A stretch of DNA of 64,000 bases from Acanthochlamys bracteata (Eukaryota > Streptophyta > Magnoliopsida > Pandanales > Velloziaceae): positions 5,345,725 to 5,409,724 of the forward strand of contig CM034129.1 in NCBI GenBank assembly GCA_019914995.1, written 5' to 3'. The position numbers and the translations under genes are program-made. Numbering within the stretch: the stretch's first letter is position 1; each line of letters starts with the position of its first letter. Of this stretch, positions 1-64,000 are shown piece by piece. Under the pieces are notes generated by a model, which worked only from the letters and a program-made list of their open reading frames with translations, searched no databases and was not told the DNA's origin.

Positions 1-3000
1 CAAGCATTCTTGTTGCATCTAATAGATCTTGCAATTGAACAGCACTTTTCAGCTTTGTCTGCAGGAGCCAGAAGAGCTAAGTGAATAGTTATGAGGCCAA
101 AAGGATACACAATGAACAAGAAACAACGAACAGCCATCAAGAAGCACCTCAGCTCTTGGTCTTCCACCGTTGTACTTCAGCATTAAATCTAATAGTTTCT
201 CTTCTGTAACTTTCAGCTTCACCTTTTGCTTTGGCGTCCGATCACCACTTGAGGGGCCACCATAAACATAAGAAAAGAATATGCACATAGCAGAAGAAAC
301 TTCAAGTGGACAACATAGGCATTTCACTTACTGACGGATAACAGCAATCACACAGCGCAGTTCCTCCGAAAGACCGAAGGTGCCAGTAATACCACTTCCT
401 TGGCGAGTTAGCCCTTCAGTTGCTTGGACTGGTTCATTTACTTTCCAGGGAAGATTAGGAGGAATGGTGGAGGAAAGATGTGGAGCCTTTGCATCAAGAA
501 ACATTTTCCTCATGACACAAGCTGCATCATCATAATACCTGGACATAGAAGAGCTTACTATTTTGTGCATATCCCACAGCAAGATCATAAATACTGATCT
601 CGGTAACTGAAAATAAATTTGCAGAGAACGGAATTCTAATGGGTATTCTTTTACTTAAACCACTTAAGAAAGACTACTAAGACTTACTTATGTGAGTTCT
701 TGACGAAGCTCCAACCATTAACATCACATACATAAGATCTTCCTTCACACCTTAGGAGATCAAATCCACAGACCTAACAAAAAGAGGGTTTCATGGGAAC
801 CTTTTAAGATTAACAACCAAGGCAATCAGAGTACAATAGGACTTGGGCTTTGTAAAGTCATGTACATTAGAAAGAGATTCAATGTCAATCATAATTAGTG
901 TCTAAGTGGTCCTCTCAGATGTCATTAGAAATAAGGTTTGGATCCTACAATTGAAGTCAGTTGTAAAGGTCTATAAGTGCTCTTAAATCCTAGCAAATTG
1001 AGAAAAAAAAAAAAAATCATAATATTCAGTAAGGAAATAGCTCACTTCTTGTTGCCCTTTTGGTTTTTTTCAAAAGTTATCTCATTGTAGTTTTGTTTAA
1101 AAGCATCATTCACTAACTTCTAAACATCACGAACTTTTCTCAATTTGCTTGCTTTTAAGCAGCAATCAACCTCTACAATTAACTTCAATTGTGGAGGATC
1201 CTAACCCTTCAAAATATTATCATGTATGACAAAGTATACAAGGAAACTTTCTCCAAGATAAAGTAAGGCATATGCAAATTTATGGATGCATAAAACAAGA
1301 TTGACAAGAAGAATTATCACAGATGACGATTGGGAGATAGCACAACTATAGAGGATGTTCATGAGACGAAAACGACAAGTTCTTAACTTTGACCAATAAA
1401 AAACAGTCTAATATTTTACATTTTTTTAAAAATTCAAAAGAACAAAAAAAAAAAAAGATCTCCCTTTATGACAGGAAGATAAATGAGAAAAGTAGTTTGC
1501 ATCCACTGGCAAGACTCGTGTCTGCAAAAAGGATGCACAACTTAACAAATGACCGATCTAGTCTCAAATGCAAACCAAAAGAATTTACCAAGATACAGTT
1601 GTTATAAACTAAGAATGAACTAAACCTTAGTAGTATAATGTTTTCTTGTTGTCAATTGATCTGAATATTTTCCCTATCATTAAGTCCACTGAGTAGCATT
1701 TGGTCCTTTGTGACGCCCAATCTGAACGCTAATAGCCCTCGACAGAACCACAATGGTTAAAAGGGCTTAGGCTCCTGTTTGGATGAGCTAATTGAGAAAA
1801 AGTACTTTTCTAATAAGATATTAAAAGTTTAAAGCAAATTGATAAATTCATCCATACGAGCCATAAGACCAAAAAGACTTCTCGAAAAACAGCTTATAAG
1901 CACTTTGAATAAGCTCATTCAAATGAAGCATTAGTAAATGATGTTTTCTTGAAAATCTGATTTGAAGTGCAGACCCATAAAATTTCATCAAACAGTATAA
2001 GTTTTTGTGAAGGCTTATTAAAACCACTACAAAAGCTGATTTCGGCAATACATTTCTCAACATCTGAACTAAATCACTAGCTGGATAAGGATTGCTAAAT
2101 GAATTGTACATCAAATGTCACAAGCACTTAATCAAGTAAAACATTTGGAAAACCAAAGCTCAAGCAGAAAAAATTTACCGCTTGCCTGAAAGCTATACAA
2201 ACATTCCGAGCCATTTGTTTCTCAGTAGGAGTCAGTAATACTGGGTACCTGACCTGAAGCATATATGCATAAGTGAAATAAGTGACACTACCACACGCAA
2301 AAACAAAAGAATAAGTAAAATGCATTGTCAATGAGAGTTGACATTGTCTTTCAAGTATTGAGATCAAAATTTTCAAATATATATTACAAATTAGTAAAGA
2401 AACTAAATAGTATTATAAAGAAATATATAAAGGGGACAACGATGTTAAAAGATAATAAATAATGAATATTTGATTTATTGATAAGTAATACCTCTAACAA
2501 ACCACAGAAAGTAAAGGGTGACAGAAATCTTTATAACATAAATCTAAAGTGCAAATCCATTCAACTGCATCGCATAAGAACTTAAATACAGTCATCTGAC
2601 ATCACACTAGTTTATAGTCAAAACGATGAATCAAGAGAGAAACACCAGCTTGCAGTGTAGTTGCAATGCTACAAAAGAATGTTTAGTCAACAGAACTGTC
2701 ACAAAGTGAAAAAATTAACTCTATTGAAATGATATTAACAACTTCTATTCAATGACTATGTTTGGCAATAGTGCTATAGTCCAATGCAGCCAAAAAGAGA
2801 AGGCATTGGAAGGAAGCAATGTCGGATCAGGGCTTAAAGCCATTTCTTTCTGCATAAGTTTAACAGGACTAACGCTTAACCTTTGCGTGCCAGATTTCAT
2901 GTCACTACTCCACCAGAAAAAGCTCGACGATTAATAAAATTTGGTATAGCATTTCATTTATATGTATTTTACACACACTAAGCTACCCATTTGAAATGCA

Positions 3001-6000
3001 TTTCTTGTTCATTTGAATAATTTAAAGGATCTTTTGGTAAACAGAGGCTGCGGATAAAGAAGCAAGCCAGATAGTAACCTCTTTTCCATCAGGATTTCTC
3101 ATGACAACACCATCAACAACTGGAGACTTCCTTGCTTCAGCATGAGCATACTCAGTACCAACTGTATATACCTATACAAAAAGAAACCCTTTAACATGCT
3201 CATGCATGATGTTGTTCAGCATGTATCATAATAGGTGCTGCAAGAGCATAATACATATATAATAAAGCCACAGGTACTTATTTCACATGTGACGGTAAAG
3301 AGGTATGACACAATTAATATGCCCATCCGTAGTATATATAAAGATAATAATGTTATGCAAAACAAACATAAATGAAAATTATGACTTTCTTTTTGGTTGA
3401 TAATTACATATATTAACATGGGAATGCCTTAGCATAAGAGCCCATGCATAGAGGCAAACTTCTTGGCCTTGAAGCTTTCATCCAAGCTTTTACGAGATAA
3501 CATATTCTTCCTCCAAGCAAGTATCTTGCATACTCCTTACTAGTTTTACTTTCTTCACATTTCAAACCATTAAAGAAACAACACTACAATAGTTGACTTC
3601 ATCTTGAAAGACAACTACCCTTTCAGGTGAAACAAAAAGATCATGTTTCACTAAAAGAGAGGTTCAATTGTAGAGATTAGAGCTTAGTTTAGAATCCCAA
3701 CCAGAAGTTAACAAACAATTAAGAATCTGCTATGTGCTAAATCGTCACAGTTCAAAGCTGTAGAACATCATATACTATTAAATACGCGTTAAAGTTATTT
3801 AAAATGTTCAATGTGCCAGACTTGGTGCATAAAGAGTCATGAAACCAAACATTTTACAATCTTAAACTTTGCCAGATCAAAACAAGATCAGGAAATAGAT
3901 GAATAGTCAAGTAGAATAACAGATACCTTAACATCTGTTCCACCAGTGGGCATGAATTCTTCATAAATATAAGAACCTTCACGCCTAATCCTCCTAACAT
4001 CTGGGCGGAACTCACTCGATCTATTACCGACCTGCACATAGGAATCTTCAAAATGCTTAGAAGGAAAAAAGGTTTTGCATTCAACAATAAATGCAATTCT
4101 TCGTACATATTATTCAACATTCTTCCAATCTACAATACAGGACGCGTATATTCAAACAGATATAGGATTATTAATTCATGGATTCAACAATGGCATTGCT
4201 CAAAACTCTCAACTCCATGAATGCACAGACTCTGTCGAATACATACAAAGAGAATTATCATTACAATACAAGCAACAAAAAGAATATCGTCTGTTGCAGC
4301 AAGAATTTCAATTCTGCTACATTCTCAAGAGGAATTATTCTATGAGCATCCTTGAGATTATGTAATGCTAAAACATCCAGACCTTTATTAACATAAAACT
4401 GCTACGTCCTTATCTATGATACTGTCAAGCAATTCATAATCTTTAATCTATACTCAAATGTTTGTAATGATTATCCTTAACATGCATCAAATTTTGGTAC
4501 AAGCATTTGAACACAAAGACCACAGGGAGAAGTGCACAAGGGAATACTCAGATGCATAAAGAACAATGTCCTTACATAATAAGTATGTCTAAGTCAAATT
4601 GGCAACCCCATTGAACATGCACATCAAATATCGGCAATGGCTAAAAGGGGTACTGAATCTAGATCTGAACAGCACCCCTGGACCCCATGTAGCTCAAAAG
4701 GAAATATGCCTATACATATGTTTGTTCAATTTGATCTAGTCATGTCATTGGAAAGTGTTGATCTTCAGGAGTTATGACATTTTCTTATCTTTGCCACAGA
4801 TGCAGTCGAATAACATCCAAAATAGTAGAAAAATCAAAGCATAGATATAAAGTCTTGATTAAACATCAACTCTTGTTGAGAATAACTTGGCATCACAAAC
4901 TTTTTCGTCAAGAAGCTTATTCTCATTTAGGAACTATCATATGATTGTAACAAACCCTAAGTAGAGAAAACACGCCAAAAATATTAAACTCATTTTGATC
5001 ACCGACTTGTATAAGAAGTTAGGTTGAATTAAGTAGAAAGCTGAAGATAGACAATCATCTTTCCGAAACAAACCTACAATCAAATCCCCTAAACAATTTA
5101 GCTTCACAAAAGATAAGAGCTTACCTTTCTAAACAATTCTTTCATTCCACCACCAGCAGAACTAGGGTAGTATATCATTATACTGTGATCATCCCCTTAA
5201 CAGAATAGGTTTAAGAGTTAGACTAAAATACAAAACGTGTAGAAAAAACAGTCCAATAAACAGTATAAATACTTGCATTGAAAAAAAGGGTTTTAAAAAC
5301 TAAACAAATGATGGCTTCTAAATGAATGATCAGATAACAATAAAGCAACAGCAAAGGCACTGGAAAACCAGTATCAACTATGCGGAGAATATGCAGCTTT
5401 ATTTGTCAATTCCTTTGGCATCAAATTGAGATCTATGTACGGAGCCAAAGTTAATGTCATGACCATGTATCAACTGGCAGAGAAATAAAGCCATAGGAAA
5501 GGAAAGCAAGTCCCTGCTAGGAAAAATTACTCGTACCAAAATATCAAACATTCCTTATGGCACTGAAACTTCATCAAACGTTGCCTCAAACAAAGTATTG
5601 CGTGTTACACCTGACTGTTGTCTCAAAGGATTAAAAGACCCCTGGATTTAGTTGAGCAAATACCGGAAAGCTTTATTTTTTGAGGGGAAAGTTACACATT
5701 TCATTAAGAAAAAATAATATATTTGCTAGCAAAAACAATCACAGCATTGCAGCATACAGGGTACATCACACATTAATCATCATGGCTTAGACTTCTACAA
5801 GCAGCACAAACTAAATATATCCATAAAAAGACACTATAAACACATTGTTGCAAAGCATAAGCCGGATTAGAAAAAATGAATCATTGTCCCTGCTAACAGC
5901 ATTATATACATTAAGCAATCAATCCGCCATCAAAGAATTGCTTTAAATACACTTATCATTTGTACTATATTACAAACTTGTTAGTGATACAAGTTAGCTC

Positions 6001-9000
6001 ATCCCAGCAACACCACCAAGATAGCATAGTTAGATTTTCAGACACTTCAGAAGTATAGAATTCTCAGATCAGAATGCTTCATTAACTAAAACAGTAGACT
6101 CTATCTGAGAGAGCAAACCATCGGCAGTAAGGTCATGCGAATGACAATAACATACCATCGATAGGTTTCTCCACAAATGGCTTCAAAAAGCGCTTCCCAT
6201 GAACTTCAACAAAGTCCTCTTGCTCAATAAAGTAATCGAGTTCCTGATAAGGAAATTCTCTATTGGCAAGGGCATAATTTGGAACAGGAACTCCATACAT
6301 CTCAAGCCGCTTTAACATGAACAAAAAAGACCATGTTATTGAACAACAGAAAAGATGCAAAAGGTTACAGCAAATAATAAAATAAGATATAATAAATTCC
6401 AAAACTAGCAAATTTAGGACTTTAATCATCCAAGCCCTATGGGAGGAATTAACAGCCGACCACTTTGACTTCATCTGTAGAAAATAATAAGGAAATAATT
6501 TTAAAGTACAAGTTCTATAATGCAAGATTAAGAAATTGTTCTTCAAGCTCAGAAAATTTGTGTAACAGAAAAAATTCAAAAATTGGAAATGTTTGGGAAA
6601 CTTTAACATGTCACACAGAATATTTAAAATAACTTTAATCCATATTTCAATTACTATAACAAATACCAGTATTATCCAAAAACTGACTTTGAAATTAACA
6701 CAAACTTATGGATAATTTATAAATAAAGCTATAAAAGTATGTAGTGTTTAACCTATAGAATGTGAAACCAAATATTAATCTGAAAATTTTATCATCTCAG
6801 ATTTCTAGCTGATTCGAGCATCCGTCTAAACTATACTCAATGGTTGCACAACATATATCGTATGTGTGCATAAGGAGCGATGTGCCCCTATCCCCACCAA
6901 AACTCTGTGCACAAAACCACTTCAAGCCTACAGTGTTTACATGGATTAATCTGCAAAAGAATCCCTAAAATAGTTGTACCAAGAAGCTACCTCCACAGTG
7001 AAGAATGTTATGGACCTATACTTTGGCAGATTAAAGGCATCAAGATTTATTTCCTTGTAATAAGCCTTTGCAAAATACAACCTTAACCTAACTTACTAGT
7101 ACCAGTACTTTTCTAAGAGCTAACATGAAAGCCTCCTTTTTGTGTCACCTTATACAGACTGTAGAGAGTATACAGATAACAAATTAACACAAGCTTTAAA
7201 CAATACTAGGTTTCCAATCACTAAGTAACCAATCTGTGATAAATTCAGATAACCATGTACCTCATAAACCTTCCTTCGATCATGAAGCAAGTATTGTGGT
7301 TCCAATTCATTCACCAAGAAAGGTCTACAGGAGGTCATATACAAATAAAAAATTTTCAGGTTGATGAACAAAATAAAATTTAAAGATGATATTTAAAGAT
7401 GATAACTATCTCATATTAATAAGTCTGACAATTCCAAAACATACTCCCAAGATCATTCTAGCATGAAACATAATATAAATCTAGAAGTTGAAATTGAATC
7501 TCCATTAAAAGAGATCCATGTTCTAAAATGAAACATTACTCTCTTATATAATCTGTTGCATTTACCTATTTCTAATATATCTTCACGGAATTACTGTCTT
7601 GTTCTGGTCATATGCTACATAATCATATACCAAGGAAATTTCGCATAATAGGATATGCAGATATCTAGTAGCAACAGCGTAAGTAGAACAATATGCTTAA
7701 TTACGTCATATACATGAATTGCATGGTTGTTATTCTTACTTCCGCAAAGCGGCATATGCCTCAGCCTTTTCTAGTGGGTATCCAGATGAATAGAATGCGA
7801 TCAAGCAGTCACAAATCGGCCATCTGAAAAGTCAATGATGATTTTAGTAAGGTAATACATCAGTTGCAGCTAAATGACAAAAGGAATTAATCAATGAATT
7901 ACAATCAACAATATAAGAGAACTTAAAAATGTTACTTGATTAGCAGCAAATCACATATACAAAGTGAACGCACTGGCTTTTTTACGAAAATCATATGCAT
8001 AACAAACACAAGCACTCTTCAGAGGAGAAAAACAGTAACTTATACTAGTAGCATATGCAGTAAATAAGCAATGTTCAAAATGTGAACAGTAATTCCACCT
8101 GAGGATGTCGCTGATTGAGTTCCTAACAGGTCTAGCACTCACAATATTTAAACAGAAAAAAATAGTGCAAACACAGTGCTTCACAAAATGAACAGTGCCG
8201 ATATGCCATCATTGAAATAAACCAATAAGCAGCTCCTCAGTAAAGTACCATCCATCAAAATGAAGTAGAAGAAACAAAAACTACTAGCATATTTTGATGC
8301 CAATATGTACCAACAACATACTTCTCTATAGGCTCCTCAAGAATAACTTTGTCCCCAAAAATTAAAACCTGCATGAAAAGGAACATTTACATTAGATAGT
8401 AGCGAAACATAAATATAAAGGAAGGTACTTTTTCATGCTGATATATAGAAAATCCTTATCAAAATGCAGATCGTGATTTGCATTAGTGTTCAACCTTCCA
8501 TTTTAAAAAGAAAAAAAAGGAATTCAAAGAGAAAATAGCTAATCAATTTTATCATATAAAAACATTACCGCATTATCATACAACAAAGTTTACCTGATAA
8601 ATTAGCCACATTAAGTGTTTCCCATATTTACTTCTCATTCAGAGTGCATAAGAAAGGAACAGTACATTTTATAGTATGACTCCTGAACCATTTGCACCTT
8701 TAAAAAATAGAAGTTTCACGTAGAACAGGGAAACACCAAACAAACAAAAAGAGAGACCACTACACGAATAACATTCTAGTCTGTGGACAATTATCTCATA
8801 CAGTTCTTGAAACAACAAACATCATCATGACATGCCAAAAGCATTGTATGAGTAAACACTAAGTTACAGTTATGTCCAGGAAGAAGGACAGTTACTTTAT
8901 AATAACAGCAGTGTGCATTGTGTCAATGTTAGTCATAGCCGTAAACAAAGAGCTGGATGCAATATGCCCACCAAATGGCTCAAACAGCATCCACTTACAC

Positions 9001-9954
9001 TAGAAAATATGGCAGATCGTTTACGTCTATGTAAAGAGGCCTATGGTCAGACACAGTAAGCAGCTCAGCATTACTTTCAAATCTTTAAGCAGTGTATGGT
9101 ATCATTGATAGTTGACTTTGCTTACAATATCGATCACTCGACATTCTCCGTAGCTCCACTCCACTGCTATGAATATGGTATAAAGACTTGCATCCCTTAC
9201 AAACTTTATAACTGATGGCCGGGAACTAAGAAAAGGTTCATAGCAGCAACAAAGCTCGATGAGGAGCCATCTAAACAGATGCTACCCTACGTAAACAGTA
9301 ATGCTATTCCATTCACAACAGCAGCAACAATAGACAAGAACCAGTCCATGCCAATGCTGCTCCATACACAGATATGCTTTTCCCGTTCAAAAGAGCAACA
9401 AATGGGGAACAGTGCTCATCTGCACCCTCGAAATGAGGTAGACGAACGGAAATTCCAATCATACATACTCCACAACATGGGTTTAAGGTTACTAAGTGGC
9501 TTTTAATTCATACCTCGAACTCGCCAAATGCCTGCAGTCTGTCCAAAATCTGGCGCATGGGAGCAGAAAACACCTGTGGAGCAGAAGCAGAAGCAAGAAA
9601 TAAAATACCAAAATAAGGACCAATGAGAACAGAACATTAAATCATTGACTATAGAGAGAGAAATTTACAAAAGAAAAATGAGGGAATCAACAAGGGAATC
9701 AGCATATTCCATGGTATTTGACTTGTGGGTCCAAAATACATATCAGATTATACCAGAAACAGGCAATTTGTGGTATCATAGTATATTCTTAATAATTCAG
9801 AGATGCTGCAGCAGTATATAAGCATTATAAAGGGCATAAGGAAAAGAACCTCTGATCCGCATTTCACCTTCTTTTCCATGACGCAGACCCCGATTTTGAT
9901 CTTATTCCCCGAGGCGCCGCATCCACCACAATCCGTGTTATCCTTCATGGCCAT
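1..9954 (-). CDS. VIH: VIH/PPIP5K-type inositol hexakisphosphate and diphosphoinositol-pentakisphosphate kinase, 5' part (runs off left edge)
   Basis: A bifunctional enzyme of inositol pyrophosphate metabolism: an N-terminal ATP-grasp kinase makes InsP7/InsP8 and a C-terminal histidine-acid-phosphatase-like domain removes phosphate; in plants it links to phosphate sensing and jasmonate signalling (family knowledge). Fourteen exons can be read with consistent phases: 9850-9954, 9514-9573, 8322-8368, 7740-7823, 7261-7324, 6156-6309, 5125-5195, 3927-4031, 3079-3171, 2179-2253, 688-773, 332-538, 148-247 and 1-58 (continues). Together they give about 436 residues without a break. Recognisable stretches are [18 protein letters not shown] near the start, [45 protein letters not shown] and the phosphatase signature RHGDRTP at about residues 383-389, with its His codon split across an intron. 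The start chosen is the ATG ending at 9954; a second Met is two codons on. VIH1 versus VIH2 cannot be decided here. Confidence 0.95.
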
Positions 9955-10744
9955 GGCTCCAACCTTGCCCTCAGAGCTCCACTCCCTCTCTAACCTAGAG
10001 TCTCAATTCCACTACATCAACACCAGCAACTGAATCCTTGCTATTCTCTGACTCGTTCTACAGTGATCTTTCCAATAACCCTGTGAATCAATCACGCTTT
10101 AGTGGAGGAATAAAATGAGTTAATCAAGACTAACAGATCGGGAGATATTATAGAGAAACTTTCGTGTACAAGAAAACAACAGATCTCTCACTCCCTCTCT
10201 ACTTCTGAACTCAGCAAGTAGCAATCAATCATTAAAGTCTCTGACTCGTTCAACAGTGATCTGAGTAGTAACAGCGTGAATCCCTCGTCCCTCTTCTCAC
10301 TCGGAACGCCACGTGTCTCATGCTCCCTATAGAAAACCCACCGCCGCTACCTGAGATAAGTAACCACGGTCTCTCTCTCTCTCTCTTACCTGAAGGAAGA
10401 GTAATCGATCTCTCGCCTCACTGGCTCCTACTGCTTGTTTCTCAGAGCAGAAGCAACGCTGCTGCCCTCCAGTTCAGAACAACAAAGCTACTGCCTGAAG
10501 AGAAAACCAAATAAGCGAAGATAATCGAAATCTATACGCAACGAACTACTCGGCAGCAAAGAGAGAGAAAGAGAAGGAGAGAGCTATCCCGTGGTAGCTA
10601 AAGAAAGAGAAACCGCAACTTACGAGGAAAACGTATAGAAATTAGAGAGCGACAGAAAGAGATGTCACCGCTCGCTGTTACCGATCAGTCTCGCCTCTCC
10701 GTTGCTCAAAGCCTGAAAGAGAAACCAACAATCTCAGACGAAGA
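9955..10744 (-). other. Presumed 5' leader of the VIH gene
   Basis: This stretch lies between the TATA box and the VIH start codon. It is more mixed in base composition than the spacer beyond 11.3 kb and is CT-rich in the transcript sense. Short ORFs on both strands have no recognisable motif. A leader intron is likely but not resolved. Confidence 0.45.
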
Positions 10745-10752
10745 TATTTATA
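10745..10752 (-). promoter_or_regulatory. TATA box of the VIH gene
   Basis: On the minus strand this reads TATAAATA. It lies about 790 bases upstream of the VIH ATG, so the leader would be long; such leaders in plants often hold an intron, but I could not fix splice sites. The core-promoter role is inferred from motif and position. Confidence 0.5.
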
Positions 10753-10795
10753 GCTAGCTAGCGAGCGAGCGAGCGAGAGAGAGAGAGAGAGAGAA
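10753..10795. repeat. CTAG/GAGC/GA compound microsatellite next to the VIH promoter
   Basis: TAGC repeats pass into GAGC repeats and then a GA run. On the gene's own strand the tract is CT-rich and sits just upstream of the TATA box. Further GA-rich stretches at about 10560-10680 are CT-rich in the transcript sense, as is common in plant leaders. Confidence 0.75.
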
Positions 10796-11111
10796 TTCAC
10801 CAGTAAATGTATCTGAACAGAAACTAAAGCGGTAAAGCCACATTCAATGCGGTGTGCAGTCCAAGTCTGGATCTACGAGCGGCAGCACCGCAGAACTTGT
10901 TGTTGTCTTGTAGCAGAAGTCTCGCGAACGCTCAACGGTTCGACCAGCGTTTTTTCACTCTGGTTGCAGAAAACCACAGAAGAACTAAAGCATCACGATA
11001 AAGAAACACGGGGAAGAAGAAGGACAATGCTGGTACCCGTGGGCTTGATATAGGCGAATGCCAGGAGCGTGAATTTAATTGAATCGAACTAAGGAAGAGC
11101 AGCAACGAGAT

Positions 11112-11136
11112 AATCGAATCGAATCGAATCGAATTG
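11112..11136. repeat. (AATCG)n pentanucleotide microsatellite
   Basis: About four to five tandem AATCG units are visible directly, in the spacer upstream of VIH. Confidence 0.8.
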
Positions 11137-12805
11137 GGCTCTGTAGAGAGAAAAAAGGTGAAGAGAGAAGAGAAAGCGGGCCACATGTTGGGATTCTAGA
11201 ATCTTGGTTAGCAAAGTGGGGCCGAATTAGAACTTGTCGGATCCATAAAGCTAGGTTAGGATAGGAATGCCCGTGGTGATCTGGTCCAAGCCCATAGCTG
11301 GCCTGGCCATGTTAGTCGGTCTCTCACCTGAATGAATCGACGTGACTACGTTCTGAGACTCTACTTCAACTCAGACGCATATTTTTTGACTCGTATGAGC
11401 ATGGTCAACCTTTTCTGATTTTGCTCGCAAAGTTTGACACCCGGAGTTTGAAAGCAGTTCTCCTAGTGGTAGTGTTAGGTGAATTAAGAGAATGTTTCGT
11501 GGAATTTATGGCATTTTTTTCAATCTAAAAATTTTTATATTTGATACTAAATTTTACAGTATTTTATAATATTTTTAATATAAATAAATTATATATTATA
11601 TAAGTTTTATATTTATTTTTTTGATAAAAACTTAAATAATTCTTTACAAAAGTTTAAAATATTTTTTTCAAATTTTTTTTATCCTAAGTATTTCTATAAA
11701 AGAGTTCTCCAGTTACCAGTCCAATAAAATGAACTCGATCGTCTCGTTTGAAAATGTTTTTAAGAAAAACTTTTACAACAAAAAAAATATTAAAATTTTT
11801 TAAAACTAAACACTATTTAATAATAAAATTTTATACTATTGAATTATATTTTAATTTTTTTAAATTTATAAACTTGTAGCAAATGTGAGTTAATTGCGTT
11901 TCTTTTTTTTTTTAATTCTCCAGCCATGTTAACTACAAATTTCTCGTTAATAGCGCTGTGTCTTCCTCCGATCAAAAAGTTTAAGCTTCTAGAACGACAG
12001 TAAAGGCTTGCTAATAAACTGAATAAAATTAAAAGCACTTGTGATTTCTTTATAGAAAACAACTACAAAGACCACCGCACTGAAGAAAACCGCCGTTTCT
12101 GTTATGCTGTCGGCTTAAATAAACTAATAAAGTGGAGTCAACGTGGATGCTTTAGTTATTGGAAAGATTTATATTATAATTTCATGGTTGATTAAATTAA
12201 TAACAACGGATTTTATTTCATAACTAAATAATAGTTGGTGTTACAGCTTTTCGTTAAATTTAAAGTTAATTAGGTATTTTATTATGACAATTCTTATTAA
12301 TTAGCGTACTTTCTATACCGCCCATCCAGCAACGAAAAAAGCTTGTTTAAAGCAGAGACTAGATGATTACTTGGAGTACTAAAGTAGTTTAAGCTTATTT
12401 GTTTAAGTCTAGCTGAATGATTGGAGTTGTTGGTTCATGCAATAAGGCACTCAGTCAGTTAACGTAAAATTTGTTCTTAAAACGTTTTCCCGTGTATTAT
12501 CACTATTGTGTTATATGTGGATACATCAACCATGTTAGAGCTGCATCCTTATCGGAAAAACAAGAGACATTAGGATCTTGATGAGGATTGTTGGTAATGG
12601 AAGGAGCATTATTTTGGAGACATTTTTTAGATTGATTAAAATAATTTTTGTATAAAAATTTATTGTAAAATTTTTAAATAATTATTTCTATTTTTAAATA
12701 TACAAATATTATAATATATAATTTATTTATATTTTTAATACCGTCGAATATGTTCAAATTGATGGAGGGTATGAAAAAAAAAGTACTGCATGGCAAAGTA
12801 TAGCT

Positions 12806-13050
12806 TTAGAGTGCTTATAAAATAAAATACTTTTAAAATAAAAAATATTTTATTTTTTTTTAAAATAAATTTTATTTTTTATTTTTAAAAAATAATAAAA
12901 ATATATTATAAAAATTTTTATTACGTAAAATTTTTTTATATATTTTAAATTTTTAAATAAATTTTTTAAATATTTATAAAATATATATTAAAATATATAA
13001 ATTAAAAAATTAAAAAATTGTGTCCAAAAAATTGCCATTTCAAACGGACT
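12806..13050. repeat. Dispersed AT-rich repeat, MITE-like, copy 1
   Basis: The block opens with AGAGTGCTTATAAAATAAA, holds the core ATTACGTAAAATTTTTT and ends near TTTCAAACGGACTC. The same arrangement recurs elsewhere in the window. Ends are approximate and no target duplication was established. Confidence 0.45.
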
Positions 13051-14194
13051 CATAATGGGATAAGACGTACTATTAGGATAACCATGATGTGGTTGCTTTT
13101 GCTTTTCTACATGATAAAATAAATATATGAACTGCAGAAAAAAGCAGTGCTGTGTGAGATTATTAGTTAAATTTGATTTATAATTAATCAGTAAACAGTC
13201 TTAACAATCTTAAATTTGATTATGCGAAAGTGATTTATAAAAAATAAATTATTTAAAAAATGAATCAGTAGAAAATAAGTGTTTAAAAATAAGTTATGAA
13301 AAATAAAGTTTTTAACAAAATATAAATATAGAAATTTTTCAAAATTCAACATTTGCAAAAAAGTTAAATGGAGTGTAAATAAACACACCCTTTATGATAA
13401 TAAAATGATTGACATATGTATGTAGCTAAGTTTTTTAGTTTCTTTTTATTTCAATTTGTTATTTTATATTTTTAAATAAATTTATTAAAAAAATTTAGTT
13501 CAACATAATTATTACTGATTCTGAAATAATTTTATAAAAATCTAAATTTATTTTTCTTAATGTCAATTGATTTTGAAAAAATTTTAAATTCATCATAAAA
13601 ACTACTTATGCATATAGGTGATTACTAATATAGGTACTGTATGAAACCATTTCACCGTGTATTTTATCTACCCAAATTATTATATCAAATATTTAGCGAC
13701 TCCAGACGAATTATGTCGTGAGATAAGACAATGATACGTTGAAACCATTTTACAAAGACACAATTCAGTAATGCAACCTTTTCAACGGTGCTTGTAGTAA
13801 TTAGGATAAGATAAAACTAGTTGGTAGAGTAGTAAAGATAAATAGCAACCTACACAAGGTATTATTATCCAATAACCAGAAAAATATCAAAGTGCAAGTT
13901 TCCTCTACCACCTACTACTGTGCAAATGTTTCCAGTACTAGGAAATCATAATGCTATACTACATTGCAGAGATGCGTTCTCGTGAACAAGCATCACCACC
14001 AACAACTAAGATAATTGATTGTGCTTACATGAATTACCTTTAAACAAAGTAACAAACTGTGTTGTTACTGTTACACATGAGACGAGATAACATGCCGTAC
14101 GTTGTGCCATAGTTTTGACTTCGTCTGGCCAAATATACTAATTACCGCCAGCGATTTCGGAAAGAGAATAAGATAGCAGCACACAATTCAAAAC

Positions 14195-14405
14195 ATTTAA
14201 ATGATTTTGAAATAAATTCTAAAATAAAAGATTTTTAAAAAAATAAATTTTATTTTTTAATTTTTAAAAAAATAAAAATATATAATAAAAAAAATTTATT
14301 ACGTAGAATTTTTTATATTGTCTAAAATTTTTAAAATTTTTAAAAATTTATAAAAATATAAAATAAAAAAATATTTTTATGATAAATTAAGATAAAATGC
14401 ATCCC
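14195..14405. repeat. Dispersed AT-rich repeat, MITE-like, copy 2
   Basis: It shares the core ATTACGTAGAATTTTTT and the alternating poly-A/poly-T layout of the 12.8 kb copy. Boundaries are approximate. Confidence 0.4.
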
Positions 14406-16078
14406 AAATTTCACAGTCTGAAGGTTTAGGATTTCTCGTTGATAAACCACAAAAGCTAGCAGATGAGTGGACTTCAGATCAAAAGCAATACTGGCAGATG
14501 AATAATTTGTTGATTGGATGTCAGTCTTGCGTGTATTGACGTGTCATAATGTGCAGCAGACCAACCAATCATGAGAAACTTTGGAACAAAATTATCTCTG
14601 GTTGTTTCCTCCGATCATCAAATTTTCAATTTTTCCACTATACTTCATGAACAAATGTAGGGGCCATTTCATATTACACCCTCATTTATGAGATTCAAGC
14701 TTAGACTCTTAAATCTCTCTCTTTGGAACAAGATGCCTTCCTCCAATCTGTACCAGTTTTCATCATAGTAGCAAACTCTTCATAGCTAATGCGACCATCC
14801 TGAAAAACAATAATTGAAATAACTGGTCAAGGAAAAGACTAGATGGAAAGTATGGAATCTCAATAAAAAAGACTATAATCCACCTTGTTAGTGTCAACTT
14901 CACGCATTATGTCAGTGAGCACTTCTTCATTGGTGTGGCAGGAACCATAAGATAAAGCTTCCCGCAATTCATCAATTTCAATATAGTCACTGCCATCCTT
15001 ATCAAAGAACCAAAAAGCCCTGCGGAGGTGTTCATCATTTTCCATTCTCTGTAAATGGATTATAACGGCCACAAACTCGCCATAATCTAATACACCATTT
15101 CCATTTACATCAGCCTGAAAATTAAAAGTAATCACTTTATATTGTTATAGACTGAACAGATCTCCTCTCAAATCTAAAATATGAAATATAAGTTGTAGAA
15201 TCTGTGCCGTTGCACTAAAGACTTCATCAAGATATGATGTTTTAAGTTGCTGAACAGAACTCCCTTTGTTATAGACTGAACAGAACTCCCTTTGTTGCAA
15301 TCACTGTTTAAACTCCTTTATACATGACTACACTAGTGGAGTTGGGTAACTCATGGACTTCACCATCCAACATGAATGCACAACAGATTGTTGACAGACA
15401 GCCAGCAATGCTATATTCCATTTTTCATTGCTAATACATGAGGGACTTTCATGGATTCATCAATTTATTGGCACTGGGTGGAGTACATTGAGAACTAGAC
15501 TCTTGCATAAGCACCCTAACACTGCCTGGATAAGGTATTACTATAGACAACCACAATTCCCTTGCAGCAAGCATGCAAATAAATGGTGCTGCTTAAAGGA
15601 AGCAGTGACCAAAGCACAAATAGCTTCATTCAAGGCTCAAGCCACAAGAGCTACAGCAATTGGTACTCTGTAGCATCAATATCATCTTCTCACTCAAGGC
15701 TCAAGCTCTAAGATGTTATCTGCAATTAGCATAGCTTGATATTATCTTATGTTCACCACAAGAGAAAGCTGCCTATCTGTGTCTAGGATAATTGGGAAAC
15801 CAATAAATTTCAGGCTTCACGAGATCTACCAGCAAAAGTCCAATGCAGAAGGAACCAGAAGTGCTTCTTCATCTTTTAACTAATTCAAATCGTGAGAGTT
15901 TTCAGAGAATTTTAAGGTATCCTGCAACATCAAAATATCTCCCCATGTTCAGCCGATTATGAAAAATCTGAAGTCACAGGTTAACTACTGTAGGTGGAAC
16001 ATATGCCATCTCCACCACTTGTTCCTTGACTTGTAGTTTGTGAAACTTTAAGCGCCATATGTGCATATATTCACACAA

Positions 16079-16107
16079 CAAAAAAAAAAAAAAAAAAAAA
16101 AAAAAAC
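16079..16107. repeat. Poly(A) tract
   Basis: An unbroken run of about 28 A lies in the intron between CDPK exons 5 and 6. I saw no SINE or LINE body attached to it. Confidence 0.8.
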
Positions 16108-17332
16108 AATGAAGATTAATTTAATAGTCAATTAACTTGCATATACAGTAACCTTCTTCCAAAAAAAGGATTCAAGCTTGAAAGAGAGAAGTAGCAAACC
16201 CCGGAGATGTGTATGGCAAAAGTTGATCCTGAACAAAAAACAAGTAGTAATTCCATTGGGTCAACGACAGCATTTTGTTCATGCAAATTGTAAACAACGA
16301 CCATATGATTATCTTATAAGACCTAGAATCAATTGTGATACAAGTGGCGCACAGAAGCACAAGAACTTCTTGTTAGAAACAAAGTATAACCACTTCAAAT
16401 TTATACGCAACTAATATAATATCAAGAGCATGAAAGTCGGACTTACTGCTTCCATCATCAACTTGATCTCCGGCTCCCCAAGTTGTGACCCAACCTTTTT
16501 AAGCCCTTCTTTCAATTCTTCAAATGTCACTTTCCCATCGTCATCTTTAGCCATGATTTTGAACATGTCTCTAACAATCTCCACTTCCTCAGTAGATAAG
16601 TGCTCAGAAATCACCTGTAGCATATAATATGTTTGTTAGATTTTTGAATTAAACAAGGAATTCAATATCCCATACAAATTTGAAATTGTATTAACCCGTA
16701 AAGCTTTCTTCTTGAATCTGTTCATGACAGAAAATTGTCTGAGCCTTGCTCTTACAAGATCTCCTAACGGAACATTGGCTCTCTTTGCATTTGTTAACCA
16801 TGGGTTCTCTGCCAAGAAAAGAGATCAATCTTCAAATTTGCCAAATATATCAGGAGGCATTATCAAATAGTAAAATTTAAATTAGTGTATTGAAGCAGTA
16901 GGTGTATATGCTAGGATTCTGAAATTATGAGGTCTGGAGGATAGGTGTTTGCAAAGCAAAAGGACAACTTTAAGAAAACACGTCCAATTTCTCTCAAGCT
17001 TCATTGCGTTACTAGATATGGATATGACAAAGAAACCCAAAGCATAATTTCATGTGAAAGCCTCTGACATGAAACCAAAGGATGCAGTTGAAGAGGGGAT
17101 ATAAGGTGCTTCAAATAATATCCTGCATTAGGACTAATACTCCCTTGACTATAGGATTTTATGGTATTTCCTACAGATGAATGTACAGCAGTACATGATT
17201 CTTACTAAATGCAAAATGATTCAACTTTCCTTCTCTGTCCAGAAATAGAAATAAATAATAACGCTGAATACCATCCTTGTATTGCACAATCATGTGAAGA
17301 TCTTACGTATCTGTGCCAGCTGCAAGCATAAG

Positions 17333-17666
17333 TGTTGGACTTCCAAATTAGGCTAGGCTCGAGTTAGTAGCGTGTAGGGCTTAGTAGGCCCGAATGAAAG
17401 ACGGATTAATTTGGTGGGCTAGGACCGAATTAGTAGCGTGTGGGCTTGATGGGCCGGAATGAAAGACGGGCTAGCTAACTTAGAGGTGAGCCACCAACTC
17501 GTCTTGGGTTGGGCTAAATGAATCTTGGTTTGGTGGGCTTAACAGTCCACGCTCCTTAATAGTCCCACATTGGCTGAGTGCTTGGATGAGTATGTGCTTA
17601 TAAGTGAGGGATGCTAATCTCTAAAAAGATTGGCCAATTTTTTTAGCGTGGGGATCCGATTCTACA
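17333..17666 (+). mobile_element. Solo LTR (fossil), family 1 copy A
   Basis: A 334-bp sequence starts TGTTGG and ends CTACA. It is flanked on both sides by the same 5 bp, ATAAG (17328-17332 and 17667-17671), the target duplication expected for an LTR retrotransposon. Inside are a conserved CCCACATTGGCTGAG block and a TATA-like GCTTATAAG. No internal domain is attached, so it is a solo LTR left by recombination. It lies in intron 3 of the CDPK locus. A second copy in the opposite orientation is at 38.9-39.2 kb. The exact duplication suggests a moderate age. Confidence 0.85.
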
Positions 17667-18048
17667 ATAAGTAAATAAAAATTCCAGCAATCTTAGTTCA
17701 TTAGAGGGACAGAAATGAAATTTTGGTAATAAGTACTCCTCCATGTCAACATAGCAAGCTGGTATGACGTGCCCCTCAGAGTAAATTTGCTGAAAGAATA
17801 CAGGCTACTGACTATATGGGTATTCCCAACTTACAGAGTACCTGTCGGGCAGTTAAACGGTGCTTAGGATACGGTTCCAACATCCTCTTACAAGATTTTT
17901 TGCACTCTTGGAAACTTGGGGCCAGGGATCTCTCTCAAAATCTATTTGCCCCCTAAGTATCGCTTGTGCCACTCCTTGCTCCGCCTCTGCAAATTCATAC
18001 CACTAACAACACTTCAAGATGCAAACACACAAAAACCTATAAATGCTA

Positions 18049-18231
<183 letters not shown>

Positions 18232-19780
18232 TCAACAACCAAAAATATCAACAAGCTGCAACAAGGAGACTGGAAAAAAGTGCCAAAAGACAATAACCCA
18301 CTACTAACAGCTGGTTATACAATACGCACAAAATTGACATAAGAAAATTGATATTATCAATCCACAAGTGAAAACCAAAAGCTAATAGACCAGTCCCAAT
18401 ACCGAGTAAAAGCTAGACATGGAGTGGATGTGGAAGTAACATGAGCACAAACTTTGCTCAAAAGTGTCTCCTAGGAAGGAGCCTCTTAAGTGCTTTTAAA
18501 CAGCAAGGCTTCTTCTGTCTGGGCTGCTATGTGTAATCAAAATGCTTTAGGGATGTGTACATGGTTAAGAGTAGTTCCAAGGAGTCCCCTACTGAACCTC
18601 TTCTTGAAAACACAGCTATGCACAAGGGACCTCAAAAAAAGCACATGGAACTTTTTCATAAGCTGGTGCCTTCTGGGACCAGGAAAGTTCTGCTAAACCA
18701 TTTTGAACTCCCTTCCCATCTTCTTAAACCTAGTTTCTTAACCTGTGAAATCTAGTCAGAAACGCCGAGGTTGCAATATCACTTTTCTGGAGCTAAAGAA
18801 CATTGCCCTGAATGTAACTCCAAGCTCAAAAGTGGAACTTTCCAGTGCATGGCACACTCCCAGATATGAATTTCAGTAAGCAGCATCTTCATAGACTGCT
18901 TTCCATAACCAAGGTCCACTAGAGATTTATATCTGCCTTTTTCAGTGTTAATGCACCAAGAAAACATTTTTCTGCGAAGAAATTTTCACCAGAACACTCA
19001 TGTCGCTTAAGAATCTAATTTAATCCCATAATACAACTTCCTAATAACACAAATTTATCAACTAAAGACAAAAATATAACAAGAAAACAGAGAAAGATTG
19101 AAAGAATCACCTCGATGGAAGAAGACGGAGAGATCAAAATCGATAACCTTGAGCGGCGAATTATCCTTCTTATTAGCATAAAGAAAATTCTCCGGCTTCA
19201 AATCCCTATGCATAACCCCATTATCATGACAAACCCTAACAACCTCCGCCACCGTCCGCAGCACAGACGCAGCTGCCCGTTCTGTATAATGCCCTCTCGC
19301 AACAATTCTATCGAACAACTCTCCACCTTCACAAAGCTCCATAACAAGATGCACAGCTTCATCATCTTCATAAGCAGCTCGTAGCCTTACAATATTGTGG
19401 TGATCAGGTAAAGCCAACATAACAGAAACTTCACGCCGAACATCTTCGATATCAACAGCAGTTAAATGTTCTTTTTTTCGAAATCGATTTACAAGCGAGG
19501 GTCTCGCGTGTAGCTCGATCAGTAGCGAGGTAAGTAATCCCGAACTCACCACGGCCGAGTTCGTTCCCCAGCGTGTATTTGTCGGTAACTTGTGGTCCAC
19601 CGGAGCGTGAAAAAGATATTTGAGTACACGGAGTGGTGTTGATAGTGAATTGAAGTCTTCAGAGAACAGGTTTGGTTTATTCAAAATTCTCCGCCGGTAA
19701 CGGCTCCGTTCTAGCTCTTCTGCGTCTCGTAAGCATGCACAGCCGTTTCCCATTGATTGAATGATTGATTAATCTCTGCA

Positions 19781-19786
<6 letters not shown>

Positions 19787-19816
<30 letters not shown>
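19787..19816. repeat. (GA)n microsatellite in the CDPK leader
   Basis: A GA dinucleotide run lies about 35 bases upstream of the CDPK start codon; it is CT in the transcript sense. A second GA run is at 20034-20056. Confidence 0.85.
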
Positions 19817-19818
<2 letters not shown>

Positions 19819-20031
19819 TGACAAAATATTGGTTGGAGATTTGTTGAAGGTATGGTGATTGAGTTGAGATGAGTTGGTTAGAAGGAGAATGATTGGTGAA
19901 AGCTTCACGTAAAAAATTTTGATTGAGAATTGAAGAAGAAGAAGAACAAAGAAGAAGGAGATCATAGTAATTGGTTAAGAAGAAGAAGAGATTTTAGATG
20001 AGAACGAAGGTGGTTGAGCAGAAGAAGGGCA

Positions 20032-20062
<31 letters not shown>

Positions 20063-20166
20063 ACGAGGGAAATAGTTTGAAATTTTAGGATATGTAATTT
20101 CTGATAAACTTTTTTCGAATTGTTTAAATAAATTTGCTTTTTGATTTGTGGAAAACCAGTTAGTGT

Positions 20167-20938
20167 CATAGTACTCGGACTGATCCGAAAATCGTCGACA
20201 GGACGGTAAATCGATTCGGGTTTACAAAAAGATCGTTTATTCAATCGACCTGTTTCGATTCGATTTAACCCGTTCTGACCTGCTTCAACTCGATCGATCC
20301 GTCCGTCCGGATCAAATCGGATTGAAAAATTTTTTAAAAATTAATTAAAAAATTTTAAATTAATGATATATTTAATACAAAAATAATTATTAATAGTCTC
20401 TATGTTGAAAAATGATATGTAGTTTAGATTTAGCATTTAGATATGATAATACAAAAAATATAATTAATTATTTTTTATTTGTAAATATCAATTATTATTG
20501 ATTTAAAAAAAATTTTATATTGTAAAATATTTAGACTCAAATATGTATACCTAAAAAAGTTAGTTATATCTCTTTTATGATTTATCTATTTTATGGTTTT
20601 ATTTTTTTAATCTCTTAATTTATTTAAAAATTTCTATTTATAAATTTTAGTTGTTATTATTATTATTGGTGGTGGCAATTATGGTGGCAATACTTCAATT
20701 TTTATTGTGATTATTATTACTGTTGTTGTTGATAGTAATGACATAATAAAAATAGTCTAATTTTTCTTATGATTGCTATGGCTATTATTATTGGTAGTGT
20801 CATTAGCAGTAAATTTCTTACTATAATTATTATTATTAATTAAAAATATTTTAATATTATTGATCCGATGGTTCAATCCGAGAACCGTGATCCAAACAGT
20901 TTTCCGGTTCGATGTCCGGTTCGGTTCTTATAACTATG
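20167..20938. mobile_element. hAT-like non-autonomous TIR element, family CATAGTT, copy A
   Basis: The 772-bp element has inverted ends (CATAGTACT... and ...ATAACTATG) and is flanked by a perfect 8-bp duplication, GTTAGTGT (20159-20166 and 20939-20946). An 8-bp duplication is typical of hAT transposons. The subterminal part is rich in GATCC, GACCC and CCGGTTC motifs; the middle is AT-rich with no transposase ORF. Relatives lie at 29.5, 36.1 and 61.7 kb. Confidence 0.8.
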
Positions 20939-20989
20939 GTTAGTGTGTGGATGTTTGAAGTTTGAACTGAACAAACAGAAACACAAACA

Positions 20990-21425
20990 ACCCGTTTAGG
21001 TCTGTGTTTTTTGATTTTTTTGAAAAGTGAATTTTTTTAGAAGTGAAATTTTAGAAATGAGTTATTAAAAATAATATTGTTAAAAGTGATACTTTTTTTG
21101 TATTAAAAATATATAAAATATTAATTTTTTAGTAAATAAGAAGTTATTTTTGTGTGTAAAAAAATACATCCTTATATGTTTGCATGAAAATTTGGATGCG
21201 GTTAAGAGTAATTAGAAAAAATATTTTTTTACAAATAATTTTATTTTATTTTATAAGTTTTATTTTTTTGATTAAAAAATAATAAAATTTATTATAAAAT
21301 CATGCCACATAAAATTTTTATATATTTTTTAATTTTTTAATAGATAATATAAAATATTATAAAAAATTATTAAAAAATATGAAATTAAAAAAATTAAGAA
21401 GTGCTTGGAAAGCCAAACAGGCCAT
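20990..21425. repeat. AT-rich repeat with GGYCTGT-like ends
   Basis: It starts near TTAGGTCTGTGTTTTTTG and ends near GCCAAACAGGCC, which are imperfect inverses. The interior resembles the dispersed AT-rich family. Superfamily and target duplication are undetermined. Confidence 0.4.
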
Positions 21426-22270
21426 CTGAATATTTCGGTTGAACAGATTGTTTAACTTGAGATGAATTTATTGACAAAGTCAAAAAGATATTTAATTTGT
21501 GGTGGTAAATGTTGCAGAAAGAGAAACTGATCAGAAACTAACCTGAAACTTGTGTGTTTGGGATGAGCTAATGTTGGATTAAAGATAATGTTTGAGTTAA
21601 CTCGTTAACCTCAACATTATTCATTTATATAAAATTATAATAGACGACGGATGACCTAATGTTTGGTTAAGATAAAGTTCGAGTGAACTCGTTAACATCA
21701 AGATTATGATTTTGTTATAATAGACGGATGGTAAAAAAAATAAAATTTTAGCCCAATCATAATAATAAATTAATTTCTATTAAAACTCTTATCAGAAGGA
21801 TACAAAAATAAAAAATAAAAAATATTTTTTTATTTTTGTACTATTTTGATGAAGAATTTTGATTAAAATCGATTAATATTCTAATTGAACTAAATTTTTA
21901 ATAATAAAATTTTAATTATAATTTTTATATTTAATAATTATTTTTTAATCAATATATACATATGTGTTTATACAAATAGCAATTATTTATAGCCTATTTC
22001 ATATCTATATTAACATGTATAATTATTTTTATTTTCTAAATTTAAAAAATTAAAATACTATAAATGTTTATCAAAACTAAAAATTAAAATAAAATAATAA
22101 TAAACACTAACAAATTACTACGAAATAACACCTAAAAATTACTATATATAGATTGGTGGATACTTAAATAAATGGTTACGTCATGGATCGAATGACTGAA
22201 GATCTTACATCGGATCCATGCCATTCCATATCATTCGACACAAGGCACAGAAAGTATAAAATGACTGAAG
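21426..22270. other. AT-rich spacer with a short direct repeat
   Basis: No gene is seen. Two related stretches, about 21560-21645 and 21650-21730, each carry GAACTCGTTAAC-like or GAGTTAACTCGTTAAC-like words followed by ATAATAGACG, suggesting a local duplication of roughly 90 bp. Confidence 0.4.
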
Positions 22271-22274
22271 ATTA

Positions 22275-22485
22275 GAAGTGCTTTTTAAACGAATTTTTTT
22301 ATTTAAATAAAGATATGTTATTTAAAAAAAAATTTCTTTTTATTTTAAAAATAATAAATATAAGATTTTATTATATAAATTTTTTATATATTTTTTGAAA
22401 TTAAAAAAATTATAAATATTATAAAAAATTATTATAAAATATAAATAAATAAAAATTATTGAAATAGAATAAAATAGTCTCTCAA
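22275..22485. repeat. Dispersed AT-rich repeat, MITE-like, copy 3
   Basis: It begins AGAAGTGCTTTTTAAACG and ends at CTCTCAAACGGTTCC, like the copies at 12.8 and 35.1 kb. Boundaries are approximate. Confidence 0.45.
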
Positions 22486-25298
22486 ACGGTTCCAAAACTA
22501 ACTAAAATATAGCATGTGTGCCTTCTATTATTTTCAAAAAATATATAAACATATACCAGTATATAATTTACTGTAAAGCTTTCTAGAAATCAATAAAATT
22601 GCACAAATAAAAATCGTAAGAACCCCAAAATAAAATACGAGATTGGATATAAAAAATTATTAAAGGTGCATGTTAAGATATAATTTATCCAAATTATTTA
22701 TTTGAATCATGTCTTTTGAAAATACTTTGTCAAAAGATGCTCCGAATTATATTGAATTATTATTTTTTGTTTTGAGCAACATAATTAGTTAGGAATTAAC
22801 TGAACTTCTTACGGTTTAAAAAGTCATTACTTTTAGGAGTCGTTTCAAATGCTTAAAAAAAGTTTTTTTTTGCAAAGTTATTAAAAAATAGTTAAATTAA
22901 CTTTTTATTAAGAAAAGATAATTTAGTAAGTTATAAAATTTATTTATACTTTTCAAAAATTTAAAATATTTCTAAAGTTCCTTAAAACTTTTTAAAAAAT
23001 AAAATTAAAAAAGAGATGGATTAAGGAGAAATATTAAAAAGTTATGCCAAACAACCGTTTAAACCAAGTTTTCATGGATGAGCAGCTTTGACATTTCTCC
23101 TCAAAAAAAAAAAAAAAATAAAAATATAAAAAAATAAAAAAAAGAAAGAAAGATCGGTGTCCAAACACCAGCACAGCAGTATCGATTCCCTTATGAAGAA
23201 GAAGCAATATGGCTAGCATCATTAAAGAGTTCAATGGTACCTTTCTTATTAGGTGATGGAGGAATCTGTTTTAAAAATTCAATAGTGTGCTGGTCGGAAA
23301 AGAAATGGGTTAGCAGTTTTGGGTATGAGCTTAGATGAGTAGATTGGAGGAAACGAGGTACGTATAAGTATGAGTCCTTATATGAAGAATTCATATGGAA
23401 AGGAAGAAATAGAAAGAAAAAAAAAATAAAAATTTTGATAATATTTGAATAAATTAATTAAAAATATATATATGTATGTTATATTTGAATTAAAAAAAAT
23501 TATGAATCAAAAGATTAAAATATTTCTGAATTTGTTTTCTCTCTCTCGCTTTTCTTTTTTTTCTAACAATAAATTTTAATCCAAACACACATCGTACGGA
23601 ATTATTTTTCTTTTTTCTGTTTTCCTTTTATGTATCTGTAAGACTGTAATTCAAACACTGTCCGTGTGACTACGTATGGAACGGATGAGATGACTCCGCA
23701 ACATGGACAAATCTTTTATTGATAATTTTGAACTTAAATTAGAAGCGCAAGCAGTTCAGATAATGAATTTTCTTGCAGCGGTAAAGATAAAGTTTTGCGA
23801 TAAACAAAAATAAAAACAAAATAATAAAACATTTGAATGGAACGTAATCATAAGAAAATGAAAAATAAATAATCAACCCAACTTGATTATTCTGAGGGTT
23901 ACCATGATGCTGACCCAAATGCATTCGAATTTACAAAGCAGATTTCTCAAAAAGAAGATGCAAAATAAAGAAACATGCAATTATAACAGGAGTAAACACA
24001 GCATAAAAGAAAATTATTTGCATCTTGCGCACACATTACTACATCGTTACTCTGCTAAATTGAACTGTTTAAAACCAAAGATTTAGGCATCATTACTTTT
24101 AGTTCCTAAATATGAAAAAATCGCCTTTTAATTACTTTTAAGCTTCTCTATAATCAAATAATAATAACTCATGAATGAGTCTACGTTAGTTGGAGGAGAG
24201 CATTTTATACACATTTTAAAGAGCGTCATCAGTGATGAGCAGAAAGTTTTTGTCATGCAGGTGGAATAAAGATGACTCTTCGTTTATATTATTGTAAGGA
24301 AACTTAACTTTAAATAGTATAAAAATGTTTACGTTTATGATCAACATGAAACTTATACATATTCAACAGATCAAAGAAACAATGAAATCCTATTCAAGAT
24401 TGTATTATTCCTGTATGGGGCATGCAAGAAGACTTAAAAAGATGGTTATTCGAATAACAAGAGCAAGCAACAAAAACCCAAAAATACCATGTTAAATGTT
24501 AAGAGATTGTAATAAAGATTGCAAACGGTAAGAACATACAAACTCATCCATGACTTTAGCACCAGAATTTTCAACCAATAACTAACAGCTGCGATGTAAG
24601 GACCTATAAAGACCAATACTGAGTGCGTCCATATGCTCTCAATTACTTTATACGAAAACTGAAAACCAATCCTTTTTAGCAAGACAACAACATCCCCTTA
24701 TATATGAACCTACATATATTATCCTACATGACGACCTTGACTGCAGACCACTTCCTGCAGTAATAATCAACATAACCAAGTAGATTTACAAACAGCTTGA
24801 AGACGATAAACAACTTACTCTATAAACAATAACTTCCCCTAGCAGCATAAATTAATAAACACCAAATCCAACAGTTTTATAAATAAAAAAAAAAAGAACA
24901 AAAACCCGGAATATAGGAAAATGCAGAAGTTACTCTATCCCTATATGAAGTTACAGTGCAGAACATTTTTAATTTCAGCATAAAACTCCAGCAAGACCGA
25001 AGATTTTTATCGTTTTAGAGCAAATAATGAACGACACAACAGAACGCTGCACTACAGTATCTGCACCTCCATAGTATCGCTAAACTAAAAAATTGAGCTT
25101 TTCAAAACCATTTTCTTAAGCTAATCGAATCTACGTTTCAACCGACAACTTCTAATTAAACAGAAACATCCATATAACAGAGATGATGAGCTGCAACAAG
25201 ACGACAAGGGCATCACAAAATGCAGGGAGAGTGCTGATAAACAAGATCAATTTCAAAAAACAGGTCCAACTCTCTGCTTTACCCTCATTTATCACAAG
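22486..25298. other. Spacer and probable 3' UTR of the caprin-like gene
   Basis: No convincing coding exon is seen. Up to about 24.4 kb the sequence is AT-rich spacer. From about 24.7 kb to 25.298 kb it is less skewed and is probably the 3' UTR of the minus-strand gene that ends at 25299; the polyadenylation site is not fixed. Confidence 0.4.
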
Positions 25299-28200
25299 CT
25301 AGGCACCCGCATGCAGCTCAGCAGATCCACGTCCATATCCACCTCCATCACTGTTATACATAGCTGCACTGCTAGATCTGCCTCCCCTTCCGCCCCTGGA
25401 CTTATAGTAGTTTCTGTTTCTACTATAATACCCAGAATCACTGTACTGATTCCTAGAATTTGGATAGGCACCTTGTCCACCACGCCCACGACCATATATG
25501 TGGGCCCTGCGTCCACCACGCCCACCCCACTGGTTTTGATACTGCTTCCGCTGAAAGTGCTGATGTTCCCTATATTGATGCTCCCTATAGTTGTGTTCCA
25601 CATCCTCCATGTTTTCTTGCTCGTGCTGGGCAGTTCCATCCTCCCTATACTGGTTTGGCGACTCCAAATCCTCCTGCAAAAGAAGTGTATATTACCATAT
25701 GATAAACAGTTACAACTTGTAAAAAAGTTTAACTGAGACATACTGATGTTGGAGATTCATCCTGTGAACCAGGCTGGTCATGCTGAACATCCTTCAGCTG
25801 CAAATCATCTGGCACATCCTCCTGCAGTGGTAAGAAGAGGTCATGCAAACTTTACAACTCTTGGTTTATTAACATAATGGTGAAACGAAATTTATACGGC
25901 TCAGATATGTATAGCTCTTGCCACGATCAAGTTTAAGCTTAAAGCCTTAAGAATCAACACTAAAGCAACTAGAAGTTCCGCAAATGTTTGATTGAATAAT
26001 CAGAAAGAACACTGCATCTATAACATAATGAGCATGACCTTATATCCAAATTCAGATAACAAGAACTAGTATGTAGCAGTGTGTTATTACTTTTAGGATT
26101 GATTTCATCTACAATGCGATATTCTGAAAATTAATATTTCAAAAATTTTATGCCTTGAGTTCTAAACCCAAAGTAAGATTCCTAAATGATGCATTAGCCT
26201 GCACTTGTAAGGGCTGGCCTCAAAAAGTTTAATATTGAAGTTCTAAATGATAGAGCACACTTTTATGTTGGAAACAGAAAGGTGCCTGCTCATATTAGAA
26301 ACTTATCGGCATTATTGGTTATGTCAATTCGAATTCCTAATAAGAAAATCAGTGAGACGTTTCATGCGCCATAACCCCCATGCAAATACCAGAATAAAGT
26401 GCCAATTGCACCAAAAAGGGTGAGCAACTTACGTTCAAACAAGACCAGATCATTATATCACACAAGTTCATGAAGTTGCAGTTTTTGGGTAAAATTTTAC
26501 CCACTAATATTACATCCAAACACTTTTTTTATGTGTTGCAGAAACTGTAGTAGGCAGTATGTCAACATAAAGAGGTCAGTTAAATTTATTGTGCGTGACA
26601 GAGACTAATGTGACTTAAAAGGTAATCTAGGGAATAAAGAAGGTCAAATCAGGCGTACTTCTCTTATGCTAATGCTTTTGTGTGAATTGAAGAAGATGTT
26701 ATGCATAGAATTAGAACAGGATGGACAAAAAGCGAGGTGCTATCCGAATCTTGGAGATAAAAAAATCTCTTTAAGACTAAAATGTCAGTTTTATAGAACA
26801 TTCATTCGTGCTGCGATGTTATATGATAATGAGTGCTGAACTATTAAAAATCAAGATGTTCATAAGATAAATTTAGCAAAAATAAAGATGTTAAAATGAA
26901 TGTGTGGGTATAATATAATGGAAAGATATATGCTGAAAATATACGCCAACAAATAGCTGTTGCACAGATCACGGACAAATTAAAATAAGGTAGATTTAGG
27001 TGGTTTGGACATGTTTTGCACAAACCTAAACATGCCGCAGTGCATAAGAGTGATGCGGTTTCATTTGAACACTTTAGGAGAAAAAAAAGGATAGACAAAA
27101 ATTAACTTAGCTTAGGATGATGGTGAAGGAGTTAGAGGAATTGAAGCTTTTGCTGATCTGATTTATAATCAAACGGAATGAAAAAAATAAATTCAAATTG
27201 CCAATCCCACTCAAGTGGGATAAAAGCTTAGTTGGTTATTGTTGTTGTTAATGCTTCTTGTAACACCTACGCATTGGAAAGGAGTATACAAGAAAAACAT
27301 AGTGAAGACCATAACCTATTCAAATGAATCAATGATATCTCAAGGAGCCATAATATAAGGATAAAGATCTAGTGGCAAAGGCAATAGAGAGATGAAAAGG
27401 TAATTGTTTGACTTTTATGGTATTCTAGAGGCTATGAGACTTGGCCTTAGTGGTTGAACCCAAAATATATACGGCAAGCGTAGCAGTAGTAGGTTTGGTG
27501 TCACAGGTCCAAAGGAAGCAATGAGTTTCTTCGTTGTGGAACAGCCTACGCAGATTATTGAGCAATGAGAATATAGTAGCCAACTCTAAGCATATCTAAA
27601 CAACCAACTATGCTTTATTGTATTTATCATGCAAAATCTATAACTTTTGGCCTTCCTCCCACAAACATGTACCACATCTGTGTGAAATATAACCAAAAGA
27701 AATGGAAAAATATGTAACTGAAAACTAAAAAGCCAGGAGTTAGGCCTTTATCTCAACCATCAACAAGCAAGAAGATACCACTATCTAATAGAGAAAACAA
27801 GTTCATATTTAATAAACTCGTATATAGTCAGCAAACTAGACTAATAGGAAATTGGTCACCAAATCTAAAGACACTAGACAAAAGAACAACATAAAGGTTA
27901 TGACCACTGAAACTCGTAAATTTGTGCATTGCACGATGCTACAAAGCTAACTAATGCGGATAGTAGATGACCAAAAGGCAAACACTAAATCAGTAACAGA
28001 AGTTGATAAGCAAGCAACACCAAATTATGACATAAAAACAACAATGGCGCACAATGTCAGTTAAGCAGGTACACGGAACTAACATAAGCGTATAACTGAA
28101 CACAAGAAAAAAAGAAATACCTACTCATATCACAAGTAAAAGGAAAATTACGCTTCCGGCAGTTGTCCATGGTTATAAAATTCTACCTTTTGTTGATACT

Positions 28201-29218
28201 GAGCAACACCACCTTCAACTTGTGCTTCAGGCAAAGCTTGAGATGTACCACCGGCAGCTACAGCCTCTTCTGGACTCTGGACAGGGTAAGTGGTGGTATA
28301 CATTCCCGCTGCCGCTGCCAGATCATCTGAGTCCTTGATTGCAGGAGTCATAGTGAAGAAATCTGAAGCCAAGATCTTGTTCAACCTTCCCCTCAGCCCA
28401 GCATCTACAGCCAAACAGATTCAACCATGAGTAACCGGACGCAACTCATACTCTGCAAAATATCAAACAGAATTCTAATTTTGTTAACCCTTACAAGTAA
28501 TGTCTGATCCATGATGGATGGGTTGGTCCGAGTTGTCCAGCCAGAGCAGGGCGTGGTGAAGGCAAACCTGGAGCGCATCCTGGTGCGAATTAACCGACCA
28601 TAGAGGCCTCGCCGCAACGAGCGTTCCGAGAGACGCAATGGCATCAAGATCTCCCTCCCCAAGTAACACCGAATCATCATCAGTCACATAATCATAAGTC
28701 AAGCAAGAGCTCCGCTCATGTGTTCTGCTCAGCATCGTCGCCGTGTACTCGCTCTGTGGTTTCACATCAAACAGCGTCGCGAAGTACAACAGCTTCACCA
28801 ACTCCTCCACCGACGAAGACGATTTCGAAGAAGAAACCTCATTGGAAGGAGAAATTAACTCTTTGTTGTTCGAATTGGGTGAAGAAGATGACGAGATTTG
28901 TTGTGGTTGCTGCTGCTGCTGCTGCTGCTGTAGTTCATCGTTTAGCGCAGCGGAGAGCGGTTGACGGAGACGCTCGTACTCTTCGATTAAAATCTCAACA
29001 GATTGCTTCGAGCGGAGAACCTCAGTCTGTTCCTTGTTGAGAACTTTGCCCTCAGCGAGGGCGGCTTCCATCTGGAGAATCCGCTTCTGCTTTTTTCGGA
29101 GAGCACGAATCTTCTTGCTAACAAGACTCATCACTGGTCCCTCTCCTGTCGCCGCTGCCGCCGCCGCTGCTAAGCTCTCCTCCACCGCTGCCACTGCTGC
29201 CGCTGCCTCCGCCGCCAT
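25299..29218 (-). CDS. Caprin-like RNA-binding protein with C-terminal RG/RGG tail
   Basis: The layout resembles animal caprin, a stress-granule/mRNP protein: an N-terminal basic helix (KKIRALRKKQKRILQMEAAL, then LNKEQTEVLRSK) and a C-terminus rich in Gly, Arg and Tyr (WGGRGGRR, YGRGRGGQG, SRGGRGGRSS). Exons: 28495-29218, about 28154-28404, 25744-25821 and 25299-25673, giving about 475 residues. The start is the ATG ending at 29218 (MAAEAA), followed by Ala runs; a Gln run and a Ser-rich stretch follow the helix. Splices 1/2 and 3/4 are clean GT-AG. The exon 2 end is uncertain: an ordinary GT site two bases later gives the wrong phase for exon 3, while a GC donor after the Glu codon keeps frame; otherwise exon 2 stops at a TAA after QLPEA and the RG tail is lost. 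An unseen exon in the intron is the other possibility. An RTE LINE sits in the large intron. Caprin identity is inferred from domain layout. Confidence 0.75.
26660..27255 (+). mobile_element. 5'-truncated RTE-type LINE, 3' end of reverse transcriptase and tail
   Basis: Plus-strand translation in shifting frames gives the C-terminal part of a plant RTE-like reverse transcriptase: HRIRTGWTK, an FYRTFIRAAMLY block, NECWTIKNQ, KIKMLKWMCGYN, and a RFRWFGHVLHKPKHA-like stretch. It ends in the usual 3' tail of this family, CACTCAAGTGGGATAAAAGC followed by a TTG-rich run (GTTGTTGTT) near 27250. The copy is 5'-truncated, has several stops and frameshifts, and lies antisense in the large intron of the caprin-like gene. 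Confidence 0.8.
28907..28932. repeat. CAG/CTG trinucleotide repeat coding for polyglutamine
   Basis: CTG repeats on the plus strand encode eight Gln in a row in exon 1 of the caprin-like protein. Such tracts vary in length between alleles and often lie in disordered regions. Confidence 0.85.
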
Positions 29219-29289
29219 GATTGGGTTGTTGCTCAAGTGTTCGTGTGGCAACTTGATTGAGTAGATTTGAGTGATTGAAGCTGGGAACT

Positions 29290-29297
29290 TATTTATA
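29290..29297 (-). promoter_or_regulatory. TATA box of the caprin-like gene
   Basis: The minus strand reads TATAAATA 72 bases upstream of the ATG that ends at 29218, which places transcription start about 40 bases before the start codon. Inferred from motif and spacing. Confidence 0.6.
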
Positions 29298-29535
29298 ACG
29301 GGGGCCTTTAAGAGAAAAGAAAGAAAGGATGAGAGATCGAGCGGGTGCCTTGAGATTCGTGTAACTATGGGATGAGATGGCAGTGCAGTGGGGCCCGCAA
29401 GAGAGAGAAGAAATCTTGGTTAGCGTCCATGCAGTCAACGCCGTTGTTTGGATGGATTAGAAAAAAAACACTCATGTAATTCCGTATCATTTGCAAGCAA
29501 ACTCTTAGCTCCTCTTTTCTTATAGGCTAAGTTCC

Positions 29536-30192
29536 CTTTGTTGTAAAATCCAGAACGGTCCGTTCGGATTGGTCCGAAAATTATCGATTCGGAACGTAAA
29601 TTGGTTCAAATTTATAATAAAATTATTTATATAATCGACCCATTCTGACCCTCTTCGACCCGTTCCAATCCGATCGATCAACTCGTTTGGATCAAATCGG
29701 ATTAAATTAAATTTTTAAAAATTTAAATTTATAATATATTGATGCAAAAATAATTATTAGTAGCTTTATATTGAAATATAATATATAGTTTAGATTTTAT
29801 ATTTGGATATGATAATGCAAAAAAATAAATTATTATATTTTATTTGTAAATATTTATTATTAGTGATTTTTATATTTTTATATTACTAATTTTGTTAAAT
29901 TGTAAGAAAAATAACAAAATTATTTTAAAACAAAAAATTTCTTTTAAAATTTATTATTTAAAATATTTTTTTGTTTTCTATATCTTTTTAGTTAGTTGAT
30001 ATTTTTCTTTTATGCCTTCTAACAAAGAAAAAATTTATTATTATTTTTTTAAATAATAAGCGTTCGCACTATCGTCAACACTTTAATATTTTTGACATGA
30101 CGGTTCAACTCATTGATCCAATGGGTCAATCCGTGACCCGTTGATCCGGACAATTTTTCAGTTTAATATCCGATCTGATTTTTACAACTATG
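29536..30192. mobile_element. hAT-like non-autonomous TIR element, family CATAGTT, copy B
   Basis: It matches the 36.1 kb copy along most of its length, from TTGTAAAATCCAGA through GATATGATAATGCAAAAAA and AATAATAAGCGTTCGCACTA to TTTTTACAACTATG. The left terminus has diverged and I could not confirm its 8-bp duplication. No transposase ORF is present. Confidence 0.75.
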
Positions 30193-31503
30193 TTCTTTGG
30201 GTTAGTTGAAGTAACTCTTTTTTCGAATTAGAACATATTTTAATTACCAAATATTTCGTTTTCACATTTCATATTTTTTATTTTACACTTCATATTTTTT
30301 AAATTAGTATTTTAAAATTTATTTTTATTTTTATATTAAATTTTATTTTTACAAAAATTGAAGTTCAAATTTTATTTTATATATTTTAATTATTATTCAA
30401 ATTACATATATTTTATTTTCTATCAAAATTTATTTTTACAAAATTTATTTCCACGCGCTAAAAAAATCTTTGAATTCATTAAGTTTACGAGAGAGTTGAA
30501 TTAGTTGGATTATAAAGAAAAGAATTTAAATTTGTATTTCCAGATATATTATATTTGAATAGATATAAAAAACGTGACTAACTTTTGTCTTTTTTTAAAA
30601 CCTTTTTTCAGAGAATGAGAGCTTAAGTGTAATCAGAACATCAAAATATAAATTAAAATATGATTTGACGAGTTTCAAAGTGAAATCGTGCAATTTTAAG
30701 GTTTAAGGTTATTCTCACAAAATACATTAGGGCCATGTTTGGGATTGATTTTTAGTCAGAAAAAAGTACTCAATTATATTTAGCATATTTGATAATGCAT
30801 ACTTATTGTTAAAATAAACTGCTCGTTGTGCTAAAAAAAACATCAAATACATGTTTTTCATAACAAGCTGCGCGGGGGCTTTTTTACACGTATTCAAATA
30901 ACCATTCTACCCGTACTAACTTAGAGAAATTACAACATTATATAATCATTCATATTCCTACTCTTTCCTCACAGGCTCTCATTTTTCCATCTCTCCCGAT
31001 TTCTTTGTTTCTTCTTCTCTCGCTCGGGTTGGTTCCGTGCCGAAAGGAGACCGAAGAGGCTTCTATTCTTTTCTTCCATTGGTGGAGGTATTTCTTGTGA
31101 TGAATTTGTTTTTGTTCTTAATTGGATCGGATTTGTTTGTGGTTTTGAGATCTAGGGATTTCTCTTTACGAATTTTTGAAAATTTTGTTAATCTGCCGAT
31201 CAATTGATTGGTGTGGTTCTTGATGGCCAAGAGATTCTGTGTCGACAGACTTAAGAAAAAATTACGAATTACTAAGGTATTTTTTATTGTAATTTCATTC
31301 TAGACGGATGTATTTTCATGTAATTAAGGTCTCAGTAGATATTAATCTTTTGTTCTATATCTTTGCTTTAGGAGCTTTTGGTTTTAATCTGAATAAAATA
31401 TACTGTTGAGGTTTTAATTAAATCTATCAACCAAGATTGCGTGATAAATTGTTCTTCTCTGCTTAAATTCTTCTATTCGATTTGGTTTTAGAAGTTTGTA
31501 AAG
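30193..31503. other. AT-rich spacer and retained promoter/leader of the RPT1 copy
   Basis: 30.2-30.9 kb is AT-rich spacer with no gene. From about 30.95 kb to 31.5 kb pyrimidine-rich stretches (for example CTTCTTCTCTCGCTCGG near 31010) look like a plant promoter and leader kept upstream of the broken RPT1 coding region. Confidence 0.4.
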
Positions 31504-32560
31504 ATGGCATTGGAGCCGATGGGCGATGACATCAATGGCGATATCAAGAACCCTCATCCCTTCGATGAAGACAATGTTGCCCTGCTCAAAACCTATGTGA
31601 GTGATTAGTTTAGGATAATTGTTTCGTTTTTTCTGGTTCAAATCCTTCCAAATTTAGTATTAAATGATGAGTTAGGGCTTGTTTGAAAATATTGGTATCA
31701 TTTTTGCTTTTGAATTTGTCCAAGTTAAGGGTTATTGATGTTAGGTACTGCATTAGTTTTTCGGCAACTATTTTTGTGGTATGTTTACTTAATTTTATCT
31801 AGTTTTATACGTTTTCTGCAGCAATTACAATTGTATAGGATCAATTGGTCTTGATAGTGGCAGGATGTATTCTGTATATGCTAAATTTTAAAATAGTAAT
31901 GGTGTTGCTTCTTATTTTGGACGATGTGTACTCGCTGATTTCTATCAGTTTGTTATTTTTCTTGGGAGTACAAATTTAGTATATTTGAGACTTTTTAGAA
32001 GAATATTAAATTAGTGTATTTTCTTGTTTCATTTGCTTTTACTTTGCTTTCTAACAGGGCATTGGACCTTATTCCACGAGTATCTAGAAAGCTGAAAAGG
32101 AGATCAAGGACTTGGTCAAGAGGATTAACGATCTTTGTGGTAAGTAGTCCCTTATACCAACTTATGTTGAAGTACACTAGCTCTTGTAGAGATTCGAATA
32201 AAAAAGTAGCTTTGTACCACCTGTTAAGCAAATTGTCAAATTGTGAATGCTGAAGATGCCAAATATGTCATCAATGTTAAGTATATTGCTAAGGTACACC
32301 CATCTTCCATTGCAATCGATACATTTTTTTAAGTCTGAATAATCTTTATGTAAAAAGTTGATTTTCTTTTTCTTTTTTGTTGAAAATATAGTTTGTGGTT
32401 GGTTTGGGGGACAAGGTCTCACCCACGGATATTGAAAAGGCATGCGAGTTGGGCAAACAGAACTGATGCATATTTCAGTCATGTTATTGGAAGAGAGCTT
32501 ATTTAGAAGTATGTTGAGGAAGGAGCCAGGATGTTCGTGAGCTTTTCTAGATTGTTAAAT
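31504..32560 (+). pseudogene. RPT1: 26S proteasome regulatory ATPase RPT1, partial pseudogene
   Basis: RPT1 is one of six AAA ATPases in the base of the 26S proteasome. Exon 1 (31504-31596) reads MALEPMGDD... then NPHPFDEDNVALLKTY, matching the RPT1 N-terminus. Exon 2 (32058-32139) gives GIGPYS... and KAEKEIKDLVKRINDLC but has an in-frame TAG between them. The exon for the next roughly 50 residues is missing apart from its end (NAEDAKYVINVK, about 32243-32293). The following exon starts at 32392 (FVVGLGDKVSPTDIE) and, after a frame change, jumps from the GMRVG region straight into the distal ANRTDA block, with another TAG before KYVEEGARM. This removes the Walker A region together with its introns. 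Homology ends near 32.56 kb and a copia fossil follows. Introns are kept, so this is a decayed duplicate rather than a processed copy. Confidence 0.85.
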
Positions 32561-32966
32561 TTTAAATATGCTCTATTGATCGCTTTGTATCTTATCCAAG
32601 GAAGAGAAATAAACCGTAGCTCCACCGCCGTCGTGCTACCTTACCCTATCTCATATCAAATCTGCTCGTAGCTTCGTCACACCGCATTATCGATCGTTGC
32701 CATTGCTGGATCTCACCACGAAATCATGATTCTTGATTGAATCTCCGCCGGATCGCATCTCTCCGGGGCACCGTCGCTAGTCATCGTTACTTCGCTACCT
32801 GCTTGCCGTGACGTTGCTGCTATTAGACCGGATCCGATCTGATTTCTGCCGATCTTGCAGCCGGCCGTTGCAGTTTGATTCCGGCTGCCGCATCCCTTAG
32901 ATCCGGCCCAGCCCGAGCCTGAAAAGCTCAGCCCGTTCAGATTATTATAAAAAAAAAAGAAAAAAA
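32561..32966. other. GC-richer stretch between the RPT1 copy and the copia fossil
   Basis: 32.6-32.94 kb is clearly richer in G+C than its surroundings (for example CTCCGCCGGATCGC) and has no ORF with motifs. It may be the untranslated leader of the copia element, but no LTR or primer-binding site was found. Confidence 0.35.
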
Positions 32967-35095
32967 ATGGTAACAGCAATGTCAAGTACCGTACCAATTA
33001 TCATTCAATCTGAAGGTACTTTCAATTCAAGAATTATTTTTAATGAATCCAATTATGATATTTGGTCTCAATTAAAGGAAATGCATATTACTGAAAAGAG
33101 AAATGTTCTCTTATATCTGTGCAAGGCAAAACCACTTGATGAGTCAAAAGATGGTAATAAGAAGTGGTATGTTGAAAATCAGAAAGTTAAGAAATGACTT
33201 TAATGTCAATGACTCCACACATTATGAAGCGTTATGTGTGCTTATCCACTACTCGTAAAATTTATAGTGCTCTGTCAAAGGCATTTTACGATGGCAGTGA
33301 TGAACCACAGATATGTTTCTTAAACCAGAGAACCTTCACCGACAAATAAAGTGGAAAATCTCTTTCTGAATATTATGAAAAATTGATTGATGATATTGTA
33401 ATAAAAGATCCTGATGATATTGTAGGGTATAAAAAGTCCCATTAAGAGCGACTAAGAGTACATATTCTTTTTGCTGGATTGGATGGCATTTTTTACCAGA
33501 TTCCTTAAGAGATTCTTCTCAGAGACTCAATTTCAGATTTAGAAAAATGCTATTCACTAGTTCGTCGTGAGATGGTGCATTGTTCTATTCTGAGTAGTGA
33601 GTCTGAACACTCTGAAGCTTTTGCTATAGTAGTACCAAAACGATAGAATCGTACAAAGTCTAACAACTCTAAGAGAGCTCATGAGTGAACCTCCAAATAT
33701 ACTCACTGTAATAAATCTGGCCATACCAAAAGTAAATATTTTAAATTTATAGAATATCTAGATTGGTGGGATCATAATCGTGATCAGCATAAGTAATGTT
33801 CCAAGAAAGGCCATATTACTGTAGTTGTAGAGATAACGATAAAGGATGATGATGGTGCTAAAAAAGCCTCGTCATTTATAGCGGCTGCAGATAATAGAGA
33901 TAAAATTTTACATACTTTTACACATATTTATAATAGTATATGGATAATTAATTCTAATGCTACAGATTATATGACATTTGATTCTACAGATATCTCAACT
34001 CTTAAATTGTCTTTACAAAATTTAGTTTCAATTGCTAATGGTAATCTAAACTATGTTGTCGGTGAAGGATTTGTATTCCTCTCTAATACTTTAAATTTAG
34101 ATTCAGTATTAGTTGTTCCATCCTTGAGCTATAACTTTTTATTTGTCTATAAAATAACCAAAACTTTATCTTGTGTTGTAATTTTTAGCGTAAATATTTT
34201 TTGTTTAAGGACATCTAAACAAAGCAGACGATTGGTTATGGTACTAAGCGATGATAACTATTTTACTTGAATTTGGTGTCAAATAGTTTCGATAAGTTAC
34301 ATCAAACGTTGACCGTATATGGCTTAAAGAGTGAGAAGATGAAGTGAAAATTTTGATTGTGATATTGACGATTGGGGTATCTTCTTTTGGTTATCTGCAG
34401 AAATTATTTTCTAATTTTTTCCATAAAGTTAACCTTTCTAGTTTTAAATGTGATGTTTGTGAACTAATAAAAAATCATCGTACTTTTTTTTATTATGTTT
34501 GAATAAAAATTCACTTTCTTTTATGATAGTACATTCTAATATTTGGGGACCATATACAATCACTACATTAGGTGGATCACGATAGTTTGTTACTTTTATT
34601 GATGATTGTATCAGAATGATATAGCTTTAACTGATGAAGTATAAAAGTGAGATGAACTGTTTATTTCAAAGATTTTATAAGATGGTTCAGACTTAGTATA
34701 ATGGACACATTCAGATTCTTCATAGTGATAATGGTGGCGAATATACATATTCCGCACTTTAGTAGTATTTAGAAGTATATGATATAATTCATCAGACTAT
34801 ATGTTCTAATATACCACAACAGAATGAGGTTGAAGAAAAAAAATATCGGCACTTATTGAAAGTGGTTCGTACCTTATTGATACAAACTTATATGCCGCTA
34901 ACTTATTGGAGAGACACACTTATTTTTGCAGCATATATCATAAATCGAGTACCATCAAGTTCTATACATTTCAAGACACCGTTTGCATCTATTTTAGAAG
35001 CAGTTGTTGTGCCGGCAATTTCGAACTTACTCCCTCGTGTTTTTGACTCTGTGGAAAACATAAGAAAGATGGGCAATCTTAGAAGATATTTATAA
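32967..35095 (+). mobile_element. Ty1/copia retrotransposon fossil, gag to integrase only
   Basis: A fossil fragment of Ty1/copia type. The gag start is near 32967, a weak protease-like region near 33.95 kb, and integrase at about 34.4-35.0 kb, in copia order. Reverse transcriptase and RNase H are absent: integrase homology ends where an AT-rich repeat begins. No LTRs were found on either side. It is broken in many places, more than ten by eye, so it is old. It directly follows the broken RPT1 copy. Confidence 0.75.
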
Positions 35096-35325
35096 AAATA
35101 ATTTTCTGAAATAAAAAAACTTTTTATTCTATTTTAAAAAATAAAATTTATTTTTATTTAAAAAATAAAAATAATATATAATAATAAAAATTAACGATAT
35201 AAAATTTTTTTATATTTTATAAAATTATAAATATTTATAAAGTATTAAAAAATTTTATAAAAATATAAAAATAAATATTAGAAAAGTGCTTTTCAAAAAA
35301 GTGAAACCAAACGCGCCCGGCCATA
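35096..35325. repeat. Dispersed AT-rich repeat, MITE-like, copy 4
   Basis: Poly-A/poly-T blocks surround the core TTAACGATATAAAATTTTTT and the block ends GTGCTTTTCAAAAAAGTG then AAACCAAACGCGCCC. It lies exactly where the copia fossil loses its 3' half. Confidence 0.5.
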
Positions 35326-36104
35326 TAGCTTTTCCGATCATTTTTTTAGTTTTTTAAGCTAATAAATTAATACATAGATATTATAAAAAATTTTTAAAAA
35401 TAAATTAAATTTACCTAATGGATAATTATATGCACAATTTTCAAAGTCCATAACAAATGTTTTGAAATTCTTTTGTAAAAAATTTAGCTATCTTAATTAT
35501 GGCCAGATTAGTATTACAAAATCTCTATCCTTGATGGTTAACAATTTTTTTAATATGCATCTATTACGCGGCAGAGATTTGAAATCCATGTTTTATAAGA
35601 TCTCAACTCTTGACGTTGACTATTTGATTAATTCTGAAGAACTCTTTTGTTTAATGTCAGAGTCAAATTTTAAGTCACATTTTAGAAATTCCTTAATGAG
35701 TTCAAAAGAATATCTAATTATATCTTAATTCTTGATTATAAGTTTGTAGCTTCTGATTATTAATTTTACCTAAGGATATTTTATGATATTTTTAATTATA
35801 CGTTTTATGAAAATTTATCTTTGGCACCTTGCTTGGGGTCAAGATATTTTTCATTCCCGCAAATATTTTGTGTTACACATTTTTAGCTCCTTCATTGTAT
35901 GTATTTTTATTTCAAAAGTTTTTTGTAGTCAAACTTTGTAAGAGGATATGAATTCAAACTATCAAGAGTCTATGATAACGGTGACGGTTGATAATTTTAG
36001 TAAACTCAAAACTAAAAAGACGTCAACTAATAGGACTGATCAATAATTTTCGCCATGGATTCTACCTATTAGAAGTTGAAAAACATTAAACAAAAATTTT
36101 CAAC
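35326..36104. other. AT-rich spacer, no gene seen
   Basis: One 88-codon ORF starts at 35462 but has no recognisable motif, so I do not call it a gene. Confidence 0.4.
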
Positions 36105-36710
36105 CATAATTGTAAAATCCAGACCGGCCGATCCGGTCGACCCGAAACATAAATCGGTCCGGATTTATAATAAAACCGTTTATACAATCGACCCGTTCTG
36201 ATCCGGGTCGAACCGAGTTAAATTAAAATTTTCAAATTTTAAATTTGTGATATATTGATGCAAAATAATTATTAGTAGTCTTATATTGAAATATAATATA
36301 TAAGTAATATTTTATATTTGGATATGATAATACAAAAAATAAGTTTGTTATATTTTATTTGTAAATATTTATTATTAGTGATTTTTAAGTTTTTATATTA
36401 CTAATTTTGTTAAATTGTAAGAAAAATAACAAAATTATTTTAATACAAAGAAATTCTTTTAAAATTTATTATTTAAAATATTTTTTTGTTTTTCTATATC
36501 TTTTTTATTAGTTTAATTTTTTCTTTTATGCCTTCTAATAAAGAAAAATTTTATTATTTTTTCTTTTGAAATAATAAGCGTTCGCACTACCGTCAACGCT
36601 TTAGTATTTTTAATATGACGGTTCAACCCATTGTTCCGACGGATCAACCCGTGACCCATTAACCTGGACAGTTTTCCGGTTCATTATCCCGTCCGATTTT
36701 TACAACTATG
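36105..36710. mobile_element. hAT-like non-autonomous TIR element, family CATAGTT, copy C
   Basis: The 606-bp element has inverted ends CATAATTGTAAAATCC and (as inverse of the right end) CATAGTTGTAAAAATC. The flanks TTTTCAAC (36097-36104) and TTCTCAAC (36711-36718) match at 7 of 8 bases, an 8-bp hAT-type duplication. No transposase is encoded. Confidence 0.8.
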
Positions 36711-37909
36711 TTCTCAACCTCAAGAAAGGTGGATTAATAACTCTCAAAGCATCTTAGGGCATATTTATTATATTTAGAATTTAATGTATACCAAAAACTA
36801 GTTCCGAAGAGTTTTGTATTTATCTTTTACTTTCTTCTTGTAATTTTTAAATTTCATTTTTCATAATCATATTTAAAATTAAAAATTCTATTGTTATAGT
36901 CAGTAAAAATAAATAATAAAATAGAATTCACTCTTAATAATAATTTTTTAAATAATTTAATTTTCGTAATTCATTGTCAGTCATAGTAGACAAGCCCTTA
37001 GTGTCTGTTTAGATATAGAAGTAATAAATAAGAGTAAATAAGAGTAAAATTAAACAAGAGTAGATTATTCGGGTGGAGACGAGAGTAAGAGTAATAATTT
37101 ATCTCGTCTTGTTTGGATATATTAATAAGGATAATAAAGAGTAGATAATTAATCTTATTTGGTAAATAAGAGTAATTTTTATAAAATGTCTGAAATATTC
37201 TTTTATATTTTATTGTGTTTTTTTATTAATCAAAGCTGATTTTTTAAGTTTGGGGATGCTTTGCTATAGAAGTTGTGAAGAGAATAGGTAAAACCGTGAA
37301 CAAAAACGAAGGAGAACCCATGGGCAACGAGAGCTATTACTAGTTCATTATTATTACATATATTTATTCATGGTTAAAAATGGAATATAGAAGAATGAAT
37401 TTGTTCATTGATTTTCATGCTGTTTATGTTTTAATTTATATCTAACTTTTGGGAGACTTTGAAGCAGATTTTTATTTTTTTGTTTTTCCTAAAAAAGGAC
37501 AGCAAAAGCCTCAAGATAAAGTAGCATCTTTCTGTACTGCTTTATTTGAAATGAATTGATTATCATCCAGATCTCATGCTACTGATTATGTGGTTTCCTG
37601 TTTCCATACATGAAAAGGTTTCAATGTTAACTTTCCAACAAAGCCATGGCATATATATTTTTGTTGTACATGAAACCATCAAACAACATGTTTGGGAGAA
37701 AATAAAACAAGTATATCAATGACGAATCGTTTCACAAACAATCTTTTATACTATACAACATTGAAGGCAAAGAAGTACAACCTTTACAGAATACAACATT
37801 TGCTTCACTGGTATGGTTCGGAATCTTAAGATGGACATCTAATTCTAATGCTCTGAAAATTCGATGTGAAGAAAAAAACATTAACACATTAATAATCAAA
37901 TGCATATAT

Positions 37910-38215
37910 TTAGCTGAGTTTTGCTTTGCTTTCTTGGATTTCATCAACACCCCTTAAAAAACGGACCACAATACAAGTGGTGTTATCTACGCTTCCTCTA
38001 TAACTAGCTTCTTGCATCAACGTATTAGCTGCCTCTTCTGGTTCTTTGATAGGCTTAACCATAGAAACACCCTCCTGAAAATAGCTTTTTGTCAATGCAT
38101 TAAAAAGTTAAGACTAGTGATGATACCATTTCATCAATGAGAAGATCTGGAGAAGTGTTGCTTTTATATATACCTCATTAGAGACATGCATGACTCCATC
38201 TAGAACCGAAGGCTT
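37910..38215 (-). pseudogene. Protein phosphatase 2C, C-terminal fragment
   Basis: Two exons of a clade like Arabidopsis PP2C59/WIN2 can be read. 38174 to about 38215 gives LDGVMHVSNE, equivalent to the family's SDGLWDVVSNE but with the conserved Trp lost. 37910-38074 gives EGVSMVKPIKEPEEAANTLM and then RGSVDNTTCIVVRF, the final beta strands carrying the conserved metal-binding Asp-Asn, and stops after ESKAKLS. The intron between them has a GT donor and a CAG acceptor. Everything upstream of these exons in a normal PP2C is missing; RopGAP sequence takes its place. It cannot be an active phosphatase alone. Confidence 0.75.
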
Positions 38216-39638
38216 TGGTGTCCGTTAGAAGATCTGGATACAGGAGTTGAATAGACTCTAACATCACTTCCTGCCTCTCTCTGAGTATCTTTTTCTATCA
38301 GCATCTTGATAAAATTCATTACTTGCACTGCATACATCAGTGCACTTAAAGGATCCACCATCTGCCATAACATGATAGGTGAAATAATTGTATCACAAAA
38401 GAGATACACAAAGGACAACTCAAAAGTCATTCAAATGAACATGTAATGCTGGAAAGGAAAAATAATGAGCATACTACATGAACAATAGAGATTTAAAAGT
38501 TATCAACTTATGTTAATAGAAGTGTTCTTGTAAAGGTATAAGAACACGTGATCCTGTACAGTATTAGCTGCATTAGACTGCAGGATATCTACTAAACTAT
38601 TAACAACATTACATTATAAGGATAAAGATGCATTAATTCTGAAATTTCAACTAGAAGCATCTTGCATATACCAGAGTTGAAATTGTTATGAGATAAGAAG
38701 ACAACCATTGAGGCTCATTTATAATCTTCATATTAACATTAATTTCTACAACAAAAACTAAATAATGAAGGCTAAGATATGAAAGAAAAAATATTACCTG
38801 CGTCATATTTGGAGTAAATACCAAAGCAATATTGCGCTCTTCTTCAAGAGCCAGCCATCAAATTTATAGCTCAATCAAGTAAGGCAGTATGTTAGGATCG
38901 GGTCCCGCACTAAAAGAATTTGCTAACCTCTTAGAGATTAGTATCCCCTACTTATAAGCACATATCCATCCAAGCACCCAGCCAATGTGGGACTATTAAG
39001 GGGCGTGGGCTGTTAAGCCCACAAAACTAGGATCCAGTTGGCCCAACCCAAGTTAGCTAGCTCGTTTTCACTTGGGCACCATTCCAGGCCCCTACGCTAC
39101 TAACCCGGACCTAACCCACCAAACTAATTCGTCTTTCACTTGAGCTCACCAAGCCCTACACGCTACTAACCCGAGCCTAGCCTAACTTGGAGGCCCAACA
39201 GTATGCGATTGCGGGAGTAGTTTAACAAGTTGACCACATTCCTCTTCAGACTAGCACAGCATTACTTGGTGAGGAGATAGATCATCCAACACTCCAGTTG
39301 GTATTTCTCTGAACCAGGCCTATTAAAGCACTAAGAAATTCCAATCATCAAACAAAATAATTCAAAGAGGGCTACATTGCTCAGAAGCAAGATAGTTGTT
39401 CTAAATATAAAAAATCCAACTAAGACACCTTCTACAGTGCAGATACTACCATAAAATAAAAAACAAAAATAATGGACTACTCTGAAAAGAAAAAGAAGGT
39501 TTCACATTATAGAGAACTACTCTGAAAGATATGTGATATGATCATTAGTGGTATTAGCAAGAATATTATCAGTACCTATTCCCTCTTCGGTCATATGAAC
39601 GTTGCATTGATTCAGTAGAAATACAAAAAATAGTAGTT
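38216..39638 (-). pseudogene. RopGAP (CRIB-RhoGAP) fragment interrupted by a solo LTR
   Basis: Plant RopGAPs switch off ROP GTPases. Fragments in order on the minus strand: 39576-39638 gives STESMQRSYDRRGN; an exon starting at 39319 gives AWFREIPTGVLDDLSPHQVM, then an in-frame stop and SEEECGQLVKLLPQS; after a 0.3-kb solo LTR the same exon resumes and ends at 38799 with EEERNIALVFTPNMTQ; the next exon, from 38361, gives MVDPLSALMYAVQVMNF, then TPVSRSSNGHQS. The exon carrying the arginine-finger part of the GAP domain was not found between 39319 and 39576, nor was the CRIB motif. Sequence passes without a gap into the PP2C fragment near 38216, making a chimera. Confidence 0.8.
38892..39198 (-). 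mobile_element. Solo LTR (fossil), family 1 copy B, inside a RopGAP exon
   Basis: In inverse orientation this is the same LTR as at 17.3 kb: TGTTGGGCCTCCAAG at its start, a CCCACATTGGCTGGG block and GCTTATAAG near the end. It is flanked on both sides by CAGTATG (38885-38891 and 39199-39205), part of which belongs to the target duplication. No internal domain is present. It splits the RopGAP exon, so it arrived after that sequence was in place. Confidence 0.8.
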
Positions 39639-39969
39639 CTGCAAAGAAGTAGGAACATACAGTTAATTTCATCATCAAATCTATGAAATGTCAAAAGCAT
39701 TATTCAAGTTCGTATAGGGTCAACTTTCATCCAAATATTACGGAACAAGAATACTATGAACTTCAAGCATGTCATCATCAAAATACAGTAGTCTTCTCTC
39801 TTCAGCCATAACTAATGTCAGCGCTAGGCATTAAGATGTAGCTTCTTTGAAGGTCTAATTTAGTTTGAAAACGCAATACGATCTATGTCTCGATACTCTC
39901 TAGATATAGAATCAAACTCGGGCAAATATAATAAGAATAGAGTTAGGATTAAAAGTTGAAATTTATATT

Positions 39970-40150
39970 ACCATGGTGATTGATTTAGGGATTGTTCGAT
40001 CAGCAGAAAGAAGAATCGAACTCCGGCAATGAAGAAGAAGAAGAAGAAGATGGTGATTGTTTGGTCTTGAGATCTTTGGAGTTTTCGATCGACGACGATG
40101 AGGCGGCAGGAGCGGCTCGGTGAGATCAAAGACAGGCGCGGGTGAGCGGT
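39970..40150 (-). other. GC-richer leader-like stretch with AAG/CTT repeat
   Basis: The minus strand reads as a pyrimidine-rich leader (CTT repeats at about 40028-40049) ending in ATG followed at once by GTAATA, like a first exon ending at a start codon. Its parent gene is unknown; it may be the promoter end of the chimera downstream of it. Confidence 0.35.
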
Positions 40151-40674
40151 TGATCGTGTGAGAGACGAGAAGAAAACAAAAAAATATTAAACATAACAAA
40201 ATAACATAGACATGGGAATTTCAAGTTGTCTACAGACACCAAAATTACTCTCCTTCTCGTTACAATCCAACGTGGGGTGTAACAAATTAATCCCCAATAA
40301 AGATTAATGAAGAATAAATTTTTTTTCATTAATTTTATAAATTTATTATCAAATAATAACAATGAAAAGTAATTAGTTTACTTACTCCTAATTGCTTTTC
40401 AATACTCTCGATCCAAACAAAGTGTTAATGTTTTTTGTTATCGCCACTCTATCTTCGCATCTTGCTTCATGAAATCTAGCTTGGATGGTAAGGGCATCTT
40501 AATGCCACCAAAGTAGCTTGGGCTCGAATTAAAGAAAGCTGTAGATCATAGAGAAAGAGAAACTTGGTAATAATATTTACGATTTTGGGAAGCTTTACAA
40601 TGTAGTGAAAAAGATATAACTAAGCTAACATTTCATGATTCTTCAAGTATAACACATATAGCTTCTCTTTTTAC

Positions 40675-43330
40675 TTATGAACTATAAGTCGGTAATGAAG
40701 CAGAGCTATTTAGCTGAGAATTATTGATGACAGATGAGTGCGTGCTTGCTTGTGTCGAGGAGATTTTACTAAGGAAATCTATGCTGTTATTGCTCTTTGC
40801 ATACAACTGAAGTGATCTTGGAACTGGAGGGATTTCTACATCTAAAACCTTCTCTAAAATCTGAACAACTTTTCCCATCGTTGGTCGATCGTTCTCATGA
40901 TCTTGAATGCACCAGCATGCAACCTTACAAGTTCTTGCAACTTCATCCATGCTTGCTTCACCTTCTAATCTCTTATCCAATAGAGAAACAACATCTCCTT
41001 CTTGCAATTTAGAAGCTGCAAGTAAAGGGAAATAAAATGAAATATCGCCTTCAACATTCGAATTCCTGTTTCCTGATATGATCTCGAAAAGCATAAGCCC
41101 GTAACTATATACATCAGCTTTGGTTGTAATTGCAATGCCGGAGATCCATTCAGGGGCAAGGTAACCTATGGTGCCTCTCACTGTAGTGAGTACTCTGCTA
41201 AAATCTCGACCCATGAGTTTTGCGAGCCCAAAATCTGCTACTTTCGGATTGGAAAAAGAATCCAACAGAATGTTTTCTGGTTTTATGTCGCAGTGTATGA
41301 TGCAGTCTCTACATTCTTCGTGAAGATAAGCTAATCCTCTTGCAATGCCAAGAGCAGTTATATACCTTGCATTCCAATCAATGACTTTGTTTCGGTTGTG
41401 AAACAATAAGTCGGCAAGAGAGCCGTTAGGCACATAGTCATAGACTAGCAATCTTTTCTTTCCTTCGGAGCAGAAACCACGGAGGCGAACAAGATTAACA
41501 TGCTGGATCGTACCGATTGTGCTTACCTCTGCACGGAACTGCTTCTCACCTTGATGAAAACCTTCCAATTGCTTCACAGCAATAGTTATTTTTGTGTCTG
41601 GCAACGTTAACTCCCCTTTGAACACTGAGCCAAACCCTCCTTTACCAAGTGTGTCAGAGAAATTTTTGGTAGCTTCTTTAAGCTCACTATAGCTGTACAA
41701 TACCAAGTTCTCATCCACGGCCTTCAATTTCAAGCTTCTGCTTATTTTCCGTCTCTGAACTATAAACTTGCAAACAATAGCCAAACAAGCTACTACCATA
41801 GCCATAGATATCACAGCAGTAATCAGACCGATGATCCTTGCCTTGTTATACTTAGAACTACTTGGCATATCAGAAGCTGCTACCCGAATATAAATAGTGT
41901 TACCAGTTCCATCATGCAACTGTATAAGATTAAACATATCTCTATACCATAGCATGCAACTGGTATTGTATGAATAAGCAATACAAGAGCAGTTCTTCAA
42001 ACAAGCCCATTTACATTCTTCGGTGTTTGCTAATGCTAATTTCTGGAGACCTTTTTCTGGGAATGCCATATCGTTCATCTCATAGAACCTATCGGTAGAG
42101 GCAGTCAAGTTGCTGCTACACTGCAACGCAGTGTTTCTCTTGCAACCGACGGCTTGGTCACCCAAATTCCAGTACGCTGGCACGGACGGGCTAAAACCCC
42201 TTAAATTGGAAAAAACTAAACCAGTTTTAGTTCAAAGTTTCTAATGTAAACTGCTCATCAACTTATATATGAACAAATTAGCTTTCAATTTCAGCAATTT
42301 ATTCTCAAGAGTGAATTTCTAACATGGAATTAATAGTAATTGTGAAAAGTTACCTAATGCAGCTGCAAGGCGGTGAGGCATCCTCATGACAACTTCCGAA
42401 TGAACCGCAGAGTCCATAAACAACACACTGACCTCTGGGCTCAGACCAGAACTGAACCCATTCCCTTCCATTAGGTCCCAAAATTTGCTTCTGCAAAGTA
42501 AGGTGGCCGGAAGTGTCAACTATGCCTGTAACAATGCTCTTTCCATCCTTAACCCAGTAAGTGTAGTAATTTTCTCTCTCGTTACTAACATATTCATAAC
42601 CAAGTATGCCCTCATTCACAGAGAGAGCAGGCTCACTACTGAAGAAGTGAATCCCGTTCGACCATAGCCCTGACGACCAGTAGATTTCCAAGGAGTTCCA
42701 CCAAAAGAACTGGTTCGATCCATTCGGATCAATCGACAAGGAGAAATCCCCTGGCGATGGATCATCGTTCGTCTTCCACGACGTAATCTTCTGGACTTGT
42801 TTAGTCAGTTTGTTCATTCCTAGCTTTCCACCGGGCAACCAAACGTTCGCCGGATGATCTAAACTTTGCCATATGATCAATCCATCTTTCAGTAAAACAA
42901 AATTACCGTTATCTTTCAATACAGCAGCGGTAGTAGTTGTAGTGGTTCTCGAATTTGATTGTTTGGACGTCGATGAAGTTATGTTGGTGGACCAAAACAA
43001 AGATGTAAACTGAGAAAGAACAAGGTTTCCATCATCGGATAGTCTGAGTTTGACGGTTGTTGGATCAGTGATTGGTGATTCTCTATTGGCTACCCAGACG
43101 ACTGTGAGCTGGGTCTGAGGGAGATTGTTGAACCATATGCCAAGGTAGTAGTTGGAATTGCTATCTATTCGGAAGAAACCCAGAACGAAGGTTCCGTTGC
43201 CGGAGACCAGAGTTTGGTTGCCTGAGAGAGACTGGTTGTATCTGAGAATATCTATTGCTCCGAGGAAGGAGATACTGAAAGCTTGCAAAATAAAGAAGAG
43301 TAAGAGAATGCGTGCTAGCATTATCAACAT
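40675..43330 (-). CDS. G-type lectin S-receptor-like Ser/Thr protein kinase (At2g19130-like)
   Basis: A plasma-membrane receptor kinase of 833 residues from two exons, 42354-43330 and 40675-42199, joined at a CSCIR|GFSPS codon by a 154-bp intron. Order: signal peptide (about 1-25); bulb-type mannose-binding lectin domain (GNQTLVSGNGTFVLGFF, YYLGIWFNNLP, VVWVANRESPI); S-locus glycoprotein domain (YWSSGLWSNG); Cys-rich link (CVVYGLCGSFGSC); PAN/apple domain at about 364-431 (ECKWACLKNCSCIAYSYN); membrane segment at about 448-472; kinase with GKGGFGSVFKG, AVKQLE (Lys about 535), IIHCDIKPENILL (about 626-638) and ADFGLAKL. The residue before the catalytic Asp is Cys, so it is a non-RD kinase, a class often tied to immune signalling. 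All catalytic residues are present and the length fits the family. Many members lack introns, so the short intron is a small oddity. Ligand unknown. Confidence 0.95.
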
Positions 43331-43410
43331 TATTGGCTAGCGTGCTGCTCGGCCTGCTCCGACCAACTAGTAGGATGAAGAAGATGCTGTAATTAGCTTA
43401 TCTCTGTTTC

Positions 43411-43419
43411 TTATATAAG
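43411..43419 (-). promoter_or_regulatory. TATA box of the lectin receptor kinase gene
   Basis: The self-complementary CTTATATAAG word lies about 85 bases upstream of the start codon ending at 43330. Inferred from motif and distance. Confidence 0.5.
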
Positions 43420-44389
43420 TACAAACAACGACTTTTTTGTCAGTTGTTTTCATTTTTCAACGACTTGGTAGTTTTCCTTTTCCGCCGCACAAGCGTAGAA
43501 GCAAAGTTTGATGAAGACATTTTGGTTTCGTGATCCATATGCTTGTAACACAGGCCCTAAGAGATGAAGCCCATAATTAAGGCCTTTTTTCAATTTTCAA
43601 GAGCATTAATTAGCTCTTTAATAATTGGAGCAAGTTATTAGTGCACACTTCCTTTCTGTTGTATTATAGAGGACTAGAATGAAATCCGTGCGCCGCATTA
43701 GAGTTAAATACAGAAAATCAGATCATACGTTTTCTTAAAAGGTTAATCATATAGTTCGTATCATACGTTTCCAGAAAAAGTTTATATATAAGTTTCTAGA
43801 AAAGATTCATATCATAATTAAGCACCTAAAAAACTTATTATATATAAACGTATTGGTAATAATATTTAATAAAATTTGTATATTTTGGAAACTTGTAATT
43901 TTTTTTTCATTTTAAATTTGTATGAGAAAAAGAAAATAATATAAACCAAAATTAGTAAAAGAAGACAAAATCATTTCTCATGCAACCAGTAATACCAAAT
44001 AAGTTATAACTTATTTTAATTAATTTTATATTTATATTGTTACAGGACATAGAAATATAGAAAGATATAAAAGCCGCATCTCGAAATATCATTAATTTTA
44101 TTTTGTTTTACTTATTAGTTTAGATTTTATGTTATATTTTAAATACAACTTTTACTAAAAATAAAAAATAAAAGTTTCTTTAAATATGGGTTGAAAGGAG
44201 AGCAAAATTTTTACTTTTGAAATAGATTAAAGATAAAATATAGTAACTTAAAAAGATAATTCTAAATTTAGTTTATATTTAAATATATAAACAGTACAAA
44301 ATTTTAATTTTGATAAAAAATTAAAATTGTAACATTTGAAATACGCCTTACAACTGCGTTAGCAGAGCCACAGAGAAATTAGGATATGT
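43420..44389. other. Spacer upstream of the receptor kinase, no gene seen
   Basis: AT-rich with no coding motif. A short word like AAAGTTTATATATAAGTTTC is partly repeated near 43740-43850, where three related stretches mention TCATACGTTT or TCATATCATA, suggesting local duplication. Confidence 0.35.
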
Positions 44390-44600
44390 TTAGGAAACTT
44401 TTCTTCTTTAATTTTTTATTTTTATGTTTTTTAATAAAATTAAAAAAATATTTTATATAATTTTAAAAATATAAAAAAATTCGATATCGTGAATTTTTAT
44501 TAGTTATTAAAATAAAAAAATAAAACTTATTTTTAAAAAAATTTTTAAATAATTTTTTTTAAAAAACTTTTTTTCAATAAAAACTCTCAAATATCTCCTT
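44390..44600. repeat. Dispersed AT-rich repeat, MITE-like, copy 5 (inverse orientation)
   Basis: Inverse of the core seen elsewhere (TTCGATATCGTGAATTTTTA) among poly-A/poly-T blocks, ending AACTCTCAAATATCTCCTT, which matches the end of the 63.65 kb copy. Confidence 0.45.
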
Positions 44601-44607
44601 AAACAGC

Positions 44608-44799
44608 TCACCTACGTCCTATAGATTTATCCTTGAAATTTATGAAGTAGTCCATCACGTGAGGAACAAATTCTTCAACAGCCTCAACTGAACTGGATAA
44701 ATCCTGGCATTTCTTTTGAATGCTGTACGAACGGCTTGAGCCTTTAGCTATTGACCTTTTATTTTCTAAAGTTTTTGATAAATCAAATTTCATTGCCAT
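44608..44799 (-). CDS. Small hypothetical ORF or gene fragment
   Basis: A 63-codon ORF (MAMKFDLSKTLENKRS...) with mixed composition unlike its AT-rich flanks. I do not recognise it. It has no signal peptide or membrane segment. It could be the last exon of a lost gene or chance. Confidence 0.2.
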   Translation of the reverse strand: MAMKFDLSKTLENKRSIAKGSSRSYSIQKKCQDLSSSVEAVEEFVPHVMDYFINFKDKSIGRR

Positions 44800-45100
44800 C
44801 CATAGTTAAGACCAGAAGAAGATGCTGTCTTTGAAATCCAGCACCAATTTCTTTCTTTCGATTTATTACTACAGAAGTAAGTCACTCACAACCTTTATTT
44901 TTTTCTTTTTCCTCAAAAGAGAATATTATTCATACCCAAGATTCACTAGTTCTCACTGGCATTAGTGAACACTGAAAACATATTTTTATTAATTTAAATT
45001 AAAAAATTAAGTTATGGGCAAAAATTATTTTGGAATAAAGTTAGATCTTTTATTTCTAATATATTTTTTAAAAAGAGCCACCAATTCTCTTTTCCTCTCT

Positions 45101-45107
45101 TTATAAG
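45101..45107 (+). promoter_or_regulatory. TATA box of the thioredoxin h gene
   Basis: TTATAAG follows a pyrimidine run and lies 80-86 bases upstream of the start codon at 45187, the usual distance for a plant gene with a short leader. Confidence 0.65.
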
Positions 45108-45186
45108 AAGGACGCAATTTAGCTGCTACTCAATTGCTCATCACACAAAGCAATAGCAAAGATCTCAAAATTACAAGCAACGAAAG

Positions 45187-46442
45187 ATGGGATCTTACTT
45201 CTCCTCCGCTGCAGCTCACACCGCCGCTCAGGCGGGTCCCAAGGAGGAGCACTCCAATGTGATCACCGTTCATACCAAGTCTAGTTGGGAGTCTCACTGG
45301 AGTTCCCACAAGAGCTCTAATAAGTTGGTATAAAGTCTTCTAACATTTTTTTTACGGTGATTAGACACATTTATGTTGATTATAGTTGGAATACGTTGGT
45401 ACTGAATTGTTTGTGATGGGTGATTGGGGTAGATGGTGATTGACTTCTCAGCGACATGGTGCGGTCCTTGCAAGAAGATGGAGCCGGTGTTCAAAGCCCT
45501 TGCTGCTAAATTCACCAAAATAGATTTTGTGAAGATTGATGTTGATGAACTCCCGGTAAATAAGTCATTTCTGCCTACATGAACTTTTTATTTCATGATA
45601 TCTGGTGTTAGTTTTACACCCAAGTATTTGGTAAACAAGGTTAGCAAGCAGTTCGAGAGAACATTGATAGTTAACTTGAAATGTAGTTTAAAATCTCTAC
45701 ATAGACCTTAAATAAATTAAAGAGATTCTGTGAAAGAGGTTATTCTGAAATACTTTCAACGAGAAAAAAGAGATTCCGCAATTGGCAGCTCTCAGAATTT
45801 CAGAATCCCACACCATATGCAACACTAGATTGGCAATAATCTTTATACACAATAAGACATGCATATTGAAAAGCAATTGTCAACAGTTCTTTGTTCTACT
45901 TCATAGTTCTTTCAAGAACTTGTCCGGGGGTCACATCCCTCTATGCGATTGTTAGAGTTTAGTTGTTTTGCACATAAAATACTATATCTTCTTGTTGTTT
46001 TTATTCAGCTCGCTGACATGTTATCATGTTCGACCTTGAAAAGCTTAGCAATTAGGCAGTTCATTTTGTCCACGGGGTGAGGCTAAGAAATGCTTCCCCT
46101 TCCTTTGGCGTTTATGAAGCTGCAAAACTGAAATAAATCTGAAAGCAAGCATTCTTCCTTTAAGATCATCAGTGTTGAAAATCTTCAGTAAATATATTTT
46201 GTTTCTCTTGTGAAAGGCGTAAGTAGAAGAACATAACACAGGAACCAAGAGCTAAAAGTTGATTTCTAACCTGAGACTTATATGTTGATGAAAATGCCTT
46301 GAACTTGCAGGATTTGGCAGCACAGTGGAAGGTTCAAGCTATGCCTACTTTTGTGCTGGTTAAGGGTGGTCAAGAGGTCAGCAGGATTGTTGGTGCAAGG
46401 CAAGATGAGCTTGAGAGGGAGATCCAGATGTTCCAGTCTTGA
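45187..46442 (+). CDS. TRXH: Thioredoxin h, subgroup II-like
   Basis: A small dithiol-disulfide oxidoreductase, reduced by NADPH-thioredoxin reductase in the cytosol or at membranes. Three exons, 45187-45327, 45433-45555 and 46311-46442, give 131 residues with both introns in phase 0, the usual positions in this family. The redox site WCGPC is at residues 56-60 within MVIDFSATWCGPCKKMEPVF; the cis-Pro motif is in VQAMPTFVLVKGG; the KIDVDELP strand is present. The N-terminus MGSYFSSAAA is extended, like subgroup II (Arabidopsis H2/H7/H8), and has Gly2, so N-myristoylation is possible; there is no Cys4 as in the palmitoylated H9 type. All exons are intact and a TATA box lies upstream. The exact subgroup member cannot be fixed by eye. 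Confidence 0.95.
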
Positions 46443-46778
46443 GATCACTGTCCAGGATATTAGAGTTCAACTATGCACTGTCGACGGTGATACTTATTAA
46501 TCAGCTATGTATTGCCAAAGTGGGGTACTAATTATCGTGTATGCTTTCCACAATATTCCAACAATAATAAGATATGCTCGAAATAATAGTCCAATTAATT
46601 CGGTAACTCGAATGTTGAAGAAGTAAGGTGAATGTTGAAGAAGTAAGGTGTACGTTGCTTGCGTATATCCTCAATTCTATGTTTTATATGTCCGGTGATC
46701 TTAAAATAGACATTTACTAATTTTTTGTCAAAAGTTTCACAGGCATAAAACTTGCGAGTGATATTATGAGCGATAAAG

Positions 46779-47634
46779 TAGGGGTGGCAATATATGACTC
46801 GATCCGAAAATGCGATTCGAAATCGACCCACTTAATCAGAGTTAGAGTTAAAAAATTTGACCCGTATAAATATATGGATTGGGTTAGGGTTGAACGAATT
46901 TGACCTGATTATTAAATTGATCGATTCGGGTTAACTCGAAATTGGCTCATCAATCCGAATTATCATATCTTGAAGGAATAATATTTTATTTTCCTTTCCG
47001 TATACTAAAATATTAGCAACAAAATAATCAATAATAGTAATATATAAATTATTAAATTATATAGTATTTATAATTAATTATTAGTTTTATATTTTAGTAA
47101 AATAGTGTAAGATGAGAATTATAATATTATCGAAAATATCACTATGTAAGTGTTTCTATAAAGACGAATTTGATTTTTATATAAAAGTGTTTAATAAAAT
47201 TTTGTTAAATAGCTATTTTTATCAAAATTATTAGTATATATTTACAATCATAAAATTTCAGCTGTTAACACATATTTTCAAAAAATAAAAATAAAAATAA
47301 AATTTTTTTTGGATATTTTAAGTACCGATGAAGATACTAAAAAATGCACATTTTGACGGATATTCACGATATCTCGTCATTAAAAATATCATGTATTTCT
47401 ATTATAACTGATCTTATAATTTCGCTAAATTTTAAAAATATAAAATAAAAAATTAATAATTTTAATTATTAAATGGGTCGACCAGAATTTGATCCGGTTA
47501 TTAATAGGTTGGGTTAGCATTAGACAATTTTAATCCGTATAAATTCATAGGTTAGGTTAGGGTTGAACAAATTTGACCCGATTATTAAATGGGTCTATCC
47601 GAAATCGACCCACGAAATCAAATTGCCACCTCTA
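46779..47634. mobile_element. hAT-like non-autonomous element, family TAGGGGTGGCAA, copy D (in the copia 5' LTR)
   Basis: The 856-bp element has inverted ends TAGGGGTGGCAAT and (inverse of right end) TAGAGGTGGCAAT. Flanks CGATAAAG (46771-46778) and CGTGAAAG (47635-47642) match at 6 of 8, an old 8-bp duplication. Subterminal GACCCGTATAAAT-type and GGGTTAGGGTTGAAC words repeat at both ends in opposite order. The middle is AT-rich with no transposase. Confidence 0.8.
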
Positions 47635-47762
47635 CGTGAAAGTATTAGTTAGTAAATATATACGGTGACCAATTTAACAACTGTGTACAGTAAATCACAT
47701 ATATAAGTCATTTTTTTCTAGTCTAAAGGTCTAGTTTTTCTGGTTGTCTCTTTTTGCTTTCG
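47635..47762 (+). repeat. 5' LTR of the copia fossil (main part)
   Basis: It aligns with 53015-53148, sharing AGTATTAGTTAGTAAATATA, a central CATATATAAGT block and the TTTTGCTTTC end. The first eight bases are duplicated by the hAT-like insertion. A tRNA-Met-type primer-binding site follows immediately. Confidence 0.85.
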
Positions 47763-48264
47763 TGGTATCCGAGCTGCCCTTCCCACCTGATCCACACTGA
47801 TGCTGAATGACTCTTCTTCTTCTCTGATTCGAATTAAACGTTCTCCTGCTGAGAATTCTGTCAATCGATCTTCTCCGTGTCCTTCCCGTTCTCAGCTTGG
47901 TTGCTCGTTCGGTCGGTAGGGGTTTGAGCAAAAACTAAAATCTCTGCTTTGCTTTGTTGAATGCTAGAAATCTTGAATCAGATTTCGAATTTCGTTTCTT
48001 CAATTCGTGGGAGTACGCAAGTCTTGTCGGCTGATTGAGCAAGCAAAGCTTGTATGTGTGCGTGGATTTGGAAGTAGTGGTTTATCGATCCATTCCTAGC
48101 ATTTTTTCTTTTCTTCAGAAATTGAAGGTGTTGATTGTTGTTGTTATTTCCATTGTTATTGCTGATTGGATTGGAGGATAATGGTAGCGTTGTTGTCCAT
48201 GTGAAGAGTTTATTGTTGCTTTTGTGTTGCTATAATTTCAGTGTTGATTGCTAGTAATAATTCA

Positions 48265-48787
48265 TAGGGGTGGTAATTGGATTTTTAGATCGGTTCTGGA
48301 TCGACCCATATAATAATCAGGTTAAAATTTATTCAATTCTAACTCGATCTATTTATTTATATGGATCAAAATTGTCAACTCTAAACCAACCTATTTATAA
48401 CCGGGTCAAATTCGGATCGACACATTTAATAATTAAAATTAATCAAAAAATTAGAAATATTAATTTTTATTAATAATATATAAGAATTATTAATTATGAT
48501 ATATTTAAAAAAAATATTAATTTTGACAAAATTTATAAATTAAATAAAAATTAGTTAAATTAAGATAAATTAATATATATATAAATTCAATTCAATTTTT
48601 TTATTATTTTTTCTAATTATTAAGTAATGTATAATATATAAATAGTTATACGGGTTAAACGGATCAATTTTGAGTCAATCCGAATTCATCCCAATCCGTT
48701 TAAAATTTTTGGATCATTTTAGGGTCGATCCGAACTCGATTGACCACATATAGTTCCCTCGGGTCGGGTCGAAATTTGCAATCCCTA
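48265..48787. mobile_element. hAT-like non-autonomous element, family TAGGGGTGG, copy E (in the copia leader)
   Basis: The 523-bp element begins TAGGGGTGGTAATTGG and the inverse of its right end is TAGGGATTGCAAATT. The flanks ATAATTCA (48257-48264) and ATAATTTA (48788-48795) match at 7 of 8. It sits between the primer-binding site and gag of the copia fossil. GATCC/GACCC-rich subterminal parts resemble copy D, but the interior differs. Confidence 0.8.
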
Positions 48788-51700
48788 ATAATTTAGATGA
48801 CTGAACATAAAGATGACTCTTTGCGCTCTATTAGTGTTCGATTCGATAGGAAGAATTATTCATATTGGAGTCATGTGATGAAAAATTTCTTGAATGGAAA
48901 GAAGATGTGCGGATATATCAATGGTGTATGCAGCAAATCTGTTGATGATAAGAGGGAAGGATTTGCTAACTAATTTGACAATTTGGAATTGAATAACTCA
49001 AAAATTATTACTTGGAATAATAATTCGATTGAACACTCTATTGGCACTCAACTAGCTAAATATGAAACTGGAAAGAAGTTTAGGAACATTTGGGAAGAAT
49101 GTATACACAATCTAATTTTGCAAAAAGGTATCAGTTGGAATTTGATTTCGACCACTCCAACAGAAGCATATGAGTACTTAAAGAGTTTTACTCTGCTATG
49201 AGTAATCATTGGGATTAGTTGGCCCTTACTGAATCACTAGAGCTTCGGTGTTTCCACCTTATATTGGTCAAAGGGAGGAGCAACTTCTAGTTCAGTTCTT
49301 AATGGCTCTTCGAGATGCTTTTGAGGGACTCGTGGAACTATTCTACACCGGCATCCTCTTTTCTTTGTTGATTCTGTAGTAAGTGAACTCTTTGATGAAG
49401 AGATTCGTTTTAAAACTCAAGTAGCAAAAGGGGTTACTCTATGCACCTAATGCATCAGTTCTCGCAGTCTCTTTCAGACCTTCTTTCCATCATCAAATGA
49501 AATTCAATGCGAATGCCAACTATAATGAGTGTAGTTACTGCAAAAACAAAGAACAGTGGAAACGCTCAATGTCCAAAATTGATTTCTAATATACCCCAGC
49601 ATAAAGATAAATCATCTTTATAACAGTGGCAGTCAAGAAGGCTTCCACAACCAAGACCTCCTAGAATGCCGCAAGCAAACACATCATCACTTGCTTCACT
49701 TACACATCCAGTTGGCGTATACTCTTCACATCCAACCACAGCTATCCTTTCCGAGCATTTTCAGAAATTCTTTATGCCACAACCTTATGCCATATCTACT
49801 TCTAGCAAAATAGTTTTGTCTAACCCATAAGGTATATCCTCATCCTTGTGGGTCTTAAACTCTGGTGCTTCCCTCATATGTGCCCTCATTTCGCATGTTT
49901 TATATCTATTTGTCCTCCTGCTACATCTGTATCTGTTGTAACTGCTGATGACACATCCATGCCCTTAGTAGGTGTTGGCTTGATCAATACACTCCGTTTA
50001 TATCTTCCAAATGTTTATTGCATTCCTAAACTGACAATGAATTTTGTTTCTATTACTCAATTATATGACTCTGGTTATTCTGTTCATTTTTTTCCACTTC
50101 TTGTCAAGTGCAGGACCTCAATCTCATAAGCTGATTAGGACAGACTGCAAGCAGAGGGAATTATATGTGTTAGATGAGTTATTGTTGGCTCCAGTATAAA
50201 TCTTTCTTTTTGTTTAAGTGCATCCTCTTCTGACTTTTATTTATGGCATTGTAAACTTGGCCATGTTTCCGCCTTTCATTTAAGATTTTTGATTTCTAAA
50301 GGTTTTTTGGGGAATCTATAATCGCATGTTGTTTTTTATTGTAGTTGCTGCAAATTGGCTAAGTTTTTTGCTTTAGCTTTTAATAGAAGTACTTCTTATT
50401 CGGTTGCACCATTTGACTTAATTCATTTTGATGTATGAGGATTTGCTCTTGTTGCTACAAAAGGAGGGTCGAGATATTATCTCTCTTTTATTGATGACTA
50501 CACTATATATTATTAGATTTACCTTATGAAACGTAGTTCTGATTTCTTAAGTGTTTATACTGCTTTTCGATCACTTGTTAAAACTATACATTCTGCTGTT
50601 ATTAAATATTTTCGTTGTGATTTGGGTGGGGTATATACATTAACTATTTTTTTTGAGTTGTTCGTTTATGATAGAACTATGCATCAATCCTTTTGTACAG
50701 ATACACTTCAATAGAATGGCATTGCTGAAAGAAAATATCGATATATTGTTGAAACAACTCGCTCTCTTTTATTATCTACCAATGTCCCTAGTGAATTTTG
50801 GAGAGAAGCTGTTCTCACGACTATTTACATGATCAATTAAATTTTATATTCCAAAACTTTAGGTTTGTCTCCATTTTAGATGTTGTATGGTTATGTTTTA
50901 AATTACTCATTTTTAAGAATATTTAGTAGCACATTTTTTGTACTTTGTCCTAGCGCAGAAAGTACTAAGTTATCATCTCGCTCTGCATTTTGTGTGTTTC
51001 TTGGTTATGATGAGGGTCAAAAAGGGGATCGTTATTTTGATTTAACAGTACAAAAATTATATATTTCTCGTTGTGTTTTTTTTCTTAAGCATATTCCTTC
51101 TTTCTCATCCCTTTAAGCCCTCACAACTTCACTAAATTCTGACTTTTTTGGCATTGATATTTTTTCTGGTGATACCAATGATAGATCCCCACCTTCTCAC
51201 AACAAAGCTCCACACTCTGATAGTCACTCTCATCTTTCGGTGCAACCATTTTCATATCATTTTTTCACGCAGAAATAAAACTGTCATAGGTGATATGGTT
51301 CTTCAAGATATCACTCGTGCTTTTTCTCCTACTATTGATGCTATATCTTCCCCTTCTGTGGTCACCCAAGTACTTTCTTAGATTGTGGATCCTCCTGCTT
51401 CTCGTTACCCCACACGCACTTATAACTCTACTCAATTACCTGACTTCTACATTTATTTTACTACCTTTACTTCCTTTGTAGCATCCATTCATCATTTTTG
51501 TGAGCCTACATCTTATTCAAAGGCAGTTTTAAATCCACTTTGGCAGCATGCTATTGCTAAGGAACTCTCTGCATTGCAAAGGACAGACACTTGAGACATA
51601 GTGTCACTCCCATCAGGTAAAAGCACTATAGAATCTCGTTCGGTTTACAAAGTCGAAAAGAAATTTGATGGGTCTATTGAGAGGTATAAAGCTAGATTGG

Positions 51701-53014
51701 TTGCAAGGGTTTTGCACATAAGCACGGTTTTGATTATGGGAAGACTTTTGCTTCCATTTTAAAGATGAATGTTCATTCCTTTATTGCAGTAGCATCCATT
51801 CATCAGTAGCATATTACTCAGATGTATGTTAATAATGTATTTTTGAATGAGGATCTTGAGTACGGAGTTTATATAGTGCCTCCTCCTAGTGTTTCTCATA
51901 AGACTAGAGAAGTGTATAAGCTCAAGAAGGCTTTATATGGACTCAAACAGGCTCCTCGATCTTAGTTTGAGAAGTTATCTACAGTTATTACTTCTCTTGG
52001 TTTTATTCTAGTGCTTATGATCTTGCTTTGTTTATTAGGTCTACGTCTACAGGTCGAATTCTTCTTTCATTATATATTGATAATATAATTATTACTGGTG
52101 ATAATATAGAAGGTATTGTAATGTTGAAGACTGAGTTAGCTCATTAGCTTGACATGAAGGATTTGAGTTATTTATGATATTTTTTAGGTATTGAGGTAGC
52201 TACATCTCCTAAGGGTTATCTTCTTTCTCAATCTAAATACGCATCGGATATACTTCAACGAGCCCTTCTTACTGATACTCAAACTGTTGATACACTTTTG
52301 TAGCTGAATGTCTGATATTCTTCCACATATGATATATCTCTATCTGATCCCACCTTATAACGGACTATTGTTGGTAGCTTGATCTATCTCACTATCACTC
52401 GTTTAGATATTGCCTATGCAGTGCATAAAATTAGTCAGTTTATTGCTTCTCTTACCATAGTTCATGAGTTTGTGGTTCTTTGCGTGCTATAGTATCTTGA
52501 GGTACTTTGTATTATAATTTATTTTTTCTGTCGACTTCTTTTATGATGCGTACTCTGATGCTGATTGTGGTGGTGATCTGTTGGTTGTAAATTGATCTGA
52601 TTTTTCCATCTTTTTGTGGTGATTCTCTCATTTTTTGAAAAAGTAAAAAGCAAGCACTAGTTTTTCGGTCTTCTATTGAAGTTTAGTATCGTGTTATGGC
52701 GTCTACCACTACTAAAATTATATGGTCGCAATGGTTGTTAGCAAGTATGAGTATTATTCTTGATACTCTCACTCCTCTTTATTGTAACAATAAGAGTGCT
52801 TATTGAGATTGCTCATAATTTAGTCTTTTATGAGCGAACTAAACACATTAAAATTGGTTGTCATCTCATACGGCATCACCTTCAGGATGGGACTATTTGG
52901 TTCCTCATTTCTTCAGATTGTAGATTTTGTACAAAATCCCTACCAATTAGTAGTTTCACTTTTTAGTTGGAAAACTCTCGATGCTTCTTGCTGCATCGTG
53001 AGTTTGAGGTGAAA

Positions 53015-53148
53015 TGTTAAAGTATTAGTTAGTAAATATATACTGTGTATAGTAACTACACAACTGTATAAATTAAATCATATATATAAGTTATTTTCTC
53101 ATAATCTAAAAGTTCAACTTTTCTAATTTTGTCTCTATTTTGCTTTCA
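53015..53148 (+). repeat. 3' LTR of the copia fossil
   Basis: A 134-bp LTR beginning TGTTAAAG and ending CTTTCA, preceded by the purine-rich TTTGAGGTGAAA. ATGGG, the likely right target duplication, follows. Confidence 0.85.
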
Positions 53149-53153
53149 ATGGG

Positions 53154-54310
53154 TATTCGTTCAAGTAGACCTTCATGTACTTTTTCTGTTATTACAAAGG
53201 ATAGGATAACATTCATACTCCCTCTCAAGGGAGTTTATAGAGAACTCTAGAATTTAAAATTTATAAAAGGACCCTCATTTTAAAATTTGTAGAAAGAGAA
53301 CATAATCAAGTTGAGTACTTAAAGGAGCACCTATAATATTTATCGCAAAACTTTCCCATAGGATTATCTTTATGATATGAGCTTATGGGATGAAATGTGT
53401 TAAAGAATCTTGGTACTAGTGTAGTAAACCAAACATTGTATCAAGAGTAAGTAATGCATATGCAAACATGTTGATGTATCATATTGTTCTTAAACACAAC
53501 AAGATTGAACTTCAATTTACTACCTTAAACATGTATTAAGATTCATCAACTTCGATTTACTCACTATATACATTAGACAAAAATTTACTTAGTCCAACAA
53601 TGTGGTCTTTTAATTTCTTGATTCCATCGTCCTTATATATGCCAATACTTTTGATGTGCATCTTATTAGATTGTAATGAATGCCATATCGCCCTAAGCTA
53701 TAGCGGATAAGGACTTTAACTTACTATTTATACTCTGTAAATGAATAATAATTGTGTATGCTTTATGTCATCGTATACTTGTTTTAGCTCCTCTCTCAAT
53801 TCTTTTTGCCTTGGTGAAGTACCGCATTGCCTTGATAAAGTATCTTATTGTCTTGACAATGTGCCTTTTTGTAAAGTCTAGAGTAACTTGAATACTTTAA
53901 ACATAGAGATATTTACTAGTATGGTGGAATGCTCCATACACTTAGAATATTATCTTTTATAAAGATATTATGTAAACACATTTTGGACTAATATTCTTTA
54001 CCGTGCAATCAACTCTCTATCGTTTATTTAAGAGGTGGAGTGTATATAAATAGAAAAGTAACGACTTCCGTTTGCAACCAATAAATAAATTTTTGTAATT
54101 TAATAAGTATTGTAATAAAGCCTTATAACCTTTGTAAGAGTTTATTTCCAACTCTATTCAAGTATTTTTTTTACTTTCTTTTTTTTAACAAATTTATACA
54201 AATTTTTTAGCTACTTTTGATAGAATTGTGGAGATAAAGACCGGCTTAATTATGAGTATGATAAGCGCAGCACGAAGCTACAAAATTTTAGACCAGTAAT
54301 ATTTAAGGTA
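53154..54310. other. Unassigned region with a TATA-like site
   Basis: No ORF with motifs. Composition is less AT-extreme than the blocks beyond 54.3 kb. GTATATAAATAG near 54040, followed by a short GC-richer stretch and a TTTGTAAGAG-type sequence, looks like a promoter, possibly of an old LTR, but no repeat ends were found. Confidence 0.3.
53806..53868. repeat. Three-unit 21-bp tandem repeat
   Basis: Three adjacent 21-mers start TTGCCTTGGTGAAG, TTGCCTTGATAAAG and TTGTCTTGACAATG, and share the spacing of TTGYCTTG. Seen directly. Confidence 0.6.
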
Positions 54311-55330
54311 CTATTTGGCTAAACTCTTTATTAATAAACTCTTTAACTCTTTCTTTTTTTAAAAAAATTAAAAAGTATAAAAAATTCCCTCAATAAAATT
54401 TTATTAATATTAAAAATAAACTTTATTTTAAAAATTTTAAAATATTTTTTATTTGGAAAACTTTTTTTATCAAAAGCACCGCCGCAATATCTCCCTTTTC
54501 ATGGAATCACTGTATTTGGAATATTATTGTATATATAGGTATTGGGAATATGTTTGTGTCCTGATGTCATGAGTTGACACATTCCACATAAAGGAAAATT
54601 TGTCTGTACCTTGTATATTCATCAAAGAAATTTTAGAGTTTGATTTTGGGCGTGTTTACCAACACCCCTAAACTCTACTTCCTTTAAATTTAAGTTTCAC
54701 ATAAATACATATAAAAATTAAAATAAATTTTTTATCAATAAAATTTTTTTTAAAATTCAAATTTTAAACTTACTAAAAATATATAATTAATATAAAATTT
54801 TATTTTTTATTAAATATTTTTTATTTTTTATTTTATTTTTTAAATTTATTTCCTAAAAACTTCACTTCATTCAAAACTTCAATTCCACCATCTAAGTAAA
54901 CACGCCTTTTGTCGAAATCAGTATTTTATCAATTGTTACTCTAAAGTAACAAGGAACTCTAAGTAACAAGAACAATGCCATTTGTAACAGAAAGCATAAA
55001 CATAAAAGCTAAATATTCTTAAGAAAGGAAAAAGTAGTATTATTAAACTATTTTATAAAAGTTAAATCCAGTAGTTTATCCACACATGAAACTTTTACTT
55101 TTCCTCAGAAGAATATTAGAGTGCTTTTATAAAAATCTTTTATAAAATAAAAAATATTATTTGGATTAGAATATTATAAATATTTATAATAATATTATAG
55201 AAATATTATTAAGTTTATACTTAGATTAATTTTTTTAAGATTTATAAATATTATAAAAACTTATTAAACAATAAAATAAAAAAATTAGAATGAAAAATTT
55301 TAGAAAAATTAACCAAAGAAGCTAGATATT
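54311..55330. repeat. Cluster of dispersed AT-rich repeats
   Basis: Three blocks (about 54311-54490, 54655-54905, 55125-55310) have the alternating A/T runs and edge words (GGTACTATTTGGCTAAAC, GTGTTTACCAACACCCC, GAGTGCTTTTATAAAAA) seen in the MITE-like family. Boundaries are approximate. Confidence 0.4.
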
Positions 55331-56844
55331 GCAAGTTAGATTAAAAAGTGAAAAAAAAAGATAGAACATGATTCTTGACGGAGTAGGTACTTTGGAAAAC
55401 AGAATAAAACACCCTGCTGACGTCTGTATTTTTATTTGTTATAGTAGCCACGTATATAAAAATTTTCAATCGCTGCTTTATGAGATTCTAAACTTTAACT
55501 AAAGTGTTTATATTTCTAATAATATGGTTTTACTTAAAAAACTTCCATTGATTCTTTGATATCATATTAGCCTTAAAAAGATATTACTTTTTTACCAAAT
55601 GCATGGAGTCATATTTGTTGCAATCTGGAATATTAAAAGTTTACACGAGAGACGGCAGACACGGAAAGATTAATGAATGCATTATTTTTATTTTGTCTCT
55701 CTTCTGCCGTGATTGCCGTCAACTGGTTTTCTCCTTCGAATTTTTATTGTGGCTCCCCTTACCCTGCTCAGAACTTGTTTATCGATCTAATAAATTTATT
55801 TTTTTACTCAATTTTAATATAATAAATAAAAATATTTTTATTTTTAAATTTTAAATTTTTAATTTAATACAAAATAAATATAAAATTTATTTTTTATCAA
55901 ATAGTTTATTTTTAATTTTATTTTTAAATTTTCTTTAAATTTATTCTAAAATAAACACGGACTTAACGAGTCATCTATTCAATTATACATTAACTATAAC
56001 TTGGTTCTATCACAACGTCAATTACTTTCTAAATATTTTAAATTTATATATATATATATATATATATATAATTTAGGGCATATTTATTTTGCTTGGAGAG
56101 AGTTACGGTACATAAGTTTTTAATTATTAAAAAATATCAATATCAGTAATAGTGAGTATTTATCTTTTGTTGTAAATGTTTTTAAAATTAAAATTATTAA
56201 TTTTAAAATATGATTGTTAGATAGAGTTTAAAATAAGTTTGTTTTTATATTAATTTTTTTATTCAAAAATTAAATGTAAAGTTGTTAATAGAAAAATTAA
56301 ATTTGAAATTTAAAGTGAATATGCTCTTAATAATTATGGCACGCTGGTCCTATAAGGATAGAAACCATTTGGTAATGCAACCTTAAATTACTTGGCTAAT
56401 AGATATTTCAAAGTATTTATAAAATAAAATTTTTTTAAAAAGTAAAATAGTTTTTAATTTTTTTTAAAGATATGCTTTTTGGTACTTTTAAATAAAACAA
56501 TAATATAAAATTTCATATAAAATTTTTATATTTATAAATTTTTAAATAAAGTTTATAAAATATCCTAAAAAGTTTGTTGGAATACTAATCACACCCTAAA
56601 ACATAGCAAAGATATAAGGCATTATAAACTCAAGTAAAACTCCGGAATACCAATCTAACTATAAACCTTTTTCTTATAAAATGTAAATAAATTATCAGTA
56701 ACCATTAAGATAATGGATTCAGAATTAATAAATTTTAGGAAAAATAGAAGTGGTTCACAATATAATTAGGAGATATTTAAAATTACTTATTATATAAAAA
56801 CTTTATATATAAAAATTTATTTGATATATAATTTTTATATTTTT
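55331..56844. other. AT-rich spacer, no gene seen
   Basis: An 83-codon ORF starting at 55603 runs through low-complexity sequence and has no family motif. A further AT-rich repeat-like block lies at about 56400-56560. Confidence 0.4.
56045..56070. repeat. (TA)n microsatellite
   Basis: Thirteen TA units in an unbroken run, seen directly. Confidence 0.9.
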
Positions 56845-57262
56845 AAAGGGAAAAAATAGGGACACTTTAATCTTTATGTAAACTCCAACGTACTCCACAA
56901 CTGTTTGTGGTCGTGGAGATTTTCAAATTCAATCTCTATCGTTGGATATGAAGAACTACAAGTCATTAATATACTGACAAAATATCATCTTGATCGGACT
57001 ACGAATAGACCTTCATCCGGTCATTTAATCAAAATGACTAAAAATAGAGATATATATTTTGTTAACTTTACTATTTGTGTCATTATTATCAAGTGATTGA
57101 ATGAATGTCTATTCGTGATACGATCGAGATGAAATTTTATCAGTATGTTAATGACTCGTAGTTCTTCATATCCAACGATAAAGATTAAATTTAAAAATCT
57201 CTACAGCCACAAACGGCCGTAGAGTGTTCATAAAGATTGGGGTGTCCCTATCTCTTTTCATG
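56845..57262. mobile_element. Foldback (long inverted repeat) MITE
   Basis: Two arms of about 175 bp are near-inverse copies. The left arm begins AAAAAATAGGGACACTTTAA and contains TCGTTGGATATGAAGAAC; the inverse of the right arm begins AAAAGAGATAGGGACACC and contains the same TCGTTGGATATGAAGAAC. A loop of about 60 bases lies near 57026-57085. A transcript across it would fold into a long hairpin. No ORF with motifs is present. The superfamily and target duplication are not determined. Confidence 0.8.
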
Positions 57263-57542
57263 TATAAAATATGGTATAAAATTATTTAAAAAAAAGAAAT
57301 TTTTAGATTAAAAAATCATAAATACTGTTAAATATCATCATAATTAGAAATAATTATAAGTTTTTGATTAACTCAAAAGGGAAAAGTTTGTCTTTATTCA
57401 GGCCGGGACGGGCTCTTCTTGCTGGTCCTTTTCAACTCCAATTACTCCATTATCCAATGACATGAAAAAGAAAAAAGAAAACATTCCACTCTTCCAAAGT
57501 TTCCAACTGTTTGGCCCGCTTCGATATTCACTGTTCCCAATT

Positions 57543-59114
57543 ATGGCTTCTCTAAAGAGTTCCGTGGGCAGCAAGAGCACTACCGCTCACCATCCCACCG
57601 CCTGCGACTCCACAGGCCTTCCGCCGACAGCTCTCCGATCCACGTGGATCAGCCGCCTCCGTCTCCGCTCTCTCCCTGACTCCTTTCCTCCACCGCCACG
57701 TGTCCGTTCCCCTGCTCCCGCAGCCACCGCTGGTTGTCCTGACCTTAGCCGGAGGAACACTGTGTCAACTGTCGAGTCTCGAATTCCTCCAGCCCCTCCT
57801 AAACCTAATCCGTTAAAGCCGTTATCTACTTCTCCTGCTAGCCGTTATCCTTTATTCTTCTCGCGCAATCCTCCCGCAGTTAATGATAACATTGGCCCGT
57901 CCACAAGGCATAACGGGTTTGGGTTTGGATTCGGCCCGTTTAGAGTTAGGAGTCTAGATTCTTTCTTTCGGGATCATGATGCTTTCTGTCAGAATCGAGC
58001 TTGTAGTGGATCCGATAAGGTTGATTATAATCACCGGCAAGTTTCGTTTCCATTCCTTCGCAGGATTGCTGGGTTACAGGGAGATGGAATTCCGCAGGAG
58101 ATCCAGTTGCAACAGAAGAATTTAGATAATGGAAGGAGTTTGGTGCGGTTATCACCACCACCGCATCTGCCGTTATCACAAATGAATTGTCGGGTTTCGG
58201 AAAGTAACCACGATGCTAAGCGTGATTTAGGGAATGGGACTAGGATCATTGAGACGGGGAATATTGTGTTGAGGGATGATGAGCTTTCTTCTTACACATT
58301 AAATAGGAGAATGATAAACAGAGAGAACATACCTGATGAAGGGCCGTCATATTGGCAATATGGTCCGCAGGAACTTGTTGATCCATGGATTAGTAGTGCT
58401 TCAGCGCAGCATGTTTTAAGAAGCAGAGGTGGGGCATTTGAGTACAACATTTGGTTTGATTTCCTTAATCATCATTTAAATGGATGCATGCATGGATGTT
58501 GTTGCAGGTCTCATGTCATAGTATGTTTTTGGGTTCTTTTCAGGTGCTTCACATGTGGAGGATGAAAATGCAGCAGTAGCATTCTGCGTAAGAGCGTCTT
58601 CCTTGATTGTCTTTCTTTAATGATATTAATACATCTAAGTTGCTTTAGTTGCTTTATTGTCTGTTCTTGGTATGCAAATGCAACTTAATGCTTGGCCATT
58701 TAGTTTCTATCATGTCAATAAATCATCTAACATCATCAGTCCATTTGTGTGTTGTGATACTGATGGCTGTTTCACTGGCTCGCTTGATTCATTCCTTTGT
58801 GAATTCCATTTTTGCTAACACTTGTACCTTCATACTGCATTGATCTACCAATCATTTTTTTATCAATTGTTCCTGCATCTCATGTCTTGCATCAGGACAC
58901 TCTTCCGCAACATTCTACGAGACAAATGGCTTCTTCCTTGAATGAACCAGAGGAGCCTTTCTCCCATTGGAACATGGGAAGGTTTAAAAGGAAGAGCAAA
59001 GCTACCTCTGTCCACCCAGATGCCAATGTAACTAGTATTTCTGGTAGGAAAAGACATTCAAATTTGAACAATTGGGTTTTCATAAAAAGCAGGAAACTTA
59101 GAAATGTTGATTAG
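57543..59114 (+). CDS. Uncharacterised basic, Ser/Pro/Arg-rich protein, three exons
   Basis: Exons 57543-58428, 58544-58587 and 58896-59114 have matching phases and clean GT-AG borders, giving 382 residues to a TAG. The start is the ATG giving MASLKSSVGS; an upstream in-frame ATG at 57462 would add 27 residues. The N-terminal third is low-complexity, with Pro, Ser and Arg clusters (PPPPRVRSPAPAAT, PPAPPKPNPLKPL) and a Gly-Phe stretch (GFGFGFGPFRVRS). The exon 3 part holds basic clusters (GRFKRKSKATS, SGRKRHSN) that could be nuclear localisation signals. I see no signal peptide, membrane segment or known domain. I do not recognise the family; the GC-rich coding start and codon-like structure against an AT-rich background support a real gene. 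Confidence 0.7.
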
Positions 59115-61709
59115 TGGAGCATAGTCCTGTTGCGTGCTGCTTGTCAAAATAGTCTGAGATACAACTTACGGATTAATTTAGCTGCAGAAACAAGGGATTA
59201 GAGAGATTGCCAGCTCTTTGCAGCACTTGTTTCCTGATTTATAATGTGAGGCCATTAAGCTCCTGATAAAGCCATTTTGATTGAAGTTACTTCTCATTTA
59301 CATCTAATTTAGATTTCGATAAAGAAAATGTAGATCATGCACCATATATTCTATCCTAGTAGAAAAATTCACTGAAAGATGCGTATTAAGTTTCCCTGGG
59401 ATATGTATGTAGTATTTTGGACTAGTGTGTTCATAGGTGTCTCTTTCACCCTTCAGAAAATTGATGATTTCGTAACGCCTATTGTAATGTGATTGATGCA
59501 TGGACACATTATCAGCAGTGTCAACCAACAGCCTTACTAAACTTAAATCGTCTTGAAGACTCTTGTTTGATTTTTTAGAGCATTATCTCTTCTCTTTTCA
59601 CCCATTAGACTCTTTCTTTAATGTATGAAATTTCTGTATACTGTAACAACCTACATAAATGTAATTAGTGCTTCTTTCTTTGTGGAATAGCGTGTATATG
59701 CTACAGCTTTCGAATTTGTACTGGTTTTTCAGCAGCAATGATGATTATGTTTACACCTTTTTCTTTGCAGCAAATTTTTGCAACGAAAAGTTGCGATTCT
59801 TTTTTCTGCATTTTTCACTTTCTTCATGTTTATTTGAGTAAGTGGCCGATTGTGTTGTTAACTGCTAGTTTTAGTTACTGCAACCTCTTGATTGAAGCTA
59901 TTTATTACAATTTTGTCGTCCTATTATTGGAGCTCTATACAAGATAGCCTTGTGGAGCTTGATGTATTGAAAATTATTTTGACTTCCCATCAAGATTTCT
60001 GGTTTCGGATAGAAGACGCAACTGCTTTTCTTGTGGACCACAAGATTGAGACTGAGGTCATGAGCACTTTCTAGTTTGGAATTCTTGTGTATGAAAATTA
60101 GTAAAGATGCTATAGCTGTATTGCCTGTGCATCTTGTGCTTACCCAAGGATATGAAATCATCATTTGTACCTCATCAAAGACTTCTGAAAGTGGTGCTAG
60201 AACTGCTAACCAAGGAGATGAAGCACAGTACTAGCAGACTAGGATGGAAACTTTTGAATTTGTTTGACTTCTTGCTGAGGAACTCGATTTTTGGATTCCA
60301 TGTACCAGCTCGAGCAGCTGCGGCCAAGATCTTTGTGAGGTACATTCACGAGCCTAGCTTTCGCACAATGAAGGGAAATCATTTGGTTTTAAGTTAAGTA
60401 ATTATGGTGCAAGCAGAGAGACTTATGGTATAAGCGAATTGGGTTTAGCAACTTGCTCGTATAACATGACATTCACATTGTTTTTCTTTTCCCCAACTAT
60501 GTGAATGTAATTGCATATGCCACTAATTAGGATATTATCTTTGATAAATGGATTAAAATAGTTTATTCTTTAGTTTAAGTCCAAGTTTTAGCTTTTGAAA
60601 AAGTTACTATATGCTGACTGGAATTTGAAAGTTAATGTTCTGAGTAACATTACCGCCTATACTATTTGTATCAAGATATAATACTATGATCATATTTTAT
60701 TCTTTTGTTAAGTTCTCAACTCTGTGAAATGTGTTGTTCAGTTGTGCTCATATCTATGTAATGAGTAAGGTTTGTGTGTTAAACTGAGCAGCACAGAGCT
60801 GCAGTTGCATGCTTCAACTACTATACCAACCAGGTGTGGGATGTAGGTATTGTCACTCCTATCTGTTCCTGTTATCGCAATAACTGTCTTATTCCTTGTT
60901 TAGGAGCAATATTAATTTTCCTGAGATATATTTTCTGGAGTCTGGATTTTGAATCGTTTTTTCTTCTAGTAAAGTGACACTACTCAGAATTTATCGCTCA
61001 ACCTCCCCTTTGAGGAGTTGATCTAGCCATGTAACCCCCAAGTTCGAGTATTTGATAAATCATGTTCTTGTCAATGTCAGTAGTGCTGTAAAATGTACCC
61101 AATCCGATGCACAAACTTGTTTTAATTTTTATTTTTTTTTGGGCACATGATTTAAGGAAGTAAGTATAAAAATATTATTAAGGTAAACGAAAATATAAAT
61201 TGTTTTAATATAATATTTATAGTATCATATAGTTTGGCTTGTAGTAGGTATTTGTTTAGAAATAACTCAAAAAATTATTGCATTAGGTCTTCATTATGAG
61301 TTATATATTGTATTTTTGGAAGTGTAAATTTTTAATTTTTGAGACAAATTAGCACCTTAGCAATCTCTTATCAATTGTGTTGTTTGGTATTATACACTAA
61401 TTGGAAAAGTATTGATATCTAATTGAATGCATCTTTCATCAAATATTAAGACTTTATTAATTGTTGTCGTTTTTTATGATGAACAATATTTTTTTCAAAA
61501 TATTTGTTGATATCGGAAGAAATTGCACATTACGCTCAATCTTGATTTTGAGGCAAGCTTGATGAAAATTAAAATTAACTAATTATTCTTTTCTTCTAAA
61601 TTTGATTAATTTGTAATTTTTTTTTGTTTTTTATTCCTTAAGTTGCAAATCTCATCTCAAAAAAAGATTATATATTTCATACTTCTTATGGGATTTTGTA
61701 ATTTATGAT
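59115..61709. other. 3' flank and spacer, no firm gene
   Basis: The first few hundred bases are probably the 3' UTR of the preceding gene. An 87-codon ORF at 60134-60397 has reasonable composition (KVVLELLTKEMKH, FHVPARAAAAKIFVR), and a possible small exon with splice-like borders is near 60791-60846 (HRAAVACFNYYTNQVW). Neither matches anything I know, so a small gene or an alternative 3' exon set is only possible. Confidence 0.3.
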
Positions 61710-61850
61710 CATAGTTGTAAGAATCGAACTAGGCAACGATCCGAAAAGCTGCTCATTTCGACGATTTTTCAGATTGACCCGGAGGATCAAAGAGTCGACC
61801 CGTTGGGTCAACAATACTAGTCTACCGTCGTCGACAAAGGTATAGTATCT
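61710..61850. mobile_element. Fragment of the hAT-like CATAGTT family, copy D'
   Basis: It starts CATAGTTGTAAGAATCGAAC and continues into the GATCCG, GACCCGG and CGACCCGTTGGGTC words typical of the termini of the 20.2, 29.5 and 36.1 kb copies. The AT-rich interior and other end are missing or unrecognisable. Confidence 0.55.
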
Positions 61851-63649
61851 AATAATAGATTTCGGTGCTGTTTCAACAGAAGTTATCTAGCTAATTAAAA
61901 ATGAAAAAGGTAAAAGCTAGCTAACTATGAACAAAGATGATTACATATCCAGATCATTTTATTCTCTAAACTAATCAAATCCCATCTTCAATCATTCCAT
62001 TTCATTCTATTTTAAGGTAGGTCTCCACAACGCCTACTCATACATACCCAATTGAGTAGGCTAGAATAGTAAGAGAAAATTATCAAAATGGAAAAGATTT
62101 CAGAATTAGAATTTCAAGATTTGTTGTTCTTATTTTTGTTAATCTTGCTAGTGTTATAGAGTAGTAATGGATACCCATATAGGAGGGATTTTATTAAGAA
62201 CGTAGATAAAGAAAAACGAGAGCTTAACGAAAATAATTCCACATATGGCCGTCGCCAGATTCAGCAAACGGCCAAACAAAAACCCTATTTTTAATCCGCT
62301 CTATGAAGATTGCTAGAATTGCAACAGTGATGTGGGGGGGGGGGGGGGGGTGCGGTTGGAGGCAGAGAAGAATGAAGGCCTGAGGTATAGTAAAGACACA
62401 CTTATTGTCAAAGAATGATTGATTATAAAGCGGGAAGGACGGCTTGAGGTAGTTTCCCGTCGGGAGGTAAGGGTGATGAAAAAAAAATTAAAAAAAATAA
62501 CTGCAACAAAAAGGACTAAAAAAAAAAATAAATAAAATAAGATATTTTTAAATTTTATATGTCGGAGCCAGAATATATTGCAAAAGTTAATTATCATCAA
62601 TGTTTGCAAATGAGTTATAATAACTTTTTTTTCGTTACAATACCCAAATGCAAAAGATCAGACTACACATTATTTTTCAATATAGAGCTGCTATAATCAT
62701 TCTTTTATCAAAGGCATCACTAATTTATTTTATTTCTTTCATTTAACTCGAGTTGACTTGGTAGGGCAGGTCGTCCAAATCTGTCCAAGTCGAAAAAGAT
62801 CACTTGTACGAGGGATTTATTTGTAGGCTCGGATCGACTTTAGTTCGAATCGACAGTTTTCGAATTTGACAATACTATTTATGATTGAATAGCATGAATA
62901 TTCAAATACATACAAATGTAAATAAGAATATTAAAAAAGTAAAATAAATTAAATGTAAGGTTTAAAATAAAGGCAAGATAATGCTATTCAATCATCCTTG
63001 AAAAAAGTCACGGCTATATTAACCAAGATAAGTACCATTTGTTCTCTCCTCCCATTTCATAAGGGGACTCTGATCAACCAAGTATGACTAGATATTGATG
63101 CAAACGAGGGAAGCATCAGGGAGGAGCTGCCAGACAGTGTGACGCCCTCACCGGAGCCGGCGAGTAATGACGGTCTGCAAGATATTAACATAATATGTAT
63201 CTGAGCTAAAGGTCCAGATACTTCCACATTACATCAACCGGTACTAGCACACTTTTTATTTCTATATAAATTACAAGCAAGGTTCTCTTTTCGAAAAACA
63301 ATTATAGAAATTGATCTAGTATTCAAATCAATAACAAGTAGACAGACTTGAAAGTGAAAGAGAATATAGTCTTCAATAATTATCTTGGTCATCCTTGATT
63401 TCAGACAGTGAACGAAATTTGCAAGCGTGGAGACAGATTTGATGTCGATGTTATGAAAACTTAGCAAGAAAAGTTGGTCTATGAGTTTCATGATTTTGAC
63501 ACACGTGAACTTAGACTAGTCAATTATCAAAATCAGTCGTTCAGTTTCGTCAGTTCAGAAAAAGAATCTTGGTTTCGTATTTGTTTTACTCGTACGTGGA
63601 GATGAAGGTTTTCACACGCTTCATACACTGCTAAGATAAGGTTGATTTA
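61851..63649. other. Mixed spacer, no gene seen
   Basis: No ORF carries a motif. Near 63090-63185 is a short GC-rich island (GTGACGCCCTCACCGGAGCC) out of keeping with its surroundings; its origin is unknown. Words such as CTTGGTAGGGCAGGTCGTCC near 62760 may be repeat remnants. Confidence 0.35.
62334..62350. repeat. Poly(G) tract of 17
   Basis: A run of 17 G is rare in AT-rich plant DNA and could form a quadruplex; its length is also prone to sequencing error. Confidence 0.85.
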
Positions 63650-63875
63650 TTTAGCTAAACTTTTTTTAAAAATTAGTTTTTTAATTTATATTTTTATAAA
63701 ATATTTAAAATTTTATTTAAAAATTTAGAATGTATAAAAAGATTTTATAAAATAAATTTTTTTATTACTTATTATAATATTATTTTAAATATTATAAAAT
63801 AAAAACACTCATTAATAAAATAATTTATTTATTTTTTAAAAAATAAAATTTAAAAATACTTTCAAATATCTCCTC
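63650..63875. repeat. Dispersed AT-rich repeat, MITE-like, copy 6 (inverse orientation)
   Basis: It ends ACTTTCAAATATCTCCTCAA, like the 44.39 kb copy, after the same run of A/T blocks. Boundaries are approximate. Confidence 0.45.
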
Positions 63876-64000
63876 AATTTTTTGTTATTATTTGTTGCGT
63901 TATTCTGTTGGTATGTATTCGTTTCTTATTTCGGTTTTTTCCTTATTGGGTCGCTTATGAGCGCTTTAAAGATAAGAAAATTCGTACGTTTCGAAATAAA

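Follow-up and report, generated by a model that had tools for sequence, protein, structure and literature searches.

The window, that is, the whole stretch of 64,000 nucleotides analysed here, contains a 3.4 kb element at positions 37001-40424 that carries, between two terminal regions, pieces of a RopGAP gene and of a PP2C gene preceded by a 5' leader. The element is flanked by a target-site duplication, TTA (left copy 36998-37000; identical right copy 40425-40427, placed by flank alignment). The left terminal region (37001-37316, plus strand) is of the PIF/Harbinger type and starts with GTGTCTGTTTAGAT, and the right terminal region (40182-40424, plus strand) ends with ATCCAAACAAAGTG; both were delimited by dispersed matches and by alignment. 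The two 14-bp ends of the window copy agree at 9 of 14 positions, as counted by eye. The terminal inverted repeats are of a single family type, which reads GGGTCTGTTTGGAT in better copies, and we take these ends to resemble those of Tourist elements. A preliminary description of this DNA had given the element imperfect inverted ends, which are indeed present, but its limits of 37005-40420 had to be corrected to those above, and the AGTGT that it regarded as a shared flank consists of the A of the TTA and the bases with which the left end begins, the true flank being the 3-bp TTA.

Cargo and source loci

Three unlinked host loci supplied the cargo, which is stitched together in the transcription order 5' leader, RopGAP middle part, and PP2C last exon with 3' region. 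The PP2C fragment (37317-38185, minus strand) comprises the end of an exon, an intron, the last exon of 54 codons and the 3' region, and is 82% identical to a locus on chromosome C8 (L012:3758-4612). The RopGAP fragment (38188-39913, minus strand) consists of exon pieces and introns, and matches a locus on chromosome C3 (L013:3017-4830) in four blocks with 80-88% identity. The parental exons match the Pfam domains RhoGAP and PBD in the case of RopGAP, and PP2C in the case of PP2C. As described before, the two fragments lie head to tail in the same orientation and have kept introns, and the parents that were to be looked for elsewhere were found on C3 and C8, so not as neighbours. The third piece (39925-40181, minus strand), a 5' leader containing an ATG with GT after it, is 83% identical to a locus on chromosome C18 (L028, C18:6282855-6283116). 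A leader-like stretch had been noticed here, yet its origin as a third captured piece had gone unrecognised. An open reading frame downstream in the C18 source matches Pfam Sld5 at 0.0044, below the cut-off, and this source is possibly a GINS/PSF3-like gene.

The central exon that was reported missing is absent, which is explained by a loss, compared with the C3 parent, of approximately 295 bp, taking the end of one exon together with the next exon. The RopGAP part also contains a later insert (38890-39203), made up of a solo-LTR-like repeat of 309 bp and one copy of the 5-bp repeat CAGTA, with relatives on chromosome C1 (L016).

Copies of the chimera

A complete version of the three-piece chimera is present on C15 and a truncated one on C5. 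The RopGAP/PP2C join, the ~295-bp internal loss and the frameshifts are identical in the window copy (C4), C15 and C5. The solo-LTR-like insert is missing from C15, and C5 has lost the region and is uninformative. The copy on C19 has kept the PP2C end, but in place of the RopGAP and leader pieces it holds the 5' portion of a rhomboid gene, 95% identical to C6:8373676-8375113. Its right terminal region resembles that of another family member, L056 (83%). The assembled unit has thus been mobile, with a complete copy on C15, a truncated one on C5 and a swapped one on C19. Based on the PP2C module, C19 grouped with C4 at a support of 100, leaving C15 and C5 outside, and the left-end module alone gave the same C4 and C19 grouping at a support of 36 only. 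C19 represents a cargo swap, which we infer arose after the three-piece chimera through replacement of its right half.

The head-to-tail order, single orientation and decayed state of the pieces would also fit two or three neighbouring resident genes that decayed in place, with accidental inverted ends. However, the parents are on three chromosomes, the same joins recur on C15 and C5, the flanks of the C15 copy differ, and both ends are dispersed repeats, which leaves this explanation a negligible probability.

Coding state of the chimera

The join between the RopGAP and PP2C pieces, previously put near 38216 and called seamless, lies at about 38186 and is out of frame: in its own frame NGHQS runs on as LRF-stop, LDGVMHVSNE belongs to a different frame, and the first half of the latter is RopGAP DNA. 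GATGGA was considered as microhomology at this join and rejected, since direct comparison assigned these bases to RopGAP, leaving at most 1-2 shared bases. At the C19 join, direct comparison suggests ACAA as the shared bases. Frameshifts in two RopGAP exons are common to all three copies that carry RopGAP (C4, C15 and C5), and the window copy has in addition a stop and the LTR insertion. In the C15 leader, TTG stands at the position of the window leader's ATG.

We considered whether the chimera could be a functional gene, with a start from the leader, a body from RopGAP and a last exon and 3' end from PP2C in a fused transcript that is translated. The three pieces are co-oriented in a gene-like order, no stop interrupts the 54-codon PP2C exon in any of the four copies, and the C4-C15 pair showed a dN of 0.073 versus a dS of 0.248. 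This has to be set against the RopGAP frameshifts and ~295-bp loss that the copies share, the out-of-frame PP2C join, the stop and LTR insertion in the window copy, where the longest stop-free stretch is 85 amino acids, and the TTG in C15. Moreover, in the other pairs, with few sites, dN was about equal to dS or above it (dN/dS of 0.104/0.116 for C15-C5, 0.091/0.097 for C15-C19 and 0.103/0.042 for C5-C19). RopGAP exons 4 and 5 were read for stops and frameshifts and lie outside the dN/dS comparison. Selection on the chimera as a sign of function was therefore rejected, given the inconsistent pair ratios, the few sites and a RopGAP part that is broken in all three carriers. A chimeric protein is unlikely because of the RopGAP frameshifts and the out-of-frame PP2C join, and a functional gene seems to us very improbable. 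From its sequence, the fused gene looks dead, presumably a decayed passenger and not a working gene, and in itself it probably has no importance.

Dispersed relatives and family assignment

Other chromosomes hold sequences 80-93% identical to parts of the element across hundreds of bases. For the left end, at least 29 further end-only matches of 77-88% identity were present among the 40 of 766 candidates that were scored. Paired, correctly oriented ends, the search for which had been proposed in the preliminary description, recurred in at least 18 of the 34 loci that were retrieved, a count chosen by hand from which L019, L042 and L051 were omitted for their weaker right-end matches. When 19 two-ended elements were aligned, including the window copy with TTA/TTA, exact TTA/TTA or TAA/TAA flanks were found in 14, and in 15 when one boundary was allowed a 1-base shift, compared to a chance rate of ~0.2%, a rough estimate from base composition. 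The flanking triplets of C15, C19, L020 and L037 mismatch by one or two bases. Beyond the triplet, the flanks in this alignment of 19 elements are dissimilar.

One relative, L063, has both ends and an open reading frame matching the Pfam transposase domain DDE_Tnp_4 (E value 3.4e-12), with degraded outermost bases and without a clean duplication. It was the only one of the five transposase loci fetched with both ends, the other four showing the right-type end alone. In L041, both ends and TTA duplications are accompanied by an N-terminal transposase-like reading frame that has no Pfam match itself, but relatives of this frame adjoin DDE_Tnp_4 matches. Members of the PIF/Harbinger superfamily generally have a second, Myb/SANT-like reading frame. 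A reading frame of ~170-230 amino acids lies close to the transposase in L060, L062, L063 and L064, and the two that were searched gave no Pfam match. In L038, pieces matching five loci adjoin one another. L017 and L054 are short family members of ~0.77 kb, presumably comparable to Tourist-like MITEs; they share the ends and TTA duplications of the window element but, unlike it, have no recognised gene cargo. In the window element no transposase coding sequence was seen, the longest stop-free stretch being 85 amino acids. Its ends, TTA duplication and dispersed relatives show it to be a mobile unit, and the relative with both ends that encodes a DDE_Tnp_4 transposase assigns it to PIF/Harbinger, as a non-autonomous DNA transposon of the Pack type. 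The earlier proposal of a Pack-type, gene-capturing TIR element was therefore borne out, many elements sharing the ends and the parents being unlinked.

MULEs make a duplication of ~9 bp and Helitrons are not known to make one, and Pack-MULEs are of a different superfamily than PIF/Harbinger, with different ends and duplication length. A capturing element of another type, such as a Helitron, a Mutator-like or a CACTA element, could be proposed instead, as could a segmental duplication, and Pack-MULEs and Helitrons are prominent capturers according to the review PMC13317346. The 3-bp TTA/TAA duplication in 14 of 19 elements, with no 9-bp duplication seen in their flank alignment, the DDE_Tnp_4 frame in a two-ended relative and the differing flanks past the triplet argue against this alternative, which we regard as highly unlikely.

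Origin of the cargo

Taken together, the element is very probably a Pack-type PIF/Harbinger element with a three-locus cargo, moved in trans and carrying a decayed passenger gene. Transposase from related elements, for instance on C1 and C17, would have moved it. The cargo may have been copied in at the DNA level, piece after piece, the probable mechanism being error-prone gap repair or template switching that followed excision, as suggested by the parents being still in place and the joins sharing little sequence. In the six source loci read (1.2-9.9 kb each), no family ends were found beside the cargo, L013 having only two short family-end matches, more than 2 kb from the cargo. An empty site was found neither in the window, searched with both flanks, nor in the genome itself, searched with the right flank, where matches elsewhere start ~380 bp from the insertion. 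The stretch 36500-36714 is itself a repeat.

How Pack elements capture genes is unsettled, and the review PMC13317346 leaves room for a route, still to be discovered, by which unlinked genes are captured. According to a published model (PMC8903248), put forward for Pack-CACTA and applied also to other Pack-TYPE elements, PIF among them, two insertions close to each other shed their inner ends and remobilise with the intervening DNA. The hybrid-like C19 copy, with a C4-like left half and a different right end type, would agree with it. However, there are no convincing remnant ends within the cargo nor beside the source loci read, the source genes persist, three unlinked loci would require several rounds, and the pieces in L038 that match five loci abut. 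Neighbouring insertions therefore appear rather unlikely to have built this cargo.

Comparison with other gene-capturing elements

The window element belongs to the known Pack-PIF kind, with an unusually traceable history. According to Gisby and Catoni 2022 (PMC8903248), Pack-PIF elements of maize and rice likewise have PIF ends and mostly TTA/TAA duplications, are non-autonomous, carry host gene pieces and form multi-copy clusters, one subgroup having pieces of two genes. An example from that text has gene pieces of 163 and 58 bp in elements of ~0.5 kb, whereas in the window element three loci contributed ~0.26, 1.4 and 0.87 kb, with introns and in gene-like order, and a sister copy swapped its cargo. 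Pifvine-3 of grapevine (PMC2528002) is similar in being a PIF family with transduplicated exons and introns, sometimes shared by multiple copies, but there the captured DNA is described as lying in a long 5' region of members of a transposase-coding family. The maize Bs1 element also combines segments of three host genes into a chimeric gene within one mobile element, but it is an LTR retrotransposon that moves via RNA, and its chimera is reported to be transcribed and translated; rice Pack-MULEs resemble the window element in their captured host gene fragments, with some chimeric transcripts (both from PMC13317346).

The family offers traceable steps, namely an ancestral three-locus chimera, its copies, and a half-replaced derivative with a located source; in addition, a sister element matches several loci, and the sources read remain in place. 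With these steps and persisting sources, rival capture models therefore become testable.

More speculatively, and with considerable doubt on our part, the family might act as a directional gene-end trap, whose right end would repeatedly acquire host 5' ends (leader plus ATG) in sense orientation, with elements exchanging the 5' module and keeping an older 3' module, as in C4 and C19, and being built by template switching and not from fused neighbouring insertions. Such a trap, if real, would naturally give rise to new leader-plus-exon combinations. A literature search on orientation bias in Pack-MULEs yielded nothing useful. The transposase genes of related elements read inward from the right end.

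Paired ends and transposase relatives place the 3.4-kb unit in a PIF/Harbinger family

The preliminary description of this DNA had proposed a gene-capturing element bounded by inverted repeats, and a genome search for the paired ends bore this out. Left-end-only matches occurred at at least 29 places (best 40 of 766 candidates scored), and right-end matches numbered at least 41, including the element itself and one short match (best 40 of 94 candidates scored). End pairs were checked in 34 fetched loci, two of which (L025 and L041) cover one place and some of which were too short to judge. From these, 18 further loci with both ends in the correct orientation were chosen, excluding L019, L042 and L051, which have weaker right-end matches. 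The 19 elements aligned, comprising these 18 and the window copy, were 0.77 to 4.97 kb long, and their flanks diverged outside three bases. The flanking triplets were TTA/TTA or TAA/TAA in 14 of the 19, among them the window copy, which spans 37001-40424 with TTA at both flanks. L043 would be added if one end were shifted by one base, and in the C15 and C19 copies (L009 and L011), L020 and L037 the triplets mismatch at one or two bases. The C19 triplets are TTT on the left and TTA on the right, a less clean insertion than that of the window copy. In better-preserved copies the end sequence is GGGTCTGTTTGGAT. Judged from its sequence, the window unit is a transposon.

At least 151 DDE_Tnp_4 matches were found in the genome. 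Locus L041 (C1:11192-16148) is an element with the two family ends and TTA duplications. It contains an ORF that had no Pfam match of its own and whose relatives adjoin DDE_Tnp_4 matches at several places (e.g., C17:549801-550277 beside C17:550404-550958). Five such transposase loci were fetched; all five have the right-type end, and only the C17 locus (L063) has both, its left end being 97% and its right end 76% identical to those of L041. The outermost bases of L063 are degraded, and its ORF matched DDE_Tnp_4 (3.4e-12) and Plant_tran (1.9e-08). Together, the two ends and DDE_Tnp_4 ORF of L063 and the neighbours of the L041-ORF relatives assign the family by homology to PIF/Harbinger. This kind of element is already known, since two papers describe Pack-PIF elements in maize and rice (PMC8903248) and grapevine PIF elements holding captured exons and introns (PMC2528002). 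In the parts available, the literature searched described neither a PIF element combining pieces of three unlinked genes in gene-like order nor a traced cargo swap; either may exist in print.

The cargo comes from three loci

The genome (195.5 Mb, 557 contigs), in which the window occupies C4:5345725-5409724, was searched with the interval first delimited for the element, and blocks were mapped by local alignment. Besides itself, this interval matched many chromosomes, and the matches fell into separate blocks. The PP2C piece (37317-38185) matches C8 (L012) at 82% and, more weakly, C11 (L015); the RopGAP piece (38188-39913) matches C3 (L013) in four blocks at 80-88% and, more weakly, a C5 paralogue (L014); and the leader piece (39925-40181) matches C18 (L028) at 83%. 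In Pfam, the PP2C parent exons matched PP2C (E 1.5e-57), and the RopGAP parent exons RhoGAP (2.6e-23) and PBD (1.6e-05). The C18 piece resembles the leader of a weakly identified gene; the downstream ORF matched Sld5 (GINS) at 0.0044, below the cut-off, and we take PSF3 as the candidate. The ATG|GT that ends the leader-like stretch noted before, at about 39.97 kb, occurs in the C18 locus as well, but the ATG, a candidate start codon, is TTG in the C15 copy.

The source loci persist in the genome. In the six that were read, three of them as stretches of only 1.2-2.6 kb, no family ends adjoin the cargo, and L013 has two short family-end matches more than 2 kb from it. The family-end matches listed within the cargo of the window, C15 and C19 copies, up to five per copy, are 17-35 bases long, with E values of ~0.0005 at best. 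Readable joins share 0 to ~4 bases, and ~ten bases of unclear origin lie at the leader/RopGAP join. In the capture model put forward in PMC8903248, neighbouring insertions fuse and take up the DNA. This fits less well than copying of the cargo into the element during repair, because the sources remain, adjoining ends are lacking and the joins share so few bases.

The fused gene is probably dead, and part of its damage predates the split of the copies

Both ends and the full set of three pieces are found in the C15 copy, which lacks the insertion at 38890-39203. In the C5 copy (L010), the left end and PP2C are accompanied by part of RopGAP; no right end was found within the stretch read. Common to the C4 (window), C15 and C5 copies are the RopGAP/PP2C join, an internal loss of ~295 bp and identical frameshifts, of which one falls in the first RopGAP exon captured and two, +1 and -1, in the last; the joining and breakage of the pieces thus predate the split of the copies. 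RopGAP module distances are 0.101 (C4-C15), 0.100 (C4-C5) and 0.117 (C15-C5), and those to the C3 parent 0.131 (C4), 0.133 (C15) and 0.105 (C5). A distance of 0.10 amounts to roughly 7 million years if 7e-9 substitutions per site accumulate each year.

The join had been described as running seamlessly from NGHQS to LDGVMHVSNE, which proved incorrect: it is out of frame, the window RopGAP frame reading NGHQSLRF-stop, and LDGVMHVSNE lies in a different frame that starts within RopGAP DNA. In the window copy, the next-to-last RopGAP exon is further damaged by a stop, the loss of 23 bases and the LTR insertion. Given this damage, the shared frameshifts and the out-of-frame join, the fused gene is probably dead. 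All four copies have an open PP2C exon, which in C5 is shortened in frame by 21 bases, but dN and dS gave no sign of consistent constraint across copies.

The solo-LTR-like insertion in the RopGAP part (38885-39203) has CAGTA on both sides. A relative, L016 (C1:6224764-6225498), has two direct copies of ~339 bp, ~57 bp apart; as the spacer holds a motif that we take to resemble a tRNA-Met primer site, this repeat is likely a TRIM-type miniature retrotransposon.

A probable cargo swap in the C19 copy

The left part of the C19 copy, end and PP2C, follows the window plan at 93% identity. The PP2C match breaks off in an intron, ~18 bases short of the last exon, and from there to the right terminal region (itself 83% identical to L056) the copy is 95% identical to C6:8373676-8375113, in non-coding stretches too. 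Within the C6-derived piece lies an exon coding for a rhomboid domain (Pfam 1.4e-11), and the alignment shows what appears to be a first exon; its ATG we infer to be the start codon. The PP2C module tree grouped C4 with C19 at a support of 100 (halves 93 and 95), leaving C15 and C5 outside, with 24 sites for this grouping versus 6 and 2 for the alternatives; from the left-end module alone, support was 36. The presence of RopGAP in C15 and C5 is most simply explained if the C19 ancestor carried it too and later lost it to the rhomboid piece.

Cargo and its direction in the wider family

The cargo of three further elements (L024, L038 and L037) was searched. The L024 interior occurs at nine places, itself included, at 85-95% identity (L046 and L047 among the relatives). 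Its cargo consists of two abutting stretches matching C17:4940329-4940855 and C1:120136-121015, and in the latter an ORF has its ATG just within the captured border; by these matches, L024 is a related Pack element with two-locus cargo. The L038 interior is tiled by stretches with abutting borders matching C19 or C9, C10, C17:2114018, C2 and C14, and L038, with L039, is possibly the most composite member seen, with matches to five loci. The L037 cargo is common to C16, C1 and C17; its strand was judged from what we take to be a PHP-like coding ORF, which had no Pfam match.

Coding reads inward from the right end in all four elements whose strand was judged (window, C19, L024 and L037). The right-type end lies 5' of the transposase-region ORFs, the same direction, in six of six transposase loci (L041 and L060-L064), the other end not being found in four. 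Right-proximal pieces were examined in the window, C19 and L024 elements, and all three contain an ATG. With four two-ended elements judged, this cargo direction may be regarded as a lead.

Just right of the window element, a gene on the minus strand (40680-42000), with DNA relatives on C3, C5 and C6, looks by eye like a receptor kinase. The left flank (36500-36714) belongs to a different repeat, which recurs within the window at 29984-30196 with 84% identity.
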